From Clostridia bacterium (GTDB lineage Bacteria; Bacillota; Clostridia; Oscillospirales; Ruminococcaceae): 64,000 nt of DNA. Below are positions 1 through 64,000 of the stretch, one piece after another. Location of the stretch: NCBI GenBank assembly GCA_009929695.1, contig RZZW01000002.1, positions 96,527 to 160,526 on the forward strand. Reading direction: 5' to 3'. A program made the position numbers and the translations under genes. The notes below the pieces were generated by a model that was given only the letters and a program-made list of their open reading frames with translations, did not search any database and was not told where the DNA came from. How positions within the stretch are numbered: the first letter of the stretch is position 1; every line of letters begins with the position of its first letter.

Positions 1-125
1 AGCCTGCCGAAAGTGAGGTTGTCAAGTTCATCACTTGCCAGCTCAAGCCACTTGTTAGCGTTCTGCTCAGTCAGCACGTCACCGAAAAAAGAGCCGGTGT
101 AAAAGCTATAATCTGCGTATGCCAT
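1..125 (-). CDS. Phage head-tail connector-like protein (partial, N-terminus only)
   Basis: The first 41 residues are visible (starts MAYADYSFYTGSFFG) and the frame stays open to the window edge. AAGGAGG sits 7 bases before the ATG. Its place just after capsid and two small genes, and its acidic helical start, resemble gp6-type head-tail connector (DNA packaging) proteins that join capsid and tail. The family assignment is inferred from gene order plus the short N-terminus; the rest lies outside the window. Confidence 0.6.
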   Translation of the reverse strand, partial: MAYADYSFYTGSFFGDVLTEQNANKWLELASDELDNLTFGR

Positions 126-137
126 AATGCCGCCTCC

Positions 138-281
138 TTATTTCGTTTTGCTGTTCTTCTTGCCCGTGTTTGCGGTTTCCTGAACACGGGTATAGCGTTC
201 AGACTTCTCCATAAGGGCAATAGTCTTTTCGTTTTTCACGGTAAGAATATTGCCGGTTTCAATGTTCTTGAATTTAGCCAT
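138..281 (-). CDS. Small phage protein (47 aa) downstream of the capsid gene
   Basis: Too short for the ORF track. It begins MAKFKNIETGNIL, has AGGAGG 9 bases before the ATG and ends with a Lys-rich tail. Small proteins of this kind commonly sit between capsid and connector genes in clostridial siphophages. The function is unknown. The tight spacing on both sides and the strong ribosome binding site support it as a real gene. Confidence 0.7.
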   Translation of the reverse strand: MAKFKNIETGNILTVKNEKTIALMEKSERYTRVQETANTGKKNSKTK

Positions 282-298
282 AACTTTTATCCTCCTGT

Positions 299-616
299 TT
301 ATTCTTCAAGGGTTACGCCCGTAAGCGAATAGGTGAGAGTTTCACTGTTTGCGCCCTTAGTTGCGACAACACGCACGGACTGCGTAGAAGTGTCAGCAAT
401 GAGCAGAACAATGATACCGTCCTCATCAAGCGTTACCGGGCCGCTTACGCCGCCTACCAGCTCAACGGTGATAGCGTCAGCACCCTCAGCGGTAGCATGA
501 AGGGCTAAGTAATGACCGCTTTGCTGTTCAACATTGCTACTGAATCCGGTGTAATCAGTTACATGGTGAAGAGTACCGGTGATTGCAGCGTTACCGACAC
601 TAACGCCTGTCTGCAA
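299..616 (-). CDS. Phage structural protein, possible head decoration/fibre-like
   Basis: About 105 residues, rich in Gly, Thr and Val with beta-strand character, directly downstream of the capsid gene, the usual slot for a decoration protein. The listed start is a TTG without a convincing ribosome binding site. The frame stays open upstream and adds the plausible residues DLLGKSVTD, but contains no ATG, GTG or TTG before an upstream stop. The true start is therefore uncertain and may be a rare codon or a mutated one. The function is inferred from position only. Confidence 0.55.
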   Translation of the reverse strand: MQTGVSVGNAAITGTLHHVTDYTGFSSNVEQQSGHYLALHATAEGADAITVELVGGVSGPVTLDEDGIIVLLIADTSTQSVRVVATKGANSETLTYSLTGVTLEE

Positions 617-678
617 ATCGGTTACGCTCTTACCAAGTAAATCTGTCCCTGCCGCTATGTCGGTGTCAACCGACAGGG

Positions 679-1548
679 TTACTGAGGGTTTCCCTCACCA
701 CCAGAAGTAGCGTCAACGCCGGTGAAAATAAGGTCAGGGGTAACGGCCACAGTGCCGAAGTGGTAGAACAGAGAAACGCCGTATGCTTCGGAAAGCTGGA
801 TTTTCTCAGCGGTGTACTGATTTGCCATAACGGGCTGTGCAACAGCACCGTCAACCATAAGCAGATAACGGCAGCCGGAAGGAAGGTGAGTGCTGGACTT
901 ACACTCTACGCCGTGCCAAGAGTAAAATTCCTCAGCGCCGGTATCAACGTTGGAGCGAGTCTGCTTGTCAAGGTTGTTACGGACCTTGCCGTAATAAGCG
1001 GTGTTGAGAACGAGGTGCATCATAGCACGGGGAACACCGTCAACGAAGTCATTTTCGGTGTTTTCGCACTCCTGAATGACCATTTCAAGCTCTTCCTCAA
1101 TGGGGGTGTTGTCAGGGATTTCAACCTCAACAGCGTTGCTGTATGCCACAGTGAAAAACGCTTTATCAAGGTTGGAAGCCATACGGACAATGTGATTTGC
1201 GGAACGTCTGTCAAGCAAACCGTCAACACCGTAAAGAAGGGTGTCTTTCTGTTCGATTTCCTCAACAATTTCCTTGTCGGTGTCGATAGCAACGGTGACG
1301 GGCTTAGCCTTAACCTTGTTGCCAGCACCAGCTTCACGGGCAGTGCCGTAGTCCTGTGCGGTAGCGTTTACGAAACGCTTTGCCTCAACCGAGCCGGAAG
1401 CCGGATCGCCGGAGAGGTCCATGTTTTTCATACCGGCAGAGGCAAGCGTTTTCATAACGCCTTCAATGACTTTGCCGTAGAGTTCAGCGAGGTATTCCTT
1501 ACCTTCGCCGTCCTGAGTAAGAATACTCAAAGATTCGATTCTTGCCAT
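679..1548 (-). CDS. Phage major capsid protein
   Basis: The 289-residue product follows the scaffold gene and precedes small head genes, the standard place for the major capsid protein. It has an N-terminal helix (MARIESLSIL), an acidic central region and a C-terminal beta-rich part with YGVSLFYHFGTVAVTPDLIF, typical of HK97-fold capsid P domains. No protease domain is fused. Hundreds of copies would form the procapsid around the GP20-type scaffold. The HK97 fold is inferred from family resemblance. Confidence 0.8.
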   Translation of the reverse strand: MARIESLSILTQDGEGKEYLAELYGKVIEGVMKTLASAGMKNMDLSGDPASGSVEAKRFVNATAQDYGTAREAGAGNKVKAKPVTVAIDTDKEIVEEIEQKDTLLYGVDGLLDRRSANHIVRMASNLDKAFFTVAYSNAVEVEIPDNTPIEEELEMVIQECENTENDFVDGVPRAMMHLVLNTAYYGKVRNNLDKQTRSNVDTGAEEFYSWHGVECKSSTHLPSGCRYLLMVDGAVAQPVMANQYTAEKIQLSEAYGVSLFYHFGTVAVTPDLIFTGVDATSGGEGNPQ

Positions 1549-1577
1549 GTTAGTTCAATCCTTTCAAAATGTTTTTT

Positions 1578-2159
1578 TTAGAAAATTTTGGGAGGCGTAA
1601 ACTTCGGGGTAGCCGGGGCAGGATCGCCCGTAGAGCCTGTGAACGCCGGAGCTTTTGCCTTCTGTGCAGCGTCTTTTTCGGCGGCTGCTTTTTCCTCCGC
1701 TGTCTGATACAAACCGTTGTCCTTTTCCTTTGCGGCTTTCATAAAGTCATCAAAGCCAAAGAACGCCCCGTCTTTCCATGATAAGCCGCTATCCTCTGCC
1801 ATACAGTCAGAGGTAAGCTGCCTGCGCGCATAGGGCGAGGTTACGCCGTATTCGTCCAGCTTTTTACCGATCCAGTCCCTCTGATCGCGCTGAGTGAGTT
1901 CACGGGTGTATTTCTTTTCCGCTTCCTCAGCCTGCGTCTTATAGGTCTGAAGTTCAGTCTGAATCTGCTGAGGATCAATGCCCTCAAACTTTTTCAGGGT
2001 TGCATTAGCCGTTTCGAGCTGAGCCTTAGCAGCGTCACGTTCACCCTCAAGGGCTGTGATTTTGCTTTTGTGCTTCTCAATATCCTTGCCGTTCATTGCA
2101 AGGACCTGAGTAGCCTGCTCTTCCGTCAAGCCAATAGCAGTGAGTTCTTCTGTTTTCAT
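1578..2159 (-). CDS. Phage scaffolding protein, GP20 family
   Basis: 193 residues. Residues about 20-100 form a long charged coiled coil rich in Lys, Glu and Gln, followed by a compact region (QRDWIGKKLDEYGV) and a Pro/Ala-rich tail ending in TPPKIF. This matches the phage minor structural GP20 scaffold family, which directs capsid assembly and is then removed. AGGAGG lies before the ATG, and the gene is immediately upstream of the capsid gene. Confidence 0.82.
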   Translation of the reverse strand: MKTEELTAIGLTEEQATQVLAMNGKDIEKHKSKITALEGERDAAKAQLETANATLKKFEGIDPQQIQTELQTYKTQAEEAEKKYTRELTQRDQRDWIGKKLDEYGVTSPYARRQLTSDCMAEDSGLSWKDGAFFGFDDFMKAAKEKDNGLYQTAEEKAAAEKDAAQKAKAPAFTGSTGDPAPATPKFTPPKIF

Positions 2160-2254
2160 AGAGTTACCTCCTTTTAACGGATAGGCTTTTTAGGACGTAG
2201 CCGTGTCCCTCCGTTCCGGCTTTGTTAAGACCGCCGATAGTCTGATATGTTGTA

Positions 2255-2291
2255 CCCCTGCCGGACTTGCACCGGCTAAGTCTAAAAGGGG
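2255..2291 (-). other. Hairpin with a UGCAAGU T-loop-like loop (copy 1 of 3)
   Basis: Read on the minus strand, an outer stem CCCCT/AGGGG encloses a 5-bp stem GCCGG/CCGGC capped by the 7-base loop TGCAAGT. It lies in the leader of the scaffold gene, just after a strong hairpin. Two further hairpins with the same loop core occur at about 7.67 and 8.37 kb. The loop resembles a tRNA T-loop, but no complete tRNA can be folded. Confidence 0.55.
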
Positions 2292-2300
2292 CATAAAATA

Positions 2301-2337
2301 GCAGAGCCACCGAAAACACCGTTTTCAGTAGCTCTGC
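2301..2337 (-). terminator. Strong 17-bp hairpin after the minor capsid gene
   Basis: GCAGAGC and GCTCTGC close a 17-bp stem with a 3-base loop and two G-U pairs on the minus strand, starting 6 bases after the stop of the minor capsid gene. It is followed only by TATTTTATG, so it may be a weak terminator or an RNA-processing/attenuation hairpin separating portal-region and capsid expression. Confidence 0.55.
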
Positions 2338-2343
2338 AATGAT

Positions 2344-3552
2344 TTAATTGTTTGCTTTTCGGGCTGCCGCCGTAGCTCTTGCCGCCTCTGAGCGCGTCCA
2401 CTTAGCCACGCTTATTCTGTCAGACAGCTTTTTCAGCCCGTTATCCTCACAGAATTTATTATAAGCGGCATTGTACCCTTGCAGCTTTGCGGCGGCTTTT
2501 GCGTATTCGTCCTGAAGTGTAGCTTTTGCCTCTGCGTCCTCAGCACCGTCAACCGCCTCACGAAGTCCGAGTACCTTTAATTTTGCGTTCCTGATACGGG
2601 CTTCCGCTTGACGCTGTTTCTGTGAGAGGTCATAAGCCTTTTTGTTTTCCTCAGCGTCAAAGTTTTCATAAGGGTTGTGTTCAGGATCGCCGGGGCCGAA
2701 AGAGTGACGGCAGTTCCAGCCGCACAGCCCTGCACCCGTTCCGTAGCCGGTACACTCTTCAAAGTCCGGGTATTCCGTACTTTTACCCGTCCGGCTGTAT
2801 AGTTTACCCTGCCACCAAAAGTGATTTGAGGGGTTTTCGCCACCGTCACCGTATCGAGCGCCTATGTGTGCAGACACCCGTATAAGGTCCCAGTCACGCT
2901 CTATCATACCCTGTATTGCCATATTGCCGCTTGCCTGTGCAACGCCTGTACGGACGGCACGAAGCACCGCCGTTTCAATGGTGTCAACATGACCTGTGGG
3001 GTAATGCACCTTAGCTTGTTCGGTGACAATATCGTTTACAGCCTCTTTGACAGCCTGTGTATATGACTGAGCGCCCGTCATAACCTTAAAATGGGCGTTG
3101 TCAAGGACTGTCATAAGTTTTTGCTGACTTGCCTTAGCTGTGGTGCGTGTAAAGTTCCTTATCTCTCCGTTTGTCCTCTGGTATGTATCGGTAAGTAGCC
3201 GCACCATACTTTCAGACTGTAAGAGGGGGACAGATTCAAAACCGTGTGCAACATAGAAAACATCATCAGCCGCCCACGCTCTGATACCTGCGTCCTCAAA
3301 TATAGCTTTTACCTCTGCCTCTGTTTTCTTAGTAAAACGCTGTATTTCCTGTTGCAGAGCCTCCATGTGACCGCCTGCGGACTTATACACCTCAAGCTGC
3401 CACTGATCCGTACCTGTCAATAAAAAATCCTCACCCCGTCCAAGCCGAGCCATAAGACGGGAAATGAGGTCTTTTGTTATCCACGCATTGAGAGTATCAA
3501 GCTGAGGGTGTAAGGTGTCAACGATTTCTAAGAGTTCCTGAGGTGTCAACAT
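2344..3552 (-). CDS. Phage minor capsid protein 2 (MuF-like head morphogenesis)
   Basis: 402 residues. The long helical N-terminal half and central block with FWWQGKLYSRTG and CGWNCRHSFGP (about residues 240-290) are characteristic of the Phage_min_cap2 family, related to MuF/SPP1 gp7 proteins bound to the portal inside the head. The C-terminus is a charged helical region. It sits between portal and scaffold genes as expected. Confidence 0.85.
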   Translation of the reverse strand: MLTPQELLEIVDTLHPQLDTLNAWITKDLISRLMARLGRGEDFLLTGTDQWQLEVYKSAGGHMEALQQEIQRFTKKTEAEVKAIFEDAGIRAWAADDVFYVAHGFESVPLLQSESMVRLLTDTYQRTNGEIRNFTRTTAKASQQKLMTVLDNAHFKVMTGAQSYTQAVKEAVNDIVTEQAKVHYPTGHVDTIETAVLRAVRTGVAQASGNMAIQGMIERDWDLIRVSAHIGARYGDGGENPSNHFWWQGKLYSRTGKSTEYPDFEECTGYGTGAGLCGWNCRHSFGPGDPEHNPYENFDAEENKKAYDLSQKQRQAEARIRNAKLKVLGLREAVDGAEDAEAKATLQDEYAKAAAKLQGYNAAYNKFCEDNGLKKLSDRISVAKWTRSEAARATAAARKANN

Positions 3553-3563
3553 ATAGCCTCACC

Positions 3564-5027
3564 TCACTCTTTTTTATCGTCCTTTTTCTTATCGTCCTTT
3601 TTATCCTCTTGCTTTTCGGACTTTTTAGGGGGCGTGTTTCCACCGCCGCCAGAGCCACCGAAAAGCCCGGCCTCCATACCTGCCGCCTCTGCCTCTGAGG
3701 TAAGCGCCTTTGCTTCTTCCTCACTCATGCCCTCAAACTTTACTAAGTAATACCACTTAGGAATCCAGCCCTGCATAGCGTAAGCTCTCCACGCCGCCTT
3801 ATCTTCCTCATAGCTGTATGTAATATCACCAAAATTAAAGTTGATTTCATACTCACCGAGAGGGGCAAGGCCGTAAAGCGTAACAAGAGCGTCAGCACCA
3901 TAAAAAGCCTGTTCAAGTGCGTCCTTCAGAGCGTCACGGTCTGTTTTAATCGTCTGAATGGTGTCACGGTCATCAGATTCAACCTGCGTTGCGGTAATCA
4001 TACCCGTTTGACCGTCCATAACGAAAACGCCTTCAGAAAATCCGCATTTCACGCCAGCCATAGAGAGGTTAAAGTTAATTTCTTTGATACGGGCTTCCGT
4101 CTGAATTGTCGGTACGTGTTCATGTACGGCGGTTGTATCGCCGTCATTGATACCCATACCCAAGCCTTTAACAAACCGGGGAAGCGTAATACCTTTGTTG
4201 TTAGCGTTCTGAATAGCCTGCTGACCTACAAAGGTAATGTGCTTGCTGTCCTCAATTTCGGTATTCATACGGCTTATGCCGGTATCAATAGCCTTTAACT
4301 CAGTAATAGCGTTTGCAAAAACGGATAAACCGAGGGGCGAAGTGGGATCAACAGTATTTGCACCGGGTACACGATAATAAGCGAAAAGAGGCTTTTCAAG
4401 ATTTGCTATGCTTACCTCAGGCTGCATATTCGCCCATACCTCAACACTGTTAAGGGCTACGGGCGTACCGAGCATAAACTTATTATCACCGTTGATTTGA
4501 TTCTTAAAGGCTTTATTTGTGACCTTGTAAATGCGGCCCCCGTTTGCGTCAGCACCCTCAAAGCGGTGGTATTCAAGACGGGTGTAATGTGCTTTGCCCT
4601 GTGTGGTGTGGGTTGCAAAGATAGCACCGACAATTTCGCCGTTATCGTCCTTTGCAGTGATACCAAAACCGCCCGGAAGCACAAAGTCCCATGTTTCACC
4701 GTTCCACTTAATCATAATACCGCCGAGCCTGTCAGCTTCGGTGATTTTATCGGGGAGGCGTTTTAACAGGTCATCTGCAAGCCCCTGTAAATAGTCAGCT
4801 CTGGGAGAGCCTGAAACGGCAATACCAATATCAAGCGTTGTGAGCTTTGCACGGGTATCTGATATGTGCTTAGCCATATTGACCGTTTCTATATCGTCCT
4901 CCGTATTCCTCCACGGAGGTCTGCCGGTGGAAATATTATCCCACCTCTGAAGGGCGTTGCTCATTTCATCAGAGGTAATGAGATCAACGCCAAATTCCTT
5001 ACCTATATCGGAGCTTATTAAAAACAT
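3564..5027 (-). CDS. Phage portal protein (A118/SPP1-like)
   Basis: The ORF track starts at 5066, but AAGGAGG lies 9 bases before the internal ATG at 5027 (MFLISSDIGKEFG), giving 487 residues. The protein has the mixed alpha/beta middle region of portal proteins and a flexible Gly/Lys-rich tail after residue about 450. It forms the dodecameric DNA channel at one capsid vertex and lies between terminase and minor capsid genes. Confidence 0.82.
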   Translation of the reverse strand: MFLISSDIGKEFGVDLITSDEMSNALQRWDNISTGRPPWRNTEDDIETVNMAKHISDTRAKLTTLDIGIAVSGSPRADYLQGLADDLLKRLPDKITEADRLGGIMIKWNGETWDFVLPGGFGITAKDDNGEIVGAIFATHTTQGKAHYTRLEYHRFEGADANGGRIYKVTNKAFKNQINGDNKFMLGTPVALNSVEVWANMQPEVSIANLEKPLFAYYRVPGANTVDPTSPLGLSVFANAITELKAIDTGISRMNTEIEDSKHITFVGQQAIQNANNKGITLPRFVKGLGMGINDGDTTAVHEHVPTIQTEARIKEINFNLSMAGVKCGFSEGVFVMDGQTGMITATQVESDDRDTIQTIKTDRDALKDALEQAFYGADALVTLYGLAPLGEYEINFNFGDITYSYEEDKAAWRAYAMQGWIPKWYYLVKFEGMSEEEAKALTSEAEAAGMEAGLFGGSGGGGNTPPKKSEKQEDKKDDKKKDDKKE

Positions 5028-5081
5028 ATTTCTTATCCTCCTTAGTAGGCGAGTAAAAAAGTTCATATCTCATCACCGCCT

Positions 5082-6317
5082 TTATACTATCCACTTTAAC
5101 TCATTCCGTAGGGCTGTGCGGCAGAAATACCGTAGCTGGTCCATGCTGTGATCGTTCTCTTTGATAACAGCGTCCTCAGCCTTTTCTTCGTCCCATGAAT
5201 AAGTTTCAAATTCATCAAAGGTGCTTTTGCACCCCTTATGAAAATACAAAACACCGGCATTGAGGAATTTTGTAACGTCCTGTATGCCGTTGATAACATC
5301 ATTGTCGGCTTTCATTACGATCCACTGACCGTATTTCTGTATTGTTTCAATCATTGACGAAGCCGAGGGATCAATGATTATATACTCAATAGGATAATCG
5401 CCTATCAAGTCCGAAAGCATTTTATAATACTCTTCGTTGTCAACACGGTTGTTGCTACCGCCCTTGTAGTAAAGCTCTTTTATCATTACCGCCTTTTGTT
5501 CGGCAGGGCTGTAATCATATAAGCCTGCTGCAAACGGGTTTACCGTACCATAGTCTATTGACACATAATAGCGGTGTCGGGGACTACGGGCAGGAATGTT
5601 ACTTACAATATGAGCCGCCCGGTTGAACATAGGGTAAACAAGCCCTTCAGCCTTAACCCACAAACCGAGAATATAACGGCGGTAAAACACGCCGGAATAC
5701 ATACCCTCATAACGCTGTCTGATTTTATCCGAAAGACTTAAATTGTCATTCATAGTGAAATGCAAATAGAGTATGTTTCTCTCTTTTGCCTTTTTTATCC
5801 ACTCAACATAAAACCAGTGTCCGGGGTTTTCGGGGTTGCAGTTAAACCAAAACTTAGAGCCGTCCACACTGCAACGGGCCATAGCCTGCTCAACAAAGGA
5901 ACGGGGCATAAGTGCCACTTCATCAAAGAGAACACCGGCAAGCGTGATACCCTGCACCAGTGTGTAGCTTGATTCGTCCTTGCCGCCGAAAAGATAATAG
6001 TAGTTTACAGTATTGCCGGATTGAATAATCAGCTTGTTTTCGCTTCGGCGTTCCGTAATAGTAAAAATACCCTCTAACCACTGAGGCATAAGGGTAATTA
6101 CATTTCGGCGTAGTGATTCTATTGTCTTGCCGCAAATGGCGAAGTTCTGACCGTTAAAATTGCTCATGCTCCATAGTACAAAGCCGTCTGTCATTGATAC
6201 CGTCTTACCAGAACGGATAGAGCCGTCACAGATTATACCGTCATAATCTTTGAGCTTCGGTCTATTCCACCACGTCAGCGTCAAGTTCTGCCTCTTGCTG
6301 AAGCTCTGGTAGATCAT
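5082..6317 (-). CDS. Phage terminase large subunit
   Basis: Packaging ATPase plus nuclease. The Walker A-type motif GSIRSGKT is near residue 35, Walker B VLFDE near residue 130. The C-terminal RNase H-like nuclease shows SIDYGT, IIIDPS and HSMDQLRYF, supplying acidic metal ligands. I prefer the ATG at 6317 over the tracked TTG at 6326 because GGAGG is only 3 bases from the TTG and 12 from the ATG. It overlaps the small-subunit gene by 56 bases. Confidence 0.93.
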   Translation of the reverse strand: MIYQSFSKRQNLTLTWWNRPKLKDYDGIICDGSIRSGKTVSMTDGFVLWSMSNFNGQNFAICGKTIESLRRNVITLMPQWLEGIFTITERRSENKLIIQSGNTVNYYYLFGGKDESSYTLVQGITLAGVLFDEVALMPRSFVEQAMARCSVDGSKFWFNCNPENPGHWFYVEWIKKAKERNILYLHFTMNDNLSLSDKIRQRYEGMYSGVFYRRYILGLWVKAEGLVYPMFNRAAHIVSNIPARSPRHRYYVSIDYGTVNPFAAGLYDYSPAEQKAVMIKELYYKGGSNNRVDNEEYYKMLSDLIGDYPIEYIIIDPSASSMIETIQKYGQWIVMKADNDVINGIQDVTKFLNAGVLYFHKGCKSTFDEFETYSWDEEKAEDAVIKENDHSMDQLRYFCRTALRNELKWIV

Positions 6318-6705
6318 CTGTATCAATATCCTCCTTTGTACTATCTCTTATAGCGTCAAGCAGGTTGTTTTCCTTAGCAGGTCCACTCATACCAGATTCA
6401 CCGACAATATCAAGGTACATTTGAATAAGATAGGAATTGCCGTTTTGAGCGCCCTTCATAATAGCGTCAGCTATAAGGGCTTTTTGCGATAAGTCCGCTT
6501 CCTCAATGCCTAACTTCTTCAATCTGTTTGCTTTGCGTTTATCGGTAATAGGTAGATCGGAATAAATTGAAAGCAGTTCAGACATAAGCCGCTGCTGTTT
6601 CTTTTTCTCCTGTACAGCTTTACCACCAGCGGAACGGATAGCGTGAGCTTCCTCTTCGCTGCGCTCAGTAAGAGGTATTAAATGCTTATCCTGTGGTCTG
6701 CTCAC
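6262..6705 (-). CDS. Phage terminase small subunit
   Basis: 147 residues from a GTG start with AGGAGG 9 bases upstream. The basic N-terminal part and the region from LMSELLSIYSDLP to GNSYLIQMYLDIVGE look like the DNA-binding small subunits that pair with this class of large terminase; the acidic C-terminus overlaps the large-subunit gene. It recognises phage DNA for packaging. The assignment relies on size, position and general sequence character. Confidence 0.75.
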   Translation of the reverse strand: MSRPQDKHLIPLTERSEEEAHAIRSAGGKAVQEKKKQQRLMSELLSIYSDLPITDKRKANRLKKLGIEEADLSQKALIADAIMKGAQNGNSYLIQMYLDIVGESGMSGPAKENNLLDAIRDSTKEDIDTDDLPELQQEAELDADVVE

Positions 6706-6746
6706 GTGTTCGCACCTCCTTATGTGGATATATTAGCCGTACCTCC

Positions 6747-7556
6747 TTACGCCTTTTTATAGCTGTATGTATAACCGTACTTTTTCTGATTTGCTTTTAA
6801 CCACTTGTTTACTGCGTCATTGTAGTCCTTGCCGCTGAGCTTTGCACTGTTTACGCCCTTGACGAAAGCGGAGGCGTTAAAGTGCGTACCCTTTACAAAG
6901 GAATATGTACCTGCGTAATGGGCGCTATCTTCGCCTCTGCCCTTAGTAGAGCTTACCGCAACAATGCCCCGGCGTGTACCCATTGCCGTGTTGACTACAT
7001 CTTCCTTTGAGAACGTAGGCCATCCACCGGCAGGGTGATTGTGGATTGCAATTTCAGTACCGTTACCCGTCAAGCCGGAAATAGAGCCAGCGTTACCGTG
7101 TCGGTACTTCGTAGCAAAACCGTACTGATCGACAACAACGCCGTGTTCCTCTGCGGCTGAGGCGTGAGTATCGGCAAAGGCTTTCAGCATATCCTCATAG
7201 GTACGATTCACACCAACTTTGACGTTCATTCGTGCCGGGTGATCGTAGGTAGTTTCATCTTTTCCGCTTCCACCACCTGAGGACGGCCAACCGCCACTGA
7301 AGCCCATACCTGAGCCGCTACCTCTGCCGCCAAATTCTACCGGGAAAACAATAGCCTCCCATGAGCTGATATGTTTTTCAAGTGTCTTGCCGTTCAACTC
7401 ATAGTTAAGGGCTTCGTCCAGACTGCCAAAAGAGGCAATAACGGTATTTGTGGTGAGGTTGTAAAGCTCAAGAGGGTTTCTAAACAGGGCGATTTTCTCA
7501 GTGATATAAACACCGCCGAGCTGCTTAAAATCCCGTTTGAAATTATTGATTTCCAT
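6747..7556 (-). CDS. JAMM/MPN-like metalloprotease-type domain protein next to terminase
   Basis: 269 residues. A Gly/Ser-rich linker (about 75-98) joins an N-terminal beta region to a C-terminal domain with IAIHNHPAGG followed by SKED. This is the H-x-H-P...S-x-x-D metal-binding pattern of JAB/JAMM (RadC-like) domains. A partner Glu is less certain. The domain could cleave peptides or ubiquitin-like tags, or be a non-catalytic structural domain. The gene lies upstream of the terminase genes. Confidence 0.55.
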   Translation of the reverse strand: MEINNFKRDFKQLGGVYITEKIALFRNPLELYNLTTNTVIASFGSLDEALNYELNGKTLEKHISSWEAIVFPVEFGGRGSGSGMGFSGGWPSSGGGSGKDETTYDHPARMNVKVGVNRTYEDMLKAFADTHASAAEEHGVVVDQYGFATKYRHGNAGSISGLTGNGTEIAIHNHPAGGWPTFSKEDVVNTAMGTRRGIVAVSSTKGRGEDSAHYAGTYSFVKGTHFNASAFVKGVNSAKLSGKDYNDAVNKWLKANQKKYGYTYSYKKA

Positions 7557-7633
7557 TCAGTTCACCTCTTTTCAAAGCATAAAAATACCGCTGACTGTAA
7601 ACAACCAACGGTTATAAAACATATAAAATGAGA

Positions 7634-7657
7634 ACAGGGCGCATTTCTGCACCCTGT
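7634..7657 (-). other. 10-bp hairpin with GAAA tetraloop
   Basis: ACAGGGTGCA and TGCGCCCTGT close over a GAAA tetraloop on the minus strand between the DUF4417 and JAMM-like genes. One pair is G-U. A short T-rich stretch follows, so it may act as a weak terminator or an RNA stability element. It is directly downstream of the second UGCAAR hairpin. Confidence 0.5.
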
Positions 7658-7663
7658 AACAAG

Positions 7664-7685
7664 TACCCGGATTTGCACACGGGGT
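7664..7685 (-). other. Hairpin with UGCAAAU loop (copy 2 of 3)
   Basis: On the minus strand CCCG/CGGG flanks TGTGCAAATC, giving the same TGCAAR loop core as the hairpins at 2.27 and 8.37 kb. It starts 15 bases after the end of the DUF4417 gene, in the same transcript as the other copies. Confidence 0.5.
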
Positions 7686-7700
7686 TTCTGCCGCCCACAG

Positions 7701-8330
7701 TCAAAGCACCTCCGCTTTATCACGGAATTTCTCTTGATATGCGGCAAGGCGTACAATGTTACCGTTACAGCCGTCCGGGACATTTCCGTAAAAGTAGATT
7801 ATAGACGGCTGAAGCCTTGCAAGCATTTCATTATAGCCGTCCATAAATAACAGGCGGCTTTCCTTGTTTAGCTGAGTACCAACAGAGGACACAGCCACAG
7901 CACCGCCCACAGGCTCACCGTCAAAGCACCATTCAAAACTTGCTTTATCGCTCCATGAAATAGTAGGTATTACGGTGATACCGTTATTCTGCCAATAAGC
8001 ACCGAGCCAGTGCTTACGGTAGTGATTATATATCTGCACCGCCTTAGGAAAATCCGTATAGGTTGAAAAGTCAGGTGTGCAAACACACTTGAATTTCTGC
8101 AACAGTTCAAGGTATGTATCAGGGTTGCTCCATAAACGGGTAAATTGATAATCGTCTATGAAAAAGTGAAGCCCTTTGTCATACGGTTGTTTGCAGGTCT
8201 TAGCAAAGTTAAACCCTATAAAGTTTTTGATATTGCAGTGTTCAGGAAAGAGGCGCGGTATATCATAAGTACCCGTACCGTCAAATATGCCTTTATTCAA
8301 ATTTTCATAATTGCGTCCCTGCCGGTACAC
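7701..8330 (-). CDS. DUF4417 family protein
   Basis: The tracked ORF begins with a GTG at 8378, but AAAGGAGG lies 10 bases before the GTG at 8330 (VYRQGRNYENLN), giving 209 residues and leaving a hairpin leader outside the gene. The core IPRLFPEHC...NIKNFIGFNF and the aromatic DYQFTRLW and GAYWQNNGITVIPTISW segments match DUF4417, common in clostridial phages and mobile elements. The function is unknown. It is the first gene after the probable late promoter. Confidence 0.8.
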   Translation of the reverse strand: MYRQGRNYENLNKGIFDGTGTYDIPRLFPEHCNIKNFIGFNFAKTCKQPYDKGLHFFIDDYQFTRLWSNPDTYLELLQKFKCVCTPDFSTYTDFPKAVQIYNHYRKHWLGAYWQNNGITVIPTISWSDKASFEWCFDGEPVGGAVAVSSVGTQLNKESRLLFMDGYNEMLARLQPSIIYFYGNVPDGCNGNIVRLAAYQEKFRDKAEVL

Positions 8331-8361
8331 GATATACGCGCCTCCTTTCGCACGTAGTAAA

Positions 8362-8387
8362 GCGTTCAGAGCTTGCACCCTGAACGC
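8362..8387 (-). other. Hairpin with UGCAAG loop in late leader (copy 3 of 3)
   Basis: GCGTTCAGGG and CTCTGAACGC pair over TGCAAG on the minus strand, 32 bases before the DUF4417 start and inside the leader that begins at the probable late promoter. The loop sequence is shared with the hairpins at 7.67 and 2.27 kb although the stems differ completely. Confidence 0.55.
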
Positions 8388-8463
8388 TATGGATCAAGCC
8401 CGTAAAACGGCAAAGGCCGGAGGCACACCGAAGCCGCTTCCGAGCCTTAAAATCCATGATACT

Positions 8464-8497
8464 ATTATATCACACCTATTCGGGACATACGGGACAA
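8464..8497 (-). promoter_or_regulatory. Probable late promoter with tandem 9-bp activator-like repeats
   Basis: A perfect TATAAT at 8464-8469 with an extended TGn lies upstream of the head operon. There is no good -35 at 16-18 bases. In its place are two adjacent 9-mers, TGTCCCGTA and TGTCCCGAA (8479-8496), suggesting an activator-dependent promoter. The neighbouring RinA/DUF1492-like gene is the obvious candidate activator. Confidence 0.55.
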
Positions 8498-8584
8498 CAT
8501 TACTTTTTCTTAAAAATCCCCTTTAATTTTCGCCTGATACAAAACTTGATAATGTACCAGCACTGTTCAAAGTAGCCTACTTTT

Positions 8585-9016
8585 CTATACCCCATTTTTG
8601 CCGTCCTCCGCATTGATTTTATCCAGATACCTATAACACGCCTTTTTTACGCTGTCCTCAGTGTTGCCGCCGCCGATATGTAACGCAACCTGAAGCCAAG
8701 TCAAGCCGTTTATAAAACGCAAGGTAAATATCATACGTAAAAGGCTGTCAGGAACATCACATATCCAGCGTTCAAGCCTGTTGCGTTCGTGAATACACTG
8801 CTGTTGCTTTGCGGCAATGATAGCTTTCAGGTCAAGTATTTCAGCAACATAGCGTTCTATTTTGCTGTTTCCGTAGCCGCCTTTTGCTGAGGGCATACCC
8901 GTTAAGTTCGGGGAGGAAGGGCTTGACGCTTTGTGTTCAAGCTCTGCCAGCCTCTCTTGATCCTGTTCAATTTCTCTGTTCAGCCAGTAGAGCTGTGATA
9001 ATTCTTTTACGGTCAT
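8585..9016 (-). CDS. RinA/DUF1492-like phage transcriptional regulator
   Basis: 143 residues: an N-terminal coiled coil (about 5-75) and a C-terminal helix-turn-helix resembling sigma region 4 (LLRMIFTLRFINGLTWLQVALHIG, about 93-116). Proteins of this kind end the early operon and switch on the late operon in many Firmicute phages. The gene is the last before a promoter with tandem repeats and the head genes, fitting that role. It overlaps the upstream helicase gene by 4 bases. Confidence 0.7.
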   Translation of the reverse strand: MTVKELSQLYWLNREIEQDQERLAELEHKASSPSSPNLTGMPSAKGGYGNSKIERYVAEILDLKAIIAAKQQQCIHERNRLERWICDVPDSLLRMIFTLRFINGLTWLQVALHIGGGNTEDSVKKACYRYLDKINAEDGKNGV

Positions 9017-10401
9017 GCTACCGCCTCCTTTACTTTTGCAATTCTGACTTTCAGGGCTTCAAGTAAACAGTCCTGCACGTCAGCCTTGCCGTTGAGCGAT
9101 TCTATAACATCTTCATCAGTGCCGCCCTGCACAATGAGATTATGGATAATAACCGGGAACGGCTGCCCCTGTCTGTGTAAACGCTTGTTTGTCTGCTGGT
9201 ACAGCTCCAAACTATCAGTAAGCCCAAACCATATAACATGGTGGCCACCCTCCTGTAAGTTCAAGCCATAACCACAGGAAGCAGGCTGCACTAACAGTAA
9301 ATCAATCTGTCCGGCGTTCCATGCGTCCTCTTGTTCTTTTCCCTCATACACGCAAACGGTCTGCTGTGTAGCTTTCAACGCCTCAAGCAGTCGGTCTTTA
9401 TCGTGTTTGAAATTATAACAGATAATAGCGTGTTGCCCGTTGAGCTGTTCCACCGTTTCAAGCAAAGCCTCAATCTTACAGTCATGTATCGGAATAACGT
9501 TTTTATCTTCGTCATATACTGCACCGTTACAGAGCTGTAAGAGCTTACCACGGAGAACACCGGCACTGCCTGCGGTTATCATTGTATCGTCAACAGGTAA
9601 CAGGGTATCACGCTCCAAGCGGTCATACGCCTGCTGTGCGGCTGTATCAAGCTTTACGGGAATATCATTATAAACGAGTTCCGGCAGCTCTAAATAGTCC
9701 TCTGCTTTCATGCTGATACAAATATCACCGATCAGCTTATAAATCTGTTCGTCTGCGCCGTCCTGCGGTGCATAGGAAAATATTGTAGTGCGGTTTCTCT
9801 TATCGGGAACAAAGAACGCTTCTCTGTATGCGGTAATGGTACGCCCTAACCGCTTTCCGCTGTCAAGTAAGTACACCTGCGCCCACAGGTCCATAAGTCC
9901 CCGTGAAGTGGGTGTGCCGGTCAGCTCTACAATACGGTTGATCTTTGACCGTACAGACTTCAAAGCCTTAAAGCGTTTTGCCTGATGATTTTTGAAGCTA
10001 CTGCTTTCGTCAATGACTACCATATCAAACGGCCAAGCGTTACGGTAATAGTCCACCAACCACATAACATTTTCACGGTTAATCATGTAAATATCAGCCG
10101 GGGTATTGAGTGCCTGACGGCGTTTTTCAGCCGAGCCGAGGACAAAGGAAAAGCGGAGGCAGTTCAGCTCACTCCACTTTGCCGCCTCTTTGCTCCATGT
10201 GGATTCTGCTACCTTCTTTGGTGCGATTACAAGCACCTTAGAAATACGCCAATATTCGTATTTCAGTTTCTTAATTGCCGTGAGGGTTATTGCTGTTTTA
10301 CCAAGTCCCATATCCAGAAACAACCCTATTGCAGAATCGTTGATTATTCTGTCAATGCAATATTGTTGATAGTTATGAGGTACAAAGTTTTTCAAGCTCA
10401 A
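9013..10401 (-). CDS. SNF2-family helicase/ATPase
   Basis: About 462 residues. Helicase motifs are clear: LFLDMGLGKTAIT (I), VIDESSSFKNH (II, DES), ELTGTP (III), ICYNFKHDKDRL (IV), VQPASCGYGLNLQ (V) and NKRLHRQGQ (VI). The TTG at 10401 is preferred because GGAGG lies 9 bases upstream. It overlaps the VRR-NUC gene, a common phage pairing in DNA replication or recombination. Confidence 0.9.
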   Translation of the reverse strand: MSLKNFVPHNYQQYCIDRIINDSAIGLFLDMGLGKTAITLTAIKKLKYEYWRISKVLVIAPKKVAESTWSKEAAKWSELNCLRFSFVLGSAEKRRQALNTPADIYMINRENVMWLVDYYRNAWPFDMVVIDESSSFKNHQAKRFKALKSVRSKINRIVELTGTPTSRGLMDLWAQVYLLDSGKRLGRTITAYREAFFVPDKRNRTTIFSYAPQDGADEQIYKLIGDICISMKAEDYLELPELVYNDIPVKLDTAAQQAYDRLERDTLLPVDDTMITAGSAGVLRGKLLQLCNGAVYDEDKNVIPIHDCKIEALLETVEQLNGQHAIICYNFKHDKDRLLEALKATQQTVCVYEGKEQEDAWNAGQIDLLLVQPASCGYGLNLQEGGHHVIWFGLTDSLELYQQTNKRLHRQGQPFPVIIHNLIVQGGTDEDVIESLNGKADVQDCLLEALKVRIAKVKEAVA

Positions 10402-10696
10402 TTTCCGCAACCTCCTTGCACCGTTCTATTATCTGATTTACATATTCAGGGTTATCTACCGTAGAATAAACCTCAAAGCCCAACCCTTTGAAAAGGCTCT
10501 GCACATATTCCTGACGCTTTCGCTCTTTTTCACCGGGCTTCTTAGTTTCCGCAAATATGACCTTTGCTCCCGGCAGCAGTATAATTCTATCTGGTACGCC
10601 GTTGTAGCCGGGGCTTGTAAACTTCAAACACAGTGCGCCGCATTTAAGGTCTTTAACGCCCATGTGTAGCTTTTTCTCAATCGTCTTTTCAAGCAC
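10373..10696 (-). CDS. VRR-NUC domain nuclease
   Basis: 107 residues from the GTG at 10696, chosen because GGAGG lies 7 bases upstream; the tracked ATG at 10717 has none. The PD-(D/E)XK-type VRR-NUC core shows FTSPGYNGVPDRIIL, then FAETKKPGEKERKRQ, giving the D...E-x-K catalytic triad. It is a structure-specific nuclease of the Holliday-junction-resolvase-like superfamily, usually next to an SNF2 helicase as here. Confidence 0.9.
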   Translation of the reverse strand: MLEKTIEKKLHMGVKDLKCGALCLKFTSPGYNGVPDRIILLPGAKVIFAETKKPGEKERKRQEYVQSLFKGLGFEVYSTVDNPEYVNQIIERCKEVAEIELEKLCTS

Positions 10697-10709
10697 CGTT
10701 TTTCCTCCT

Positions 10710-10946
10710 TGTAACATTTTTCAGATTTTTTCCTAAAGTTTATGAGAATAAAGGCTCTATGCGGTATATATGCCCTTACGCCCTTTATTTTAGGGGGTTA
10801 ATAGGAAAATAATGTTACAATGTTACAAAAGCCCGTTTTCCCGTGTTATATAAGGGTTTTTGCGGTGTAACAGTTCTATGTTACACACTGTTACATTGTT
10901 ACACCGCTTCTGTAACATTTCTTGCTTGTAACATCATTTTGTTACA
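10710..10946. repeat. Iteron cluster: ten copies of TGTTACA/TGTAACA (candidate phage origin)
   Basis: The 7-mer TGTTACA or its complement occurs at 10710, 10813, 10821, 10866, 10879, 10889, 10897, 10911, 10927 and 10940. Six are in one orientation and four in the other. A perfect 11-bp inverted repeat GCGGTGTAACA/TGTTACACCGC is centred near 10884. The surrounding DNA is AT-rich and carries no gene. Its place between the VapE primase and VRR-NUC genes suggests a replication origin or an operator for a replication protein. Confidence 0.65.
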
Positions 10947-10953
10947 GTGCTTT

Positions 10954-13362
10954 TTATCGTCTGACAAAGCCCCTTTGAACGTTATAAGGTCCAAAGCGTA
11001 ACACGGTATCAGAACGCTTCCAGCCGTCCATATTTGCCAGCACTGCGTTAATTTCACGGGTATCAGAGGGCTTCATATCACGCACACTGCCGTTAAAGAG
11101 TTCACACCAAACCTCAACGGCTGAGATACGGTCACGGTCAACCAGCTCAACCGTGTTACCCTCTGCCGAGTGTGCCGCCCCAGCCCAGAAGTCACGGCGG
11201 CGGTCAAGCGCCCATTTCGCCCAGTCTGACGGTATCTGTCTTTCGGCAAATTCCATTATCAGACCTTCACGGACGGAAACTTCTCTGTGTTCCTCCTGCT
11301 TAATCTTAGCCTCTGCCTCCACATTGCCGGTCAGGTACAGATCTTCACCACACTGCCAGTAAGCCTTAGCCTCAGCCCAAAGCTGATTGATTGTTTCAGG
11401 GGTGAGGTCATGCCATACATTTTTAGTGTGCGGCTGTTCTCCCACATCAACGGGCCAGAAGCGGCGGTTGCCGGTGGTGTCCTGCAAAAAGTCTGTAGTG
11501 TTCGTAGTGCCGAAGAACACACAGCACCGGGGCAGCTCTTTTACGTGTCTGCCGTAGGCGGCACGGTAGCGGTCAGCACGGAGGGACAAAAACTGCTTGA
11601 TACGGGCAACATCTGTACGCCTGAAAGCGTCCAGCTCTGATACCTCTACAAGCCATACGCCCTGTAACAGTTCGCTTGCGTCCTTGCCCTCAAAGGTGCG
11701 GATAGAATCGTTAAACCAGCCGAGGGACATTTTATCAAGCAGGGTTGACTTACCGATACCCTGAGGACCTGCAAGGATAAGCATATTGTCATACTTGCAA
11801 CCGGGGATCATAGCCCTTGCTATCGCTGCCGTAAAACTTTTACGGCAAACTGCACGGTTGTAGGCTGTATCTTTTGCACCGAGGTAGTCAATAAACAGAG
11901 TATCAAGGCGGCGCTCACCGTCCCATACAAGGCTGTTTATGTAGTTCTGCACCTCATTGAAAGCGTGTTGTGCGGCGTGAACATCAAGGGCGCTGTCGAT
12001 ATTGCCACGCTGAGTGATACCCCACATACGCTCAAGATACCAGTACAAACCGTTGCTGTCTGTGTCACTCCAAAGGCGGCGTTTTCCGTCCTTCTGCCAC
12101 GGCAACGGACCTAACACCTCACCTCTGTTTGCAAAGAGGTTAAGAGCGAATTTGTCTTTAAGAAGCGGATCACCGTCAAGGATAATCAGGATATTATCAA
12201 TAGTCCCTTTGACTGCACCGTTCTGATTACGCTGTAACTTTTCAGCCCAGTCATCAGGTGCGTCCTCTGCCGCCTGCTCAAAGCCCTCAAAGTCTTTGAT
12301 AGCCGCTTCGTGCTGTTCCCGGTTAAGAGTAGCAACAACGGATTTATCAGTCAGTGCAAAGTTGCACATTTCTTTATAAGAAGGGAGCTTCGTAACGGGT
12401 GTTTCGGGGTTGCTGTCTGCGTCTTTGTCCCCGTACTTGTGTAGCCTTACAAGGTCAAACGCATTTACCAGCCTGCCGCCGCACGGATCAGTAGCATGGT
12501 GACTGTATAAATACTTAGCGTCATCATAGATAATTGCACCGCCCGTTGTAGAGCCGCCGAGATATGTATATCTGTCCTCTGAGTTATCAACCGCCTCATA
12601 GATTTTCGGTAAGAATGTTTCCATAGCAGAAACAACATCATAGGTACGGCAGAACGCCCCGACAAGTCCGGGCTTCTCCAACGGATCACCCTGTTTCATA
12701 GCGAGCTTCTGATAGCTGACGGCGTTAGGGACCTGCGGCCAGCTCAGGAAATCGTGCCAGTCAACATAGGTTGATAAAAGGAAATCCGCTGATATAAGGG
12801 CTGCGTCTTTCACCTGATAAACATAATCACTATCAGAACAGCAAGAGGGCCAGTACATAAGACGGCAAACCTCAAAGGTTGTAGGATCAGCCATACTGAT
12901 ACCAATATGTGAGGCGATTCTACGGGCGCACGGCTCATATTCGTCCGGCGTTACCGTTCTGTCAAGAGGAACGATAACACGAAGGCGCGGTCTGCTTGCA
13001 TGGTGCTTACGGGTGCTATAAACACAGTAGCTACAATTCAGTTCTTCTACTTTGTCTATGACCGTTTGCGTCTGCCAACCGGGGATATTATCAAAGTCCA
13101 GAGTGACTATATCACGCCCGATAACACTATTTGCCTTACGGCGCATACCGTTAAGAGCGCCACCAACAAAGCCGCCCACGTCCTTTAATGTGTCCTGCTC
13201 TGACTTCTTCATAGCAAGATATTCATTGTATGTTTCGTTGCCTCTGTTCGGCACACGCAAGCGGTCATACAGGTCAGATACCGTCATAATCGTTTGCTTC
13301 CATGTTAGATCACGGCGGCTGTTGCCTGTAGATATTGTTATCTGTCTATCGTTTTTTAACAT
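10954..13362 (-). CDS. Phage primase-helicase, VirE/VapE family
   Basis: 802 residues. The N-terminal part resembles an archaeo-eukaryotic-type primase (VTLDFDNIPGWQ near residue 85; RPRLRVIVPLD near 125). The C-terminal half is a VirE/VapE superfamily 3-like ATPase: GPQGIGKSTLLDKM near residue 533, VEVSELDAF, FFGTTNTTDFLQDTTGNRRFWPV. It would prime and unwind DNA for phage replication. The adjacent iteron cluster fits an initiator role. Confidence 0.88.
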   Translation of the reverse strand: MLKNDRQITISTGNSRRDLTWKQTIMTVSDLYDRLRVPNRGNETYNEYLAMKKSEQDTLKDVGGFVGGALNGMRRKANSVIGRDIVTLDFDNIPGWQTQTVIDKVEELNCSYCVYSTRKHHASRPRLRVIVPLDRTVTPDEYEPCARRIASHIGISMADPTTFEVCRLMYWPSCCSDSDYVYQVKDAALISADFLLSTYVDWHDFLSWPQVPNAVSYQKLAMKQGDPLEKPGLVGAFCRTYDVVSAMETFLPKIYEAVDNSEDRYTYLGGSTTGGAIIYDDAKYLYSHHATDPCGGRLVNAFDLVRLHKYGDKDADSNPETPVTKLPSYKEMCNFALTDKSVVATLNREQHEAAIKDFEGFEQAAEDAPDDWAEKLQRNQNGAVKGTIDNILIILDGDPLLKDKFALNLFANRGEVLGPLPWQKDGKRRLWSDTDSNGLYWYLERMWGITQRGNIDSALDVHAAQHAFNEVQNYINSLVWDGERRLDTLFIDYLGAKDTAYNRAVCRKSFTAAIARAMIPGCKYDNMLILAGPQGIGKSTLLDKMSLGWFNDSIRTFEGKDASELLQGVWLVEVSELDAFRRTDVARIKQFLSLRADRYRAAYGRHVKELPRCCVFFGTTNTTDFLQDTTGNRRFWPVDVGEQPHTKNVWHDLTPETINQLWAEAKAYWQCGEDLYLTGNVEAEAKIKQEEHREVSVREGLIMEFAERQIPSDWAKWALDRRRDFWAGAAHSAEGNTVELVDRDRISAVEVWCELFNGSVRDMKPSDTREINAVLANMDGWKRSDTVLRFGPYNVQRGFVRR

Positions 13363-13368
13363 ATAGCC

Positions 13369-13662
13369 TCACCCCATTCTGTGTAGCATATCATTGTCAA
13401 TTCTGCCTTCTAAGCGTTTCAGCTTTTCAGCTCTTACGCTCTCGATACCGGCACTGCCGAATATCAGTTTTATTTCGTCAAGGACAATGCTCACATCGGC
13501 GGCTTCCTCAATAATTCCGTAAACGGAATGTTCGTTATCCCTGAGGTGCTTTGTCAGTTCCTTTGTGAGTTCCGAAAGTTCTTCAATGCAGACTATAATT
13601 TCCGTTGTTTCGCCGTAATGCTGAATAGCCTTCTGCATTATAGCTTTTTCGCCGTCTGTCAT
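13369..13662 (-). CDS. MazG-like NTP pyrophosphohydrolase
   Basis: 97 residues with the EELSELTKEL and EEAADVSIVLDEI helices supplying the acidic E-x-x-E...E-x-x-D ligands of all-alpha MazG enzymes. Phage MazG proteins hydrolyse NTPs or (p)ppGpp-like nucleotides and may blunt host starvation signalling. The start overlaps the previous gene's stop (ATGA). Confidence 0.82.
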   Translation of the reverse strand: MTDGEKAIMQKAIQHYGETTEIIVCIEELSELTKELTKHLRDNEHSVYGIIEEAADVSIVLDEIKLIFGSAGIESVRAEKLKRLEGRIDNDMLHRMG

Positions 13663-13868
13663 CTGTACTCCCTCCCGGTCTTAACGTCCCGTAATTCAAT
13701 GCGGCTGATAAGCTCAAAGCCACTACGGGAAATAATAAATTTCAACACCTTAATGAGAGTGTTTACCTCTCTATCAAGGGCGTTTTCTTCCTGAATGATA
13801 CTCTTTAACCCCTCATAGGCTGTGGGATCAGCGTACCCTTCGCTGTTTCGTCTGGGATCGGTGTTCAT
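13659..13868 (-). CDS. Hypothetical phage protein (69 aa)
   Basis: No family recognised. CAGGAGG lies before the ATG and the stop overlaps the start of the MazG-like gene, so it is probably translationally coupled. The sequence is charged and mostly helical, with no membrane segment or cysteines. Confidence 0.65.
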   Translation of the reverse strand: MNTDPRRNSEGYADPTAYEGLKSIIQEENALDREVNTLIKVLKFIISRSGFELISRIELRDVKTGREYR

Positions 13869-13881
13869 GGTGTACCTCCTG

Positions 13882-14211
13882 CTAATTTATCTCAATAACA
13901 GCAGTAGGGTACATCTTGCAGTTTTTGAGAATATTACTGAGAAATTCTATTGTAGTTTCCACAGTACCCCAGCCATTTGACGGCTCAAACTGTCTATACC
14001 TCTGACTGTACCGCATAAGCTCCGTAACACCTGCGTCAAGCACAGGTATCAGTTCCTCACAGCTCTTGCCGTTCCAATCTGACGGGTAAGAGCCGCAAAC
14101 CTCTTTTATCATAGCGGAGGTGTTGCAGGTGTGATTTATCCAGTCATCACCGACATAAACCCACTGTTCCGCACCGTCAAGTTTTGCCTTAAAGCTCACA
14201 TCATAGCTCAT
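13882..14211 (-). CDS. Hypothetical phage protein next to rtcB (109 aa)
   Basis: The tracked start is 7 codons too early; GGAGG lies 8 bases before the ATG at 14211 (MSYDVSFKAKL). The product is soluble with DWINHTCNTSAMI and SDWNGKSCEELIPVL segments. I do not recognise the family. The start region lies 14 bases after the RtcB stop, so the two may be co-expressed. Confidence 0.65.
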   Translation of the reverse strand: MSYDVSFKAKLDGAEQWVYVGDDWINHTCNTSAMIKEVCGSYPSDWNGKSCEELIPVLDAGVTELMRYSQRYRQFEPSNGWGTVETTIEFLSNILKNCKMYPTAVIEIN

Positions 14212-14224
14212 TGTGTAGCCTCCT

Positions 14225-15391
14225 TTATTCACTTGCTTTGAAGTTATACACGGGCTTAATGATTTTGATAACCTTTACAGTATCGGCTATACGTTCCAGT
14301 ATTTCAGCAGCCGGTTTATAAGCCTGTGGTGCTTCGTCTAAGGTTTCCGAGCAAACAGAAGTAGTAAACACGCCTGTCATTGTTTCCCGGTATTCCTCTA
14401 ACGGTATTTCTGCCTTTGCTTTTGTGCGGCTCATAAGCCGTCCTGCACCGTGAGGCGCCGAGCAGTTCCAGTCCTCATTACCGAGGCCCATACCGAGAAT
14501 ACAACCGTCACGCATATTCATAGGAATAAGCACGGTGCGTCCTGCCTGTGCAGCAATAGCGCCCTTGCGTACCATACCTTCATCATCAATGTAGTTATGT
14601 ACTGTGTGGAAGCTGTCTATTGCTTTCCAGCCCATTTGTTTACAAACAACCGCCGCTATGCGTTCACGGTTATATCTTGCAAATATCTGACACTGCTTCA
14701 TATCGTAAAGGTAATTTTCTCTGTCTGCACCCTCTACATAGCAGAGATCACGGGGGATTTTAGGTGTTTCCTTTTTAAGAGCTTTCAGAGCCTCAGATAT
14801 TTCACGTTCACGCCCTTCTGCCTTTAATTGAGCTATGAGCGCCGCCCGTTTCTCTTTCGGGGAGCTGAGCGTTTCAATGGCGGTGTTCTGGTATATTTCG
14901 GCAACCTGCTTTCCGAGGTTACGGCTGCCGGTGTGGATAATGAGATATTTTCCACCGTCTGAATCTTCGTCAACCTCTATGAAATGATTACCACCGCCAA
15001 GCGTACCAAGAGAGGCGTGTAAGTGTTCAACGTTTCTCAGTTTCTTGTAGCACACCAAGCTGTCAATCAGCGAGTAGTGACCGTATTCACTGTGAACGTT
15101 CATGCCTGAGGGTACATTATCACGGATAACGCTATCGAGTTTTTCATAGTCAATGGGGATATTACCGAGGCTCACGGTGAACATACCGCAACCAATATCC
15201 ACACCGACAATGTTCGGGATAACCTTATCACCGAGATTTGCGGTAAAACCGATTACACACCCAGCGCCAGCGTGAACATCCGGCATGATCCGTACCTTGC
15301 AATTTTCAAAAGGCTTTTGAGCAAGCAAAAGGTCAATCTGTGCCTGAGCTTCCGGCTCAATGGTCTTTGCAAATATTTTCAAGTCTTTCAT
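14225..15391 (-). CDS. rtcB: RtcB-family RNA ligase
   Basis: 388 residues with all RtcB hallmarks: PDVHAGAGCVIG, VGVDIGCGM (metal Cys), LGGGNHFIE, HTGSRNLGKQ and SAPHGAGRLMSRT (guanylylated His region). RtcB joins 2',3'-cyclic phosphate or 3'-phosphate ends to 5'-OH ends using GTP and Mn. In a phage it could repair tRNAs cut by host anticodon nucleases. It is shorter than the 480-residue bacterial form, like the compact variant common in phages. It overlaps the upstream zinc-ribbon gene (ATGA). Confidence 0.93.
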   Translation of the reverse strand: MKDLKIFAKTIEPEAQAQIDLLLAQKPFENCKVRIMPDVHAGAGCVIGFTANLGDKVIPNIVGVDIGCGMFTVSLGNIPIDYEKLDSVIRDNVPSGMNVHSEYGHYSLIDSLVCYKKLRNVEHLHASLGTLGGGNHFIEVDEDSDGGKYLIIHTGSRNLGKQVAEIYQNTAIETLSSPKEKRAALIAQLKAEGREREISEALKALKKETPKIPRDLCYVEGADRENYLYDMKQCQIFARYNRERIAAVVCKQMGWKAIDSFHTVHNYIDDEGMVRKGAIAAQAGRTVLIPMNMRDGCILGMGLGNEDWNCSAPHGAGRLMSRTKAKAEIPLEEYRETMTGVFTTSVCSETLDEAPQAYKPAAEILERIADTVKVIKIIKPVYNFKASE

Positions 15392-15564
15392 TGTGTATTT
15401 TCCTCCTTCTTAATGAGGTTAAGGTTTTCGGCTAAGTCCGTTTCAAGCTCAACCGTTATATATTCATAGCCACAGCTCACACATTTTCTTTTCCTTTTTA
15501 CAGATTCACAGTCTGTGCGGCTGTCAACAACCTTTGTTTTCCCTGCACATTTGGGACAGTTCAT
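15388..15564 (-). CDS. NrdR-like zinc-ribbon mini-protein (58 aa)
   Basis: Missing from the ORF track. It begins MNCPKCAGKTKVVDSR and has CVSCGYEYITVE, closely resembling the N-terminal zinc ribbon of the NrdR repressor, but it ends at 58 residues without the ATP-cone. AAGGAGG precedes the ATG and the stop overlaps rtcB. It may bind DNA or RNA as a small zinc-ribbon protein; a link to ribonucleotide reductase control is only suggested by resemblance. Confidence 0.78.
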   Translation of the reverse strand: MNCPKCAGKTKVVDSRTDCESVKRKRKCVSCGYEYITVELETDLAENLNLIKKEENTQ

Positions 15565-15576
15565 AGTACCGCCTCC

Positions 15577-16178
15577 TTAATTTATCCACTTTATCACCGT
15601 GTCACCGGTGTAGCCCTTTTGCCACACGTACCACGCATAGCAAACGGCGGTTGATTTTGCGTACTGCTCAAAGTCACCATTCATAGCACACCTGAGGCGG
15701 CTTGAGCTTACATAGACGGTTTTAGGTGGGTATCGGTTGAACAGCTCACGCCGAGCCTTGCCCTCCAAAAACTGTATTTTAAGAAACATTGCAACCTTGC
15801 AACCGTCAGCGGATATTTCAAGTGCGTGTTCCACAAACTCCTGAGCTTTTGAATACGGGGGATTTGTGATTATATCGAAGCCCGGAACGGGGGGGCAGCG
15901 GTTGTCAAGAAGTCCTGCTGATACCCGTAGCCACGATCCACAAGGTCTGAAGCGTAAACGCTATATCCGGCTTTTTCAAATTCTTTTGCAAGGTGTCCTT
16001 CGCCGCAAGCGCATTCCCATATCAGAGGTGAAAAGGTTTCAACCTCCATAAGTAACTGAGCTGCTTTCGGCTCTGTTGCGTAATAGTCATTTGTTTCACG
16101 CTCATTGTGGGCGTAGTTTCGTGCGCCTAAAACTGCGTGTGTTGAACGGCTGTTGCCCGTCCAGTCTTTATTATTCAA
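15577..16178 (-). CDS. Adenine-N6 DNA methyltransferase, frame broken at a C7 tract
   Basis: The N-terminal frame (TTG at 16178, GGAGG 9 bases upstream) reads NDYYATEPKAA and WECACGEGHLA (motif I). It leaves frame at a seven-base C tract (minus strand, 15889-15895). The catalytic NPPYSKAQEF (motif IV) and the rest follow in another frame to 15577. A tract of 8 (or 5) bases would restore one protein of about 200 residues. As written the enzyme is off; it could be phase-variable, a pseudogene or a sequencing error. Confidence 0.78.
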
Positions 16179-16183
16179 GGGTT

Positions 16184-17062
16184 TCAGCCTCCTTTTAAGT
16201 ATGATGATTTTATTACACCACTTTCGGGCAACGGGGGGGGGCAAACCTCACGAAGTTCAGTATAAAAGGCTTTATTTTTAATAGATTTTCCAGCCGCTAT
16301 ACATTCATCTTCAAAAGCAAACCGCTTTTCCAAGTCCTCAACGGTACTGTAACCCTTAAATACGCGCCAAGTTTTCTTATCCGTTTCTCTAAGTTCTTCC
16401 CAGAGGTCGGGGTAATACTTTCTTAGGTTTCTAAGGTCATCAAGCGATTGCAAAGGACAACACCAGCAGCTTACCCGGTTGAACACTTTATACAGTCCGT
16501 CCCAGTCGTAGCCGAGCTTATAACAGTAAGCCAAACAGTCAGCCTCAGTCCAGTTCCAATAAACAAGTGGGTAAATGTGATCTTTTTGCTGATTACTTTT
16601 GCGTTCTAACCTGTATTGTTCATCAGCGGCAATGCCTATCAAATGAACAACATCATATTCGGCTTCAAGTGCTTTGAAGTGCCTGTTTATCACATCTTGC
16701 TTTAACTTACTGGTACACCACCGAGAACGGCTACCAGCCCAGCCATAGCCCACACGCTCAACATCTTTATATAGGTGCTTCTTTGTCCGGGTATCAAAAC
16801 GGTGTTCAAGCAAATAATAATCAAAGGATTTTTCACTTTGAACACGGGTGAATTTCACACCAGCAGATTTAACGAGCTTTTCAATCTTAGCTATGTGCGT
16901 TACCATTGAGGGAAATTCTTTCCATGTATCACAGTAAAGCACTTCGTCTAAGGGGTACGCTATGTGATTACAGATATGTAGTTTTAGCCATTCAAGCGTT
17001 AAAGCGGTGCTGTCTTTGCCTCCTGAAAAGCTGATTACATAGTATTTTTTCTTTTCATTCAA
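16184..17062 (-). CDS. PAPS-reductase/DndC-like PP-loop protein
   Basis: Starts at TTG with GGAGG 8 bases upstream. VISFSGGKDSTAL is the PP-loop nucleotide-binding motif, and CSSK-like residues appear as SRWCTSKLKQD. A cysteine cluster SCWCCPLQS lies near residue 200. Such proteins activate or transfer sulfate/sulfur; in phages they often neighbour methyltransferases and resemble DndC of DNA phosphorothioation. A nine-base C tract (16233-16241) sets the C-terminus; a 7- or 10-base tract would fuse it to the next methyltransferase. Confidence 0.82.
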   Translation of the reverse strand: MNEKKKYYVISFSGGKDSTALTLEWLKLHICNHIAYPLDEVLYCDTWKEFPSMVTHIAKIEKLVKSAGVKFTRVQSEKSFDYYLLEHRFDTRTKKHLYKDVERVGYGWAGSRSRWCTSKLKQDVINRHFKALEAEYDVVHLIGIAADEQYRLERKSNQQKDHIYPLVYWNWTEADCLAYCYKLGYDWDGLYKVFNRVSCWCCPLQSLDDLRNLRKYYPDLWEELRETDKKTWRVFKGYSTVEDLEKRFAFEDECIAAGKSIKNKAFYTELREVCPPPLPESGVIKSSYLKGG

Positions 17063-17956
17063 GCAAACAGCCTCCTAACTCTGACAGCCTCTCAGCCGCC
17101 ACATTAAAGTATTTTTCTTCCTGCTCAAAGCCGATACACACCCTGCCGGTGTTTACTGCGGCTATAAGCGTTGAGCCGCTGCCGAAGCAGTTATCAAGAA
17201 CGGTGTCACCCTCATTTGTATAAGTCCGTATGAGGTATTCAAGCAAGGCAACGGGTTTTTGTGTCGGGTGATAGGACTGAGGGTGTTCCTTCGGAATATC
17301 AATGATAGACAGAGGGTATTTCTCATTCGTTACCACCACCGGCGTTGACTTAAACTCCCCATAACAGCCGTTGCGTCCCTGTTTCTGTGTAGCGTTTCCT
17401 GCACCGCCTCTGGTGTGGCAGGTATCGCCAACGGTAAACTGAGGGTTGTAGGTGGGTTGCTTATCATAGAAAACGCATATATCCTCACTTATCCGTAAGG
17501 GCTGTTTCTTTGCATTTAAGAAGCCGGTAGGTCTGTTTCCCTTTTTCCATATCAGATTGTACTTCCACATTTTTCTGTTACTCTGCATAAGGTCTGAGGT
17601 AAACATACCGCTTGCAAACAGGACAATAGCACCGTTATCTTTTATCACCCGTTTGTAGTGCCGCCACAATTCCGGGAACGGAATAACGCTGTCCCATTTT
17701 GCATTTGGGTTTTTGCTATTCAGTACCCCGTATGGTAAATCACACAGAATGAGATCAACCGAGTTATCGGGTATTAAGTGCATACCCGTTAGGCAGTCAC
17801 CATTAAAGGCGTTGTACTTAACGGGGGGGTGAAGGTCGATACCGGGCAGTCTGAATGACCGCTATGTATAAATACTTGCTTTCGGCTATCAGGCTGCCGA
17901 GTATCGAAGTAAGGCATTATTGTTATTTCCTGTCCGCATAAAGGACAAAGGCTCAT
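17055..17956 (-). CDS. Zinc-ribbon/DNA methyltransferase (N4/N6, beta-type), split by a C7 tract
   Basis: A short frame from ATG 17956 encodes a zinc ribbon (MSLCPLCGQE... GHSDCPV) and stops at 17789. The methyltransferase frame holds NGDCLTGM, then LILCDLPYG (motif IV) and DNCFGSGSTLIAA (motif I), in beta-class order, but its only downstream ATG (17783) would cut the conserved NGDCL segment. The frames meet at a seven-base C tract (17823-17829). Eight bases would give one continuous protein of about 300 residues. Confidence 0.75.
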
Positions 17957-18417
17957 GTGCTATCACCACAATTCGGGCAGGTTTTCAAGCCCTTAGGGTG
18001 AAAAGTGCCACAGTGTTTACAACGGGTGTTTCCTGCTTCACAGGTGGGGCAGACTTGGCGGCCCTCCGGGATAATTTCATCACACACAACACATCTGTTC
18101 TCCGTTTCCGTGCGTTTTTTTTGTTGCGTGACGATTTCACCGGCACAGGCGGCGTAGCCTGCAAGATCAACAAAGCTGTCAGCACTGCTCCCGGTTGCGA
18201 TCCGTGCTACTTTCAAAAGTGACATCATAACGGCAACGTCCTTAGCGGAAATACCGTTAAGCGGCAGCACCTTTGCAAGATCAGGGTGTGCGGCTCTGAG
18301 ATACACAGCCCACAGATTACCTATTGTGCTGAAATTATCCTCAGGCGTTCCGTAGTCCTGTTCACGCTGACCGCAAACACAGCGTTTAGCTTCGTCAAGC
18401 ACATCAGCTCTCTTCAT
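17953..18417 (-). CDS. Phage protein with C-terminal zinc ribbons (DUF6378-like)
   Basis: The start is placed at ATG 18417 (GGAGG 9 bases upstream; the track starts earlier). Residues about 1-100 contain REQDYGTPEDNFSTIGNLW and AGYAACAGEI, seen in a small helical phage family. The C-terminus has four CxxC pairs (CVVCDEIIPEGRQVCPTC and CKHC...CPNC), two zinc ribbons. It overlaps both neighbours by a few bases. The function is unknown, possibly nucleic-acid binding. Confidence 0.7.
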   Translation of the reverse strand: MKRADVLDEAKRCVCGQREQDYGTPEDNFSTIGNLWAVYLRAAHPDLAKVLPLNGISAKDVAVMMSLLKVARIATGSSADSFVDLAGYAACAGEIVTQQKKRTETENRCVVCDEIIPEGRQVCPTCEAGNTRCKHCGTFHPKGLKTCPNCGDST

Positions 18418-18658
18418 TGTCTTTGTCCTCCGCTGTGTTGAATAGATTGAGCTTTTCCGCAAGCTCTAACACCAGAAGCACCACGGTTTCAAGCTCTTTA
18501 CCACTGACGTTTATAAGGTGCATATCAGACTGAATCGTTCCGTCAATTTCATTTTCTGTGAAGCCACAGATAAAACCTTTTTCAACGGTCTTTGTTGTCC
18601 CGTCTGAAAACTGCAAGGTGATTTTTTCAATGCTTCTTTCGTTATCCTTTTCTATCAC
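18404..18658 (-). CDS. Hypothetical phage protein (84 aa)
   Basis: GTG start with GAGGG 7 bases upstream. A beta-rich N-terminal half (ITLQFSDGTTKTVEKG) is followed by an acidic helix (VVLLVLELAEKLNLF). No known family. It is embedded in a run of overlapping early genes. Confidence 0.65.
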   Translation of the reverse strand: MIEKDNERSIEKITLQFSDGTTKTVEKGFICGFTENEIDGTIQSDMHLINVSGKELETVVLLVLELAEKLNLFNTAEDKDNEES

Positions 18659-18794
18659 TTGTACGCCCTCTCTTTCTGTCAGCCTCTTTGAGAATGTAAC
18701 GCCAGTTGTGAACGGCTCTGGACGGCTTTACGCCCTGTTTCTCTGCGGAACACCTTACGATATTACGAAGGATTTTTCTTCTCATACTGCTCAT
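18642..18794 (-). CDS. Small basic phage protein (50 aa)
   Basis: Below the ORF-track cut-off. ATG 18794 has GGAGG 7 bases upstream. The product is strongly basic (MSSMRRKILRNIVR start, KEADRKRGR tail), suggesting nucleic-acid binding. It overlaps the following gene by 17 bases in another frame. No family recognised. Confidence 0.6.
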   Translation of the reverse strand: MSSMRRKILRNIVRCSAEKQGVKPSRAVHNWRYILKEADRKRGRTSDRKG

Positions 18795-18808
18795 TGTAGA
18801 GCCTCCTA

Positions 18809-18961
18809 TCATAAAATTGTTAAAGCCACCAGCAACAGGATAAAAAGCCCTGCCGCCGAGCTTGCAAAAAAGATACCTGTCTTTATTGTCTTTGCACTCA
18901 TAGCCATAAGGCAGAAGAAAACGGCAAAGACGAGCAATGTGATTTGTGTAGCAAGTGTCAT
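18809..18961 (-). CDS. Small two-helix membrane protein (50 aa)
   Basis: AGGAGG lies before the ATG at 18961; the tracked ORF extends too far upstream. Two hydrophobic segments (LATQITLLVFAVFFCLMAM and ITG-like FFASSAAGLFILLLVAL) flank a short basic loop. The start overlaps the stop of the cytosine methyltransferase gene (TTATGA). The function is unknown. Confidence 0.65.
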   Translation of the reverse strand: MTLATQITLLVFAVFFCLMAMSAKTIKTGIFFASSAAGLFILLLVALTIL

Positions 18962-20596
18962 AATGTTTCCTCCTGAGGAAAGCGTACTTTTGTAACGGCT
19001 ATCGGAAATTCCTCTATTTCCGAAGCCCACAGGCAAGAGCCTTTTCCGTTCAGCATTTCCCATATCAAAGGAAAGCCGCCGATACCGTCAAACAGGCTTG
19101 CCATAGTGTTATCAGAGCCACAGCAGAGCGTCAGCTTTGAAAGAACATAAAACCACGGCGGTATTGCAATACTGTTTCCGAGTGCCTTATAACGGGCGCT
19201 ATCAGTAATGGGCTTGCTTTTCAGCTTTCTCCCGTATTTATCGGTTTTCTCATAGTCACCTATATCAGTCCACCCGTCCGGGAAGCCCTGCAACCGTTCA
19301 CATTCAAGAGGTGTCAAACGGCGTACTATCATTTTGTCAAGCACATCAACCTGTCTTGAACGCATTAAAGTAGGTGCGGAGCTTTCAGAAGCACTTATAT
19401 CCGCACTCTCTGACGCTTGCCCGTGAAAAGCACATACAGCAGAGGGACCTTTTGCAACAAGCGTTGAGTTGATACCGTCCTCACTGATCCTGAAGTTATA
19501 TTGTGCGTTTTCACCCTGATTAAATGCCGCACGATCCAAAGCAATAACACCGTTTCTGCCTGAGGACATACCACAATTTACGCCCAGCGTTGCCGCCTTA
19601 TCGCCTGTAAGAGCCGCATTGTAACCGTCAACGCCCTGTGCTTTTTCTTTCGGTGTTACAGCAACGGCGGTATAATCAGTAACACGGTTTTGGTGATCTC
19701 CCGTCATAGTGGGTGCAATCTTACCGTCACCGTTTCCCCGTGCGTCATACACAGCAGAAGAATCCTCAGACAAAACCAAACGCCCTTTAACATCAGCCTC
19801 ATGCTTCGGTGCGCCTGCACCGCTTCTCAGGGTGCTTGCAACATCAGCTAAAGGTAACTGTTTTGCGGAAACAGCCGGACGGTCAACGGTGTTGAGCGTG
19901 TAGCTCACGCCCTCCGTCCAGCCTCTACCGTTACAACCTGCGGTGTCGGCACGGTCAATGCAGTTGCCCTGTATGCAGTATGTAGGGGCTACTCTTGTGC
20001 CTGCCGTTCCAGAACGGCTCTCAGCAGTTCGGGTAGCTCTTTCCCACGGCGTTCTGCCCTGCGGATAATACCCTGACACGCCTTCGCGCTCAAAGAGTAT
20101 TTCGGGTGCGGTAAGTCCTCCAAAATCTGCGACAAGTGCGATTCTACGCCTACGCTGGGGGACTCCCCAAAACTGAGCGTCGAGTACACGCCACGCAACG
20201 CTCCAATCCCCCCCCCATTCCAACGAGGCAGCCGCTTGTGGGCCAGCCGTCATTAGGCATAGGAACAACGGGGGCTTCTTTGCAGACAACCCGGACTGTT
20301 TCTTGCAAGACTGCTCCGAAGTCTGCTCCTTTGTTTGAGCTAAAAGCTCCGGGTACATTTTCCCAAACCATAAAGCGAGGTCTGATATTTGTACCTGTTC
20401 TACCTCTGTGTTCATCTGCTTTCCTCATTTCTTTAATTACTCTGAGCTGTTCCATAAACAGCCCTGAGCGTTCCCCGGCAAGCCCAGCACGTTTTCCGGC
20501 AACGCTTAAATCCTGACACGGGCTACCTCCGATTATGACATTGACGGGGGTAGCCTCAGCACCATTGATTTTTGTTATATCGCCTAAGTGTTTCAT
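18958..20596 (-). CDS. Circularly permuted C5 cytosine DNA methyltransferase, frame broken at a G9 tract
   Basis: The N-terminal frame starts MKHLGDITKING and contains GGSPCQDLSVAGKRAG (catalytic Cys) and FMVWENVPG. The C-terminal frame has WRVLDAQFWGVPQRRRRI, a long target-recognition region, LTPLECERLQGFPDGW and YKALGNSIA. Motif I (SLFDGIGGFPLIWE) and motif II come last, after motif X, so the fold is circularly permuted. The frames meet at nine G (20208-20216); eight G would join them. As written the enzyme is off. Confidence 0.85.
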
Positions 20597-20865
20597 TGTG
20601 ATCCTACCCCCTCAAAGTCCTGTGCCGCTGACGGTCCGATACGCAAGTTAAGTCTTTTTGCACACGAAGGGCAGTAGTGATACCACTCTTCGCTTTCGTC
20701 TTTCGTAAACCGCCAGCCGTCACGCTTAGCTACTTCAATTAAGTCATCAAACAGCCCGAAGCCGTAACCGTCAAGCAATTCATCACCGCAATTATCACAG
20801 CTCATTGTGTAGCTGTCCTCAGGTGAATAATCGTCATCACGGAAGCCTTCGTTGTTAATGCTCAT
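20593..20865 (-). CDS. Zinc-ribbon phage protein (90 aa)
   Basis: Two CxxC pairs (SCDNCGDEL and YCPSCAKRL, about 45 residues apart) form a probable zinc ribbon around an aromatic, acidic middle. It overlaps the cytosine methyltransferase start by 4 bases and is probably translated with it. No function is known; it lacks methyltransferase motif I, supporting the permutation of the next gene. Confidence 0.7.
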   Translation of the reverse strand: MSINNEGFRDDDYSPEDSYTMSCDNCGDELLDGYGFGLFDDLIEVAKRDGWRFTKDESEEWYHYCPSCAKRLNLRIGPSAAQDFEGVGSQ

Positions 20866-21079
20866 TTCTGCTCTTTCCTTTGTCGGTACTATTCACTGCA
20901 TAGAGGGCGATAAACAGAGCCACAAGCAGATAACCGGCATACAGGAACAGCCAGTACCAAGAGAAGATAAGCGACATTACAACAGGAATAGCCAGAGTGC
21001 CGAGGGTAATAACTGCAACCGCAACGATAATAGCGATTACAACGGCAAGCCGTAACAGTTTTTCATAATTGAATTTCAT
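20855..21079 (-). CDS. Small membrane protein (74 aa)
   Basis: Strong AAGGAGG before ATG 21079. Two transmembrane segments (LAVVIAIIVAVAVITLGTLAIPVVM and WLFLYAGYLLVALFIALYAV) are followed by a charged tail. It overlaps the zinc-ribbon gene. The function is unknown. Confidence 0.65.
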   Translation of the reverse strand: MKFNYEKLLRLAVVIAIIVAVAVITLGTLAIPVVMSLIFSWYWLFLYAGYLLVALFIALYAVNSTDKGKSRNEH

Positions 21080-21121
21080 AGAAAATGCCTCCTTAATATT
21101 TTCAATGAATTTGTACCGGGA

Positions 21122-21139
21122 GGCCCCACGAAGGGGGCC
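21122..21139 (-). other. Hairpin downstream of the DGR-like variable gene
   Basis: GGCCCC and GGGGCC close over a TTCG-containing loop, 20 bases after the stop of the DUF6273 gene on the minus strand. Hairpins or cruciforms just beyond the variable repeat are a known cis requirement for DGR retrohoming. It could also simply be a terminator-like structure; no T-run follows. Confidence 0.45.
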
Positions 21140-21159
21140 AGATTCCGGGAGTTATTAGA

Positions 21160-21786
21160 TTAAATCGAGAAGCCGAACGCCACGCCATTAGCGTTGTAGG
21201 CGGTGTCGTAGTTGTAGGCGCTACCGTTGGAGTAGACATAACAGAAATAGGACGAGGACTGAGAGTAGGGGGAACGAAGCCACCACCACCAAGTACCGTG
21301 ATCCGCACACTCTTTAACACGGGATTTTTCGGTGTGGAAAATATCAAGCTGTGTGTCCTCCGGCTCATATTCGGAATAGTTGCCCTTGCCGAAAACCTGT
21401 GTTCTGGAAAGCAGGAAAAGTTTGTCCTCACACTCAACACGCTCACCGTCCAAAACCTGAACAACCTTAGTAGGCTTAATGAGTGCCTGCAATTCGTCAG
21501 GCAGCAGATTAAAGACGGTTTTGTTGAGGTGCTTACGCATATCACTTTCAGCCCAGCCGCCCTTGTTTGTGGAACGCTTATTCATAGCGTGTTCATCTTC
21601 AAGACAGTCCTCAAGGACAAAGAACAGATTTCCGTTCATATCGTGTGTAGCTCTTGCCGCCACTTCCTCACCCGTTTTCAGATTGAAATGAATGAGGTCA
21701 CGGCTTTTAATTTCACCGGCTTCAACAGCCGTTTTCAGGTCAGCCCACTCACCGGGCGTAACCGTTTCTTTGATAAAGTTAATCAT
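21160..21786 (-). CDS. DUF6273/C-type-lectin-like variable protein, probable DGR target
   Basis: 208 residues. The C-terminal third has WWWWLRSPYSQ, then a Tyr/Asn/Ser/Asp-rich stretch, ending in GVAFGFSI, the layout of DUF6273 and related formylglycine/lectin-fold DGR targets. In the last 35 codons many are NNC forms that differ from AAC only at adenines (TAC, GAC, AGC, ACC, TCC next to AAC). No reverse transcriptase, Avd or template repeat is visible in the window, so diversification would act in trans. Confidence 0.72.
   Translation of the reverse strand: MINFIKETVTPGEWADLKTAVEAGEIKSRDLIHFNLKTGEEVAARATHDMNGNLFFVLEDCLEDEHAMNKRSTNKGGWAESDMRKHLNKTVFNLLPDELQALIKPTKVVQVLDGERVECEDKLFLLSRTQVFGKGNYSEYEPEDTQLDIFHTEKSRVKECADHGTWWWWLRSPYSQSSSYFCYVYSNGSAYNYDTAYNANGVAFGFSI
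21163..21254 (-). repeat. Candidate DGR variable repeat (VR)
   Basis: This covers the codons from the second half of WWWWLRSP to the stop of the DUF6273 gene. It is rich in codons reachable from AAC by adenine mutation. The 3' end (GGCGTGGCGTTCGGCTTC) is GC-rich, like an initiation-of-mutagenic-homing region. The boundaries are approximate because no template repeat is available for comparison. Confidence 0.5.
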
Positions 21787-21799
21787 AAGATTTGCCTCC

Positions 21800-23779
21800 T
21801 TAATCTTTTTTGAAAAACATTCCTACCCAGCCGTCAGCACCGAGGGGTAAGCCCTGCGCCCACGGGATAGGCGTTGACATGATTTTTACAACAGTGTCTA
21901 ACATTGTTTCGTTGTCTGCAAACGGCTTTATATCAATGACTACTTCATCATGCACATGGAACACAACGGGAAGCCCTGCTTCCTCTAAGTGTTCAATAGC
22001 CTGTGCCAAGCAGTCACGGGCAATAGCCTGTACGCAATTCTCAACAAGTTTGCCGCCGTAGGTTTCTATCCTGCCCCAGTGGTTTTTATCGTTCAGCCCC
22101 ATATAGGAGATTGACGCACCGCCCCAGCGGTTTTCACCGATAGCAGGATCAATGTAGTAAAGTTTTCTGCCGGAGGGCAGAAGGATTGACATACACGTTC
22201 TGCCTTGCGTATAGTCATACTCTCTTGAAAGCGTAAGCCCTCTTACATTGACAGAGCCGCCACAGTTAATTACCTGCACAGCCGCACTGTCAAAGGCGTA
22301 CCACAGATCACGTATCTTTGAGTTTGCGTCACGCCAGCGGCTTACAATATCGGGTAAGTCCTCTTCGGGTATTCCCATATCAAGAGCGCCCATGTTAATT
22401 AGTGCGCCGGTGCTGCCCTGATAGCCAAGAGCCAGCTCAGCAACCTTGCCTTTTTGCCTCAGGTGTCCGTTCTCACCGCCTTTTACAACGTTGCAATGGA
22501 ACATCTGAGAGGCAGAGGCGCAATAAATATCACCGCCACTGCGGAATACTTCAAGCCGCCACTCTTGACCGGCAAGCCATGATATAACCCGTGCCTCAAT
22601 AGCTGAGAAGTCAGCGTCAATGAGTACGTGTCCCTCTGGTGCAACAAAGGCTGTGCGGATAAGCTGTGATAGCGTATCATTTACACTGCCGTACACACAT
22701 TTCAGACCGTCAAGGCTTCGGCTCTTTACAAGTTCTCTTGCGAGTTCAAGCGGCTCTGTGTAGGTACGGGGCAAATTCTGTACCTGCACCAAGCGTCCAG
22801 CCCAGCGCCCGGTACGGTTTGCACCGTAATACTGTAAAAGCCCTCTCACTCTGCCGTCAGGACAAACGCACTCTTGAATAGCGTCATACTTTTTGGTAGA
22901 GGTTTTTCCGAGTTCTTGACGGATTTCCAGCATACGGTTTACCGTATCGCTGTTTTCGTCACGGTCAAGTAGCTTGCTAACGGTATCTTTTCTCAGGTTT
23001 ACGATTTCCTCACCTGTTTCATCAGCAAGCCACTGACCGAGCTGTTTAACACTGTTAGGGTTGTATAGCCCTGATATTTGTATTGCCTCCGTAGTAAGCG
23101 ATTCACGCACGGTTTCACCGAGAGCCAAAGCCCCGTGAACGAAGGACATATCAACGGCAACGCCTCTGTCATTGATAAGCAGGTCCGTTTCCCACTGCTT
23201 CTGAACAAAATCGGGAACGGGGAAAGCGGATAACCTGCTATCAATTTCCATTTCCGTTACAACGTCCTGCTTGCAGTATTCTTTGAACAATTCCCACTTA
23301 GCAGGATCATGGTGAGGGTAGTTGCGTGTCCGCTGACCGTTAGCCTTTGAGGGCTTACAGGGTACACAGAAATAGCGTATAAGGGCTTTACCTGTATTGA
23401 GCTTCTGCTTATCCTCAGGCAGCCCTAACGCCCGTCCTGTGGCCTCCAAGCCTGCCGTATAGCCGCAATACAAGCCGTGAAGCATTGTGTCCCTCCACTG
23501 TGAGGGCGGTAACTTAATACCTGTGTATCGGCTAAGGCAGCCCCACTCAAACGGTGCGTTATATGCGTGTTTTATGTACTCAGGGCTATACAGTGCTTTT
23601 ATAAGCCATTCGGGGGGCTGTTCGCCCTGAGCCATATCCACTATCTCAACAGGGGCGTTATCAACGCTATACGCAAAAAGCAGGATTTCAAAGTCAGGGC
23701 TTCGTAAGTAAGCCTGCGCCCCGGCTTTTTTAATCGGAACACTTGAATAGGTTTCAAGGTCAATGCTTAGTGTGTGCAT
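21800..23779 (-). CDS. Phage family A DNA polymerase
   Basis: 659 residues. The N-terminal 3'-5' exonuclease has SIDLETYSSVPI (Exo I), HAYNAPFEWGCL (Exo II) and YCKQDVVTEMEI (Exo III). The polymerase palm shows DADFSAIEARVISWLAG (motif A), the QKGKVAELALGYQG-type O helix and VHDEVVIDI (motif C). It is shorter than host Pol I and lacks the 5' nuclease. It is the replicative polymerase of the phage. Confidence 0.95.
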   Translation of the reverse strand: MHTLSIDLETYSSVPIKKAGAQAYLRSPDFEILLFAYSVDNAPVEIVDMAQGEQPPEWLIKALYSPEYIKHAYNAPFEWGCLSRYTGIKLPPSQWRDTMLHGLYCGYTAGLEATGRALGLPEDKQKLNTGKALIRYFCVPCKPSKANGQRTRNYPHHDPAKWELFKEYCKQDVVTEMEIDSRLSAFPVPDFVQKQWETDLLINDRGVAVDMSFVHGALALGETVRESLTTEAIQISGLYNPNSVKQLGQWLADETGEEIVNLRKDTVSKLLDRDENSDTVNRMLEIRQELGKTSTKKYDAIQECVCPDGRVRGLLQYYGANRTGRWAGRLVQVQNLPRTYTEPLELARELVKSRSLDGLKCVYGSVNDTLSQLIRTAFVAPEGHVLIDADFSAIEARVISWLAGQEWRLEVFRSGGDIYCASASQMFHCNVVKGGENGHLRQKGKVAELALGYQGSTGALINMGALDMGIPEEDLPDIVSRWRDANSKIRDLWYAFDSAAVQVINCGGSVNVRGLTLSREYDYTQGRTCMSILLPSGRKLYYIDPAIGENRWGGASISYMGLNDKNHWGRIETYGGKLVENCVQAIARDCLAQAIEHLEEAGLPVVFHVHDEVVIDIKPFADNETMLDTVVKIMSTPIPWAQGLPLGADGWVGMFFKKD

Positions 23780-23802
23780 GGTATAACGCTCCTTTTATCT
23801 GC

Positions 23803-24426
23803 TTACATAGGAAGCCCGGTAATGGGGTTGATTCTGGGAGCTACCGGCTGTGTAGCCGTTGCACCGACAGCCGGAGCAACCGCCTGACCGACACCGGCAA
23901 AGTCGGAGGCTGCGGAAGCACCGCCGCCCAAAGGCTCACCGTCACGGGTTTTCATAACATTACCGAGGCCGCAACCCACACCCGTTTTTCTGTTCTTGTA
24001 GCCGTAGAAATTGAGCGTTACACGGGCATACATTCCAGAATAAATATCCTGAGGTGCGAGGTCACAGTTTACGTTACTCTGATCCACAACGCCGGGTTTC
24101 TGTTCGGAAGAAGCGTTGAGAACGTAATGACCTTTACATTCAGGTCCGTAGGGCGTTCCTGCGTCCGGCTTTACGCCGTCACCGTCATGGAGAATATCTG
24201 CGAAGTTCGGACGGACACCGCCCCACTTTTCATTGACCGCCTTCTGAGCCGCCGCCTCAATGGAATTACGAATATCCTGCACGGTGGCAACATCGGTCTT
24301 AGGGATAAGAAGCTGAACAGAATACTTCGGCGTATCACCGGGATTCTGCGCTCTGGGGGTAACGAGGTTTACATAGGACAGACGGACTTCACCCGTCAGC
24401 ACTTTAGTTGCAATGTTCTGATACAT
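23803..24426 (-). CDS. DUF2815 protein (phage ssDNA-binding protein)
   Basis: The start is set at ATG 24426 (GGAG 9 bases upstream; MYQNIATKVLTGEVRLSYVN). The 207-residue product has the beta-rich KYSVQLLIPKTD...PYGPECKGHYVLNASS core of DUF2815, which is associated with phage single-strand DNA binding (gp2.5-like). The C-terminus is a Gly/Ala/Pro-rich tail carrying AASDFAGV, a motif also at the end of the adjacent DUF2800 protein. Confidence 0.82.
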   Translation of the reverse strand: MYQNIATKVLTGEVRLSYVNLVTPRAQNPGDTPKYSVQLLIPKTDVATVQDIRNSIEAAAQKAVNEKWGGVRPNFADILHDGDGVKPDAGTPYGPECKGHYVLNASSEQKPGVVDQSNVNCDLAPQDIYSGMYARVTLNFYGYKNRKTGVGCGLGNVMKTRDGEPLGGGASAASDFAGVGQAVAPAVGATATQPVAPRINPITGLPM

Positions 24427-24466
24427 AATTGAAAACTCCTTTTTATCTGTTTTTCTTTGATACTGT

Positions 24467-24799
24467 TTAGAGATTTTTATAAAGGTCATTAAAACCTTGT
24501 TCCGCTAATGCGGTTAGCTTTTTACGATCAAGCCGAGGGGCGTTTAACGCCGCCTTAATAAGTGAAAACTGTTCCATAGCGTCACGGCACATCTGGATAT
24601 AACCGTCAGCCACCTTTTCTTTTTCGTCCTCCGATTCCTGAGTATATTTCAGTTCTTCTTCAACCTCACTCACGTAGGACGAAAAGCACCGAGCAGCGTC
24701 ATCACCTAACTTTTCCCTGATAAGTCTTTCAAGGAAAACCGGCTTTTCGTCAAATATGATTTCTGTTGTACCGTCTGAGAGATAAACTGTTTCAGCCAT
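24467..24799 (-). CDS. Hypothetical phage protein (110 aa)
   Basis: The ATG at 24799 (MAETVYLSDGTTEII) has an AGGTG 6 bases upstream and overlaps the DUF2800 stop. A short beta hairpin start is followed by long acidic helices. No family recognised. Its place between DUF2800 and DUF2815 suggests a replication or recombination accessory. Confidence 0.65.
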   Translation of the reverse strand: MAETVYLSDGTTEIIFDEKPVFLERLIREKLGDDAARCFSSYVSEVEEELKYTQESEDEKEKVADGYIQMCRDAMEQFSLIKAALNAPRLDRKKLTALAEQGFNDLYKNL

Positions 24800-26024
24800 T
24801 TTCAACACCTGCGAAGTCTGAAGCAGCGGTGCTGTACGGCTCTCTTTTATCGCTCAGTGGTGCAAGTGTAGGTTTGCCCTGCGGCTTCACCACATAGTCA
24901 GTCATAGCCTCAGCAAATTTCTTTTTACCGAGCAGGCTTTCAACCTCTGTCAGTGTTTTAGGCTTACGCTCATAAAGCATTTCCTCATTGTAGCCCAGCT
25001 CAATAACAGCCTTAAATGCTTCGTCAACGTCCTTAAAGGCTCTGTTACTGCGTCCGGCTACAAGTTTCCAACCGGGGATTTCTTTTCCGGCAAGGATAGT
25101 AGCGGTAGCGTATTCCTGTAAGTCCTTGTACCACTGCACAAGTGATTCCGCACGGGTAAGTAAGTCACCAACCTCAGCGTCAGAGAGCATAGGCGGTAAA
25201 CCGATAACGGCTTTTGCCTCAGGTGAAAGCTCTTTGAGTTCGGGTGCTACCTTGCCCTCAACGGCAAAGTCCTTGAAGTCCTCAAACGCTGTATGCTGAT
25301 CCGCACGGGCGCGGCACTGAGCCTTACCTTTGCAGAAACGGCAGTGTTCACCGGGACAGAATGTGCCGGGACCGTTGAAAGCCTCCTGTGCAACAGGCTT
25401 AATACTTTCACCCCAAGCCGTGAGTTCTTCCACTGTAAGAAAATCCTCACTTGCTTCCTCTGAAAGACGGGGCTGACAGATACCCATTGATACATTTTTG
25501 ATTGCACCGCCGAAAACGGGAGCAAACATTTTGAGTGCGCCGAGAGCGTAAAGCCTCATTTGAGGATTACCAACGGCTGACACTGCAACGCCTTTTCCGT
25601 GCTTGTAGTCTGTAATGTGGAGCGTGTCACCGCCAATCATTACACAGTCACAAGTTCCAAAGCCTTCAGGAACATAATCGGAAAAGTCAACCTGTACTTC
25701 CTGTGTCACATACGGTGCGGCTGTGTAGCCCAGCGCCTTTTGTTTCAGGTAGTCAACATAGGCTTCTGCCGTTTTCAGCATTTCATCTGAATAGTACGGG
25801 CTTTCGCTGAGCTTTTTCAGCTCAGAGTTGAATTTACGCTTAGTAACGGTGGTAAAGTATTTACGGGCGTAAAGCTCACAAATACTGTGTGCAAGCGTCC
25901 CTTCCTCTGCATAGTCAGTAGTGCCGTTAGGAAACTGAGCTTCAAAGAGAGGGGCAGCCGTACACTGCAACCAGCGGTGAGCCGAGGACGCACTAAGCAA
26001 AGCGTGTTTGTTAGGTGTCGGCAT
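24792..26024 (-). CDS. DUF2800 protein (RecB-like PD-(D/E)XK nuclease)
   Basis: 410 residues. SSAHRWLQCTAAP at the N-terminus, TCDCVMIGGDTLHITDYKHGKG (catalytic D...D-x-K) near residue 125 and CPGEHCRFCKGKAQC near 230 match DUF2800. The four cysteines, counting the N-terminal one, fit the Fe-S cluster of AddB/Cas4-like exonucleases. It probably resects phage DNA for recombination with the DUF2815 protein. The tail carries AASDFAGV. Confidence 0.85.
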   Translation of the reverse strand: MPTPNKHALLSASSAHRWLQCTAAPLFEAQFPNGTTDYAEEGTLAHSICELYARKYFTTVTKRKFNSELKKLSESPYYSDEMLKTAEAYVDYLKQKALGYTAAPYVTQEVQVDFSDYVPEGFGTCDCVMIGGDTLHITDYKHGKGVAVSAVGNPQMRLYALGALKMFAPVFGGAIKNVSMGICQPRLSEEASEDFLTVEELTAWGESIKPVAQEAFNGPGTFCPGEHCRFCKGKAQCRARADQHTAFEDFKDFAVEGKVAPELKELSPEAKAVIGLPPMLSDAEVGDLLTRAESLVQWYKDLQEYATATILAGKEIPGWKLVAGRSNRAFKDVDEAFKAVIELGYNEEMLYERKPKTLTEVESLLGKKKFAEAMTDYVVKPQGKPTLAPLSDKREPYSTAASDFAGVENG

Positions 26025-26038
26025 GATCGCTTACCTCC

Positions 26039-26500
26039 TTAAATGTTCGCACCAAGCGCCCTCATATCGTTTGCAAAGGCGTTAAGCACATCAGGGGTTG
26101 CACCGTTGAGCTGAGTAACAGCCACAACACCATACTTGCCGAGCAAGTCAATAAGCGGCTGCATTTTTCCCTGTTCGCACAGTGCCGCACCTGCTTTGCT
26201 GAGAGCGTCAATGGTAGGAACGGCTACCGCATTAGAAGGGGACGGTGCAGAAGGGACAGAAGGTGCTGTGTTCACCGGCGCACCAGTATTCACCGCCTGC
26301 GTAGGTACTGCACCCTGCGCCGGAACGGGAGCAACAGCAGGGGTGGTAGGGTTTGCTGCCGGGGTGTTGTTTGCCTGAGCTACCGGGGAAACGGGAGCAG
26401 TCGGAACAGTTACGGATTTACCACCGCCGATAGCTGCGGCAAGGTTGTTCAGTGCTTCGGTCAGAGCCGGAGCGTTTACGGTTACATTTACTTCAAACAT
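26039..26500 (-). CDS. Phage protein with Ala/Pro-rich linker (153 aa)
   Basis: A short N-terminal domain (FEVNVTVNAPALTEALNNLAAAIG) and a C-terminal helical domain (DALSKAGAALCEQGKMQPL) are joined by about 65 residues of Pro, Ala, Val and Thr. It sits upstream of DUF2800 in many-gene early order. The function is unknown; the layout suggests a tether between two partners. Confidence 0.65.
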   Translation of the reverse strand: MFEVNVTVNAPALTEALNNLAAAIGGGKSVTVPTAPVSPVAQANNTPAANPTTPAVAPVPAQGAVPTQAVNTGAPVNTAPSVPSAPSPSNAVAVPTIDALSKAGAALCEQGKMQPLIDLLGKYGVVAVTQLNGATPDVLNAFANDMRALGANI

Positions 26501-26521
26501 GATATATGCCTCCTATAATCA

Positions 26522-27148
26522 TTAGTTTTGAATTATCTGTTGCCAGTAGTCGGATTGTGTCATTACTTTTCGTGAGTAGGCGCTTGTTTCGTAGCCCTGA
26601 TCCCAGAGCCTTCTTGCGCCTGTTTCGCCACAGTTATACGCCATAAGAGCTTTTGACGTATCACCGTACTTGTTTAAGAGTTCACTGAGCATAAAGACAC
26701 CGGCAACAATATTGCCTTCGTACTCAGTAGGCTCTATCCCAAGTTCACGAAGCCGAGGATAGTTACAAGGGTTAATCTGCATAACGCCCCAACAAATACC
26801 GCTGTCTGCCTCTAAATCAAAACAGCTTTCACACTCTGCAACCGCCAAAGCCAAAGCATACGGAACGCCATAGTCTTTACAAGCCTGTTGCATAACCTCC
26901 TGAAGAGAACACGAAAGCGGAATACGCTCACTGTATGTAAATTCCGGCTCTGTTACCTCTACAACCTCTGTGAATGAAACCGCTTGCACGGGAGCAGCGT
27001 TGTAGTTGATAGCAGCCTCAGTAGTTACCACAGGCTGTGTTTCGTCATTAGGCTGTTGTGATTCTGCCCGGTTGCAAGTGATGAACAGTGTAGCTATTGC
27101 CAGCACCACTACTGCAAACAGCAGAATGATTGTTTTGTTCTTTCGCAT
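26522..27148 (-). CDS. Membrane-anchored lytic transglycosylase (SLT domain)
   Basis: The start at ATG 27148 has GGGAGG 9 bases upstream. One N-terminal membrane anchor (IILLFAVVVLAIATLFITC) is followed by a linker and an SLT goose-lysozyme-type domain: AVAECESCFDLEA (catalytic Glu), WGVMQINP, and ALMAYNCGETGARRL. It cleaves peptidoglycan outside the membrane. Its early-operon position is unusual for a lysis gene and suggests a role in superinfection or envelope remodelling. Confidence 0.8.
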   Translation of the reverse strand: MRKNKTIILLFAVVVLAIATLFITCNRAESQQPNDETQPVVTTEAAINYNAAPVQAVSFTEVVEVTEPEFTYSERIPLSCSLQEVMQQACKDYGVPYALALAVAECESCFDLEADSGICWGVMQINPCNYPRLRELGIEPTEYEGNIVAGVFMLSELLNKYGDTSKALMAYNCGETGARRLWDQGYETSAYSRKVMTQSDYWQQIIQN

Positions 27149-27308
27149 GAGAATTAACCTCCCTGTTTCGGCTTTGCTGCCACTGTTCAAATTTCTCACG
27201 ATTTTTAGGATCGTCATAGAAATCAATCATTGCGGCAGTGAGTGTCCGGCAGAGGTTTTTAAGGTCTGCGGACGGGATTTGTGTGTAGTCGATTTTGAAG
27301 CCTAACAT
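27048..27308 (-). CDS. Hypothetical phage protein overlapping the transglycosylase gene
   Basis: 86 residues from ATG 27308 with AAGGA 9 bases upstream. The first 50 residues (helical, YTQIPSADLKNLCRTL and FYDDPKNREKFEQW) look like a genuine small phage family. The last 30 overlap the transglycosylase start by 101 bases in another frame, so the 3' end may be less constrained. The function is unknown. Confidence 0.55.
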   Translation of the reverse strand: MLGFKIDYTQIPSADLKNLCRTLTAAMIDFYDDPKNREKFEQWQQSRNREVNSHAKEQNNHSAVCSSGAGNSYTVHHLQPGRITTA

Positions 27309-27313
27309 CTGGA

Positions 27314-27508
27314 TCAGTCCTTGTTTGCGTCATCAGAGATAACCGTTGTATTGTTTCTCTCGAAAGCGAGTAGTGCTTCAGCGGTAACACGGTACTGCTT
27401 TCCAACCTTTACAGCCGAAAGCCTTTGCGTCCTGATCCAAGCCCAAACTGTTGTGAGCTTAACTCCGTATCTTTCGGCTATTTGCTCACAGCTATAAAAC
27501 TTTTCCAA
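27314..27508 (-). CDS. Excisionase-like MerR-type HTH protein
   Basis: 64 residues with SCEQIAERYGVKLTTVWAWIRTQRLSAVKVG, the winged-helix pattern of HTH_17/Xis proteins. It is the first leftward early gene opposite the repressor and probably assists excision by the serine integrase or acts as an early regulator. GGAGG lies before the ATG. Confidence 0.8.
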   Translation of the reverse strand: MEKFYSCEQIAERYGVKLTTVWAWIRTQRLSAVKVGKQYRVTAEALLAFERNNTTVISDDANKD

Positions 27509-27527
27509 ACAAAAATCCTCCTTTCAC

Positions 27528-27556
27528 TTGACTTTTGTTTAGTTTTGTTGTATAAT
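27528..27556 (+). promoter_or_regulatory. Rightward (lysogenic) promoter
   Basis: TTGACT (27528-27533), 17 bases, TATAAT (27551-27556) reads toward the repressor at 27741, leaving a leader of about 180 bases. It points at, and its transcript crosses, the leftward promoter. The spacer contains ACTTTTGTTTAG, one of three similar repeats in this region. Confidence 0.75.
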
Positions 27557-27683
27557 TTTTAGTGCCAGTAAAACCTTATACAACAGAAACTAACCGCTGT
27601 AACTCACAAAACACAGGGGCTTGCTCTTCTTTTGCCTGAATTTTGTTTCGTTGAGTTTATTATACTTTACTTTTGTTTCTTTG
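27531..27683. promoter_or_regulatory. Three operator-like repeats (MTTTTGTTTM)
   Basis: ACTTTTGTTTAG at 27531, AATTTTGTTTCG at 27639 and ACTTTTGTTTCT at 27669 are similar 12-mers. The first lies in the spacer of the rightward promoter, the third in the spacer of the leftward promoter and the second just downstream of the leftward -10. They are good candidates for repressor operators, judged by placement only. Confidence 0.45.
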
Positions 27684-27687
27684 TCAA
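27659..27687 (-). promoter_or_regulatory. Leftward early promoter (perfect consensus)
   Basis: On the minus strand TTGACA (27682-27687), 17 bases, TATAAT (27659-27664) reads toward the excisionase-like gene and the early operon. It faces the rightward promoter across about 100 bases, so the two transcripts overlap in opposite directions. Confidence 0.8.
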
Positions 27688-27740
27688 GGGGTTTTTGCGA
27701 AAAAGTTTGAAAAAGTTTCTTTTCAAGGAGGCAAAGCAAA

Positions 27741-28142
27741 ATGACACTGTATGAGAAGATCCAAGTGCTGTGTAAAAAAGAGGGCTTTGAAATATCAAAT
27801 TTAGGTGAGCATATCCCCGGTTTGAACGTAACAAAAGGCTCTATAAGCAAGTGGAAAAGCGGTGCTGTTCCACGAGCAAGCACACTAAAAAGCATTGCTG
27901 AGCATTTCGGCGTACCCGTAACATACCTGACAGAAAACCACGGGGACACGATTGAAAACCAGAACATCACCGACAACCACGGAATAATAGGACACACCCA
28001 CGCACCCGTTACAATAATCAACGGCTCTGAGCGTAAACTTTCCGAACAGGAAGTTGAGCTACTTAACATCTTTGAAAAACTCAGCGTAATGGAACAGGCA
28101 AAACTACTTGTATATGCAAATGGGCTTGTAGGTGATAAATAA
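27741..28142 (+). CDS. Phage XRE-family repressor
   Basis: 133 residues. The N-terminal HTH (LYEKIQVLCKKEGFEI...TKGSISKWKSGAVP...LKSIAEHFGVPVTYL) occupies residues 1-65 and is followed by a short linker and a C-terminal helix pair. AAGGAGG lies 10 bases before the ATG. No peptidase domain is present, so induction would not be by self-cleavage. It probably represses the leftward early promoter. The stop overlaps the next start (TAATG). Confidence 0.85.
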   Translation: MTLYEKIQVLCKKEGFEISNLGEHIPGLNVTKGSISKWKSGAVPRASTLKSIAEHFGVPVTYLTENHGDTIENQNITDNHGIIGHTHAPVTIINGSERKLSEQEVELLNIFEKLSVMEQAKLLVYANGLVGDK

Positions 28143-28690
28143 TGACCGGGCTTGAATATGAAAAGCTGGTAGCAAAGTATCTGCGGCGGCACGGCTATTT
28201 TAATGTTTCAGTAACGAAGGCCTCAGGGGACTACGGCGTTGACGTGATAGCCCACAAAGGAACACACCGTTACGCCGTGCAGTGTAAATACTACTCAAAT
28301 GAGGTGGGGCTTGAAGCCGTACAAGAAGCTGTTGCAGGGAAAGCTATGTATAAATGTGATCGGGCAATGGTGGTAACAAACGCAACCTTTACGAAGGCTG
28401 CGTCAGAGCTTGCCTGTGAAAACAATGTTATTCTGCTGTCCGGGATAAGATCGGCAGGACTGGGTGATATGGCAACCGTCATATCGTGCTTCCTGCTCCC
28501 GTTCCTTTTCCTGTTAGCCGGACTTGCCGGAATGTTTGCGGCAGTCGGTGAAACACTGATAAAGCAATTTCAGAACGGGCAGTACGCACTTGCCGCCTAC
28601 AACATCATTTCAATTATTGCCGTAGGTGCTGTGGCAGCCGCCGTTGTTTTCCTTATAGGTAAAATCAGAATCCGAAAGAAACAGAAATAA
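28142..28690 (+). CDS. Membrane-anchored Mrr-like restriction endonuclease (lysogenic conversion candidate)
   Basis: 182 residues. Residues 1-110 are an Mrr-type PD-(D/E)XK domain: SGDYGVDVIA with Asp34 and VQCKYY with Gln47/Lys49. Two transmembrane segments follow (about 115-140 and 158-175), with a basic tail. It is co-expressed with the repressor in the prophage state and could cut incoming DNA at the membrane as superinfection exclusion. That role is inference. Confidence 0.75.
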   Translation: MTGLEYEKLVAKYLRRHGYFNVSVTKASGDYGVDVIAHKGTHRYAVQCKYYSNEVGLEAVQEAVAGKAMYKCDRAMVVTNATFTKAASELACENNVILLSGIRSAGLGDMATVISCFLLPFLFLLAGLAGMFAAVGETLIKQFQNGQYALAAYNIISIIAVGAVAAAVVFLIGKIRIRKKQK

Positions 28691-28720
28691 AAAAAAGCCC
28701 TCTGCTGTGTAGCAGAGAGC
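28689..28720 (-). terminator. Hairpin with T-run on the minus strand
   Basis: CTCTGCT-GTGT-AGCAGAG is preceded by seven A on the plus strand. Read leftward it is a hairpin followed by TTTTTTT, an intrinsic terminator facing the lysogeny genes. For rightward transcription it only precedes the integrase ribosome binding site. Confidence 0.5.
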
Positions 28721-28736
28721 GAAGGGAGGTGTCAAA

Positions 28737-30353
28737 GTGTCTGTTGATATTCAGTTTAACATTCCGAAAGATAAGCCAATAGGTGAAACGCTTGCTGTGG
28801 TGTACGCCCGGTATTCTTCCCACAGTCAGGGTGAACAATCCATTGAGGGGCAGTTATCAGAGGCACGAAAGTACGCCGCCTCTCACGGATATACCATTGT
28901 GCATGAATACGTTGACCGAGCCAAAACAGGACGCACAGATAACCGTGAGGAATTTCAACAAATGCTGAAGGACACGGCAAAGAAACAATTTGAGGTTATT
29001 ATCCTCTGGAAAGTTGACCGTTTCGGACGGAACAGAGAGGAAATAACCTTTAACAAGTACAAGTGCAAAAAGAACGGTGTCCGTGTTGAGTATATAGCTG
29101 AAACGATACCGAACACGCCGGAGGGCGTTATTTTGGAAAGTGTGCTTGAGGGCTTCGCTGAGTATTACAGCCTTCAGCTTTCACAGAATATCCGTAGAGG
29201 GCAAGCCGAGAGTGCCGAGAAATGCCAAAGCACGGGCGGCAACCGTCCGTTAGGTTATAAGACAGGTCCCGATAAGAAATTTATCATTGATCCTGAAACA
29301 GCACCGACCGTACAGCTCATTTTTAGTATGTATGCTGCCGGTCACACGGTAACAGAAATTGTAAAGCACCTGAACAGTTTAGGACTGCACACGCTCAGAG
29401 GCGGCAAGTTTACCAATAACAGCCTGCACAGCGTTTTGAATAACGAAAAATACACAGGCGTTTATATCTACAAAGACCAGCGAATTGAAGGCGGTATGCC
29501 CCGTATTATTGATGATGATACCTTCCAAAAGGTACAAGAAATGCTGAAAGTGAATAAACGTGCGCCTGCGGCAAAATGGACTAAGGCTGATTACATTTTA
29601 ACCGATAAGGTATTTTGCGGTAAATGCGGTATGCCTATGATCGGAGAATCGGGAACGAGTAAGACAGGTGCAAAGCACAATTATTATATTTGCTCTAAAA
29701 AGAAACGGTTTAGACAGTGCGATAAAAAAGCCGTCCGGCAGGCTGACCTTGAACAGCTTGTAATAGAAAAAGCCTTAGAGGTTTTACAAGATGATGAACT
29801 ACTTGAATTTATCATTGAGAACACATGGAATTTCTATCAGGCGCAGGACGAAAGCCGGGAGGAATTAGAATCTTTACACGCTCAGCTTGAACAGGCAGAA
29901 AAGGGTATTGCAAACTTAGTAAGAGCCATTGAAGCCGGTATCATAAATGAGGCTACCAAAAAGCGAATGGACGAATTAGGGGAACAGAGGAAAACCTTAC
30001 TTGCTGCCATAGCTGACAGAGAAATAGCAAGAGGCTTTCACATAACACGGGATCACATAGCCTTTTTCCTTTACAGCCTCAGAGATTTAGACTATGAGGA
30101 AAAAGAGAGCCAGAAACGCTTGATACAGGTGTTCGTAAACTCTGTGTATGTATTTGATGATGAAATAACAATCAATTTCAATTACACAAGCGGAAATGTT
30201 ACTATTTCACTGAAAGAAACAGAGGACGGCAAGGCTGGTGAAGGGTTCGTACACCGTGCGTCTTGCTCCACCATTGTTCCCATAGACGAACACTTTGTAT
30301 CGTCTATGGGAATTTTTTTGTCTTGCTGTGTATCATATATTTTATACTCTTGA
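28737..30353 (+). CDS. int: Large serine integrase
   Basis: 538 residues from a GTG with AGGGAGG 7 bases upstream. The resolvase domain has VVYARYSSHSQGEQSIEGQ (catalytic Ser), KVDRFGRNR and EGFAEYYSLQLSQNIRRG. A recombinase domain (PLGYKTGPD...) and a zinc ribbon (CGKCGMPM...YYICSKKKRFRQC) follow, then a coiled coil. An intrinsic terminator (30279-30319) lies inside the last 75 bases, so the C-terminal tail probably crosses the right attachment junction. Confidence 0.92.
   Translation: MSVDIQFNIPKDKPIGETLAVVYARYSSHSQGEQSIEGQLSEARKYAASHGYTIVHEYVDRAKTGRTDNREEFQQMLKDTAKKQFEVIILWKVDRFGRNREEITFNKYKCKKNGVRVEYIAETIPNTPEGVILESVLEGFAEYYSLQLSQNIRRGQAESAEKCQSTGGNRPLGYKTGPDKKFIIDPETAPTVQLIFSMYAAGHTVTEIVKHLNSLGLHTLRGGKFTNNSLHSVLNNEKYTGVYIYKDQRIEGGMPRIIDDDTFQKVQEMLKVNKRAPAAKWTKADYILTDKVFCGKCGMPMIGESGTSKTGAKHNYYICSKKKRFRQCDKKAVRQADLEQLVIEKALEVLQDDELLEFIIENTWNFYQAQDESREELESLHAQLEQAEKGIANLVRAIEAGIINEATKKRMDELGEQRKTLLAAIADREIARGFHITRDHIAFFLYSLRDLDYEEKESQKRLIQVFVNSVYVFDDEITINFNYTSGNVTISLKETEDGKAGEGFVHRASCSTIVPIDEHFVSSMGIFLSCCVSYILYS
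30279..30319 (+). terminator. Intrinsic terminator inside the 3' end of the integrase ORF
   Basis: A perfect 11-bp inverted repeat (CCCATAGACGA/TCGTCTATGGG, 10-base loop) is followed by AATTTTTTT. It begins 75 bases before the stop codon at 30353. It probably marks the prophage right end, with host DNA starting in this neighbourhood. Confidence 0.8.
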
Positions 30354-30378
30354 TTGCGTACACCTTATTTGATATAAT
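30350..30378 (+). promoter_or_regulatory. dinD promoter
   Basis: TTGATT, 17 bases, TATAAT, about 75 bases upstream of the dinD ATG. A short palindrome TGCG-AATA-CGCA lies just downstream (about 30396-30407), but I see no clear Firmicute LexA box. Confidence 0.65.
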
Positions 30379-30453
30379 GTGTAAAGTGAAATCGTGCGAA
30401 TACGCAACGTGCAAAATACGGCAAAAAATAATGACAGAAGCCGGGGAAACAAA

Positions 30454-31341
30454 ATGAATGACATTGTAAAGTATTCACAACAAAACTTTGACGGCATAAA
30501 GCATATTAACGAAAACGGTCAAGAATACTGGTATGCAAGAGAATTGCAAGCGGCGCTTGAATATGCACAATGGCGGCGCTTTGCCGAAACAATAGAACGC
30601 GCTAAAATTGCTTGTGAAAACAGCGGAAATACTGTTTCAGACCATTTTGCCGACGTTGGCAAAATGGTCGCACTTGGTTCGGGCGCAGAGCGTGAAGTAG
30701 ACGATATAATGCTATCACGCTATGCGTGTTACTTAATCGTTATGAACGGAGACAGCCGCAAAGAGGTTATAGCCTTAGGTCAAACCTATTTCGCCGTAAA
30801 GACACGACAGCAAGAAATAATAGAAGATTACGACGAGCTGTCAGAGGAACAAAAGCGCATTGCTATCCGCGCCGAAATGAAAGCACATAACAAGTCTTTA
30901 GCTGCCGCCGCCGAAAAATCGGGCGTTAAAACCGCGCTTGAATATTCAACATTTCAAAACAGGGGCTATCAAGGCTTGTATGGCGGGCTTACCGCCGCCA
31001 ACATAAAACAGCGCAAGGGCTTAAAGGGCAGCCAACAAATACTTGACCATATGGGAAGTACAGAGCTTGCGGCTAACTTATTTCGCGCCACACAAACAGA
31101 TGAAAAGCTGCGCCGCGAAAACATACAAGGCAAAGAAAATGCGGGCGCGGTGCATTATGCCGTTGGCGTAAAGGTAAGGCAAACCATAGCAGAGCTTGGC
31201 GGCACAATGCCCGAAAATCTACCCACGCCAAGCAAGAGCGTTAAACAACTTGAACGTGAACAAGCCAAGAGCTTAGGCAAGAAAAATAATATACTGCCCG
31301 CTTTGCATGCTTTGGACTATACCCCGAAATACGGACAGTGA
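30454..31341 (+). CDS. dinD: DNA-damage-inducible protein D
   Basis: 295 residues from ATG 30454 (MNDIVKYSQQNFDGIKH); the tracked start is 20 codons upstream without support. EYWYARELQAALEYAQWRRF is the Bro/KilA-N-like DinD core and DDIMLSRYACYLIVMNGD follows. In E. coli DinD inhibits RecA filaments. It is the first gene right of the integrase and ends at a strong bidirectional terminator. Whether it is host or prophage cargo depends on the exact attachment site. Confidence 0.88.
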   Translation: MNDIVKYSQQNFDGIKHINENGQEYWYARELQAALEYAQWRRFAETIERAKIACENSGNTVSDHFADVGKMVALGSGAEREVDDIMLSRYACYLIVMNGDSRKEVIALGQTYFAVKTRQQEIIEDYDELSEEQKRIAIRAEMKAHNKSLAAAAEKSGVKTALEYSTFQNRGYQGLYGGLTAANIKQRKGLKGSQQILDHMGSTELAANLFRATQTDEKLRRENIQGKENAGAVHYAVGVKVRQTIAELGGTMPENLPTPSKSVKQLEREQAKSLGKKNNILPALHALDYTPKYGQ

Positions 31342-31394
31342 AAAAAAGCACCTCCTGTTGTAGAATAGAAACTACAACAGGAGGTGCTTTTTTA
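31341..31394. terminator. Bidirectional terminator after dinD
   Basis: A 16-bp perfect stem GCACCTCCTGTTGTAG/CTACAACAGGAGGTGC with an 8-base loop is flanked by A7 and T6, so it can stop transcription on either strand. Confidence 0.9.
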
Positions 31395-31593
31395 TTTGTC
31401 TGTTAATCGGGGAACAGTCCACTTAGTGCTGCAAAGCGGGCTTTTTGTCATATCTCTTTAGTGTAAAGCGCTAATTCATTTATTGAAGCGGGTTTCCTTT
31501 TCCGACATAATATTCACATGCAATTACGTTAAACTGTATAAATACTAGGAGTTATGTACAAACTATTAACAAAATTTATGTGAAATATCTCAA

Positions 31594-31622
31594 TTGCAAT
31601 CGGTGGATTGTTTTGCTATACT
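31594..31622 (+). promoter_or_regulatory. PTS operon promoter
   Basis: TTGCAA, 17 bases, TATACT, about 30 bases upstream of the antiterminator target. The 200 bases between the dinD terminator and this promoter hold no gene that I can support. Confidence 0.6.
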
Positions 31623-31651
31623 TAAAGGCAGAAAAAGAGAAATACTTTTGC

Positions 31652-31746
31652 GGATTGTAACCGTGTATAACGGGCAAGACCAAATTTCTGTATCCACTTT
31701 AATGGCTTTAAGGCGGATATTGCAGAGGTTTGGTCTTTTGTCTTTT
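31652..31746 (+). promoter_or_regulatory. LicT/GlcT-type ribonucleic antiterminator (RAT) and overlapping terminator
   Basis: GGATTGTAACCG...CGGGCAAGACC matches the RAT consensus bound by BglG/SacY/LicT/GlcT regulators. Its 3' half overlaps AAGACCAAA, which pairs with TTTGGTCTT (31729-31737) before a T-rich stretch, forming a terminator. A PRD-type antiterminator bound to the RAT would allow transcription of the PTS genes. The regulator gene is not in the window. Confidence 0.82.
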
Positions 31747-31776
31747 TATAAGCATAGGAAGGGTGAAGCAAAGGGT

Positions 31777-32274
31777 ATGTTTGAAAAATTTAAAAAAGCC
31801 ATGGGCATGATGCCTAAGGAGTTTGAGATAGGTGCGCCTGTTGAGGGCGAGGCAGTGGCGGTGTCGCAGGTGTCTGACCCGACGTTCGGGGAGGAAATTC
31901 TCGGCAAGGGCATTGCGATAATACCGAGTGTCGGCAAGGTTTTAGCGCCTGTTGACGGCGTTATCGACACCATGTTTGAGACAGGTCACGCGGTGAGCAT
32001 TCACAGTGCGGACGGCACAGATGTGCTTGTGCACGTTGGGCTTGACACGATATCTTTAAAGGGGAAATATTACACAATTCACAAGCAGACGGGCGACACC
32101 ATCAAAAAGGGCGATTTGCTTATTGAATTTGACATCGAGGGCATAAAGAGCGAGGGGTACGACGTCATAACGCCCGTTATAATTTGCAACAGCGACGAAT
32201 ATAATTTTACACCGCACATCGGCGCTCACGTAAAGCCGCTTGACACTGTTATAACGCTCACACCGGCGAAATAA
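31777..32274 (+). CDS. PTS glucose-family EIIA component
   Basis: 165 residues from ATG 31777; the tracked upstream part is the untranslated RAT leader. The EIIA-Glc fold has GHAVSIHSADGTDVLVHVGLDT, with the histidine pair at residues 71 and 86, spaced as in E. coli Crr. It receives phosphate from HPr and passes it to the EIIB domain of the gene two places downstream. Confidence 0.9.
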   Translation: MFEKFKKAMGMMPKEFEIGAPVEGEAVAVSQVSDPTFGEEILGKGIAIIPSVGKVLAPVDGVIDTMFETGHAVSIHSADGTDVLVHVGLDTISLKGKYYTIHKQTGDTIKKGDLLIEFDIEGIKSEGYDVITPVIICNSDEYNFTPHIGAHVKPLDTVITLTPAK

Positions 32275-32348
32275 GCCTTGTAGGGACGCCATACAGTCGA
32301 TTTTTGTAAGCTTTATATATTACAAATAAATTTAAGGAAGTGCAATTT

Positions 32349-32606
32349 ATGAAATCATTTGAATACACAATAAAAGACGAGCTTGGAATACACGCGCGTC
32401 CGGCAGGGCTTTTGGCAAAGCTTGCGATGAAATATCCGTGCAAGATAACTATGAAAGCGCCGAAAAAAGAGGTTGACGCAAAGCGCGTTATGGCAGTTAT
32501 GAGCGCGGGCGTTAAAAACAGCGACAGCGTTACGCTTGAGTTCGACGGCGAAAACGAGAGCGAAGCGTACGACGAAATGCTCGCGTTTTTCACTGAAAAT
32601 CTGTAA
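32349..32606 (+). CDS. HPr-family phosphocarrier lacking the Ser46 regulatory site
   Basis: 85 residues. DELGIHARPAGLLAKLA carries the phosphorylated His15. The usual Ser46 context (KSIMGVMS) reads KRVMAVMS here, so residue 46 is Arg. Such a protein can transfer phosphate but should not be phosphorylated by HPr kinase. It sits between EIIA and EIIBC and may be a dedicated carrier. The start at 32349 follows AAGGAAG. Confidence 0.85.
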   Translation: MKSFEYTIKDELGIHARPAGLLAKLAMKYPCKITMKAPKKEVDAKRVMAVMSAGVKNSDSVTLEFDGENESEAYDEMLAFFTENL

Positions 32607-32650
32607 CCTACAGGCACCGTGCCTGTGAAATATAAGGAAGAACACGAATC

Positions 32651-34087
32651 ATGAAGTATCTGCAAAAACTAGGTAAATCCCTGATGCTTCCGGTAGCTTG
32701 CTTACCCGTCGCCGGCATTTTGATGGGCATTGGCTATTGGATCGACCCGTCCGGATGGGGCGCAAACAACATTCTCGCCCTTATCCTTATCAAAGCGGGC
32801 GGCATACTTATCGACAACATGGCAATTCTTTTTGCTGTCGGCGTCGCCGTCGGTATGTCTGTTGACCAAGAGGGCACCTCGGCTCTCGCAGGCATCGTAT
32901 CCTGGCTCACCGTTCAGACGATGCTCTCGTCGGGCGTTGTTGCACTCATCACCGGCGCGGAGGCCAACGCGGCTTTCGGCAAAATCAACAACCAGTTCAT
33001 CGGTATCCTTTGCGGTATCATCGGTGCAACCTGCTATAACAAATTCCACAAAAGCAAGCTGCCCGACTGGCTCGCGTTCTTCAGCGGCCGCCGCAGCGTA
33101 GCCATCATGACAACACTTTTCACGCTGCTTGCGTGCGTTGTGCTGTTCTTTGTATGGCCTATCATCTACTCGGCACTTGTCGCGTTCGGCGAATTTATCA
33201 TGGGCTTTGGCGCAGTGGGCGCAGGTATCTACGCATTCTTCAACCGTCTGCTCATCCCTGTCGGGCTTCATCACGCTCTCAACAGCGTGTTCTGGTTTGA
33301 CGTTGCGGGCATCAATGACCTTGCAAAATTCTGGGGTCAGGCAGAGGGCGGCGTTATGGGTCAGACAGGTATGTACATGGCGGGCTTCTTCCCTGTCATG
33401 ATGTTCGGTCTGCCCGCAGCGGCACTTGCAATGTACCACACCTCTAAAGACAGCAAAAAGAAATACGCCGCCGGTATTCTTGGCGCGGCAGCACTTTGCT
33501 CGTTCTTCACAGGCGTCACAGAGCCGTTTGAGTTCTCGTTCATGTTTATCGCGCCTGTCCTTTACGGTATCCATGCAGTTTTGACAGGTATCTCGGCATT
33601 CGTAGTAGCACTTCTTCCTGCACGTGCGGGCTTCCAGTTCAGCGCAGGCTTTGTCGACTGGTTCCTTTCATTCAAGGCACCGTTCGCTGTAAATCCGTGG
33701 CTGCTCATTCCGGTAGGTCTTGTATTTGCAGTGCTCTACTATGTGATTTTCCGCATCGTTATTGTGAAGCTTAACCTCAAGACAATCGGCCGTGAGGACG
33801 ATGAAGCAAACGATGAAGAGCTTAGCGCAAAGCTTGCAAACAACGACTACACAGCCGTTGCACAGCAAATTCTTGCGGGCGTTGGCGGCAAAGAGAACGT
33901 AGTCTCTGTCGACAACTGCATCACCCGTCTGCGCCTTGAGGTCAAAGACCGCTTGGCAGTTGACGAAAAAGCCATCAAGGCAGCCGGCGTCGCAGGCGTT
34001 CTGCGCCCGGGCAAAACGAGCCTACAGGTAATCGTAGGCACACAGGTTCAGCACGTTGCCGACGAGTTCAAAAAGCTTGTTAAATAA
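32651..34087 (+). CDS. PTS EIICB transporter, glucose/N-acetylglucosamine type
   Basis: 478 residues. About ten membrane segments form EIIC (MLPVACLPVAGILMGIG start, GLHHALNSVFWF and FFTGVTEPFEFSFMF signatures), followed by a soluble EIIB domain with VDNCITRLRLEV, whose Cys is the phosphorylation site. It imports and phosphorylates a hexose, probably GlcNAc or glucose; the substrate is not decided by sequence. EIIA and HPr are encoded separately upstream. Confidence 0.88.
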   Translation: MKYLQKLGKSLMLPVACLPVAGILMGIGYWIDPSGWGANNILALILIKAGGILIDNMAILFAVGVAVGMSVDQEGTSALAGIVSWLTVQTMLSSGVVALITGAEANAAFGKINNQFIGILCGIIGATCYNKFHKSKLPDWLAFFSGRRSVAIMTTLFTLLACVVLFFVWPIIYSALVAFGEFIMGFGAVGAGIYAFFNRLLIPVGLHHALNSVFWFDVAGINDLAKFWGQAEGGVMGQTGMYMAGFFPVMMFGLPAAALAMYHTSKDSKKKYAAGILGAAALCSFFTGVTEPFEFSFMFIAPVLYGIHAVLTGISAFVVALLPARAGFQFSAGFVDWFLSFKAPFAVNPWLLIPVGLVFAVLYYVIFRIVIVKLNLKTIGREDDEANDEELSAKLANNDYTAVAQQILAGVGGKENVVSVDNCITRLRLEVKDRLAVDEKAIKAAGVAGVLRPGKTSLQVIVGTQVQHVADEFKKLVK

Positions 34088-34095
34088 TTAAACAA

Positions 34096-34130
34096 TAAAA
34101 ACCCGCAGATTTTATATCTGCGGGTTTTTC
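34096..34130. terminator. Terminator after the PTS operon
   Basis: AAAAACCCGCAGA and TCTGCGGGTTTTT form a stem with a 7-base loop, 9 bases after the EIICB stop, with A and T tracts on both sides. Confidence 0.92.
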
Positions 34131-34149
34131 GCGTTATTTAAGTGTGTGT

Positions 34150-34585
34150 TTGTAGGGGACGGCGTCCTCGACGTCCCGCTCTTGCAGAGGGCACTCTTGC
34201 AGAGGGCACTCTTGCAGAGGGCAGTGTGTCCCCCATGACGAGGCTTTTATGATGGAATAGCAACCTTTGTAGGGGCGAGCTGTGCTCGACCGTATGGTTT
34301 ACACATCGCCACGGCAACGGGTCGATGTAGGCATCGACCCCTACAAATGCGCCATGCTGCAAATTTGCGCCAAATTGCGGGCGGATATGGAATCCGCCCC
34401 TACCGTTTACCGTAAATTTACCGCGGATTGTAGAGGCGCGCATTGCGCGTCCGCGTGGTTTACACAATTTTACAACTTTCACGGTTGCTACGGCGGGAGC
34501 AAGCCCCCGCCGTACGGTTCACCGTGAATTTGCAAAAGATTGTAGGGGCGATTTACGAATCGCCCGCGCGGTTTGCGCGAATTTA
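34150..34585. repeat. Composite hairpin-repeat array (copy 1)
   Basis: Gene-free stretch between PTS and rhaA. It holds at least seven self-complementary modules framed by GTAGGGG or CCCCTAC, each with a different stem: GGGACG/CGTCCC, CGAGC/GCTCG, GGGTCGATG/CATCGACCC, GGGCGGAT/ATCCGCCC, GCGC-type, GGCGGG/CCCGCC and GGGCGATT/AATCGCCC. Three tandem CTCTTGCAGAGGGCA units follow the first. The same order recurs at 57.85 kb and, reversed, at 50.76 kb. Confidence 0.8.
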
Positions 34586-34589
34586 CATT

Positions 34590-35840
34590 TTACCTCTTGC
34601 TCAAAACCTCTGCCTCATACTCCTTCACAACCGCATACCAGCTCTCATCCGCCGGCACGCCTTGTGTTTCGCAGTAGTGCTCCCAAATGTCGCCGAACGG
34701 CAGGGTTTTCGCTTCTTCCATCAGCATTAAACGCTGTGTGAAATCGCCGTCCTCTTGGCATTTTTTCAGCCTTTCGTTCGGCTGCAAAAGCGCGAAAAGC
34801 AAGCCCTTTTGCGCATTGCGTGTGCCAATTACCCACGCGGCTATGCGGTTAATTGACGCGTCGAAAAAGTCAAGCCCGATGAGCACCTTGTCGAGCGCGT
34901 CGTTGCGCACGATTTCCTTGCAAATCTCCTTCAATTCATCGTCAAAAAGCACTACGTGGTCCGAATCCCAACGCACGGGGCGTGTTACATGAAGCGGAAT
35001 TTTGTCAAAGAACGGCAGCAGCGCGGGAATTTTGTCGCTCACGACCTCTGTGGGGTGATAATGGCCGTTGTCGAGCAGATTATAAACGCCCTTGTGCGTG
35101 GCGGCGTAGCTCATGTAAAATTCGTTTGAGCCGACTGTGTAGCTCTCGACGCCGACGGCGAAAACCTTGCTTTCGACGCAGTCGATTACGTTCGGGCAGC
35201 TTTCAGCAAAGATTTTGTCGAGCGAGTCTTTAAGGCGCAGGCGCGGGGTTAAGCGGTCGGACGGAATGTCCTTGTAGCCGTCGGGAATCCACACGTTATT
35301 GAGCACCTTGTCGCCGAGCTGTGCGCCTATTTCGTTCGCGATGCGGCGGCTTGCGATGCAGTGGTTTATCCAAAATTTGCGCACCTTTTCGTCGGGGCTT
35401 GACAGTGAAAGTCCGTCCTTCATCATTGGGTGGGAGAAAACTGTCGGGTTAAAATCTATGCCAAATCCGTTCTCTTTTGCGAACTCTACCCACGGCGCAA
35501 AATGCTTGTATTCCTGCTTGTCGCGGTCTACCCAGCCGCCGTTTTCGTCTGTAAAAATGGCGTAGCACGCGTGAAGATTTATGCGTTTTTTGCCCGGAAT
35601 AAGGCTTGCGGCTTTTAAGAAATCTGCTTTAAGCTCGTCAAAGCTGCGCGCCTTGCCGATATAATTGCCTGTCACGGCAAGTCCGTCGCCCGCGCCGCCC
35701 TGCTCGTTGTCGAAGCCTGTCACGTCGTCGCCCTGCCAGCAGTGAATTGAAATCGGCTTGCCCGACAGCTTTTCAAGCGCGCCGTCAACGTCAACGCCCA
35801 TTGCCGCGTATTTTGCTTTTGCTTCATCGTATCTTGTCAT
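34590..35840 (-). CDS. rhaA: L-rhamnose isomerase
   Basis: 416 residues, full length. [35 protein letters not shown]-type VWIPDGYKD and [10 protein letters not shown] supply the conserved metal-binding and active-site residues of RhaA, which converts L-rhamnose to L-rhamnulose in the cytoplasm. The gene overlaps rhaB by 4 bases and is transcribed after it. No transporter, aldolase or regulator for rhamnose is present nearby. Confidence 0.95.
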
Positions 35841-37225
35841 GGCTTTATCTCCTTTATTTCAAAGCTTAATTTTATCGCGGCGCGCGCCGCGTGTAAGCTT
35901 TTGTATTCGTTTTTCGCTATCATTTGCGCCATTAAATTGCCGAGCGCCGTGCCCTCTGTGGGGCCTGCAAACACCGTCAAGCCCGTGGCTTTCGCAGTTA
36001 ATTCGTTTAGGTAGCCGTCCTTTGAGCCGCCGCCGACGATGTTTATGCTTGTGTATTTTTTGCCGGTGAGCGCCGAAAGCTGTTTTATCGCCTCGGCATA
36101 TCCGAGCGCAAGGCTTTTATAAACGCACTGCACAGTCTCCCCTATCGTGCTTGGCACAGCTTGATTTGTGGCTTCACAATAAGCTTTTACGGCGTCTATC
36201 ATGCTTGTTGGTGCCAAAAAGCTCTCGTCGTTTACGTCGACAATGCTGTCAAAGCCGCCCGCCTCACGCGCCATTTGTTCAAGCTCGGCAAATGAATATT
36301 TTTTGTCAAGATTGCGCCGAATGGACTGTATCATCCACAGCCCCATGATGTTTTTTAAGTAGCGATATCGGTATTCAAACCCGCCCTCGTTTGTGAAATT
36401 TGCGGCGGCGCTTTGCGGCGAGGTGAGCGGGGCTTCGTTTTCAACGCCGAGCAAGCTCCACGTTCCGCTTGAAATGTACACCGCGTTGTCGTCGCGCGCA
36501 GGCACGGCGAGGAACGCGCTGCCTGTGTCGTGCGTGGCGGGCAGCACCACCGTGCAGTCAAAGCCGACTTTATTTTTTATTTCGTCAGACAAATTGCCTA
36601 CGGCGGTTTTTGGCATGCTCAATTCGCCAAAAAGCTTTTGCGGCAGGCCGAGCGCGTCGATTAGCGGCATATCCCACGTTTTTTCGGCGGCGTTTACAAG
36701 CGCGGTGCTTGTGGCGTTTGTGTACTCCTGCTTTTTCACGCCCGTGAGCAAAAAGCCAAAGTAGTCGGGTATCATGAGCAGGCTTTGGGCGTTTTGCAAA
36801 AGCTGCGGAGCTTCTTTTTTGAGCGCCAAAAGCTGATAAACCGTATTGAACGGCTGATATTGTATGCCTGTTTTTGCGTATAGCTCGTCAAATGGATAGG
36901 CGCTTTTCATGCCCTCGGTGCGCTTGTCGCGGTATGCCACGGTGTCGCCGATGAGATTGTCGTTTGCGTCGAGCAGCGCAAAATCGACAGCCCACGTGTC
37001 GATGCCCATTGTGACAGGGATTTTGCCCGCCGCCTTGCACGCCTGCATACCTTTGATAATGCTGTCGAAAAGCGCGGAGGTGTCCCAGCAGAGGTGTCCG
37101 TTTTTTTCGATGAGATTATTTTCAAAGCGGTACATTTCCTCAAGGCATATTTTTCCGTTTTCGACATGCCCGAGCATATGCCGCCCGCTCGACGCTCCGA
37201 TGTCCACAGCCAAATAATAATTCAT
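35837..37225 (-). CDS. rhaB: Rhamnulokinase
   Basis: 462 residues of the FGGY kinase fold: [12 protein letters not shown] (phosphate 1), [40 protein letters not shown] and [17 protein letters not shown]. It phosphorylates L-rhamnulose. AAGGAAGG precedes the ATG and an AT-rich TATATA-like region lies upstream. It forms a two-gene operon with rhaA. Confidence 0.95.
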
Positions 37226-37276
37226 GGTGCACCTTCCTTATATAATGTATATGTTCACACGATTTTACAACGCGCA

Positions 37277-37311
37277 TTGTAGGGGACGGCGTCCTCGACG
37301 TCCCGCTTAGG
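37277..37311. repeat. Single hairpin repeat (GTAGGGGACGG... module)
   Basis: One module of the GTAGGG-framed family with the GGGACG/CGTCCC stem, nearly identical to those at 34151, 43675 and 46300. It lies upstream of rhaB in the 230-base gap before the DUF6179 gene. Confidence 0.8.
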
Positions 37312-37377
37312 CTTGCACAAACTCACCCCATACTTCGTGGGCGTTCCTATATCTACATTATAATTTATACCAAAAAT

Positions 37378-37419
37378 AAAACAAGGACGCTGTTTTCATT
37401 AAAAACGCGTCCTTGTTTA
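37378..37419. terminator. Bidirectional terminator downstream of the DUF6179 gene region
   Basis: AAACAAGGACGC and GCGTCCTTGTTT pair with an inner GTTTT/AAAAC extension; A and T tracts lie on both sides. It ends the leftward DUF6323-DUF6179 operon. Confidence 0.85.
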
Positions 37420-37454
37420 ACTAAAATGTATTGATTTTGTGGTTATGCTCAATA

Positions 37455-38342
37455 TTATGGGTTTAATTTCGTGAAAATGCCGTTTAGGCCGCCGAAATCG
37501 CGGGCGGCTATGATTCTTGGCGTGAGGCTTTGCACGGCGATGGACATATACTCGCGTGCAAAGGGGCTGTTTATTTTTAGCTCGGCGCACGCTTTTTTGG
37601 CGGCTGCGGCGAGGGCGGCGGATATCTGCGCGGCTGTAATTGGGTCGAAAATTTTTGCTAAATCGGCGAGCGCTATTTCGTCTATATGAAGCGTAAAAAC
37701 ATCACCGCCCAAAAGTGCGAGAGCGGCGGCGTTGGCGGCGACAGGCTCATATAAATTTACAAGCAGCACCTTATAGCCCGCGCAATAAGCCGTCAAAAGT
37801 GTGTTTACCCTTTGCGGGTCAAACGCGTTAAGCAGCGTGTTTTCCGCATGCAAACGCTCGAGCCAGCTCGAGATATAATCTATACCTAGCAGCGTTTCGG
37901 GCGTGGGTTGGCATAGCTGATAATCAATGTCGCCGAAGGTTCTGTGCGCAAAAAACCGTATGTCGTAAGCCTTAAAGCCCGCGCCGATGCTCGCCACTGT
38001 GTCTCGCATTGATATGCTTTCGGCGTTTGGCATTTCGCTTAAAATATCGCGCCAAAGCCGCTTTGCACATTTGAGCTTTGCGGCGGCAATATCCTTTCCG
38101 CTTTCAAATTCAGCGTCAATATCAGTGTCATTAAGGCTTGGGAGGGTACGCGTGCCGCCTGCGGTGTCGAGGCGCAAGATGTAGCATATCGACATCAGCA
38201 GCTCGCGGGCTGTCTCCGTGCGCACGGAGGTGTCGCCGCCTGTGTACAGCGCCGTTTGACGCGCAAGCAAGCCCCAAAGCTTTGCCTGTGCGGGGGCGGC
38301 GTCGGCATTATTGCCAAAAATCGCCAATGCGTCGTTACTCAT
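37455..38342 (-). CDS. DUF6179 protein
   Basis: 295 residues, mostly helical and Ala-rich. The N-terminal AQAKLWGLLARQTALYTGGDTSVRTETA and the middle DYISSWLERLHAENTLLNAF match my recollection of DUF6179, found beside DUF6323 in Clostridia. The function is unknown. It overlaps the upstream DUF6323 gene by 8 bases. Confidence 0.72.
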   Translation of the reverse strand: MSNDALAIFGNNADAAPAQAKLWGLLARQTALYTGGDTSVRTETARELLMSICYILRLDTAGGTRTLPSLNDTDIDAEFESGKDIAAAKLKCAKRLWRDILSEMPNAESISMRDTVASIGAGFKAYDIRFFAHRTFGDIDYQLCQPTPETLLGIDYISSWLERLHAENTLLNAFDPQRVNTLLTAYCAGYKVLLVNLYEPVAANAAALALLGGDVFTLHIDEIALADLAKIFDPITAAQISAALAAAAKKACAELKINSPFAREYMSIAVQSLTPRIIAARDFGGLNGIFTKLNP

Positions 38343-38721
38343 ATTCCCTCACAAGCTTTTTCATTTCGCGCGGGTCGATGTCCGCGATATAACGCGTGCT
38401 ACCGCCGGCTTTGCCGTCAAAAAGCGTCGCCATTGCGCACAAAAGGCCGTCGTCGGTTATGCTGTCGTGGCACTCGCTTTTAAAATGGTAGAAGATATCC
38501 TGCAATTCGGCAAGCGTGCTCTCGTAATTGTGGCTGTCGAGATACGGCGACGCGCAAAATTTTATGACGAGCTGCTGCAAAATGCCCTCACCGAACTCAA
38601 TTCTGCCTGTATTCGCAAGCGCCTTCACGCGCCTTTCGTTAAGCGCGAGCATCTGCGTCTGCGTGAGCGCCAATCCAAAGCGGTTTGTGGCGGTATTTAT
38701 TAATTCAAGCGATTTTTCCAT
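38335..38721 (-). CDS. DUF6323 protein
   Basis: 128 residues with FGLALTQTQMLALNERRVKAL and the LAELQDIFYHFKSECHDSITDDGLL segment of the DUF6323 family. It is co-transcribed with the DUF6179 gene; a TTGCTC/TATAAA promoter-like pair lies upstream. Conserved pairing suggests a shared role, not known to me. Confidence 0.72.
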   Translation of the reverse strand: MEKSLELINTATNRFGLALTQTQMLALNERRVKALANTGRIEFGEGILQQLVIKFCASPYLDSHNYESTLAELQDIFYHFKSECHDSITDDGLLCAMATLFDGKAGGSTRYIADIDPREMKKLVREYE

Positions 38722-38773
38722 TTACATTCACCTCTTTATACATAATGTGCCTTTTGGAGCAAATTTACAAGAC

Positions 38774-38802
38774 TTGACTTTTTTGTCATTTTGTGGTAAT
38801 AT
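38774..38802 (+). promoter_or_regulatory. Promoter reading into a perfect hairpin repeat
   Basis: TTGACT, 17 bases, TAATAT on the plus strand, ending 20 bases before the long inverted repeat at 38823. The next plus-strand gene is 300 bases away, so a short hairpin RNA could be the main product. Confidence 0.5.
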
Positions 38803-38822
38803 ATATGTGGAAAAATATGCAC

Positions 38823-38956
38823 AGTAGGGCGGGGGCTTGCTCCCGCCGAAACTTACGGCGGATTGTTTCAACGGCGGGAGCAAGCCCCCGCCCTACTGTG
38901 CACGCTGTAAAAATTTCGCAAACCTAAGCGGGACGGGAAACCCGTCCCCTACGATG
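38823..38956. repeat. Inverted pair of GTAGGGCGGGGG modules plus a GGGACGGG module
   Basis: GTAGGGCGGGGGCTTGCTCC... and its exact complement flank about 25 bases, giving two nested 25-base arms that can also fold singly. A further module with GGGACGGG/CCCGTCCC ends in CCCCTAC. The intergenic region between DUF6323 and marR has no gene. Confidence 0.8.
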
Positions 38957-39042
38957 CACGTTGCGAGTTTTAACCTCCCCTCCTTTTCAAAGGAGGCTTT
39001 TTTATTTTTATGAACAATTTTTTTAATATTTCGCACATGATA

Positions 39043-39087
39043 TTGACAATAAGCTTATTGCGCTATAAAATAGTTAAGCATCTTAAC
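39043..39087 (+). promoter_or_regulatory. marR promoter with two palindromic operators
   Basis: TTGACA (39043-39048), 17 bases, TAAAAT (39066-39071). A perfect palindrome CAATAAGCTTATTG (39047-39060) overlaps the -35 and spacer. A second, GTTAAGCATCTTAAC (39073-39087), covers the start site. Both suit MarR autorepression. Confidence 0.75.
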
Positions 39088-39105
39088 CATTAAGGAGTGA
39101 AACAA

Positions 39106-39582
39106 TTGAAATGCGATCATCTTGACGAGCACGCTTTGCGGATGTTCAAGTGTGCGAATGAATTTGTTGCGGCGTGGCACAGCATTACGCCGGACGACGC
39201 CGTAAGCAAGCGGCAGTTCCACGCGCTTGGCACCATTGCGTTTATGCAGCACACGCGCAAATGCGGCATTACAACAAGCGACCTTGCGGCGAAAATAGGC
39301 GTGTCGCTGCCTGCAGTGAGCCAAAACGTATCGACACTTGTCGATTTTGGCCTGCTTGAACGCGTGCCGGACAAAGACGACAGGCGCGTTTTATACCTTA
39401 AAATAACAAAGCAGGGCGACGAGGCAATGCATAACGCAATGAAAAAGCTGCTTGGCTATCTTGACGAGGCGACCGCCGGAATGAATTGCGACGCACTTTG
39501 CGAAAACCTGACACAGTTTACGGCTGCCGTGCATAAGGTGGCCGAAATGACCAACAAAGGAGAGACTAAACCGAATGCTTAA
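39106..39582 (+). CDS. MarR-family transcriptional regulator
   Basis: 158 residues from TTG 39106, chosen because AAGGAG lies 8 bases upstream; the tracked GTG overlaps it. The winged helix ITTSDLAAKIGVSLPAVSQNVSTLVDFGLLERVPDKDDRRVLYLKIT is typical. It precedes and overlaps the ABC exporter genes and probably represses the operon until a drug or other ligand binds. Confidence 0.9.
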   Translation: MKCDHLDEHALRMFKCANEFVAAWHSITPDDAVSKRQFHALGTIAFMQHTRKCGITTSDLAAKIGVSLPAVSQNVSTLVDFGLLERVPDKDDRRVLYLKITKQGDEAMHNAMKKLLGYLDEATAGMNCDALCENLTQFTAAVHKVAEMTNKGETKPNA

Positions 39583-41788
39583 AATCAGAAGATACATGAA
39601 GCCGTATATCTCGCTTCTTGTTGTGGCGGTGGCGCTGCTGTTTGGGCAGGCGCTTATGAACCTTGAGCTGCCGAACATGATGAGCGACATCGTGAACAAC
39701 GGCATACAAAAGGGCGGCATAACGGAATGTGCGCCAAAGGCAATAAGCGACACAAGCATGCAGCTTATGCAGACGTTTATGACAGACGATGAAAAGACGC
39801 TTGTGAACGAGCATTATTCCGCAAACACAGACGGCTCTGCAAACGAAAAATATCCTAATGCAACCGAAAAAACACTTGTCGAAAACAAGGTCGACAAGGA
39901 CACTCAAGCAAAGCTTGACACCGCGTTTGCGCACGCTTCATACGCGTTTGTGCAGGTGATGTCCGACGTTGCCGAGCAGAGTGGGAAGAGCATGAGCGGC
40001 GGGTCTGACTCGTCAAACGCGACGCTTGATATGTCGGCTATGGCGCAGGTTCTGCCGATGCTCGCAATGCTGCCGGACGGCACTGTGCAAAAGGCGATAG
40101 ACGTTTCCGCCGCGACAGCCGACACAATGACGACGCAGACGGGCGCTATAATTGCAAAAAGCCTTTACGTGGAGCTTGGCGCGGACACCGATTCCATTCA
40201 GACAAGCTACATTTGGGCGGCGGGTGTAAAGATGATTTTATTCTGTCTGATGGTAGTCGCGTGCGCAATCGGCGCGGGCTACTGCTTGAGCCGATTCGGC
40301 GCGGGCATCGCGCGTGATTTGCGCGGCGACGTGTTCAAGCGTGTAACTTCATTCACGAATAACGAGATGGATAAATTCAGCACTGCTAGCCTTATCACAC
40401 GCTCGACAAACGACATCACGCAGGTGCAGATGTTCTTCACGATGGGGCTTCGCATGCTGTGCTTTGCGCCTATAATGGGCATCGGCGGGCTTGTGATGGC
40501 GCTGCGCAAGAGCACATCTATGGCGTGGCTGCTGGCGCTTGCAGTTATACTTTTGCTGTGCTTAATCGGCACGCTGCTCATTGTGGCAGTGCCGAAATTC
40601 AAAAAAATGCAGACTCTTGTTGACCGCTTAAACCTAGTCAGCCGCGAGAGTCTCTCGGGCATGATGGTTATACGCGCGTTTGCCACGCAGGACTTTGAGG
40701 AAAAGCGCTTTGACGACGCCAACAACGACCTCACCTCAAACACCCTTTTTGTCAACCGCGCAATGGCTGTAATGATGCCGTTTATGACGCTTATAATGAA
40801 CGGCCTCATGCTGCTCATCGTATGGGTTGGCGCACATCAGATATCCGAGAGCAGCATGCAGGTTGGCGACATGATGGCGTTCATGCAGTACGCCATGCAC
40901 GTTGTAATGAGCTTTTTGTTTGTGAGCATGATGTTTGTAATGCTGCCGCGCGCGAGCGTTTCGGCAGAGCGTATAAGCGAAGTGCTTGACACAAAGAGCA
41001 CCGTAACAGACCCCGAGCAGCCAAAGCACCTTCCCGCTGACCTTTCGGCGAGCATCAAATTTGACGACGTTTCGTTTAGATACGAGGGCGCGGAGGAGGA
41101 CGTTTTATCACACATCAGCTTCACCGCGCAGCCAGGGCAGACGACGGCGTTCATCGGCTCAACAGGCAGCGGCAAATCAACGCTCATCAACCTTATCCCG
41201 CGTTTTTACGATGTTACACAGGGTAGCATAAAAATTGACGGCGTTGACATTCGCGACATAACACAGCATGAGCTGCGCGAAAGAATAGGCTATGTGCCGC
41301 AAAAGGGCGTGCTGTTTACAGGCGACATAAACTCTAACCTGCGCTACGGCAACGCAGACGCGAGCGAGGAGCTTATTGTCGAGGCCGCAAAGGTAGCTCA
41401 GGCTGACGACTTTGTGCAGAAGCTTGACGACGGCTACGAAACAAGCGTCGCACAGGGCGGCACAAACGTCTCCGGCGGTCAGCGTCAGCGCCTTTCGATT
41501 GCGCGTGCGCTTGTTAAAAAATCTCCGATTTATATTTTTGACGACACCTTCAGCGCGCTTGACTTCAAGACAGACGCGACACTTCGCAAGGCACTGAAGG
41601 GCTACACCACAAACGCCACAGTGCTCATAGTGGCACAGCGCATATCCACCATAATGACAGCTGAACAGATAGTTGTTCTCGACGAGGGCAAAATTGCGGG
41701 CATCGGCACACATAAAGAGCTTTTGAAAACCTGCAAAACCTATCGCGAGATAGCTCAAAGCCAGCTAACAGAGGAGGAACTTGCATAA
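39575..41788 (+). CDS. Heterodimeric ABC exporter subunit A (degenerate ATP site partner)
   Basis: 737 residues. Six membrane helices with a large extracellular insert after TM1 (about residues 40-205), then an ATPase domain: GSTGSGKST, VSGGQRQRLS, and IYIFDDTFSALD in which Asp replaces the catalytic Glu. That substitution marks one degenerate site, as in BmrCD/TM287-288 exporters. It overlaps marR and the second subunit gene. Likely multidrug or peptide export. Confidence 0.9.
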   Translation: MLKIRRYMKPYISLLVVAVALLFGQALMNLELPNMMSDIVNNGIQKGGITECAPKAISDTSMQLMQTFMTDDEKTLVNEHYSANTDGSANEKYPNATEKTLVENKVDKDTQAKLDTAFAHASYAFVQVMSDVAEQSGKSMSGGSDSSNATLDMSAMAQVLPMLAMLPDGTVQKAIDVSAATADTMTTQTGAIIAKSLYVELGADTDSIQTSYIWAAGVKMILFCLMVVACAIGAGYCLSRFGAGIARDLRGDVFKRVTSFTNNEMDKFSTASLITRSTNDITQVQMFFTMGLRMLCFAPIMGIGGLVMALRKSTSMAWLLALAVILLLCLIGTLLIVAVPKFKKMQTLVDRLNLVSRESLSGMMVIRAFATQDFEEKRFDDANNDLTSNTLFVNRAMAVMMPFMTLIMNGLMLLIVWVGAHQISESSMQVGDMMAFMQYAMHVVMSFLFVSMMFVMLPRASVSAERISEVLDTKSTVTDPEQPKHLPADLSASIKFDDVSFRYEGAEEDVLSHISFTAQPGQTTAFIGSTGSGKSTLINLIPRFYDVTQGSIKIDGVDIRDITQHELRERIGYVPQKGVLFTGDINSNLRYGNADASEELIVEAAKVAQADDFVQKLDDGYETSVAQGGTNVSGGQRQRLSIARALVKKSPIYIFDDTFSALDFKTDATLRKALKGYTTNATVLIVAQRISTIMTAEQIVVLDEGKIAGIGTHKELLKTCKTYREIAQSQLTEEELA

Positions 41789-43629
41789 TGGCAGCACCAA
41801 AAGGACCAATGGGCGGAGGCCCGCGCGGACCGGGCGGCATGATGCCCGGCGAAAAGGCGAAAAACTTTAAAGGCACAATGCGCAAGCTGCTTGCCTATAT
41901 GAATAAATTTCTCCCCGCCATAATCATCACCCTGCTCTGCGCCGCGGCAAGCTGCGTTTTCAGCATAATGGGGCCGAAAATTCTCGGGCAAGCGACGACA
42001 AAGCTCTATGAAGGGCTTGTGGCGCAGCTCACAGGAGCGGGCGGAATTGACTTCGACGGAATATTACAAATAGTATTATTTTTAGTCGTGATTTACGGCA
42101 TAAGCGCAATACTTTCGTATATTCAAGGTTGGGTTATGGCGGGTGTATCGACAAAGATAAGCTACACAATGCGCCGCGACCTCGACGAAAAAATTAACCG
42201 CATGCCGCTCGCGTATTTTGACAGAGTGTCGCACGGCGAGGTTTTGAGCCGCATCACAAACGACGTCGACACCGTCACGCAGACGCTTAACCAGAGCTTA
42301 TCCTCGATAATCACAAGCGTGACGACAGTCATCGGCGTGCTTATAATGATGCTGACGATAAGCCCCATAATGACGCTTGTGGCGCTGTGCATACTGCCTA
42401 TTTCGACAATTGTCATGATGCAGGTGGTAAAACGCAGCCAGCCGCTTTACAAAAAGCAGCAGCAATATCTCGGCATAGTCAACGGCCACGTTGAGGAAAT
42501 GTACGGCGGACATTTAGTTGTCAAGGCGTTCAACCGCGAGGAGGGCAGCATAAAGACCTTCGAGGAGATGAACAACGAGCTGTACAAATCCGCATGGAAG
42601 AGCCAGTTTATAGGCAACATGATGATGCCGCTTATGAACTTTATCGGCAACCTCGGCTATGTGGGCGTGTGCGTGCTCGGCGGCTTTATCATGCTGAAAG
42701 GCAGCATTTCCGTCGGCGACATTCAGGCGTTTATACAGTATGTAAATAACTTCACACAGCCGTTGCAGCAGATAGGCAACATCGGCAATCAGCTTCAGCA
42801 GACAGCCGCCGCCGCAGAGCGCGTGTTTGAATTTTTGGAGCAACCCGAAGAAGAGAAAGACCCCGAGCACCCGATTTCTGACGACGAAGTGAACGGCGAC
42901 GTATATTTTGCTCACGTAAACTTTGGCTACACAAAGGAGCGCACGATAATCAACGACTTCTCCGCGATAATCAAAGCGGGGCAAACGGTGGCAATCGTCG
43001 GCCCCACAGGCGCGGGCAAGACGACAATGGTAAAGCTGCTCATGCGTTTTTACGACGTGAACAGCGGCGCAATACTCGTCGACGGCTACGACGTAAAGCA
43101 GTTTAAGCGCAACGATTTGCGCGGAATGTTCGGCATGGTTTTGCAGGACACATGGCTTTACAACGGCACCATAATGGATAATATCCGCTACGGCAGGCTT
43201 GACGCGACGGACGAAGAGGTTATCGCGGCGGCAAAAGCGGCGCAGGTTGACCACTTTATCCACACTCTGCCCGAAGGCTACAACACAATGCTCAACGAAG
43301 AGGCGAGCAACGTAAGTCAGGGTCAAAAACAGCTTTTGACAATAGCAAGAACGATTTTGAGCGAGCCGAAGCTGCTCATATTCGACGAAGCTACCTCGAG
43401 CGTCGACACCCGCACCGAGCTTGCGATACAAAAGGCGATGAATAAGCTGATGGAGGGCAGAACAAGCTTCATCATAGCCCACCGCCTGTCGACAATCCGT
43501 GACGCAGACATGATACTAGTCATGAACAACGGCGACATAGTAGAAACCGGCACCCACGACGAGCTTCTAGCCGCCAACGGCTTCTACGCAGACCTATACC
43601 AAAGCCAGTTTGCAGGAGTTGCAAAATAA
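41788..43629 (+). CDS. Heterodimeric ABC exporter subunit B
   Basis: 613 residues with a Gly/Pro-rich N-terminus, six membrane helices and an ATPase domain: GPTGAGKTT, NVSQGQKQLLTIAR (signature with Gln in place of Gly) and LLIFDEATSSVD (intact catalytic Glu). The degenerate signature matches the degenerate Walker B of subunit A, as expected for an asymmetric pair. TAATG coupling links the two genes. Confidence 0.9.
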   Translation: MAAPKGPMGGGPRGPGGMMPGEKAKNFKGTMRKLLAYMNKFLPAIIITLLCAAASCVFSIMGPKILGQATTKLYEGLVAQLTGAGGIDFDGILQIVLFLVVIYGISAILSYIQGWVMAGVSTKISYTMRRDLDEKINRMPLAYFDRVSHGEVLSRITNDVDTVTQTLNQSLSSIITSVTTVIGVLIMMLTISPIMTLVALCILPISTIVMMQVVKRSQPLYKKQQQYLGIVNGHVEEMYGGHLVVKAFNREEGSIKTFEEMNNELYKSAWKSQFIGNMMMPLMNFIGNLGYVGVCVLGGFIMLKGSISVGDIQAFIQYVNNFTQPLQQIGNIGNQLQQTAAAAERVFEFLEQPEEEKDPEHPISDDEVNGDVYFAHVNFGYTKERTIINDFSAIIKAGQTVAIVGPTGAGKTTMVKLLMRFYDVNSGAILVDGYDVKQFKRNDLRGMFGMVLQDTWLYNGTIMDNIRYGRLDATDEEVIAAAKAAQVDHFIHTLPEGYNTMLNEEASNVSQGQKQLLTIARTILSEPKLLIFDEATSSVDTRTELAIQKAMNKLMEGRTSFIIAHRLSTIRDADMILVMNNGDIVETGTHDELLAANGFYADLYQSQFAGVAK

Positions 43630-43633
43630 AACA

Positions 43634-43668
43634 AAAATGACGGGATTAATTCCCGTCATTTTTTGTTG
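43634..43668. terminator. Terminator after the ABC exporter operon
   Basis: AAAATGACGGGA-TTAA-TTCCCGTCATTTTTT, beginning 5 bases after the stop codon. Confidence 0.92.
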
Positions 43669-43673
43669 TGTTA

Positions 43674-43757
43674 ATGTAGGGGACGGCGTCCTCGACGTCC
43701 CGCTAGATTTGCACATCGCCACGTCTGCGAGTCGATGTGGGCGTCGACCCCTACAAA
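43674..43757. repeat. Two hairpin-repeat modules
   Basis: A GTAGGGGACGG module (GGGACG/CGTCCC stem) followed by the spacer TTTGCACATCGCCACG and a GTCGATG/CATCGAC-like module ending CCCCTACAAATG. It is a shortened version of the composite array at 34.15 kb. Confidence 0.78.
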
Positions 43758-43774
43758 TGTGCCAAACCGCAAAT

Positions 43775-44023
43775 TCACCCAAAATCATGCCTGCTTCCGC
43801 TGTCACTGCCCAATTGCTCAAACACACACACAATTTTTTCAATTTTGATAAAATAATCTTTATCTTCAAGTCCTTCATCTTCCATAAGGGACTTGATTTT
43901 TTGTAACGCCCTGTAGCACTCCATCTCCACAATTTCTTTTGCCGATATTTTCAAATTCAGGAACACCACTTCAATTTTCTGCTCTTTTAAAATCTTCGTT
44001 AGTATTTCTTTGTATAAATCCAC
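43775..44023 (-). CDS. Hypothetical protein of a clostridial family (about 82 aa)
   Basis: The start is set at GTG 44023, with GAGG 8 bases upstream. Helical residues 1-60 are followed by FIKIEKIVCVFEQLGSDSGSRHDFG, an ending I recall from short Clostridia hypothetical proteins. It is divergent from an XRE regulator gene and probably controlled by the shared operators between them. Confidence 0.65.
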   Translation of the reverse strand: MDLYKEILTKILKEQKIEVVFLNLKISAKEIVEMECYRALQKIKSLMEDEGLEDKDYFIKIEKIVCVFEQLGSDSGSRHDFG

Positions 44024-44042
44024 ATATATCACCTCAATCTTA

Positions 44043-44088
44043 TTTTAGCGATTTATTCGCTAAAAGCAAATAGCGAGAATATCGCTAT
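44043..44088. promoter_or_regulatory. Twin palindromic operators between divergent genes
   Basis: TTTTAGCGA-TTTAT-TCGCTAAAA (44043-44065) and ATAGCGA-GAATA-TCGCTAT (44070-44088) share the core TAGCGA-N5-TCGCTA with identical 5-base spacing. They lie between the hypothetical gene and the XRE gene and are probably bound by the XRE protein. Confidence 0.72.
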
Positions 44089-44113
44089 ACTACAATTTTT
44101 TCGAGGTGACAAA

Positions 44114-44341
44114 ATGTACAAACGTATACGAGATTTGCGCGAAGACGCCGATATGACGCAGACGCAAATTGCAAAGCAGCTAAATTGCAGCCAGCGAATA
44201 TACAGCAATTACGAGTGCGGCGACGTTGATATTCCAACACGGGTACTTTTAAAATTAGCCGTCATTCATAGCACAAGCACAGATTACCTGCTTGAATTGA
44301 CAGACATGAAGTCTCCATATCCAAGAAAACGGAATGGGTAA
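44114..44341 (+). CDS. XRE-family transcriptional regulator (75 aa)
   Basis: A single HTH domain: RIRDLREDADMTQTQIAKQLNCSQRIYSNYECGDVDIPTRVLLKLAVIHSTSTDYLL. GAGGTG precedes the ATG. Two matching palindromes upstream suggest autoregulation. Confidence 0.85.
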   Translation: MYKRIRDLREDADMTQTQIAKQLNCSQRIYSNYECGDVDIPTRVLLKLAVIHSTSTDYLLELTDMKSPYPRKRNG

Positions 44342-44370
44342 ATTATTTGCTCATACCTACCTCATCTGTC

Positions 44371-44450
44371 ATTCTGAAGAGCGAAGCGACGAAGAATCTT
44401 AAAACCTACGGCAATGCGCAAAAGATTCTTCGCTTCGCTCAGAATGACAA
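44371..44450. repeat. Inverted repeat CATTCTGA...AAGAATCTT
   Basis: CATTCTGA-GAGCGAAGCGA-AAGAATCTT and its near complement AAGATTCTTCGCTTCGCTCAGAATG are separated by about 25 bases. It is an intergenic inverted element distinct from the GTAGGG family. Confidence 0.65.
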
Positions 44451-44474
44451 GAGGTTTGCACATCGCCGCGGCAA

Positions 44475-44541
44475 CGGACGCCATATATGGCGTCCCTACA
44501 ATGTTACAAAGCGCGTAGGGCACGACGACTCGGCGCGCGGC
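44475..44541. repeat. Hairpin-repeat modules upstream of the TRIC gene's 3' end
   Basis: GGACGCCATATATGGCGTCC followed by CTAC, and a GTAGGGCACGACGACTCGG module of the subfamily that surrounds the RAYT gene. Here the second stem is altered (GCGCGCGGCGCG). Confidence 0.65.
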
Positions 44542-44568
44542 GCGCGTCAGTTAGATTTATTCAAAACC

Positions 44569-45206
44569 TCACCGCTTCGCCGTCGGCAAATTCCATCTGT
44601 AATGAGCGGCGAGCATGCGGATGCTGACTGTTATTACAACGGATGTCAGCAAGCTTGCCACGTACGGTGCGCCCGCTTTTATCATTAAATAATACGCCGC
44701 CGCGCCCACTATCGCGGCTAGGGCGTAAACGTGCTTTGCATAAACCTTCGGCGTTTCGCGTATTAGCACGTCGCGCAAAATTCCGCCGCCAACGCCTGTT
44801 GTGAGGGCAAAAATATGCATAAAAATGCATTGTTTGCAAAGCCTGCGTCTGTCGCAAGCTGAACGCCTGTTATTGAAAAAACGGCAAGCCACACTGCGTC
44901 GAGGAAATTTATGACCCAATCGGCGCGTGCGATGCTTGCCGCTTTTTGGTATTTTGCGTAGATGAATACGCCGACTGACGTCAATACCGCGATGCACACG
45001 GCCGTGCCGTTTTCAAACATTCTTGGCGGCACATAGCCGAGCAAAACGTCGCGCATCACGCCGCCGCCAAGCGCTGTTGTGAGCCCGATAAATATCACGC
45101 CGAAGATGTCGAGCCCTCTTTTTGCCGCCACCGACGCGCCCGAAACGGCAAACGCAAATATGCCGACAGGCTCGGCGATGTCAAAAATAAGTGATGTAAG
45201 CTCCAT
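44569..45206 (-). pseudogene. TRIC/UPF0126 membrane protein with a frameshift
   Basis: The two-domain UPF0126 (TRIC-type cation channel) protein is split. The first frame (MELTSLIFDIAEPVGIFAFAVSG ... GGGVMRDVLLG ... GFANNAFLCIF) stops making sense near 44815. The second frame continues HIFALTTGVGGGILRDVLIRETPKVYAKH to 44569. Adding one T to the five-T run at the junction would restore a product of about 212 residues. It is a real mutation or a sequence error. Confidence 0.8.
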
Positions 45207-45270
45207 GTTTTCCTCCTGCTGATTTTGTGCTACAATAATACCATATTATAATGAAAAGCGGATGATTTAT

Positions 45271-46131
45271 ATGTGGGTCATTTTTGCGTTTGGCTCGGCA
45301 TTTTTTGCGGGCGTTACGGCAATACTTGCAAAGGTTGGCATAAAAAATGTAAATTCAAACGTCGCGACTGCAATTCGCACCGTGGTAATACTCGTCTTTT
45401 CGTGGCTGATGGTGTTTATAACTGGCTCGCAGAGCACGCTTGGTGATATAAGCGCACACACCTTATTGTTTTTGGCGCTGTCCGGCATAGCGACGGGCGC
45501 GTCGTGGCTGTGCTATTTTCGGGCGTTGCAGCTTGGCGACGTAAACAAGGTTGCGCCCATCGACAAATCGAGCACGGTGCTCACGATGCTGCTCGCGTTT
45601 ATATTTCTCGGTGAGGGCTTCACCGCCACAAAGCTTGCGGGAATGCTCGGCATAGCAGTCGGCACGTACATGATGATTACAAAAAAGCACTCGCAAAAAT
45701 CCACCGAAAATGGCTGTTCTTGGCTTGTTTACGCCGTTTTGAGCGCTGTGTTTGCGTCGCTGACGGCAATTCTAGGCAAGGTGGGCATAGCGGGTGTTGA
45801 CTCAAACCTCGGCACTGCGCTGCGCACGTGCGTTGTGCTTTTAATGGCGTGGGCGATGGTGTTTATAACAAGAAAACAGGGCGAAATAAAGTGCATCGAC
45901 AAGCGAAGCATGGCGTTTATCTGCCTTTCGGGAATAACGACAGGGCTGTCGTGGCTGTGCTATTACCGCGCTTTGCAAAGCGGCGAGGCTGGCATCGTCG
46001 TGCCGATAGACAAGCTGAGCATACTTGTGACAGTGGCGTTTTCGTACATCATTTTACATGAAAAATTGTCAAAAAAAGCCGCGTGGGGTCTATGCCTTTT
46101 GACCTTAGGCACACTGGCGCTGCTCTTTTAG
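45271..46131 (+). CDS. EamA/DMT-family transporter
   Basis: 286 residues, ten membrane helices in two repeated halves: GKVGI...TAIRTVV...ASWLCYFRALQLGDVNKVAPIDKSS and GKVGI...TALRTCVV...LSWLCYYRALQSGEAGIVVPIDKLS. This marks the drug/metabolite transporter superfamily. The start at 45271 fits an AGCGG 9 bases upstream, but 45262 is possible. Substrate unknown. Confidence 0.88.
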   Translation: MWVIFAFGSAFFAGVTAILAKVGIKNVNSNVATAIRTVVILVFSWLMVFITGSQSTLGDISAHTLLFLALSGIATGASWLCYFRALQLGDVNKVAPIDKSSTVLTMLLAFIFLGEGFTATKLAGMLGIAVGTYMMITKKHSQKSTENGCSWLVYAVLSAVFASLTAILGKVGIAGVDSNLGTALRTCVVLLMAWAMVFITRKQGEIKCIDKRSMAFICLSGITTGLSWLCYYRALQSGEAGIVVPIDKLSILVTVAFSYIILHEKLSKKAAWGLCLLTLGTLALLF

Positions 46132-46198
46132 GCGATGTCCCGCTTCGGTTTGTGCTATATTTTGCTATTGTGCATTGGCTGTTGCTTTCTTGTGACAC

Positions 46199-46400
46199 CG
46201 TAGGGCGGGGGCTTGCTCCCGCCGAAACTTACGGCTTATGGTTGCAACGGCGGGAGCAAGCCCCCGCCCTACGGTGCACGTTGCAAATTCACCGTGGATT
46301 GTAGGGGACGGCGTCCTCGACGTCCCGCTTCGGTTTGTACAAACTCACCTCATCCGTCGCTCCTTCGTCGCGCCACCTTCCCCCGAGGGAGAAGGCTTTC
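46199..46400. repeat. Inverted hairpin-repeat pair and other dispersed repeats
   Basis: A GTAGGGCGGGGG inverted pair like that at 38823, then a GTAGGGGACGG module, then a CATCCGTCGCTCCTTCGTCGCG repeat related to the one at the window's right end. The region between the EamA and RNR-like genes (396 bases) has no gene; a TTGTAT-17-TAAAAT promoter candidate lies near 46470-46500. Confidence 0.75.
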
Positions 46401-46527
46401 GTAGACCGCCATATATTTTAATAGTATAATACCGCGCAAACGGCAATAGTGCAAGGGATAATTTGCACTTGTATATTATGCTATAAAATGTTAAAATAAA
46501 GTTATATATAACTATGGAGGAACGCTA

Positions 46528-49500
46528 ATGTCTATGCAGGACATATCCAAGAGCGCGCTTAGACACCTTGAGAAAAATTGTCTCATGCGCAACAAAAGCG
46601 GCGGCTACTCGGAGAATGCCGAGGGGCTTTTCAGGCGCGTGTCGTCAGCGGCGGCTGCGGCAGACGCGCGATATGACAGCGACGCGGACACCGAGAAAAC
46701 CTCGGCTGAATTTTTTGAGCTGCTGACCTCGCTGCGATTTTTGCCCGGCAGCCTGACGCTGCTCAACGCAGGGCGCACTGACGGACAGCTTGCGTCCTGC
46801 TTTGTGCTGCCTGTTGAGGACAGCATGGAGAGCATTTTTGACGCTGTTAAAAACGCGGCCATCATCTATAAATCGGGTGGAAACATAGGCTTTTCATTCT
46901 CAAGCCTGCGCAAAAGCGGCAGCGAGGTGCACGGCTCGCACGGCGCCGCGGGCGGGCCTATTGGGTTTATGAGCGTGTTCGGCGCGGCGGCACAGGCTGT
47001 AAAGCAGGAGAACAAGCCACACGGCGAAAACCTTGCCGTATTGCGCATAGACCACCCCGATATCGAAAAATTTATCCGCTGCCACGAGGAAGTGGACGGC
47101 CTGCAAAACTTTCACACGGCCGTTATAATAACAGATGAATTTTTGAAAGCAGCCGAAAACAGCGAGAAATTTAAGCTGACAGACCCGAACACCGGCAAGG
47201 CCAGCAAGCGCCTTAAAGCGAGCGAGCTCTTTGTGCGGCTTGTTGACGTTATGCGCCGCACAGGCGCGCCGACGGTGCTTTTTGAGAGCGCGATGCACGG
47301 CGAAGAGGCCGTCGCTCCATGCGGAGAGCAGCCGCTGATGGCGTATGAAGCGAGCAACATCGGCAGCATAAACCTCGCCAAAATGCTAAAGCGCGAGGAC
47401 GAGCTTTTCGTCATAGATTACGACAAGCTGCGCGAAACCATAACGACGGCTGTGCATTTTCTCGATAATATCATCGACGTAAACAGCTATCCGTTTGAAA
47501 AAATAAGCCACGTCACACGCCAAACCCGCAAGATTGGGCTTGGCGTTATGGGGTTTGCGGACATGCTGTGGCAGCTCGGCATACCCTATAATTCCGACGA
47601 CGCGGCCGAGCTTGCGTCGAGCCTCATGGCGTTTATAAACGCTGAAAGCCACGCCGCGTCGTTTGACCTAGCTGAAAAGCGCGGCGCATACCCCACCTAC
47701 CTCGAAAACGCGGAGAACAATCCGCTTGCAATGCGCAACAAAATAGTGACGGCGATAGCGCCCGAGAGCGTGCTGTCTGACATTTGCGAGTGTGCCGAGG
47801 GCATTGAGCCGCGCAAAAGCGTGCTGCAAAACGGCAAGCTGCACCCGCTTTTGGTGGAATGCCTCATCGCGGCAAAGGTGTATTCAAGCGCGCTCGAACA
47901 GCTTATCACCGACGCCGGCACGCTTGCCGACATCGACAGCGTGCCGCAGGACATAAAAGAGGTGTTTGTATGCGCCGACACCGCAAGCCCCATTTCACAG
48001 CTAAAGCTCGAGGCGGCGTTTCAGAAAAACACCGACGGCGCTGTCTCAAAGACTATAGTTTTTGACGCAAATGCGTCCGCTGTTGACATTGCGGACATAT
48101 TTTTGCGCTCGCACGACACCGGCTGCATGATGTTTAAAGCTAAATGCCTTGATACGGTGGATGCGCCTGTGCAAAAAAACACAAGACGGCTCGCGCAGGT
48201 GACGGAGATACCGCGCACAGCGCTAGAGGTGGCCAGCAGCACGACAGAGCGCTTTCGCTCGCCGTGCGGGACGATGACAGTCACCGTGAGCTACGACAGG
48301 CTCGGCGTGTGCGAGGTTTACACGCACGGCTGCGAAAACTGCGGCTGCACAGCATACCTAAAAGCAACTCAGCGCCTTGCTGACCTTGCGCTGCGAAGCG
48401 GAGTGCCGCCCGAAAACGTTTGCACACAGCTGCGCGGCATAAAATGCGAGGTTGCGATGAGCAGCCCCGCCATGCGCGGAGTGTCCTGCCCTGACGCGAT
48501 AGCGTCTGTGATAGACCGCGCCGCTGCACTAAGCCGCACAATGCAGGACGAATATGTAGAGCCTGACCCCGAAGAGACTACAACCCTCGCCGCGCCCGAA
48601 GAAGAAATACCTCTCACCGAGGATATTTCCGCCGAGGAGCTTGAGGCGGAGGCAGCGATTGAAGCACAGGAGACTGCCGCTGAAAATATTTCCGAACATG
48701 AAAATCAAGAAGCGCCCGAAGAAGCTTTGGCCGAGGAATCGGCGGCGGAAGTGGAATATCCTTTGCCAGATGAGCAGCCCGAAAGCGCCGAACCCGCTGA
48801 GGAATTGCCGCAAAACGACGAGCCGCTCGACGACGAAAAAACCTCGCCATTTAAAGCCATAACGAGCGAGGAAATAGCGGAGCACCTTGCCGCCGTTGAG
48901 GACGACGATGAGCACAGTCATAAAGCACAGCCCGCTCTGCCCGCCGCAAACAGCTTAAAGCCCATTTTAGTCACTATGACCGATGAAAAAAATGCTGACG
49001 CGCCGCAAACTCTGCGCCGCATTTTGACATACAACGAAGACGTGTCGGACAGCGTGTTTGAGGACGCCCCGCTGTTTGGAGATTTGCCGGACGGCATAGA
49101 TGATGGCGACGACGGAGGCCAAAAGGCAGAGCACGAAGTGGTTGCGCCGCAGGTGCTTGCGCCCATGACAGATTTTGACGACGAGCAGGACGACGCGGAA
49201 ATTGAGATATCAGAGCTGCTTGAAAACAACTTTTTCGAGAGCACCGACTCCGCAAAGCTTGCGCAGAGCATCTTTGAATCCTTCGCCGCGATAGACAGCC
49301 TAGATGACGAGACTGACGAAAGCGACGAATTACTGCTTGGAAATGAGCTCTCGCTCGACTTTGGCATCGACGACGAAAAGCCGGAGGAACAGCAGCTTGA
49401 TGCACCTTCAGACGTTGAAAACACCGATGCGCCCGCTGATGTAGAAGGTGCTAAACCGGACGCAGAACCTGCCAAAGACGACAGCGAAGCCAAAGAAGCT

Positions 49501-49602
49501 GCGCCGAACGACCGCATTTGCGCCGTCTGCGGCAGCGAAGCCGACATAGTGGGCAACAAAATAGTATGCCCCGTTTGCGGCTTTACACGCACGCCGCTGT
49601 GA
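46528..49602 (+). CDS. Class II ribonucleotide reductase paralogue lacking catalytic residues, with acidic tail and zinc ribbon
   Basis: 1024 residues. Residues 1-500 align with class II RNR: SCFVLPVEDSMESIFDAVKNAA, GSINLAKML, RKIGLGVMGFADML. Key positions differ: NPCGE is APCGE (Ala263), the second redox Cys in SCNLGS is Ser276, and PTGT is PESV (412-415). A TSCPD-like domain follows (VYTHGCENCGC..., about 590-670), then about 330 acidic disordered residues and a CxxC zinc ribbon. Probably not a functional reductase. Confidence 0.78.
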   Translation: MSMQDISKSALRHLEKNCLMRNKSGGYSENAEGLFRRVSSAAAAADARYDSDADTEKTSAEFFELLTSLRFLPGSLTLLNAGRTDGQLASCFVLPVEDSMESIFDAVKNAAIIYKSGGNIGFSFSSLRKSGSEVHGSHGAAGGPIGFMSVFGAAAQAVKQENKPHGENLAVLRIDHPDIEKFIRCHEEVDGLQNFHTAVIITDEFLKAAENSEKFKLTDPNTGKASKRLKASELFVRLVDVMRRTGAPTVLFESAMHGEEAVAPCGEQPLMAYEASNIGSINLAKMLKREDELFVIDYDKLRETITTAVHFLDNIIDVNSYPFEKISHVTRQTRKIGLGVMGFADMLWQLGIPYNSDDAAELASSLMAFINAESHAASFDLAEKRGAYPTYLENAENNPLAMRNKIVTAIAPESVLSDICECAEGIEPRKSVLQNGKLHPLLVECLIAAKVYSSALEQLITDAGTLADIDSVPQDIKEVFVCADTASPISQLKLEAAFQKNTDGAVSKTIVFDANASAVDIADIFLRSHDTGCMMFKAKCLDTVDAPVQKNTRRLAQVTEIPRTALEVASSTTERFRSPCGTMTVTVSYDRLGVCEVYTHGCENCGCTAYLKATQRLADLALRSGVPPENVCTQLRGIKCEVAMSSPAMRGVSCPDAIASVIDRAAALSRTMQDEYVEPDPEETTTLAAPEEEIPLTEDISAEELEAEAAIEAQETAAENISEHENQEAPEEALAEESAAEVEYPLPDEQPESAEPAEELPQNDEPLDDEKTSPFKAITSEEIAEHLAAVEDDDEHSHKAQPALPAANSLKPILVTMTDEKNADAPQTLRRILTYNEDVSDSVFEDAPLFGDLPDGIDDGDDGGQKAEHEVVAPQVLAPMTDFDDEQDDAEIEISELLENNFFESTDSAKLAQSIFESFAAIDSLDDETDESDELLLGNELSLDFGIDDEKPEEQQLDAPSDVENTDAPADVEGAKPDAEPAKDDSEAKEAAPNDRICAVCGSEADIVGNKIVCPVCGFTRTPL

Positions 49603-50060
49603 GCTTGGACAGCTTGCAGGTGAGAAAAATACGTCGCGGACAAAGATTTTTTTGAGCATTTTGCCGAAGCATGACGACGCAAATTCAACAGCGCGTAGAG
49701 GTCAATTTTCGCACGAAAACGCAAAAATAAATATTGCTCGGCAACAAAACTTCATATTCTCGACATGTATTTTGAAAAAAAGATGTTATTGTAAAATAAA
49801 GGGTAAAATCTCAAACTTTCAACTTTTCAACCGAGTTTTACACATTGTATAACGGTTTTTGGGCATAAGTTGTTGAAAACTCGGTTGAAAGTGTTGACAA
49901 ATGGCTTAAAATCGTAAAAGTTTTCAACATAGCATGTCCGTGTTTACAAATTGGAAATAACAGACAGTTGATAAACAAAAAGTATTTTTAAAGCGGGAAA
50001 ATACAATTATGCTTGTCAAGTGCAAAAAACAACAAAATTATAGTTGACAAAGGAAAATAT
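49603..50060. other. AT-rich gap with a 15-bp inverted repeat
   Basis: No gene is supported here. TTTCAACCGAGTTTT (49825-49839) and AAAACTCGGTTGAAA (49876-49890) are perfect complements 36 bases apart, with TTGACA just after (49894). The spacing fits a protein-binding or cruciform site more than a terminator. The rest is low-complexity AT-rich sequence. Confidence 0.45.
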
Positions 50061-50717
50061 ATGAAAAAATGGTTATACAAGGCTGAATACAAATACGGAA
50101 AGTATTGCATACCTAATTTGATGCTTGTGATAGTGATAGGTCAGGCGATGGTGTATGTCGCGGACATGTTTGCGCCGAGCGCAGGGCTGTCGTCGACGAT
50201 GGCGCTTTTCTGGCCGTCCGTTATGCAGGGGCAGGTGTGGCGCGTATTCACATTTTTATTTGTGCCGCAAACCTCAAGCAGCGTGATTTGGCTGCTGATT
50301 TCGCTTTATTTTTACTATTTTCTCGGCACGACGCTCGAGCGGACGTGGGGAGATTTTAAATTTAACGTATACTATTTTTGCGGCGCGATAGGCGCTGTTG
50401 TCGCCGCGGCGCTCACAGGCTACGGCAGCAATTTTTATTTGAATTTATCGCTTTTCCTCGCGTTTGCAATGCTTTATCCCGACATGCAGGTGCTTTTGTT
50501 TTTCATAATTCCCGTAAAAGTGAAATATCTCGCGTGGATTTACGCCGCGGTGTGCGCGTTCAACTTCGTCATAGGCGGCATGACAGCCCGCGTGAGCATA
50601 ATTTTCTCACTAATAAATTTCTTCCTATTTTTCGGTTCCGATTTCTTTACAAGCGTCAAAACCTATTTCAAATATTCAAAAACGCGCAGACAGTGGCGGA
50701 ATAATAATAGGCGGTAG
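50061..50717 (+). CDS. Rhomboid-like membrane protein without catalytic residues
   Basis: 218 residues from ATG 50061 (MKKWLYKAEYKYGKY). Five to six membrane segments with the rhomboid/derlin-type WRVFTFLFVPQ and LGTTLERTWGDFKFNVYYFCG elements. The GxSG serine and helix-6 histidine of active rhomboids are absent, so it is probably a pseudo-rhomboid. A basic tail follows. Substrate or partner unknown. Confidence 0.68.
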   Translation: MKKWLYKAEYKYGKYCIPNLMLVIVIGQAMVYVADMFAPSAGLSSTMALFWPSVMQGQVWRVFTFLFVPQTSSSVIWLLISLYFYYFLGTTLERTWGDFKFNVYYFCGAIGAVVAAALTGYGSNFYLNLSLFLAFAMLYPDMQVLLFFIIPVKVKYLAWIYAAVCAFNFVIGGMTARVSIIFSLINFFLFFGSDFFTSVKTYFKYSKTRRQWRNNNRR

Positions 50718-50756
50718 CTTGAGGAAGCGACGGATGAGATAGGTTTGCGCAAAACT

Positions 50757-51162
50757 AAGCGAGACGGGAAACCCGTCCCCTACAATTTGCCGTTAATGCA
50801 TGGTGAACCGTAGGGGCGGATTCCATATCCGCCCGCAATCTCGCGCAAAATTTGCGGCGCAGCACATCTGTAGGGGTCGATGCCCACATCGACCCGTTGC
50901 CGTGGCGATATGTAGACCATACGGACGAGCAATGCGCGCCCCTACAATCCCCACAGGCTCACTGCGTACCCGTAGGGGCGGATATTATCCGCCCGAAAGT
51001 CAGCGCAAATTTGCAGTGTAGCACATCGACCCGAAACCGCGCCAATGTGCAAACCATACGGACGAGCACAGCTCGCCCCTACAAAGGTTTCCATCTCCCA
51101 ATAAAAACCACATCATGGGGGACATATTGCCCTCTGCAAGAGTGCCCTCTGCAAGAGTGGTA
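50757..51162. repeat. Composite hairpin-repeat array (copy 2, reversed)
   Basis: Modules GGGACGGG/CCCGTCCC, GGGCGGAT/ATCCGCCC (twice), GGGTCGATG/CATCGACCC and CGAGC/GCTCG types occur with CTACAAAGGTT and two TGCCCTCTGCAAGAG units at the right end. The order is the reverse of the arrays at 34.15 and 57.85 kb. The 510-base gap holds no gene. Confidence 0.78.
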
Positions 51163-51228
51163 ATTTTCCGCGTTTTGTGCTAATATATATTTACGAAGCA
51201 ACAATAATGTTAATGGAGGTTTTCTGCC

Positions 51229-51552
51229 ATGAAAATGATAACTGCTATTATAAATAAAGACGACTCTAACAATGCGCTGTCGTCGCTTACAAAGGCGGGG
51301 TTCAGCGTCACAAAGCTTGCCACGACGGGCGGCTTTTTGATGGCGGGCAACGTCACGCTGATGGTAGGCACAGACGACGAAAAGGTGGACGCCTGCATTG
51401 AGATAATCGCGGGCTGCTCACGTCAGCGCAAGGAGGTTGTGCCGAGCACAGCGTCCTACGGTATCGGCGTCACAACGGCGTATCCGCTTGAGGTCACAGT
51501 GGGCGGCGCGACGATTTTCGTCACAAACGTCGAGCGCTTTGAAAAGCTGTAA
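51229..51552 (+). CDS. darA: Cyclic di-AMP receptor, PII-like
   Basis: 107 residues: MKMITAIINKDD...ALTKAGFSVTKLATTGGFLMAGNVTLMVGTDDEKVD, with GVTTAYPLEVTVGGATIFV at the end, the DarA/PstA family. It binds cyclic di-AMP in a trimer. GGAGG lies before the ATG. It overlaps the next gene by one base (TAATG), the usual darA-holB arrangement of Firmicutes. Confidence 0.93.
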   Translation: MKMITAIINKDDSNNALSSLTKAGFSVTKLATTGGFLMAGNVTLMVGTDDEKVDACIEIIAGCSRQRKEVVPSTASYGIGVTTAYPLEVTVGGATIFVTNVERFEKL

Positions 51553-52451
51553 TGCTTGAAAAAATAGTCGGAAACAAAGAATTTGTCTCGTGCGTTTCCG
51601 CCGCAATGCACGCGGGGCGTCTTGCCCACAGCCTGCTTATCTGCGGCGAGGAGGGCACAGGGGCAGACTATGCCGCAAAATGTCTGGCCGCTGATTACCT
51701 TTACCCCGACGGCGGCGAGGGCGCGCGGCTCGTGATGGAAAACGCCGCTGGCGAATATGTGCGCATAGACGGCGAGGGCGCGTCGGGCGACATCAAAATC
51801 GAGCGCATACGCAATATCCGCAAAGAGGTTTTTTCAACAACGCTTTGCGCCACAGGCAGAGCCGTGCACATCGCGGGCGCGCAGAAAATGGGCGCGCCGA
51901 GCGCAAACGCGCTTTTAAAGGTGCTTGAAGAGCCGCCCGAAAACGTTATATTTATCCTCACCGCGCCGAGCGAAGCGGCGGTGCTGCCCACAATCCGCAG
52001 CCGCTGCTGCACGTATACGCTCTCCCCTGTCAGCCGTGAGGAATGTGCGGCGTATATCGCAAAAAATTTCCCAATGCACAAAAATAAAGCCGAGCGTTTC
52101 TCCGATATCTTCGGCGGCAAGATTGGACTTTGCGTGAAGTGTCTTTCTGACATGCACATTCAAAACCATCTTAACGACGCCGAAAAGCTGTTTTCCCTCG
52201 CGCAAAACGACGACGAATATGCGGCGGCAGCGCTGCTTTCGTCTTATGAAAAGGACAAGGACGGCGCAAAAAACATGCTCGCAATGTTCGCGCAGGTGTG
52301 CGCCGCGGCGCTTAAACAGCCGGGCTTAAAAAATGCTGATTGCGCCGTGCGGTGCATTGAAGCCGCGGGTACAGCTCTCTCGCAAATATCCTCAAATGTA
52401 AATCAGAAGCTTGTGCTGTGCGTGCTTGGAGCACACATCGCGCAAGCCTGA
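51552..52451 (+). CDS. holB: DNA polymerase III subunit delta prime
   Basis: 299 residues. AHSLLICGEEGTGADYAAKCLA replaces a normal Walker A, and the zinc-binding Cys cluster is missing. GAQKMGAPSANALLKVLEEPPENVIFILTA and TIRSRCC are the typical clamp-loader sensor and arginine-finger regions. It is part of the clamp loader. It lies between darA and ricT as in B. subtilis. Confidence 0.92.
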   Translation: MLEKIVGNKEFVSCVSAAMHAGRLAHSLLICGEEGTGADYAAKCLAADYLYPDGGEGARLVMENAAGEYVRIDGEGASGDIKIERIRNIRKEVFSTTLCATGRAVHIAGAQKMGAPSANALLKVLEEPPENVIFILTAPSEAAVLPTIRSRCCTYTLSPVSREECAAYIAKNFPMHKNKAERFSDIFGGKIGLCVKCLSDMHIQNHLNDAEKLFSLAQNDDEYAAAALLSSYEKDKDGAKNMLAMFAQVCAAALKQPGLKNADCAVRCIEAAGTALSQISSNVNQKLVLCVLGAHIAQA

Positions 52452-52462
52452 AAGGAATATGA

Positions 52463-53323
52463 ATGACAAAGGTAATAGGCGTAAGCTTTAAGAAAAACGG
52501 AAAAATGTATTATTTCGACCCCGCCTCCGCGAACGTGGAGAAGGGCGATTACGTCATAGTGGACACCGCCCGCGGCACAGAGTGCGGCGAGGTGACAAAG
52601 GGCATACACGAGGTGCCAAACGCGTCTGTTGTGCAGCCGCTAAAGCCAATTGTGCGCATAGCGGACAGCATGGACATCAAGCGCATGAAGCAAAACCGAG
52701 AGGACGAGCGCCGCGCGTTCACCGTCGCAGAGGGTCGCATCGCGCACCACAAGCTCGCGATGCAGCTTGTTGACGCAGAGTATACGCTCGACCGCAGCAA
52801 GATTGTATTTTATTTCACAGCCGACGGCAGAATAGATTTCCGCGAGCTTGTAAAAGACCTCGCGGGCGTTTTCCATACGCGCATTGAGCTGAGACAAATC
52901 GGCGTGCGCGACGAGACGCGAATGGTCGGCGGGCTTGGCATATGCGGTCAGCCGTTTTGTTGCAGCCGCTTTTTGAAGGATTTTCACCCTGTCTCGATAA
53001 AAATGGCAAAGGAGCAGGGCTTGTCGCTCAACCCCGCAAAAATAAGCGGAACGTGCGGCAGGCTTATGTGCTGCCTTGCATACGAGCAGCCCGCGTATGA
53101 TTACCTCGCAAGAATAACGCCGGGGCTAGGCAGCCTTGTGCAAACGCCCGACGGCTACGGCAGCGTGGTTGAAGTAAACCTAGCCGGCGGCACACTGCGC
53201 GTGAGGCTTGACCCGCCCGCAATAGGCACAAAATTTTATAAAGCAGCCGAGTGCCGCTACATCAGCGGCGGCAAACGCGCACCGTCAGCACCCGACAAAG
53301 AGCCCGAAACAGAAAATGAATAG
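52463..53323 (+). CDS. ricT: RicT/PSP1-domain protein
   Basis: 286 residues. The PSP1 region contains GLGICGQPFCCSRFLKDF and SGTCGRLMCCLAYE, the cysteines of the Fe-S-binding RicT (YaaT) protein, part of the Ric complex that guides RNase Y mRNA processing and affects sporulation. AAAGGA precedes the ATG. The tail is an acidic, Pro-rich extension. Confidence 0.92.
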   Translation: MTKVIGVSFKKNGKMYYFDPASANVEKGDYVIVDTARGTECGEVTKGIHEVPNASVVQPLKPIVRIADSMDIKRMKQNREDERRAFTVAEGRIAHHKLAMQLVDAEYTLDRSKIVFYFTADGRIDFRELVKDLAGVFHTRIELRQIGVRDETRMVGGLGICGQPFCCSRFLKDFHPVSIKMAKEQGLSLNPAKISGTCGRLMCCLAYEQPAYDYLARITPGLGSLVQTPDGYGSVVEVNLAGGTLRVRLDPPAIGTKFYKAAECRYISGGKRAPSAPDKEPETENE

Positions 53324-53351
53324 TTTCCTTATTTAAAATTTGGAATTACAC

Positions 53352-53379
53352 TTGAAAAATTCTAAGTATATGATAAAAT
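53352..53379 (+). promoter_or_regulatory. Promoter of a structured transcript upstream of ferredoxin
   Basis: TTGAAA, 16 bases, TAAAAT with an extended TGA. Transcription would begin near 53386 and enter a highly self-complementary, non-coding stretch of about 200 bases. Confidence 0.68.
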
Positions 53380-53385
53380 AAGTCG

Positions 53386-53583
53386 TAAAGAGAGTGTAGT
53401 TGACGAGAGCCCGACACACGTTGCCTGTGGGTGCCTATCTTCGGCAGTTTTCACACTGCGCATTTGTGGCTGGGCAAGGCAATGCCCGCAGCCAATGCTG
53501 ACGCATTAGCAAGGGTATTAACGCAGCGCAGGCGCAAATGCGCACTGTGAAAACCAACGCGGGTCAGGCTCCCGTCAACTAAG
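53386..53583 (+). ncRNA. Candidate structured RNA (class unknown, rod-like)
   Basis: AGTTGACG (53398) pairs with CGTCAACT (53580), closing the whole region. Inside, GTTTTCACA-CTGCGCATTTG pairs with CAAATGCGCA-CTGTGAAAAC, and two hairpins (GGGCA/TGCCC and AATGC/GCATT) fill the end. No ORF or ribosome binding site fits. The long interrupted rod resembles 6S RNA in overall shape, but I cannot match a family by sequence. Confidence 0.6.
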
Positions 53584-53594
53584 TCTCGATGCAT

Positions 53595-53648
53595 CGGCGG
53601 CGTAAAAATACCGTGTCGTCAGCCGCCGGTGGTACTTAACGGACACGG
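53595..53648 (+). promoter_or_regulatory. Possible H-type pseudoknot before the ferredoxin ribosome binding site
   Basis: CGGCGGC (53595-53601) pairs with GCCGCCG (53622-53628). CCGTGTC (53611-53617), which lies in that loop, pairs with GACACGG (53642-53648). The two 7-bp stems interlock. The second stem ends just before the AGGATGGG ribosome binding site region, so it could control ferredoxin translation. Confidence 0.5.
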
Positions 53649-53666
53649 AGAATAGGATGGGTTATT

Positions 53667-53837
53667 ATGGCTTTTAAAATTAGTGACGACTGCATCTCCT
53701 GCGGCACATGCGCAGGTGTATGCCCTGTGAACGCTATTGCAGAGGGCGACGGCAAATTCGAGATCGACGCAGACGCCTGCCTCGATTGCGGCACATGCGC
53801 AGGCGAGTGCCCCGTAAACGCAATTTCCGAGGGCTAA
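53667..53837 (+). CDS. 2[4Fe-4S] ferredoxin
   Basis: Missing from the ORF track (56 residues). Two CxxCxxCxxxCP motifs are present: CISCGTCAGVCPVNAI and CLDCGTCAGECPVNAI, the classic clostridial ferredoxin that carries electrons for fermentative enzymes. The start at ATG 53667 follows GGATGGG. A terminator follows the stop. Its leader holds the candidate RNA and pseudoknot. Confidence 0.95.
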   Translation: MAFKISDDCISCGTCAGVCPVNAIAEGDGKFEIDADACLDCGTCAGECPVNAISEG

Positions 53838-53862
53838 TGCAAACGCGAAACGCATAATGCAA

Positions 53863-53896
53863 AAATAGCGGGTACGTTTGTACCCGCTTATTTTAT
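53863..53896 (+). terminator. Terminator after ferredoxin
   Basis: AGCGGGTAC-GTTT-GTACCCGCT followed by TATTTTA, 25-30 bases after the ferredoxin stop. Confidence 0.85.
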
Positions 53897-53913
53897 CGAA
53901 ATCAACGCGACGC

Positions 53914-53977
53914 GGCGTGCCGGGGTCGTCACGCCCTACGAAAACGCACCCCGTAGGGCACGACGACTCGGCGTGCC
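53914..53977. repeat. Inverted REP pair upstream of the RAYT gene
   Basis: GGCGTGCC...CACGCCCTAC (53914-53939) and GTAGGGCACGACGACTCGG...CGTGCC (53953-53977) are two hairpins of one subfamily in opposite orientation, 40 bases before the RAYT start. This paired layout is typical of REP doublets. Confidence 0.8.
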
Positions 53978-54016
53978 GAATAGTTCGCGCAAAATATATA
54001 TTCGGGAAATGATGAA

Positions 54017-54496
54017 ATGGATTTGCCAAAGCGTAAATCAATGCGGCTTCCAAATTATAACTACGGCAGTAACTCCGCATATTTTTTGACTATTTGCACC
54101 AAAAATAAAGCGTGCACACTCGCCGACATCACTCCACAAGGTCATGTGCTTACATCAGCAGGCAAAATCGCCGATAAATATATTTGCTCCATTTCCACTG
54201 CTTATCCGTGTGTCTCAGTTGACAAATATGTCATTATGCCTAATCATATACACATTATTTTGTCAGTATCAAGCGAAAGCGGCGTGCCGGGGTCGTCACG
54301 CCCTACGGAGACAGTGCCTAAAATTGTTGCTGCGTTTAAACGTTTTACAAATAAAGACACCGCGCAAAAATTATGGCAAGACGGATATTACGACCATATT
54401 ATACGCGACGAAAACGATTATTTGATACGTTGGAATTACATCGACACAAACCCCGCGCGTTGGCACGATGACGATTATTATTCTCCACCGCATTAA
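54017..54496 (+). CDS. REP-associated tyrosine transposase (RAYT, Y1 HUH family)
   Basis: 159 residues. AYFLTICTKNKACTL begins the Y1 fold, MPNHIHIILSV carries the HUH metal site, and YYDHIIRDENDYLIRWNYIDTNPARW contains the likely catalytic Tyr and the RAYT-type ending. It lies between REP hairpins of one subfamily, and another copy (54281-54306) is inside the coding frame as SGVPGSSRPT. RAYTs are thought to mobilise REP hairpins. Confidence 0.88.
   Translation: MDLPKRKSMRLPNYNYGSNSAYFLTICTKNKACTLADITPQGHVLTSAGKIADKYICSISTAYPCVSVDKYVIMPNHIHIILSVSSESGVPGSSRPTETVPKIVAAFKRFTNKDTAQKLWQDGYYDHIIRDENDYLIRWNYIDTNPARWHDDDYYSPPH
54281..54306. repeat. REP hairpin inside the RAYT coding sequence
   Basis: GGCGTGCCGGGGTCGTCACG and the following CCCTAC match the upstream REP at 53914 base for base over 26 bases. 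It keeps the reading frame and falls after the HUH motif, in what should be a variable loop. Confidence 0.88.
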
Positions 54497-54506
54497 CACG
54501 CCCCCC

Positions 54507-54531
54507 GTAGGGTACGACGACTCGGCGTGCC
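54507..54531. repeat. REP hairpin downstream of the RAYT gene
   Basis: GTAGGGTACGACGACTCGG followed by CGTGCC, differing from the upstream copy by one base (T for C in the stem, giving a G-U pair). It lies 11 bases after the RAYT stop. Confidence 0.85.
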
Positions 54532-54564
54532 GAATAATTTGCACACCCCGAACAGGACAATAAC

Positions 54565-55203
54565 ATGAACATCGAAACCCTGCAAAACGGAACTAAAGTA
54601 TTTTGTGAGCCGCCTCATTTTTTTGGGGAGGACGCGCTTTTGCTTGCTGAATTTGCCCGCGTGAAGCCTAGCGACCGCGCCATTGACATTGGCACAGGCT
54701 GCGGCATCATCGCGCTTTACTGGCACGACAGAGGTCACCGCGGCGCGTGCACGGCTCTTGACATAAGCGGCGACGCTATTTCCCTTGTTGAAAGCGCCGT
54801 CAGCGAAAATAGAATTGACCATATATCTCCTATTTGCGCTGATTTGCGCGAATATAAAGCGGACAAGCCGTATGACGTTATGGCATGTAATCCGCCTTAT
54901 TTCCAAAACAGCCCCGCTTCGCAAAACGCACAGCGAGCCGCGGCAAGGCATGAAACCTCGTGCAATATAAACGACGTTTGCGCCGCCGCAAAAAGGCTTT
55001 TAAAAAACGGCGGACGGCTTTGCGTATGCATGAAGCCCGAGCGCCTCGCCGATGTTTTTTGCGCCATGCGTGAAAACAAGCTTGAACCGAAAAAATTACA
55101 GGCCGTGTGCGGCAAAAAAGATTTTGCCCCGCGCCTTTATCTTATAGAAGCCGCCAAAAACCGCGCGAGCGGCCTGACCGTACTGCCGCCGATATTTCCA
55201 TAA
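54565..55203 (+). CDS. trmN6: tRNA1(Val) (adenine37-N6)-methyltransferase-like protein
   Basis: 212 residues. AIDIGTGCGIIALYWHDRG is the SAM motif and MACNPPYFQNSP the NPPY catalytic motif. The start EPPHFFGEDALLLAEFA is typical of the YfiC/TrmN6 family. It is followed closely by rsmI, the usual Firmicute order. Confidence 0.88.
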   Translation: MNIETLQNGTKVFCEPPHFFGEDALLLAEFARVKPSDRAIDIGTGCGIIALYWHDRGHRGACTALDISGDAISLVESAVSENRIDHISPICADLREYKADKPYDVMACNPPYFQNSPASQNAQRAAARHETSCNINDVCAAAKRLLKNGGRLCVCMKPERLADVFCAMRENKLEPKKLQAVCGKKDFAPRLYLIEAAKNRASGLTVLPPIFP

Positions 55204-55214
55204 AGAAGGTAAAA

Positions 55215-56048
55215 ATGACAGGTACACTTTATATCGTAGCCACGCCGATTGGCAACCTCTCCGACATGACGCCGCGCGCCGCCGAAACCTTTGCGAACGC
55301 CGACTTCATAGCCGCCGAGGACACCCGCGTGACGGTAAAGCTTTTAAACCATCTCGGCTTAAAAAAGCCCATGATAAGCTATTATGAGCACAATTTAAAA
55401 GAGCGCGGCGACTATATTTTAGACCGCATTGCCGCCGGCGAAAGCTGCGCGCTTTGCAGCGACGCGGGCATGCCTGCTATTTCCGACCCCGGCGAGGTGA
55501 TCGTCCGCGACGCGCATGCGAGGGGCATTAAGGTTGTGCCTGTGCCCGCCGCCAGCGCCGCTATAACAGCGCTTTGCGTGTCGGGGCAAATAACCTCACG
55601 CTTTGTTTTCGAGGGCTTTTTGCCTACAAACCGCCGCCAGAAAAAGGAGCGCCTAGAGGCACTTTTAACAGAACAGCGCACGATAATTTTTTACGAAGCG
55701 CCGCACAAGCTGAAAACTACGTTGCAGGATATGCAGGACTTTTTCGGCGGCGAGCGCTCGCTGACGCTGTGCCGCGAGCTGACAAAGCTGCACGAGGAGA
55801 TAAAGGTGACTACAATCGCGGACGCTTGCTCATATTATAATGAGAACCCGCCGCGCGGCGAATTTGTGCTTGTGCTTGCGGGCGCAGAGCCGCCAAAGCC
55901 CGCCGAAGCGCCGACGCTTGAAGCCGCTGTTTTGGCGGCAAAAGCGGACATCGAAAGCGGCGCGTCGCCCACGGACGCGGCAAAAAAAGCCGCGAAGCAG
56001 AGCGGTTTTTCAAAAAGCGACATATATAGGCTGCTCATGAAATCATAA
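55215..56048 (+). CDS. rsmI: 16S rRNA (cytidine1402-2'-O)-methyltransferase
   Basis: 277 residues from ATG 55215 (MTGTLYIVATPIGNLSDMT); the tracked start is inside trmN6. AEDTRVTVKLLNHLGLKKP, LCSDAGMPAISDPG, VPAASAAITALCVSG and FYEAPHKLKTTL are hallmark RsmI segments. GAAGG lies before the start. It methylates the ribose of C1402 in the decoding centre. Confidence 0.95.
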   Translation: MTGTLYIVATPIGNLSDMTPRAAETFANADFIAAEDTRVTVKLLNHLGLKKPMISYYEHNLKERGDYILDRIAAGESCALCSDAGMPAISDPGEVIVRDAHARGIKVVPVPAASAAITALCVSGQITSRFVFEGFLPTNRRQKKERLEALLTEQRTIIFYEAPHKLKTTLQDMQDFFGGERSLTLCRELTKLHEEIKVTTIADACSYYNENPPRGEFVLVLAGAEPPKPAEAPTLEAAVLAAKADIESGASPTDAAKKAAKQSGFSKSDIYRLLMKS

Positions 56049-56069
56049 TTTACACACAGGAGGCTCACG

Positions 56070-56546
56070 ATGAAAATAGTAGTTGTTTCGGACGTTCACG
56101 GTGATTATCAGCGTCTAAGCGATATAATTGATGCCGAAAAGGACGCGAGCAATGTGATTTTCCTCGGTGACGGTCTTGCAGAATCGGAAATGCTGCAAGA
56201 CGAGCACCCCGCGCTGCGGATATACACGGTGCGCGGCAACTGCGACTATACGTCGTTCAGCCCCACCTCCGCCGTCGCGAGCTTTGAGGGCCTGAACTTT
56301 TTCTACACGCACGGCCAGCTTTACGGCGTAAAAAATGGCACAGACGAGCTAGCCGAAGCTGCACGCGCACGCACCGCCGACGTGGCATTGTTCGGCCACA
56401 CGCATATCCCCTGCCTAGAAAAACGCGAGGGCTTGACACTCTTCAACCCCGGCGCAGTGACAAGCATGCGCGGCAGCATGGGCAGCTACGGCGTTATAGA
56501 GGTAAAAAACGGCAGCGCACAGTTTGAGCATAAGAAAATAAAATAA
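56070..56546 (+). CDS. YfcE/MJ0936-family metallophosphoesterase
   Basis: 158 residues. VVVSDVHGDYQRL, FLGDGLAES, RGNCDYTS, YTHGQLYG and LFGHTHIP provide all metal ligands of the YfcE family of phosphodiesterases. AGGAGG precedes the ATG. The physiological substrate is unknown. Confidence 0.9.
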   Translation: MKIVVVSDVHGDYQRLSDIIDAEKDASNVIFLGDGLAESEMLQDEHPALRIYTVRGNCDYTSFSPTSAVASFEGLNFFYTHGQLYGVKNGTDELAEAARARTADVALFGHTHIPCLEKREGLTLFNPGAVTSMRGSMGSYGVIEVKNGSAQFEHKKIK

Positions 56547-56547
56547 A

Positions 56548-56714
56548 AGAAGAAATAAGATAGAAAAAAGAAAAAGTAAGGAGTGAAACCTGCGGGTTTC
56601 ACATTTTAATGGATAGCGCACCGCTCATAATGACAAGGCGCGCATACCATTAAAATGTGACGCCACAGCGTCACTCATTACTTTTTCTTTCTTCTATCTT
56701 CTCTTTTCTTTAAA
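56548..56714. repeat. MITE-like element, family 2 (copy 1)
   Basis: Arms of about 65 bases (AAAGAAGAAATAAGATAGAA..., ending ACATTTTAATGG) are inverted around a 45-base centre. Each arm contains its own small hairpin, GTGAAAC/GTTTCAC on the left and GTGACGC/GCGTCAC on the right. A related copy is at 62.9 kb. No ORF is present. Confidence 0.72.
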
Positions 56715-56824
56715 AAAACGTCGCATTGCACAAACCCGCCTCGTAATTTTTGGCATACGCCTTTGTCTGCATTATGCTATACTTGAATAAACGTATACAT
56801 GTAGTAATATTGAAGGTGATTATA

Positions 56825-57835
56825 ATGCCCGAAGAGAAGAAAATTGAGGAAAAGATACCTGTTCTCGACGAAAACGGTCACATCACGCCGGGCTATGCCA
56901 CAAGCGCCGTGTGCGACTATTGCCGTAAAGCCATAAAAGCCCCGTTTTACCGCATAAAGGAGTGGGACTTTTATCAGGTGTCGGACGGCGAAAAATGCCT
57001 GCAATTCACGATAGGTCACGCGTCCTACGCCGGTCAGGTGGGCGTGATGCTGTTCGATTTCAAAAAGGGCGAGATGCTCGCGAACATAAATAAGATGCTC
57101 ATTTTGCCATTTAACCGCCTGCATCTGCCCGAAAACGGCGAAAAAGACCACGAGATAAATTACCACAGCGGCGGATATCACATGCACCTCAAAACAGAGG
57201 GCGACGTGCGGTATCTGTCGTTTTCGGCAAAGGATTTTTCGGCTTCGATAACCCTCGAGCGCAAAAATCCGCACTCGCTCGTCATAAATATACCCTTTGA
57301 CGAGTACAAAACGGCGTTTTATTACAACCAAAAAATAAACTGCATGACGGCGTGCGGTCAGGCGACAGTAGGCGATAAAGCGTACACATTTGACACGGCT
57401 GACTCGTTCGGCCTGCTCGACTGGGGGCGCGGCGTGTGGCCGTTCCACAACGAGTGGTACTGGAGCAACGGAACAGGCTTTGTCGACGGCGAAATTTTCG
57501 GCTTCAACCTCGGCACAGGCTTTGGCAACACAAACGCCGCCACCGAAAACATGCTTTTCTGCAAGGGCGAAGCGCATAAAATAGGCAAGGTGCACTTCGA
57601 CCTCGACAAAGAGCAGTACATGAAGCCGTGGCGCATCTACGACGACGAGGGCATGCTCGATTTAACGCTGACCCCAAGCTATGACCGCACAACGCGCACA
57701 AAGGTGCTGTGCATAAACAATGTCTGCCACCAAATGTTCGGCAAATTCAGCGGCACAGCCACGCTGTCAGACGGCACAAAGCTAGAAGTAAAAGACATCA
57801 CCGCATTCGCCGAGCACGCGGTGAATAATTGGTGA
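56825..57835 (+). CDS. DUF2804 protein
   Basis: 336 residues from ATG 56825 (GAAGGTGA upstream; the track starts earlier). The N-terminal CDYCRKA..APFYRIKEWDFYQV and the central FGLLDWGRGVWPFHNEWYWSNGTG match DUF2804, a beta-sandwich family related to lipocalin-like proteins. The function is unknown. It stands alone between repeat regions. Confidence 0.85.
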   Translation: MPEEKKIEEKIPVLDENGHITPGYATSAVCDYCRKAIKAPFYRIKEWDFYQVSDGEKCLQFTIGHASYAGQVGVMLFDFKKGEMLANINKMLILPFNRLHLPENGEKDHEINYHSGGYHMHLKTEGDVRYLSFSAKDFSASITLERKNPHSLVINIPFDEYKTAFYYNQKINCMTACGQATVGDKAYTFDTADSFGLLDWGRGVWPFHNEWYWSNGTGFVDGEIFGFNLGTGFGNTNAATENMLFCKGEAHKIGKVHFDLDKEQYMKPWRIYDDEGMLDLTLTPSYDRTTRTKVLCINNVCHQMFGKFSGTATLSDGTKLEVKDITAFAEHAVNNW

Positions 57836-57853
57836 TTTTAACAGTTACATTTT

Positions 57854-58399
57854 ATAGGGGACGGTGTCCTCGACGTCCCGCTCTTGCAGAGGGCAATAGG
57901 TCCCCCATGATGCGGTTTTTATGGTAAAACAGCAACCTTTGTAGGGGCGAGCTTCGCTCGTCCGTATAGTTTGCACATAATCACGGCTACGGTTCGATGT
58001 GGACATCGACCCATACAAATGTGCCACACTGCAAAGTTGCGCGAAATTGCGGGCGGATATGGAATCCGCCCCTACTACCCTGTAACAGTTAAAACTTTAC
58101 ACAAAAATAATGTTATAAGGTGTCGTTTGTAGGGCAAGGGCTCTGCTCTTGCCGTAACTTACCTCTTGCGGTTGCAGCGGCAAGAGCAGAGCCCTTGCCC
58201 TACGGACAACATTTTGCAGGTTTGCAAAAACGTAAAGTTTTAAGAGTTACAGACTACTACGGTTCGCCGCGAATTAACGGCGGATTGTAGGGGCGCGCAT
58301 TGCGCGTCCGCTTTTGTTTGCACATCACCACGGCTACGGTTCGATATGGGCATCGACCCCTACAAATGTGCCACAGCGCAATTTCGCCGTGCAGCATTT
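57854..58399. repeat. Composite hairpin-repeat array (copy 3), interrupted by a MITE
   Basis: The same module order as 34.15 kb: GGGACGG module, one CTCTTGCAGAGGGCA unit, GTCCCCCATGA spacer, CGAGC/GCTCG, GTCGATG/CATCGAC, GGGCGGAT/ATCCGCCC, then the GCGCGCATTGCGCG module. A 175-base inverted-repeat element (58079-58253) splits it after CCCCTAC. The 560-base gap has no gene. Confidence 0.8.
58079..58253. mobile_element. MITE-like element with 7-bp target duplication, family 1
   Basis: The ends CTGTAACAGTTAAAACTTTAC and GTAAAGTTTTAAGAGTTACAG are inverted repeats of about 21 bases. CTACTAC is present directly before (58072-58078) and after (58254-58260), a 7-base duplication. Inside is an inverted pair of GTAGGGCAAGGGCTC modules. 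It has no ORF and sits within a copy of the composite array. Confidence 0.8.
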
Positions 58400-59728
58400 C
58401 TACAACCCGCCGATAAATATTCCCCTCATTTTATAAATCCCAAATATATCCGCAAGCGCCCAACCAATAGGCACGGCGTACCAAATTCCGAGCATACCCA
58501 TTGACGAGCTTGACAGTAAATACGCCAAAGCAACACGCGAGCCAAGCGAAATTATCGTGAGCACAATCGACATTTGCGACCGTCCAAGCCCTCGATAAAA
58601 GCCGTAAAGCAAAAATAATATCCCGATGCCGATGTAGGTTGTGCCGACTATATACAGATATTGCACGCCGATATTGATGATCGCCGTTTCCTGCTCGTTT
58701 ATAAACATAAGCATGAGCTCTCTTGAAAAAACGACAACTATAACTGATGCAATAACACAAAAAATTGATGATATTTTAAGCGCGGCAATCGCGCCTTTTT
58801 TTATTCTGTCAAATGCTTTTGCACCGTAATTTTGCGCGACAAATGTGGAAAACGCATTGCCGAAATCTTGCGCCGGCATGTATGCAAACGCGTCGATTTT
58901 CACAACAACCGCAAACGCGGCGCTCGCGTAAAAGCCGAAGCTGTTCACAAGCCCTTGCACAAGCAGTATGCCAAAATTCATGATGGACTGCTGTATTGCG
59001 GTGAGCGAAGAATTGTTGATTACACTTTTCAGCAGCTTTTTGTCAAAATGTAAATGCCTTTTTTCAGGGCACAGGTTTTTCCCCTTTGCGAAAAAATAAA
59101 CAGTGATGCAAATTGCAGATAATGCCTGCGAAATAACCGTCGCAATCGCCGCCCCCGCCACGCCCATGCCAAAATGCATCACGAAAGCGATATCAAGTAT
59201 AATGTTAGTGAATGCCGCAACCGCAAAAAATACAAGCGGCATAACGGTGTTCCCGATGCTTCTCAGCACCGCCGCCACAAAATTATATATCGTGACGAAA
59301 AACATTCCGCCGAGTATAATTTTTAGATATTCTCTCGTCATTTCCACGGCTTGCTGCGGAATATTGAGCCATTTTATAAAGTTATCAAGCATTAAAAATG
59401 AAATGCTATTTATAATAAATGAAAATAAAGCGGTAAAAACAAACGCGTTATATATGCTTATCTTCATATCATCTATTTTGTTCGCCCCGTAAAGCTGCGA
59501 AAACACAACCGAGCTGCCTATGCAAAGCCCGAGCACAATAGACGTCAAAAGCACCATAAGCGCATACGATGACCCCACCGCCGCCAACGCGTCCGGCCCA
59601 ATTCCCTTGCCGACAATTAGCGTGTCAGCCATGTTATATAGCTGCTGAATAAGATTGCCAACTATCATCGGCAAGCTGAATTTAATTAAAGAGCTTTCAA
59701 TTTTCCCGCTTGTTAAGTTGCACTCCAT
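58400..59728 (-). CDS. MATE-family efflux transporter
   Basis: 442 residues, 12 membrane helices. LPMIVGNLIQQLYNMADTLIVGKGIGPDALAAVG is the typical MATE start; the second half repeats PAQDFGNAFSTFVAQNYGA and GFYRGLGRSQMS. It exports drugs or other cations by sodium or proton exchange. It has no visible partner gene. The XRE gene reads divergently. Confidence 0.92.
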   Translation of the reverse strand: MECNLTSGKIESSLIKFSLPMIVGNLIQQLYNMADTLIVGKGIGPDALAAVGSSYALMVLLTSIVLGLCIGSSVVFSQLYGANKIDDMKISIYNAFVFTALFSFIINSISFLMLDNFIKWLNIPQQAVEMTREYLKIILGGMFFVTIYNFVAAVLRSIGNTVMPLVFFAVAAFTNIILDIAFVMHFGMGVAGAAIATVISQALSAICITVYFFAKGKNLCPEKRHLHFDKKLLKSVINNSSLTAIQQSIMNFGILLVQGLVNSFGFYASAAFAVVVKIDAFAYMPAQDFGNAFSTFVAQNYGAKAFDRIKKGAIAALKISSIFCVIASVIVVVFSRELMLMFINEQETAIINIGVQYLYIVGTTYIGIGILFLLYGFYRGLGRSQMSIVLTIISLGSRVALAYLLSSSSMGMLGIWYAVPIGWALADIFGIYKMRGIFIGGL

Positions 59729-59818
59729 TAAGCTTCTCCGTTTATGTATTGAATTTGTATGCTTAGTATATCACCATCGCGCCCATTTGCGCAAATTTAA
59801 AAAAATTGTAAAGTTCGC

Positions 59819-59847
59819 TTGACATAAAATGTAAAGCGTGCTATACT
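59819..59847 (+). promoter_or_regulatory. Promoter with AAAGCG operator-like repeats
   Basis: TTGACA, 17 bases, TATACT. GTTCGCTT (59813-59820) and AAAGCGAAC (59857-59865) are inverted around the promoter, and GTAAAGCG lies in the spacer. They are candidate operators for the XRE protein encoded next. Confidence 0.75.
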
Positions 59848-59887
59848 TCAAATTTTAAAGCGAACTAGATATTTAGGAGGTGTGCTT

Positions 59888-60091
59888 TTGAATAACAGGA
59901 TACAACAGCTTCGCAAGGAAAACAAGGTTACGCAAAATGAGCTTGCGGACGCGGTTGATGTGACGCGGCAGACAATTATTTCGCTTGAGAACGGGCGGTA
60001 CAACGCTTCGCTTTTGCTTGCGCACAAAATTGCAGAATATTTTGGGCTTAAAATCGAGGATATTTTTATTTTTGAGGAGAATGACTTATGA
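59888..60091 (+). CDS. XRE-family regulator (67 aa)
   Basis: TTG start at 59888 with AGGAGG 7 bases upstream. IQQLRKENKVTQNELADAVDVTRQTIISLENGRYNASLLLAHKIAEYFGLKIEDIF is a classic single HTH of the type paired with small membrane proteins. It overlaps the next gene (ATGA). Confidence 0.9.
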   Translation: MNNRIQQLRKENKVTQNELADAVDVTRQTIISLENGRYNASLLLAHKIAEYFGLKIEDIFIFEENDL

Positions 60092-60549
60092 CAGGTATGT
60101 TTTGCGCGGCGAACGCCACATCTAACGAAGAGTATAAAAGCATATTAAAAAAACGCATTGTAATATATGCAGTGCTCGCGATTATCGGCGCGGCGACGGC
60201 AGTTATTGCGCTTATGTTTGGCAAAGACGACTACACAAGCGGGTTTTTCAGCGGCGGCGGCACAGGCATTTGTATAGCTTCTGTTATTTTTATAGTGCGC
60301 AGCGTTTTACTTTTGAAAAACGAGGCGAAGCTAAAGACTGACAGGCTTAAAAACTGCGACGAGCGCAACTGCGCGATATCCTTTAAAGCATCACGCGCAG
60401 CGGCGCTTGGCATATTTATCGCCATCTACTGCGCGGCGTTTGTTTTTGCGGCGTATAATTCGCTTGTTGCGACGGTGCTTATTTGCGTTATTGTGGCGTA
60501 TGTGCTGCTTTACGCTATATTTTGGCGCATTTACAGCTCTAAAATGTAG
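60088..60549 (+). CDS. Four-helix membrane protein co-encoded with the XRE regulator
   Basis: 153 residues with four hydrophobic segments: about 24-45, 56-74, 102-122 and 124-145. A cytosolic loop CDERNCAISFKASRAA lies between the second and third. HTH-plus-membrane pairs of this shape (DUF2178-like) are common in Firmicutes. The function is unknown, possibly membrane-linked control of the regulator. Confidence 0.75.
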   Translation: MTGMFCAANATSNEEYKSILKKRIVIYAVLAIIGAATAVIALMFGKDDYTSGFFSGGGTGICIASVIFIVRSVLLLKNEAKLKTDRLKNCDERNCAISFKASRAAALGIFIAIYCAAFVFAAYNSLVATVLICVIVAYVLLYAIFWRIYSSKM

Positions 60550-60641
60550 AATTTTTAATATTTGTGCATTTTGCTTTGATTTTACCTCGCAATATGTTAA
60601 AATTAACACGTTACCGTTTTTATTGTGAGGGAGGAAGCATA

Positions 60642-61196
60642 ATGAAATCTAATGAAAAAATTCAAAAAATGTGCGTGGCGGCGCTGCTTTGCGCGATAGG
60701 TATACTCATACCCATCATTTCGCCTGTTAAGGTTCAGCTTGGCCCCATGAGCTTTACGCTCGCGAGCCACGTAGCGGTGTTTATCGCCATGTTTATTTCG
60801 CCCGCCGTTGCGCTGACAGTCGAGGTTGGCACAACGCTCGGCTTTTTGCTCGCGGGCTTTCCGCCTGTTGTCGTTTTGCGCGCGGCGGCGCAGATATTTT
60901 TTGTGATGGCAGGCGCGTTTTACCTTGCGAAGCGCCCGCAGATCATGGATAATTTCGGCAAAATAACGCTGTTCGGTCTGATCCTCGGCGCAATCCACGG
61001 CGCAGCAGAAGCGCTTGTAGTGACAGCTTTCTGGTTCTCCGGCGCAAGCTACGAGGGCAGCTTCGTGTACGTAGTAGTAGGCTTAGTAGGCGTCGGCACG
61101 CTTGTGCACAGCATGGTTGACTATTACATAGCCCTGTTCATCTGGAAAGCCGTCTCAAAAGCGGCACGGATACCTAATGTGAGCTACAAGGGATAA
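60642..61196 (+). CDS. ECF transporter S component
   Basis: 184 residues from ATG 60642 (GGGAGG upstream). Five to six membrane helices, with MCVAALLCAIGILIPIISPVKVQLGPMSFTLASHVAVFIAMFISP at the start, typical of vitamin-binding S components that dock to a shared EcfA-EcfT module encoded elsewhere. The substrate is not decided; niacin or a similar vitamin is possible. Confidence 0.8.
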   Translation: MKSNEKIQKMCVAALLCAIGILIPIISPVKVQLGPMSFTLASHVAVFIAMFISPAVALTVEVGTTLGFLLAGFPPVVVLRAAAQIFFVMAGAFYLAKRPQIMDNFGKITLFGLILGAIHGAAEALVVTAFWFSGASYEGSFVYVVVGLVGVGTLVHSMVDYYIALFIWKAVSKAARIPNVSYKG

Positions 61197-61275
61197 CGGG
61201 AATTTATTCTTTCACCGTAAATTTAATGCTTACTATAGGAAGCGATGCACATTGTAAATTTATATAATTAACAAC

Positions 61276-61324
61276 AAAAAACACAGGCTTCTGCAAAAAA
61301 ATTGCTGAAGCCTGTGTTTTTTCG
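61276..61324. terminator. Bidirectional terminator
   Basis: ACACAGGCTTC and GAAGCCTGTGT form a stem with a loop of about 17 bases containing TGCAAAAAAATTGC, flanked by A and T tracts. It serves the ECF gene on the plus strand and the microprotein pair on the minus strand. Confidence 0.88.
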
Positions 61325-61327
61325 ATT

Positions 61328-61423
61328 TTAGCGGCGGCTCATGGCTGCCCAGAAGAGAAACGAATGATCCATTTCGGAGTCAAAAAACGTATTGTCTTCA
61401 ATCCATCTGTCGATAAATTTCAT
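61328..61423 (-). CDS. Microprotein 2 (31 aa)
   Basis: Far below the ORF-track cut-off. ATG 61423 has AAAGGAG 9 bases upstream. The product begins MKFIDRWIEDNTFF and ends WAAMSRR: an acidic amphipathic start with aromatic residues and a basic tail. It ends just before a terminator. No family recognised; the ribosome binding site, promoter and terminator context make it credible. Confidence 0.62.
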   Translation of the reverse strand: MKFIDRWIEDNTFFDSEMDHSFLFWAAMSRR

Positions 61424-61438
61424 AATTAAACGCTCCTT

Positions 61439-61549
61439 TTAGCGATTTTCGAGCACCATCCAAACGGGTGCTTTGTCGCTATATTCTGCGTTAAAATACA
61501 TCGCATAGGCGTTTACGCTTTTTTCGAGAAGTTGTGTAAATTTGTTCAT
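61439..61549 (-). CDS. Microprotein 1 (36 aa)
   Basis: ATG 61549 has AAGGAG 7 bases upstream. The product begins MNKFTQLLEKSVNAYAMYF and ends VWMVLENR. It is separated from microprotein 2 by 15 bases containing the next ribosome binding site. A TTGTAT-17-TATAAT promoter lies 75 bases upstream. It could be a peptide signal or a small regulator; no family recognised. Confidence 0.62.
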   Translation of the reverse strand: MNKFTQLLEKSVNAYAMYFNAEYSDKAPVWMVLENR

Positions 61550-61623
61550 AATAAATCTCCTTGTCTTGTTGTTTTTAATAATACTTTCCATATAGCAAAA
61601 GCCGAATTGCTTTCACTGATATT

Positions 61624-61652
61624 ATTATAGCCGTTATTTTGCACAAATACAA
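61624..61652 (-). promoter_or_regulatory. Promoter of the microprotein pair
   Basis: On the minus strand TTGTAT (61647-61652), 17 bases, TATAAT (61624-61629), reading toward the two small genes. Confidence 0.7.
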
Positions 61653-61750
61653 GGCTTATTATTTATAAACTTTGACGATAGATAAGAGCGCTTTTTGTGA
61701 ATATCTTACAAATAGATTGTCGCAAATTTGTCATACTGCACAAAGCAAAC

Positions 61751-62866
61751 TTAAACCTCTCCGCGAAACAGCGCCGCCAATGCTTTTGCGGCGTAGACAC
61801 CCGCTTTTGTGGCTTCGTCGAGCGTAATTGCGTGCCCGCCGACCTCTATAAGCAGGCTGCCTGTCGTCAAATCTTGATTATAATAGCGATAATCGAACAG
61901 CGCGGGGCGGGCGAGGCCCGGGTAAAGCGCCTGCATCGCGTTTTGCCAGCGGCTTGCAAAGCGCAGATTTTGGCGGCAGTTTGGGATATTTCCGTCGACG
62001 TCGCAGCCGCATATCAGCATAACCTGCGCCGTCTGTTGACCCTCGATTTCGGCGATTGGCTTTATGCGCGTGCCGTCCTCCTGCTGAATTGCGTCGCGGT
62101 GAACGTCGAGCACAACCTTAATGCTCGGGTGCTCGGCGAGCCATTTACGCACGGTGGCGTTTGAGTTTGCGTAGCTGCCGGTGTAGCTTGGGTAGTCGTG
62201 CAATGTTGCGTCCTGCACGGTATTTATGCCCGCGGCGTTGAGTACAGCCGCCATTTCTTTGCCGACGGACACCATATTTATCGAAACATCTGTGCTGCGC
62301 GCCGTAAATTCGGGGTCGCACCACGATTTATCTTCGAGCTCATACGTCTCGGTGGCGTGCGTGTGCATGATGAGCACCTGCGGCTCGGCGCTGTTTAGCT
62401 GAATGTCGAACGGCAGCTGCTGCATCATCTCGGCGCTCACGTCGGCGTCGCTCCAATCGGTGCAATTGCGCACGTAGCCCGCGCCGCTGTTGACACAGCC
62501 CTGCGCGTACACGTCATAATGTGCGGCATAAAGTGGACACATTCCCTCAGGGACAGGCTCCGGCTCGGCCTGCGACGCGGCGCTGCTTTGCGGAGGTACG
62601 ATTTCGCTTTGCGTCGGGAGCTGCGTCCAAAAGCCCGATGAGTAGTCGTTTTCGTCATAGGTTTGAGCGACGGGGATGGCTTCGCCGCCGTTTATGTAGT
62701 CGTCAGCCGCCTGCATAGCGGCGGTGGGAGAGCATAGAAGCGACGCAAAAAACGCCGCCGCGTCCCTTGCGGGAACAGGCTGCGCCGCAAACACACACGA
62801 CCCCGCCCCCACCGCAATGACCCCCGCCGCCAAAAACGGCACCGCTCTTCTGGCAAATCTGTACAT
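61751..62866 (-). CDS. spoIIP: Stage II sporulation protein P
   Basis: 371 residues from ATG 62866 (GGGTGA upstream). A signal or anchor segment (AVPFLAAGVIAVGAGSCVFAA) is followed by a low-complexity linker and the amidase/endopeptidase domain: VLIMHTHATETYE, VVLDVHRDAIQQ, and LLIEVGGHAITLDEA. It degrades peptidoglycan during engulfment of the forespore with SpoIID and SpoIIM. It is near gpr and rpsT, as in other spore formers. Confidence 0.92.
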   Translation of the reverse strand: MYRFARRAVPFLAAGVIAVGAGSCVFAAQPVPARDAAAFFASLLCSPTAAMQAADDYINGGEAIPVAQTYDENDYSSGFWTQLPTQSEIVPPQSSAASQAEPEPVPEGMCPLYAAHYDVYAQGCVNSGAGYVRNCTDWSDADVSAEMMQQLPFDIQLNSAEPQVLIMHTHATETYELEDKSWCDPEFTARSTDVSINMVSVGKEMAAVLNAAGINTVQDATLHDYPSYTGSYANSNATVRKWLAEHPSIKVVLDVHRDAIQQEDGTRIKPIAEIEGQQTAQVMLICGCDVDGNIPNCRQNLRFASRWQNAMQALYPGLARPALFDYRYYNQDLTTGSLLIEVGGHAITLDEATKAGVYAAKALAALFRGEV

Positions 62867-62904
62867 TATAATCACCCAAAAATATATATGCGCGACGCAT
62901 ATAT

Positions 62905-63052
62905 AAAAGAAGAGAGAAGATAGCAGAAAGAAAAAATAATGAGTTAAACCTGCGGTTTAACATTTTAACAAATAGCAGCTATCCATCAAAATGTGATGCC
63001 CGCAGGCATCACTCCTTAACTTTTCTTTCTTCTCTCTTATTTTTTTTCTTTT
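62905..63052. repeat. MITE-like element, family 2 (copy 2)
   Basis: The arms AAAGAAGAGAGAAGATAGCA... and its inverted partner ending in TCTCTTATTTTTTTTC enclose a short centre. The arm hairpins are GTTAAAC/GTTTAAC and GTGATGC/GCATCAC, again paired but of different sequence from copy 1. It lies between spoIIP and gpr and abuts the gpr stop codon. Confidence 0.7.
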
Positions 63053-63401
63053 AATTAGTCAAAAATTCAAGTTCCCCCACCCTTAATGCAGGCTGCAAGG
63101 CTTTGTTTATTGCCAAAGATAACAGCTGTGCGCCGCGTTTGGCTATTAGGTCTATGTCTTTCGGGGTGACGGTGATTGAATTTGCCTGCATGACCGTCGG
63201 CACGCCTATTGCGAGCACCGGAATGCCTATCACCTCGGCGCAGATGGGGCGCGAGGCTCTTGGGCGCAGGCCTGCGCGCTCGATGTCGACACGCGTCATA
63301 TCCACGCCCGCGGCGCTCGCGGTGTGAATATGCACGCCTGACGGCACGCTGCCCTTGCTTTTTGAGTAGATTTCGGCCGCAATATCGGTAAAAGCGCGCA
63401 T
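63051..63401 (-). CDS. gpr: Shortened GPR-family spore protease homologue
   Basis: 116 residues from ATG 63401. The N-terminal FTDIAAEIYSKSKG...GVDMTRVDIE resembles the start of GPR, and EVIGIPVLAIGVPTVMQANSI its C-terminal part. The central region holding the catalytic aspartates of full-length GPR (over 300 residues) is missing. It may be an internally deleted remnant or a short paralogue. It is divergent from rpsT, the usual neighbour. Confidence 0.7.
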   Translation of the reverse strand: MRAFTDIAAEIYSKSKGSVPSGVHIHTASAAGVDMTRVDIERAGLRPRASRPICAEVIGIPVLAIGVPTVMQANSITVTPKDIDLIAKRGAQLLSLAINKALQPALRVGELEFLTN

Positions 63402-63437
63402 TATTTCACTTCCTTTAAATATTTTTTCAAAAAACAC

Positions 63438-63466
63438 TTGCCTTGTGGCGAAAAAAGTGTTATCAT
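63438..63466 (+). promoter_or_regulatory. rpsT promoter
   Basis: TTGCCT, 17 bases, TATCAT, about 35 bases before the rpsT start. Confidence 0.7.
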
Positions 63467-63502
63467 AGATTGTACTGTTATGGGTATTAAGGAGGTGGTA
63501 TG

Positions 63503-63760
63503 ATGCCTAATATTAAATCGCAGAAAGACCGTGTCATCCAGACTAAAAAAGAGACTGCGCACAACAAAGCGGTTAAGTCCAACCTGAAAACAGTCGTCAA
63601 GAAGGCAAACGCCGCCATTTCCACAGGCGCCGCTGACAAAGCAGTTGCTGTAAAAGCAGCCGTTGTGACGATTGACAAGGCCGCAGGCAAGGGTGTTATT
63701 CATAAAAACACAGCAGCCCGCAAAATTTCCCGCATGGCAAAGGCTGCCAATAAAGCCTAA
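63503..63760 (+). CDS. rpsT: 30S ribosomal protein S20
   Basis: 85 residues. MPNIKSQKDRVIQTKKETAHNKAVKSNLKT and the basic helical remainder match S20, which binds 16S rRNA. Two ATG codons adjoin; 63503 is preferred with AGGAGG 7 bases upstream. A terminator follows. Confidence 0.95.
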   Translation: MPNIKSQKDRVIQTKKETAHNKAVKSNLKTVVKKANAAISTGAADKAVAVKAAVVTIDKAAGKGVIHKNTAARKISRMAKAANKA

Positions 63761-63771
63761 GCAATTAAAAC

Positions 63772-63801
63772 TTAAACCGCTGTTTATACAGCGGTTTTTT
63801 T
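63772..63801 (+). terminator. rpsT terminator
   Basis: AAACCGCTG-TTTATA-CAGCGGTTTTTTT, 12 bases after the stop codon. Confidence 0.92.
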
Positions 63802-63845
63802 GTTTGGGATTTGCGCAAATTACGACGGTTTGCACTCGGCAAGAT

Positions 63846-64000
63846 ACACCTCATCAGTCGCCTTCGGCGACAGCTTCCCCTCAAGGGGAAGCCTTACGAA
63901 GAGCCTTCTCCTTTAGGAGATTAGCCCGCAGGCTATGCGTAGCGCAACCGACGAAGTCGGCACTTAGCGCGTAGAAAGGTGGCGCGACGAAGGAGCGACG
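63846..64000. repeat. Dispersed intergenic repeat (TCGCTCCTTCGTCGCG family)
   Basis: Contains CATCAGTCGCCTTCGGCGAC, CTTCCCCTCAAGGGGAAGCC and GGTGGCGCGACGAAGGAGCG, self-complementary segments related to 46345-46400 and to the short piece at 50727. It continues past the window edge. No gene is supported in it. Confidence 0.65.

Follow-up and report, generated by a model that had tools for sequence, protein, structure and literature searches.

A small DUF6273 gene in an early-type prophage module of a Clostridia bacterium is very likely a remote second target of a complete diversity-generating retroelement

Introduction

In the diversity-generating retroelement (DGR) of Bordetella phage BPP-1, sequence is transferred from a template repeat (TR) to a variable repeat (VR) in an adenine-specific manner, with a reverse transcriptase (RT), Avd and a hairpin located 3' of the VR, the latter being required for homing (PMC3240598). 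The DGR described here shares these features. BPP-1 differs in having one adjacent target, carried by a tail protein.

Targets remote from the cassette have also been described, including in Treponema (PMC4891356). The Quimbyvirus DGR has its second target within an island of defence-like type (PMC8008677; Benler et al., 2021). As in the prophage studied here, a single RT is accompanied by a VR in the structural module and a second VR elsewhere; this second VR belongs to a C-type-lectin protein encoded near methyltransferases and a tRNA ligase, which the authors judge to be non-structural (PMC8008677). Quimbyvirus nevertheless differs from our case, since it concerns Bacteroides phages, with the second target on the opposite strand and the RT spread over three frames. 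More recently, four inducible gut prophage species were reported to carry a distal second VR, located close to genes for methyltransferases (Nature 2025, PMC12629997). The DGRs treated there are mostly those of Bacteroidota phages, and the main text describes no protein family, hairpin or fusion. A remote second VR near phage counter-defence genes is already published (Quimbyvirus in 2021, the four gut prophages in 2025).

The closest systems in terms of protein family are those of Faecalibacterium Lelie and CP11 (PMC11792537) and of nd4 and nd12 (PMC10743442). As in the present prophage, two DUF6273 targets depend on one template, and the small target carries its VR in the C-terminal part. 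Identity of these small targets to the 208-aa protein described below is low (28-36%). The available text of the two papers does not place target2 in a replication module, and receptor binding was proposed for nd4 and nd12. In our analysis, the small targets of Lelie, nd4 and nd12 lie in a remote non-structural module, as in the present prophage. As far as the literature consulted shows, what is new here is that the small DUF6273 family is a common remote target in phages of several gut Clostridia, together with its consistent replication/methyltransferase setting, found in nd4 and nd12 as well, a DUF3310 fusion and the shared hairpins.

The small DUF6273 gene and its neighborhood

The DNA analyzed, hereafter the window, is a stretch of 64,000 nucleotides corresponding to bases 96527-160526 of the 160,526-bp contig C28 (RZZW01000002.1). 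The following features of the window are relevant, all on the minus strand.

17055-17783, minus: N6/N4 DNA methyltransferase of the same module (PF01555, E 9.7e-30)
18958-20596, minus: C5 cytosine DNA methyltransferase, two overlapping ORFs (PF00145 matches both)
20855-21079, minus: hydrophobic protein of membrane type, 74 aa, encoded by the first gene downstream of the small target (maximum hydropathy 2.97)
21122-21139, minus: hairpin GGCCCC-CTTCGT-GGGGCC, candidate target-recognition element (from the sequence)
21160-21786, minus: small DUF6273 protein, 208 aa (PF19789 profile match, E 3.6e-27)
21167-21285, minus: variable repeat VR2, residues 168-207 (90% identity to the TR at C28:80401-80519)
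21800-23779, minus: DNA polymerase family A, directly upstream of the small target with a gap of 13 bp (PF00476, E 2e-22)

In the Pfam profile search, the 208-aa protein scores 95.7 bits against PF19789, for a gathering score of 23.5. Its C-terminal end, WWWWLRSPYSQSSSYFCYVYSNGSAYNYDTAYNANGVAFGFSI, contains the WWWWLRSP motif followed by a Tyr/Ser/Asn-rich tail in the translation. The AlphaFold2 model is a confident single domain (pLDDT 90.7), and the predicted fold resembles models of phage DUF6273 proteins in structure comparison. Neither an N-terminal fibre domain nor a capsid-anchoring domain was found in the protein, and hydropathy of the N-terminus gave no export signal. A Foldseek search of the PDB returned a weak match to a lectin-type domain (Lcl, E 1.3); the C-type lectin assignment comes from other DUF6273 targets (PMC10743442), not from the 208-aa protein. 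The best PDB match of the model, and the sole convincing one, is an IgA peptidase domain from Thomasclavelia ramosa (9qa6, fold E 1.7e-4), which is also matched by profile (E 3.1e-5).

The small target, about 15 kb from the terminase gene, has the DNA polymerase A gene on one side and the cytosine methyltransferase on the other. The two ORFs of the latter (18958-20415 and 20150-20596, minus strand) are in different frames, which points to a frameshift or a broken gene. At this stage, it can be said that the first-pass annotation was right in describing a DUF6273 protein with WWWWLRSP and a Tyr/Asn/Ser/Asp-rich tail, followed by a hairpin 3' of the gene, and in placing it in an early region, not among tail genes, "early" being here a reading of gene content and order.

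A template repeat and a reverse transcriptase in the same prophage

A Pfam RT search of the genome located an RT on contig C28, to the left of the window. The cassette comprises the following features.

C28:79038-80186, minus: RT, 382 aa (PF00078, E 3e-14; YMDD and SQ motifs)
C28:80401-80519, minus: template repeat TR (BLAST)
C28:80577-80981, minus: Avd-like ORF, 134 aa, between VR1 and the TR (similarity to phage Avd)
C28:81164-86686, minus: 1840-aa tail-module protein with a C-terminal DUF6273 and VR1 in its last codons
C28:81172-81289, minus: first variable repeat, VR1 (16/16 core mismatches at template A, P = 9.7e-12)

The RT is intact and 48% identical to the DGR RT of Roseburia phage Shimadzu. 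The Avd-like ORF has no match in Pfam; it is similar to the Avd of Shimadzu (E 1.9e-6) and to its equivalent in Dulem virus 34 (E 1.3e-12). Another RVT_1 match was seen in the same genome (locus L001, G000:C19:52278-52889), inside a 1025-aa open frame.

The TR/VR2 pair was obtained by plain BLAST, without adenine bias. VR2 and the TR, 37 kb apart on one contig and in one prophage, are 90% identical across 119 bases (BLAST and TR/VR alignment). In the core, corresponding to the first 115 bases, all 11 mismatches fall on the 30 template adenines (P = 7.7e-8); every non-adenine position is identical to the TR and there is no stop codon. Between VR1 and VR2 there are 15 core differences, every one of which falls on a template adenine; the two repeats were thus rewritten independently. 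Fourteen codons within residues 180-200 of the 208-aa protein read AAC or AAT in the template, and each of them can yield 15 residues. BLAST against the whole genome gave only three strong matches to the template: the TR itself, VR1 and VR2.

A core hairpin GGCCCC-CTTYGT-GGGGCC is found about 25-27 nt 3' of both VR1 and VR2, and none of this kind 3' of the TR. With a 6-bp stem and the 6-nt loop CTTCGT, the window hairpin departs from that of BPP-1 (8-bp stem, GRNA loop) and from the BPP-1 type in general (7-10 bp, GRNA), which counts against the DGR reading.

The proposal of the first-pass annotation, an orphan DGR target, thus has to be divided. Its reading of the gene end as a DGR variable repeat holds: the search of the whole genome that it called for yielded a template about 90% identical with adenine-only core mismatches, and a DGR-type RT beside it. 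Its observation that RT, Avd and TR are missing from the window is also correct, because the cassette starts 15-16 kb past the left edge. Orphan status is rejected, since this prophage also carries the cognate TR, at a distance of 37 kb, together with the RT. From these sequence comparisons, the 208-aa DUF6273 protein can be firmly assigned as a genuine DGR target.

Lysis genes come next to the left of the RT, and the first host genes appear after a few more kb. To the right are found, in order, tail, capsid, portal, terminase, helicase, VapE primase and RtcB genes, then the methyltransferases, the small target, the DNA polymerase, an ssDNA-binding protein, a repressor-type gene and the integrase. 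The latter, a serine recombinase ending at window position 30353, marks the right side. We interpret the segment from the lysis genes through the integrase as a single prophage, about 53 kb long. A gene for a protein with an Mrr-type restriction endonuclease domain (window 28142-28690, plus strand), located in the interval that separates the repressor-type gene from the integrase, is a candidate defence gene carried by the prophage. A perfect inverted repeat of 22 bp with A and T runs on its flanks (window 31342-31393) is probably a bidirectional terminator just past the integrase side of the prophage.

Remote small DUF6273 targets in other phages

A script seeking repeat pairs with adenine-biased mismatches, which gave no match in ten shuffled genomes, detected a remote second VR, each time inside a small DUF6273 gene, in at least 13 additional phages or prophages. 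This layout is found in Dulem virus 34, Roseburia phage Shimadzu, Acutalibacter phage Fontainebleau and MT835491, in Faecalibacterium phages Lelie and Toutatis, in phages nd4 and nd12, in three IMG/VR genomes (L026, L028, L029) and in two bacterial MAGs (L070, L078). Over 15 remote repeats, including VR2 of the window, 203 of the 210 mismatches are at a template A. P values for the other phages are conditional on a preference of the script for adenine mismatches. Only the adjacent repeat was found by the script in Brigit, Pioen, MT835552 and VP58.5, and by a partial check in Roos and phiARM81mr.

In every case checked, the remote gene is inside a replication/methyltransferase module. A DNA polymerase accompanies it in the window prophage and in Fontainebleau, as well as in L081; its other neighbors are N4/N6, D12 or C5 methyltransferases, Erf, SSB, primase and VapE. 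The remote proteins, as called, mostly have 189 to 297 aa, and neither a hydrophobic N-terminus nor a membrane segment was found in those tested. In nd12, the remote target (L112:31285-32178) is a DUF3310-DUF6273 fusion, with an N-terminal DUF3310 at E 2.5e-16. Published work (PMC10700055) relates DUF3310 to the gp1.7 nucleotide kinase of T7 and, in other phages, to early lytic regions. Where VR1 was seen, the hairpins of VR1 and VR2 are usually alike; they are identical in MT835491 and L029, near-identical in Fontainebleau, and have GNRA-type loops in Dulem virus 34 and L070. No hairpin of the VR1/VR2 kind was found in Lelie.

Several further loci deserve mention. In L078, a Lachnospiraceae MAG (JAETNQ010000003), two small DUF6273 targets are located about 2 kb apart (L078:9752-13338) for one template, which sits on another contig; a DUF6353 gene follows the first target and a gene of similar sequence the second, as if the pair had been duplicated. 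In L046 (9731-10441) and L081 (270-839), the repeat of a small DUF6273 gene of the early module does not correspond to the DGR template detected in that genome; these genes are possibly true orphans or targets of another DGR. Like L027, L038, L071 and L090, they are kept outside the tally of 13. A Coriobacteriales MAG contains a TR/VR pair (L076:713-840 and 3852-3979) with 22/22 mismatches at A and a DUF6273-type target, and MAGs of Treponema and Collinsella have similar DUF6273 genes.

Natural variation at the remote repeats

No match to the 208-aa protein was found in a single-protein search of IMG/VR, nor any close relative of the window phage within the genus in a family-level genome search. 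Relatives carrying the same layout are informative on this point. The TRs of Lelie and Toutatis are identical; their small-target VR2 sequences differ at 17 of 101 positions, 16 of them at a template A, for 12 differences in 547 bases outside the VR. For CP11, both VRs vary and have lost adenines in the published alignments (PMC11792537), and the same paper cites the diversification, in Shimadzu, of a second protein with no assigned function. These comparisons support the idea that the remote site is active. L030 and L034 also differ at 21 of 101 VR positions and at none of 507 outside; this comparison was not retained as main evidence, since the contig of L034 stops within the VR and shows an apparent 1-base indel.

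Proposed mechanism and possible roles

Taken together, a complete phage DGR very likely has the small DUF6273 gene as its second, remote target: one TR, one RT and one Avd-like protein, located in the tail module, serve two VRs in two DUF6273 genes. By analogy with established DGR biology, RT-Avd would copy the template RNA, making errors at adenines, to give a cDNA that would replace the variable repeat at either VR1 or VR2. Homing would be guided at each site by the conserved 3' end of the repeat and by the downstream hairpin. The outcome would be a 208-aa protein with a fixed scaffold and 14 freely mutable positions. It could be argued that VR2 is instead the relic of a past homing event into a DUF6273 gene, as in a decayed or orphan-like target, with no selected diversification; the L046 and L081 genes, at odds with the template of their own genome, would fit such a view. 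We consider this very improbable in the window prophage, where TR, RT, Avd-like ORF and hairpin are all present and VR2 has kept the template sequence at non-adenine positions over 115 bases with no stop, and VR2 is still diversifying in Lelie and Toutatis.

The neighboring genes, the lack of a detected export signal and the DUF3310 fusion of nd12 point to an intracellular role, and it is the position of target2 and this fusion that lead us to favor such a role over receptor binding. We tentatively propose, at slightly below even confidence, that the 208-aa protein is made early, stays in the cytoplasm and binds variable proteins of the host or of rival phages, most plausibly as a counter-defence. 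Alternatively, both targets would be at the particle surface, the small protein being a virion or receptor-binding part (Mtd-like, or a capsid decoration) encoded outside the late module. In line with this, tail-module targets, including the VR1 gene, also have DUF6273 as their hypervariable domain, one weak PHROG match of the 208-aa protein is a Hoc-like head decoration, and for target2 of nd4 and nd12 the authors of the tentaclin study suggest that it binds the host as Mtd does (PMC10743442). Such a virion part appears unlikely, however, for a gene that belongs to the replication/methyltransferase module wherever checked, whose product has no anchoring domain for fibre or capsid and whose nd12 homologue is joined to DUF3310. 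A function in competition between phages or lysogens, the protein binding a receptor or a component of a superinfecting phage (superinfection exclusion or decoy), would suit a temperate phage that encodes a hypervariable binder outside the virion module, next to a hydrophobic gene product (20855-21079). We regard it as distinctly improbable, given that export signals are absent, that the gene is within a lytic early operon and not next to the repressor, and that the membrane-type neighbor is not kept in Fontainebleau.

Coming back to the intracellular reading, its extension to the family is somewhat more tentative still: small DUF6273 proteins of early modules may be widespread intracellular DGR-diversified binders, one DGR then being used both for receptor switching at the tail and, in trans, for anti-defence proteins.

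Concluding remarks

These observations have a practical side. Target searches limited to the RT neighborhood overlook remote targets, and a variable repeat that seems orphan should be checked against the whole prophage. Shimadzu, Lelie and Fontainebleau are cultured or inducible, which makes the question of function directly testable. The phage DGR targets known so far are mostly particle-surface proteins; a second target that recurs beside replication and methylation genes suggests that hypermutation may also act on a protein working inside the cell.

Follow-up and report, generated by a model that had tools for sequence, protein, structure and literature searches.

A degenerate class II ribonucleotide reductase gene, probably decommissioned in place, at the ancestral nrdJ locus of a Clostridia bacterium

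Ribonucleotide reductase (RNR) is an essential enzyme, and its active site is among the best known. Within the 64 000-nucleotide stretch of Clostridia bacterium DNA that was analysed (the window), a 1024-residue reading frame with the fold of a class II RNR (NrdJ) carries replacements at several catalytic positions, which raises the question of whether it is a second, diverted copy or the cell's own nrdJ and, in the latter case, of what keeps it open. The original prediction, made from the sequence, described a catalytically dead class II RNR with an acidic tail and a zinc ribbon, and suggested that it might be a paralogue with a nucleotide-sensing or scaffolding role.

An NrdJ fold with a dismantled active site

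Homology of both the barrel and the N-terminal alpha domain to NrdJ was found with Pfam (Ribonuc_red_lgC, E-value 5.6e-87; Ribonuc_red_lgN, 8.9e-13; besides TSCPD, 2.9e-14), NCBIfam, alignment and Foldseek, in keeping with descent from a class II RNR. The top NCBIfam model is PRK08665 (B12-dependent RNR), where the score of 670 bits falls short of the cut-off (961), and the curated NrdJ_Z cut-off is exceeded (429 versus 399.95 bits), so that the protein would be annotated as a B12-dependent RNR and a false B12 requirement would be assigned to the organism. The order of alpha domain, barrel, TSCPD domain, linker and ribbon is that of the dimeric class II RNRs with a zinc domain (PRK08665/TIGR02504 type, such as Stackebrandtia nassauensis NrdJd, PMC5704485), with 35-44% identity to cross-phylum NrdJs of this type and a locus in common with a family member. 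The closest solved relative, by both alignment and Foldseek, is Thermotoga maritima NrdJ (PDB 1xje and 3o0o; TM 0.80 on target, 31% identity). The AF2 pLDDT of the core is mostly 80-98; however, a good core model is to be expected and is a weak sign of folding, because the alignment used by AF2 consists of canonical NrdJs. The features of the gene and of its surroundings are collected in table 1.

Table 1. Features of the degenerate nrdJ and of its downstream neighbours (positions in the window).
Feature	Position	Strand	Basis
Shine-Dalgarno-like GGAGG, 8 nt upstream of ATG	46516..46520	+	printed sequence
Degenerate nrdJ (putative class II RNR pseudoenzyme), 1024 aa	46528..49602	+	ORF from ATG, Pfam, NCBIfam, alignments
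N-terminal all-alpha RNR domain, aa 7-85	46546..46782	+	Pfam PF00317; model pLDDT about 90
RNR barrel, aa 89-533	46792..48126	+	Pfam PF02867; Foldseek best match 1xje, TM 0.80 on target
Cys91, first redox Cys (T. maritima C134), kept	46798..46800	+	alignments
Loop 2, aa 159-169, KQGGTRRGANM to KQENKPHGENL, destroyed	47002..47034	+	alignments
Site of 9-aa deletion (NRDNVVPxxGEIE stretch), before finger loop	47303..47307	+	alignment
Ala263 in place of catalytic Asn (T. maritima N320)	47314..47316	+	alignments
Cys265-Gly-Glu267 (thiyl Cys, Glu), kept	47320..47328	+	alignments
Ser276 in place of second redox Cys (T. maritima C333)	47353..47355	+	alignments
Glu-Ser-Val 413-415 in place of phosphate-loop Thr-Gly-Thr (PTGT to PESV)	47764..47772	+	alignments
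TSCPD domain, aa 580-665	48265..48522	+	Pfam PF12637
Expanded acidic, predicted-disordered linker, aa 676-992	48553..49503	+	alignment, composition, AF2; this species only
C-terminal zinc ribbon; zinc ligands Cys998, 1001, 1014 and 1017 kept, redox Cys pair lost	49519..49578	+	alignments; roles PMC5704485
Rhomboid-like membrane protein; constantly found downstream of nrdJ or of what is left of it	50013..50717	+	neighbour comparison
DarA-like c-di-AMP receptor, holB and PSP1 genes; synteny anchors	51229..53323	+	neighbour comparison

Two sets of sequences served for comparison, namely 30 NrdJs from named genomes of other phyla, obtained from a scan of genome contigs, all canonical and none a close relative, and 28 canonical NrdJs of the same family. 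Residues were mapped onto T. maritima NrdJ by alignment (N320 to A263, C322 to C265, E324 to E267, C333 to S276 and C134 to C91), and the catalytic, redox, phosphate-loop and loop 2 roles are those established for RNRs. NPCGE and APTG[T/S] are present in 58 of 58 NrdJs (30/30 cross-phylum and 28/28 of the family), whereas the 1024-residue protein has APCGE and APESV; the changes N263A, C276S and PTGT to PESV, along with the retention of Cys265 and Glu267, had been correctly recognized in the original prediction. Unlike T. maritima NrdJ, in which N320 and C333 occupy the active site, and unlike the PRK08665/TIGR02504-type enzymes in general, the protein has neither the catalytic Asn nor the second redox Cys, its phosphate loop, loop 2, YRDGSR and C-terminal redox Cys pair are lost, and its gene has no NrdR box. 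Thus, more sites are dead than had been listed, by taking into account loop 2 (QGG[T/S]RRGA in 28/28 canonical family NrdJs, QGGTRRGA being changed to QENKPHGE), the loss of YRDGSR, the 9-residue deletion and the redox cysteines of the ribbon. With the N-P-C-G-E triad and the active-site redox Cys pair each lacking one residue and APTG[T/S] changed, the sequence comparisons give good support to the conclusion that the protein is catalytically dead as a class II RNR, and no active homologue carrying the same substitutions was met in a limited literature search. The erosion extends beyond the active site: among 206 near-invariant columns (conserved in 29 or all 30 of the cross-phylum NrdJs) 131 are kept, compared with 197-200 in the six canonical family members checked.

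The acidic stretch and the Cys pairs that had been read as a tail and a zinc ribbon are indeed present, but the 'tail' is the linker between TSCPD domain and ribbon, expanded to approximately 317 residues; canonical relatives have linkers of widely differing length at the same position. Asp and Glu make up 29% of residues 682-1024, and most of the linker has an AF2 pLDDT below 50. Its conservation in related genomes was not borne out, as the acidic stretch is absent from every relative found, and a pattern scan of genome contigs that included the tail peptides MTDEKNAD and MTDFDDEQ gave, among the matches listed, none beyond residue 744; a conserved acidic domain was rejected on these grounds. 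The ribbon, in turn, is standard. A C-terminal zinc domain is common in class II RNRs, and in S. nassauensis NrdJ zinc was proposed to be bound by Cys 920, 923, 936 and 939, three of which were backed by zinc measurements, with C933 and C945 acting as electron shuttle (PMC5704485). The four zinc-ligand cysteines are present here in the C-x2-C...C-x2-C arrangement, as they are in the sister proteins G143, G151 and G153 (hence in 4 of 6 eroded proteins), whereas the shuttle positions are occupied by Lys1011 and Thr1022, so that the redox Cys pair is missing. The C-terminal CxxC pairs can be assigned to the cysteine-rich domain that is usual in class II RNRs, the predicted structure of which is retained and the turnover chemistry of which would be lost.

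The locus and its erosion within the genus

The gene is followed by the rhomboid-like gene and by those of the c-di-AMP receptor, holB and PSP1, and the identical order is found behind the canonical nrdJ of a genome of another genus (G041) and behind the eroded genes of G031, G154 and G143. In G151 the rhomboid-like neighbour lies on the same contig as the eroded gene, and in G153 it is adjacent to it, with the remaining anchors rearranged nearby. This synteny places the gene at the nrdJ locus of the family and identifies it as an in-place orthologue. No second PF02867 match was found in the genome, which is 91.8% complete so that a missing gene could sit in a gap. Therefore, the proposal of a paralogue was rejected, with a single copy found at an ancestral locus, and we consider it very probable that the gene is a dead orthologue of nrdJ in its original place.

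Eroded nrdJ genes are present in 6 of the 11 genomes sampled from the genus, i.e. that of the window, G031, G154, G143, G151 and G153. The G031 protein (713 residues) has SPCGS, with PTGT and the second active-site Cys retained, and that of G154 (631 residues) has DAVTA, the thiyl Cys being gone; both keep TSCPD and have lost the ribbon. The proteins of G143, G151 and G153 (425, 429 and 407 residues, respectively) keep the ribbon and have lost TSCPD and half of the barrel, i.e. the barrel front; they also lack the thiyl Cys and the whole effector region. At the otherwise present locus of G156, G149 and G155 nrdJ is absent, so that at least three species have lost it. Sister species thus show later stages, with larger deletions and then clean loss. 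The series observed at this one locus, from a normal gene outside the genus to dead sites, half-barrel and absence, with loss of the NrdR boxes, provides an order of dismantling of an essential radical enzyme.

In a full-length tree the three longer eroded proteins group together (95/89) on very long branches, and in a core-only tree with all six, also with long branches, a single clade has a p-AU of 0.31. Two other weak RNR matches within the family (G100 and G013) turned out to represent a class I pair and a further intact RNR. The half-barrel remnants (L036, L037 and L038; 407-429 residues), with their four-Cys ribbon end, might escape annotation as RNR. At the empty loci (L145, L147 and L148) a gene for a membrane protein that resembles YitT, by appearance only, directly precedes the rhomboid-like gene.

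Residual constraint, lost regulation and other reductases

The features of a plain pseudogene (stops, frameshifts and a neutral codon pattern) were not found. No stop occurs in 1024 codons, against approximately 8-10 expected under neutral decay to comparable divergence at GC 0.49-0.65, a calculation that assumes 60% remaining identity and gives 4.5 stops at GC 0.80. Codon-position differences between the window gene and that of G031 are 0.45, 0.37 and 0.58 for positions 1, 2 and 3. The dN/dS values, which rest on NG86 and are crude at such distances, are about 0.4-0.6 for eroded genes (window-G031, 0.42; G031-G154, 0.59; 0.71 for the most diverged pair, G151-G153), whereas canonical nrdJ gives 0.07-0.35 and the neighbour genes give 0.10-0.29 (0.18-0.29 in the G031-G154 pair for the rhomboid-like gene, holB and PSP1). 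Being above those of canonical nrdJ and neighbours and yet below 1, they indicate a constraint that is much relaxed but still present. Of 68 invariant residues in the shared core, 38 are retained in five or all six of the eroded proteins, and these seem to be structural for the most part; the TGT loop and C276 with its neighbours vary. By these patterns the gene is still translated in full, and its fold residues appear to be under weak purifying selection.

Regulation by NrdR was assessed by scoring pairs of upstream boxes against what we take to be the consensus. The median score of canonical nrdJ genes of the family is 24, whereas the six eroded genes score 15-18, which is the background level (17.5; Mann-Whitney p = 0.0003 versus canonical); random stretches of the window stay at or below 21 in 99.5% of cases. 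The background is lower in GC-rich genomes, and nrdD of the same genomes, used as the control, scores 24 in the organism's own genome and 20-23 in sister genomes. On these scores, the eroded nrdJ genes have lost their NrdR boxes. NrdR itself is encoded, intact, on contig C12 of the genome. Apart from it, a short NrdR-like zinc-ribbon stretch (MNCPKCAGKTKVVDSRTD..., about 58 residues to the stop) lies at positions 15343-15564 of the minus strand of the window.

The presence of an intact RNR elsewhere, which the original prediction had asked to be checked, was confirmed. Matches to NrdD were obtained in 11 of 11 genomes of the genus, and the cell's own genome encodes an intact class III enzyme, with NrdD in one 761-residue frame and NrdG adjoining, so that NrdJ is not the only RNR and is not needed by the cell; second NRDD matches had suggested a split nrdD, an idea rejected in view of the single frame. 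From its presence, class III RNR (NrdD and NrdG) presumably supplies deoxyribonucleotides in the genus. A class I small subunit is additionally present in G143, G149 and G150. A separate class II RNR in which NPCGE is kept is encoded in G151 and G153 and is complete in the latter (800 residues), and these are the only genomes in which a PduO-type adenosyltransferase was found; in these two species nrdJ looks to have been replaced by another class II enzyme. The additional genes lie at L141 (contig C47 of G153) and L142 (contig C18 of G151), the native nrdJ of both species being a half-barrel. A search for two adenosyltransferase families (PF01923 and PF02572) found none in the organism's own genome, G031 and G143.

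What the degenerate protein may still do

The reading that we favour, and regard as fairly probable, is that of an NrdJ taken out of service, a pseudoenzyme on which some structural constraint still acts and which is heading for loss. With deoxyribonucleotides supplied by NrdD/NrdG, the cell's original nrdJ would have been freed from catalysis in place. The losses seen in it, those of catalytic Asn, second active-site redox Cys, phosphate loop, loop 2, shuttle Cys pair and NrdR boxes, would leave it to persist as a non-catalytic RNR-like protein that is predicted to fold and to bind zinc. Its present role would most likely be a dispensable, inherited one in binding (oligomerisation, nucleotide or partner binding), too weak to stop loss in several sister species. 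That the gene has a present-day function of any kind seems somewhat probable. The alternative of a relic without function, in late decay, translated but idle, with the frame kept open by the recency of the loss of constraint or by selection against toxic truncations, is less probable but carries appreciable weight. It accounts for the lengths of the eroded branches (6.5-10 against a median of 0.42 over all rows), the different domains kept and lost by G031 and G154 and by the half-barrel species, the clean absence of the gene in three species and the missing NrdR box. However, all six frames are open at about 30-56% identity, the window gene has none of the 8-10 stops expected, position 2 has changed less than position 1 and position 1 less than position 3, and the zinc ligands persist in four of six proteins.

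A nucleotide sensor or scaffold, in which the barrel would bind dNTPs at the effector site and act on NrdD, replication or transcription, seems unlikely. The alignment shows D98, S99, R128, K159 and Q160 kept at positions that we take, from RNR structures, to be those of the effector site, the barrel is predicted to be folded, and the gene lies near holB and other replication-linked genes. However, loop 2, which serves in signalling, is destroyed, the half-barrel versions lack the effector region altogether, and the proximity to holB, being inherited from canonical nrdJ, is no evidence of a new link. Even less credible, to the point of being very improbable, is a changed but still radical-active enzyme, in which Cys265 and Glu267 would catalyse another reaction: C265, E267 and C91 are kept, but YRDGSR and loop 2 are gone, the genome has neither a PF01923 nor a PF02572 adenosyltransferase, and the thiyl Cys has been lost in the sisters as well (DAVTA in G154, and the half-barrels). 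More broadly, it is doubtful, if conceivable, that the NrdJ scaffold has been co-opted in the genus for a new non-catalytic role, e.g. nucleotide or partner binding that tunes NrdD or replication. If true, the co-opted NrdJ would be to bacteria what the R1 pseudoenzymes are to viruses, with a 317-residue acidic disordered arm added in this species.

Viruses provide the closest precedent for an RNR large subunit put to new use, i.e. the inactive R1 of betaherpesviruses (HCMV UL45, PMC5469499; HHV-6B, PMC11772975), in which the large-subunit fold is likewise kept and catalysis lost. However, the viral proteins are class I and have known new roles, whereas the degenerate NrdJ is class II, bacterial and at its ancestral chromosomal locus. 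No report of a bacterial RNR pseudoenzyme was found in a limited literature search.

Upstream of the degenerate nrdJ, at positions 46196-46276, a perfect 29-nt inverted repeat encloses a 23-nt loop. Its 20-nt core occurs in 111 copies in the genome (57 + 54, with up to 1 mismatch), mostly as pairs of arms with fixed spacing, and the repeat can be assigned to a REP- or MITE-like family.

Follow-up and report, generated by a model that had tools for sequence, protein, structure and literature searches.

What does it mean for a transposase gene to carry, within its own reading frame, a repeat of the kind that its enzyme family acts on? TnpA-REP proteins recognise a GTAG foot together with a single-stranded hairpin, cleave, and probably spread REPs (PMC8266576, PMC6006769). 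A locus with such a repeat inside a RAYT (TnpA-REP) gene lies in the window analysed here, a stretch of 64,000 nucleotides from a Clostridia bacterium (GenBank assembly GCA_009929695.1, contig RZZW01000002.1). Positions below are those of the window unless another contig is named.

The RAYT gene and its REPs

The reading frame at 54017-54496 (+ strand) is open throughout and encodes a protein of 159 aa that resembles subclass 2.4 RAYTs. A sequence-only reading of the window had proposed a Y1 HUH transposase with RAYT features, and both the motifs and the predicted TnpA-REP-like fold agree with this. The HUH/Tyr active site is intact, with the HUH motif PNHIH at residues 75-79 (54239-54253), WQ at residues 120-121 (54374-54379) and the catalytic Tyr141 in YIDTNP (54437-54439), all on the + strand; H77, H79, Y141, N145 and P146 are invariant among 65 relatives. 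The motif pattern of subclass 2.4, NH[IFV]H, WQ and YIxNNP, is present as NHIH, WQ and YIDTNP, in which T replaces the first N.

The best-fitting profile was the NCBIfam model REP_Tyr_transpos (NF047646; E 1.4e-16, 60.7 bits against a curated cut-off of 80 bits, which is not reached). The IS200 profile scored lower, at 15.2 bits, and Pfam Y1_Tnp gave 21.8 bits against a cut-off of 23. The AlphaFold2 (AF2) model, computed from 65 sequences taken from the window and the surveyed loci, has a mean pLDDT of 89. Its PDB matches are IS200/IS605 and TnpA-REP structures, and the E. coli TnpA-REP bound to its REP hairpin (4ER8) has the highest query TM-score among the significant matches (0.61). The E. 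coli protein (Y/Z REPs, group 2) shares with the window protein the fold, the HUH-Y1 core and a GTAG-foot hairpin with a stem mismatch, but it is only 19% identical, its group has DHLH, and no in-gene REPs have been reported for it. The gene does not fit IS200/IS605, as it has Y---NP instead of Y---Q and a single intact copy; the genome holds one intact RAYT gene and three broken ones that differ from one another, which is unlike a multicopy IS.

Three REPs flank the gene. The two upstream copies are inverted, as the sequence-only reading had stated: one at 53914-53939 (- strand), identical to the in-gene copy, and one at 53953-53978 (+ strand), GTAGGGCACGACGACTCGGCGTGCCG, which belongs to the major genomic type. 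The downstream copy at 54507-54531 (+ strand), 10 bases past the stop codon, does exist, but as a near-identical variant with one base different in the stem (GTAGGGTACGACGACTCGGCGTGCC). Within the ORF, GTAGGGCGTGACGACCCCGGCACGCC lies on the - strand at 54281-54306 and encodes residues 89-97 (GVPGSSRPT), which form the loop that connects the HUH strand to the following helix. The claim that a 26-base REP identical to the upstream copy sits in the coding frame proved correct, and the upstream (-) and in-gene (-) copies even have 29 identical bases in common, GCGGCGTGCCGGGGTCGTCACGCCCTACG.

As single-stranded DNA, each REP folds into GTAG, 6 bp, a purine-purine mismatch and 2 bp closed by a loop of 3-4 bases, and at most 1 in 200 shuffles folds equally well. 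Copies on opposite strands belong to different but related subtypes, CACG...CGTG and CGTG...CACG. Together, the REP at 53953-53978 and the in-gene copy form an inverted '> <' pair around the 5' half of the RAYT gene.

The RAYT/REP insertion is bordered upstream by a ferredoxin-like gene (53668-53836, + strand) and downstream by a methyltransferase gene (Pfam MTS; 54565-55203, + strand). Just upstream of the ferredoxin gene, at 53436-53556, there is also a long imperfect inverted repeat, ttttcacactgcgcatttg ... caaatgcgcactgtgaaaa, which is not a GTAG REP; an Rfam scan of 30000-64000 gave no matches, this repeat included.

REP families in the host and in its relatives

The genome-wide hairpin count proposed in the sequence-only reading yielded 70 copies of the main type, CGTAGGGCACGACGACTCGGCGTGCCG, at no more than 3 mismatches, 33 of them perfect, against 0 in the reversed control. 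In a sample of 456.5 kb (17% of the genome), GTAGG hairpins numbered 165 versus 10 in the reversed control, many of them intergenic, and formed 16 REP families of at least 4 copies. Neighbours of the same type within 60 nt were arranged '> <' 22 times and '< >' twice in this sample. The window agrees with the description of a GTAGGG hairpin family in its host part: all 27 hairpins that passed our filter lie at 34152-58309, and none passed in the first 32 kb (1-32000), the phage-like half. Short tandem arrays of the main REP with a period of 42 were seen at four loci (L003, L004, L030 and L031, on host contigs C1 and C42), near the contig end in C42.

We then asked whether these repeats follow the RAYT. 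Among 11 congeners, a RAYT match was found only in the host and in one other genome, G603. The generic pattern of the main REP class has 117 copies in the host and 0 in the ten other congeners, and the nine congeners without a RAYT match have 0 copies of the hairpins. Two congeners (G143 and G599) preserve an empty site, in which the methyltransferase gene directly follows the ferredoxin gene with no RAYT and no REP. The RAYT of G603, which has one stop near its end, carries GTAGGGGCGGGGCTTGCCCCGCCC at both of the in-gene sites described below. This sequence occurs 33 times in G603, two of these in the RAYT gene, and 0 times in the other ten congeners; the in-gene type thus predicted the genomic REP family of this genome.

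In the wider family, the main REP type has 0 copies in 148 other genomes, and of the roughly 141 genomes that gave no good RAYT match, 3 contain the generic bulged pattern. Relatives lacking a RAYT are therefore not equally rich in hairpins; equal abundance there, like a damaged HUH/Tyr active site, would have spoken against the RAYT-REP link. Bulged REPs were found in 26 of 26 genomes with a bulged-type RAYT versus 12 of 24 with another type, where the first figure includes the in-gene copies themselves and the second is blurred by genomes with more than one RAYT. In-gene REPs also match the hairpins of their own locus better than those of other loci (0 of 5,000 permutations).

A rival reading would make the hairpins plain terminators, or repeats with no link to the transposase beside which they happen to lie. 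The intergenic position of many hairpins would suit such a reading, but the cognate match within a coding frame, the GTAG foot and a presence that tracks the RAYT across congeners do not. With the 0 of 148 family genomes, the congener data and G603, it is refuted in the main, and we give it next to no credence.

The three broken RAYTs of the host each have a different in-gene REP type, and the types of those on contigs C36 and C13 are identical to genomic families. On C29 the first His of HUH is changed to Gln and the gene is truncated; on C36 (locus L178, G000:C36, about 1660-1690) a frameshift lies at the end of the gene's own site-1 REP; and on C13 (locus L177) a 5' fragment runs into a REP pair. 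At this last locus (G000:C13, reverse strand, 2183-2258) the fragment is followed directly by a full genomic REP pair of type GTAGGGCAAGGGCTCTGCTCTTGCC, which also occurs at 58129-58203 of the window; it looks as though a REPIN had taken the place of the rest of the gene.

A strict rule of one RAYT to one REP family does not hold for the host genome and was rejected, since most of the 16 families are without a RAYT found here. Copies of these families therefore persist, or move in trans, without a recognisable RAYT of their own. Three of these host families without a RAYT have exact counterparts among the in-gene REPs of other species. For families F3, F6, F8, F9, F11, F13, F14, F15 and F16 there is neither a RAYT in the assembly nor an identical in-gene REP in the loci examined.

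Two in-gene sites conserved as nucleotides

We collected 85 distinct RAYT ORFs from 80 loci identified through protein similarity and from loci found before, most of the loci being metagenome-assembled. When each gene was compared with its flanking DNA, the matches clustered at just two places. Site 1, some 126 nt ahead of the HUH codon, falls between strand 1 and helix A and carries a REP in sense orientation in 61 of the 85 ORFs, in frame 0 in 60 of these 61. Site 2 lies between HUH and helix C, 54-103 nt after the HUH codon, and carries an antisense REP in 73 of the 85, in frame 1 in 63 of these 73. The in-gene REP of the window, real but treated as a local feature in the sequence-only reading, is thus one of two recurrent in-gene sites of a clostridial group. 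Both sites are occupied in 59 of the 85 ORFs and neither in 10, so that in-gene REPs are non-essential; five hairpins lie elsewhere, and some apparent losses are degenerate copies. With strand and frame fixed, random insertion is disfavoured.

The same two sites emerge when no hairpin criterion is applied: the site-1 interval holds 69 copies of GTAGGG and the site-2 interval 73 of CCCTAC, with one hexamer elsewhere. Synonymous codon shuffling within genes lowers these counts to about 8 and about 7, respectively.

The window RAYT has site 2 only. At the position equivalent to site 1 (54113-54140, + strand) there is no REP, the best match to the cognate REP being 13/26. The window locus is a reduced form, in which site 2 has as its '> <' partner the REP that lies shortly before the start codon.

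Within one gene, the REPs at site 1 and site 2 have a mean identity of 93%, versus 58% between genes, and 0 of 10,000 permutations reach this mean. Between genes whose cores are 30-60% identical, copies at the same site reach no more than 50-66% identity, which indicates that both copies have changed type together. At closer distances the REPs are conserved irrespective of codon position: in 32 gene pairs with 58-81% core identity, which are not independent of one another, codon positions 1, 2 and 3 are 88, 87 and 89% identical within the REPs and 73, 82 and about 47-48% identical in the rest of the gene. This flat profile indicates that the nucleotide sequence is conserved and not the peptide. 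In the lower stem, changes on the two sides go together (both sides are changed in 47 cells versus 11.5 after shuffling), although the 100% pairing in this analysis is partly built in because hairpin detection demands pairing. Above the stem, 52 of 57 mismatches are G-A or A-G.

Could selection instead act on the encoded peptide, for example on a loop that reads the hairpin, with the DNA match as a by-product? The reading frame is nearly fixed at both sites and P96 is nearly invariant, as such a reading would have it. However, conservation is no lower at third positions than at the first two, synonymous shuffling abolishes the pattern, and the encoded peptides differ wholly between REP types. 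We rejected peptide-level selection on the codon-position data and regard it as very unlikely.

The tree of these RAYTs suggests that in-gene REPs are old and have been lost repeatedly, with 22 changes of state at site 1 and 12 at site 2 on branches of poor support. In the wider Bacillota both sites are present in few loci (L148, L157 and L175) and flanking REPs in most; other loci have site 2 alone or a double-foot REP at site 2. Fully palindromic double-foot REPs (GTAG...CTAC) were observed at L156, L159, L164 and L174, from other Bacillota and Spirosoma (flanking only in the latter), and two of them are in frame at the site-2 position. A tblastn search of plasmids gave only six distant matches, among which those from Leptolinea and Spirosoma are without site 1. 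The clostridial set offers the best evidence for the two-site form.

Taken together, we conclude with good confidence that the window locus is a RAYT with cognate REPs, a REPtron, and that its in-gene REPs are maintained at the nucleotide level.

Possible roles of the in-gene REPs

By analogy with characterised TnpA-REP proteins, the single-tyrosine HUH enzyme would recognise the GTAG foot and single-stranded hairpin of its own REP type and cut there, thereby spreading REPs through the genome. In the clostridial RAYTs of this group, the gene carries the cognate REP at one or two in-frame loop sites, arranged '> <' like genomic REP pairs; these copies change type together, and their type matches the REP family of the host genome. 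We infer from the sequence patterns that through the in-gene REPs the RAYT may target the gene that encodes it, or the transcript of that gene, a proposal to which we give somewhat less than an even chance. Such self-action would tie the specificity of the enzyme to the REP sequence, and might hold down the expression or copy number of the RAYT itself. We also propose, tentatively, that clostridial RAYT genes are oversized REPINs, in which the core serves as spacer of an inverted in-frame target pair; by acting on this pair, the enzyme would couple its specificity to the repeat family, regulate itself and let REP identity be rewritten in gene and genome together.

The in-gene REPs may alternatively be neutral passengers, two ancestral REPs in surface loops that are inherited with the gene, kept by RAYT-driven or homologous replacement and of no function there. 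This is a serious possibility, though we would not call it probable. At both sites the loops vary, and the model either gives them low confidence or places them at a hairpin turn; some RAYTs, scattered over the tree, have no in-gene REP; and site-2 insertions were read as having little impact in the main text of Quentin 2018 (PMC6006769). Against this, loss of both sites is uncommon (10/85), the sites are rarely degenerate, codon-position conservation is flat and stem changes are paired. Flanking REPs are not always present, since 40 of 55 two-site genes lack any such REP within 500 bp; they accompany 15 of these 55 genes versus 5 of 7 genes with neither site, as if a pair in cis were wanted.

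The inverted pair could also act in RNA: independently of any binding by the protein, the transcript would fold back on itself, which would limit its stability or the translation of the RAYT. For all 59 two-site genes, minimum-energy folding predicts a duplex of 15 bp or more between the two sites, so that control at the transcript level may be possible. But any inverted repeats would be predicted to pair, the window gene is without site 1, and this reading by itself leaves the need for a cognate GTAG type unexplained; we consider it rather unlikely.

How much of this system is new? The sequence-only reading had suggested novelty on the grounds that the system is clostridial, which is partly right. 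Clostridial members are not discussed in the main text of Quentin 2018, but subclass 2.4 RAYTs with in-frame REPs, generally between HuH and Y, are described there across many phyla, as is a variable insertion region between strand 3 and helix C; by that paper's mapping, subclass 2.4 corresponds to group 4 of Bertels et al. 2017 (PMC6006769). According to the same main text, these RAYTs share with ours NHIH, WQ and YIxxNP, long GTAG REPs and in-frame REPs between HuH and Y. It contains no second site between strand 1 and helix A, no fixed opposed orientations or frames, and neither the joint change of both copies nor the codon-position result. Measured against it, what is new here is not in-frame REPs as such but the two fixed opposed in-gene sites, their joint change and the codon-position pattern in 85 clostridial ORFs.

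Related arrangements are known elsewhere. Pseudomonas REPINs are likewise inverted REP pairs, singly dispersed in genomes that also encode a RAYT (Bertels and Rainey 2011, PMC3116915); unlike there, the body of the RAYT gene is the spacer of the pair in most relatives here. GTAG REPs have been found inside other genes (Di Nocera et al. 2013, PMC3733652). Rickettsia palindromic elements are also palindromic repeats in coding frames, but they occur in many unrelated genes, whereas here the repeat sits in the gene of its own enzyme.

These findings extend the biology of REPs and RAYTs, well documented elsewhere, to clostridia of the gut, where one-sixth of a single genome yielded 16 REP families, and bear on how REP families stay matched to their enzyme and on why REPs sit inside RAYT genes. 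The in-gene copies provide a readable label that names the genomic REP family of each RAYT, as tested on one congener, and through them orphan REP families can be traced to enzymes of other species, as for three families of the host.
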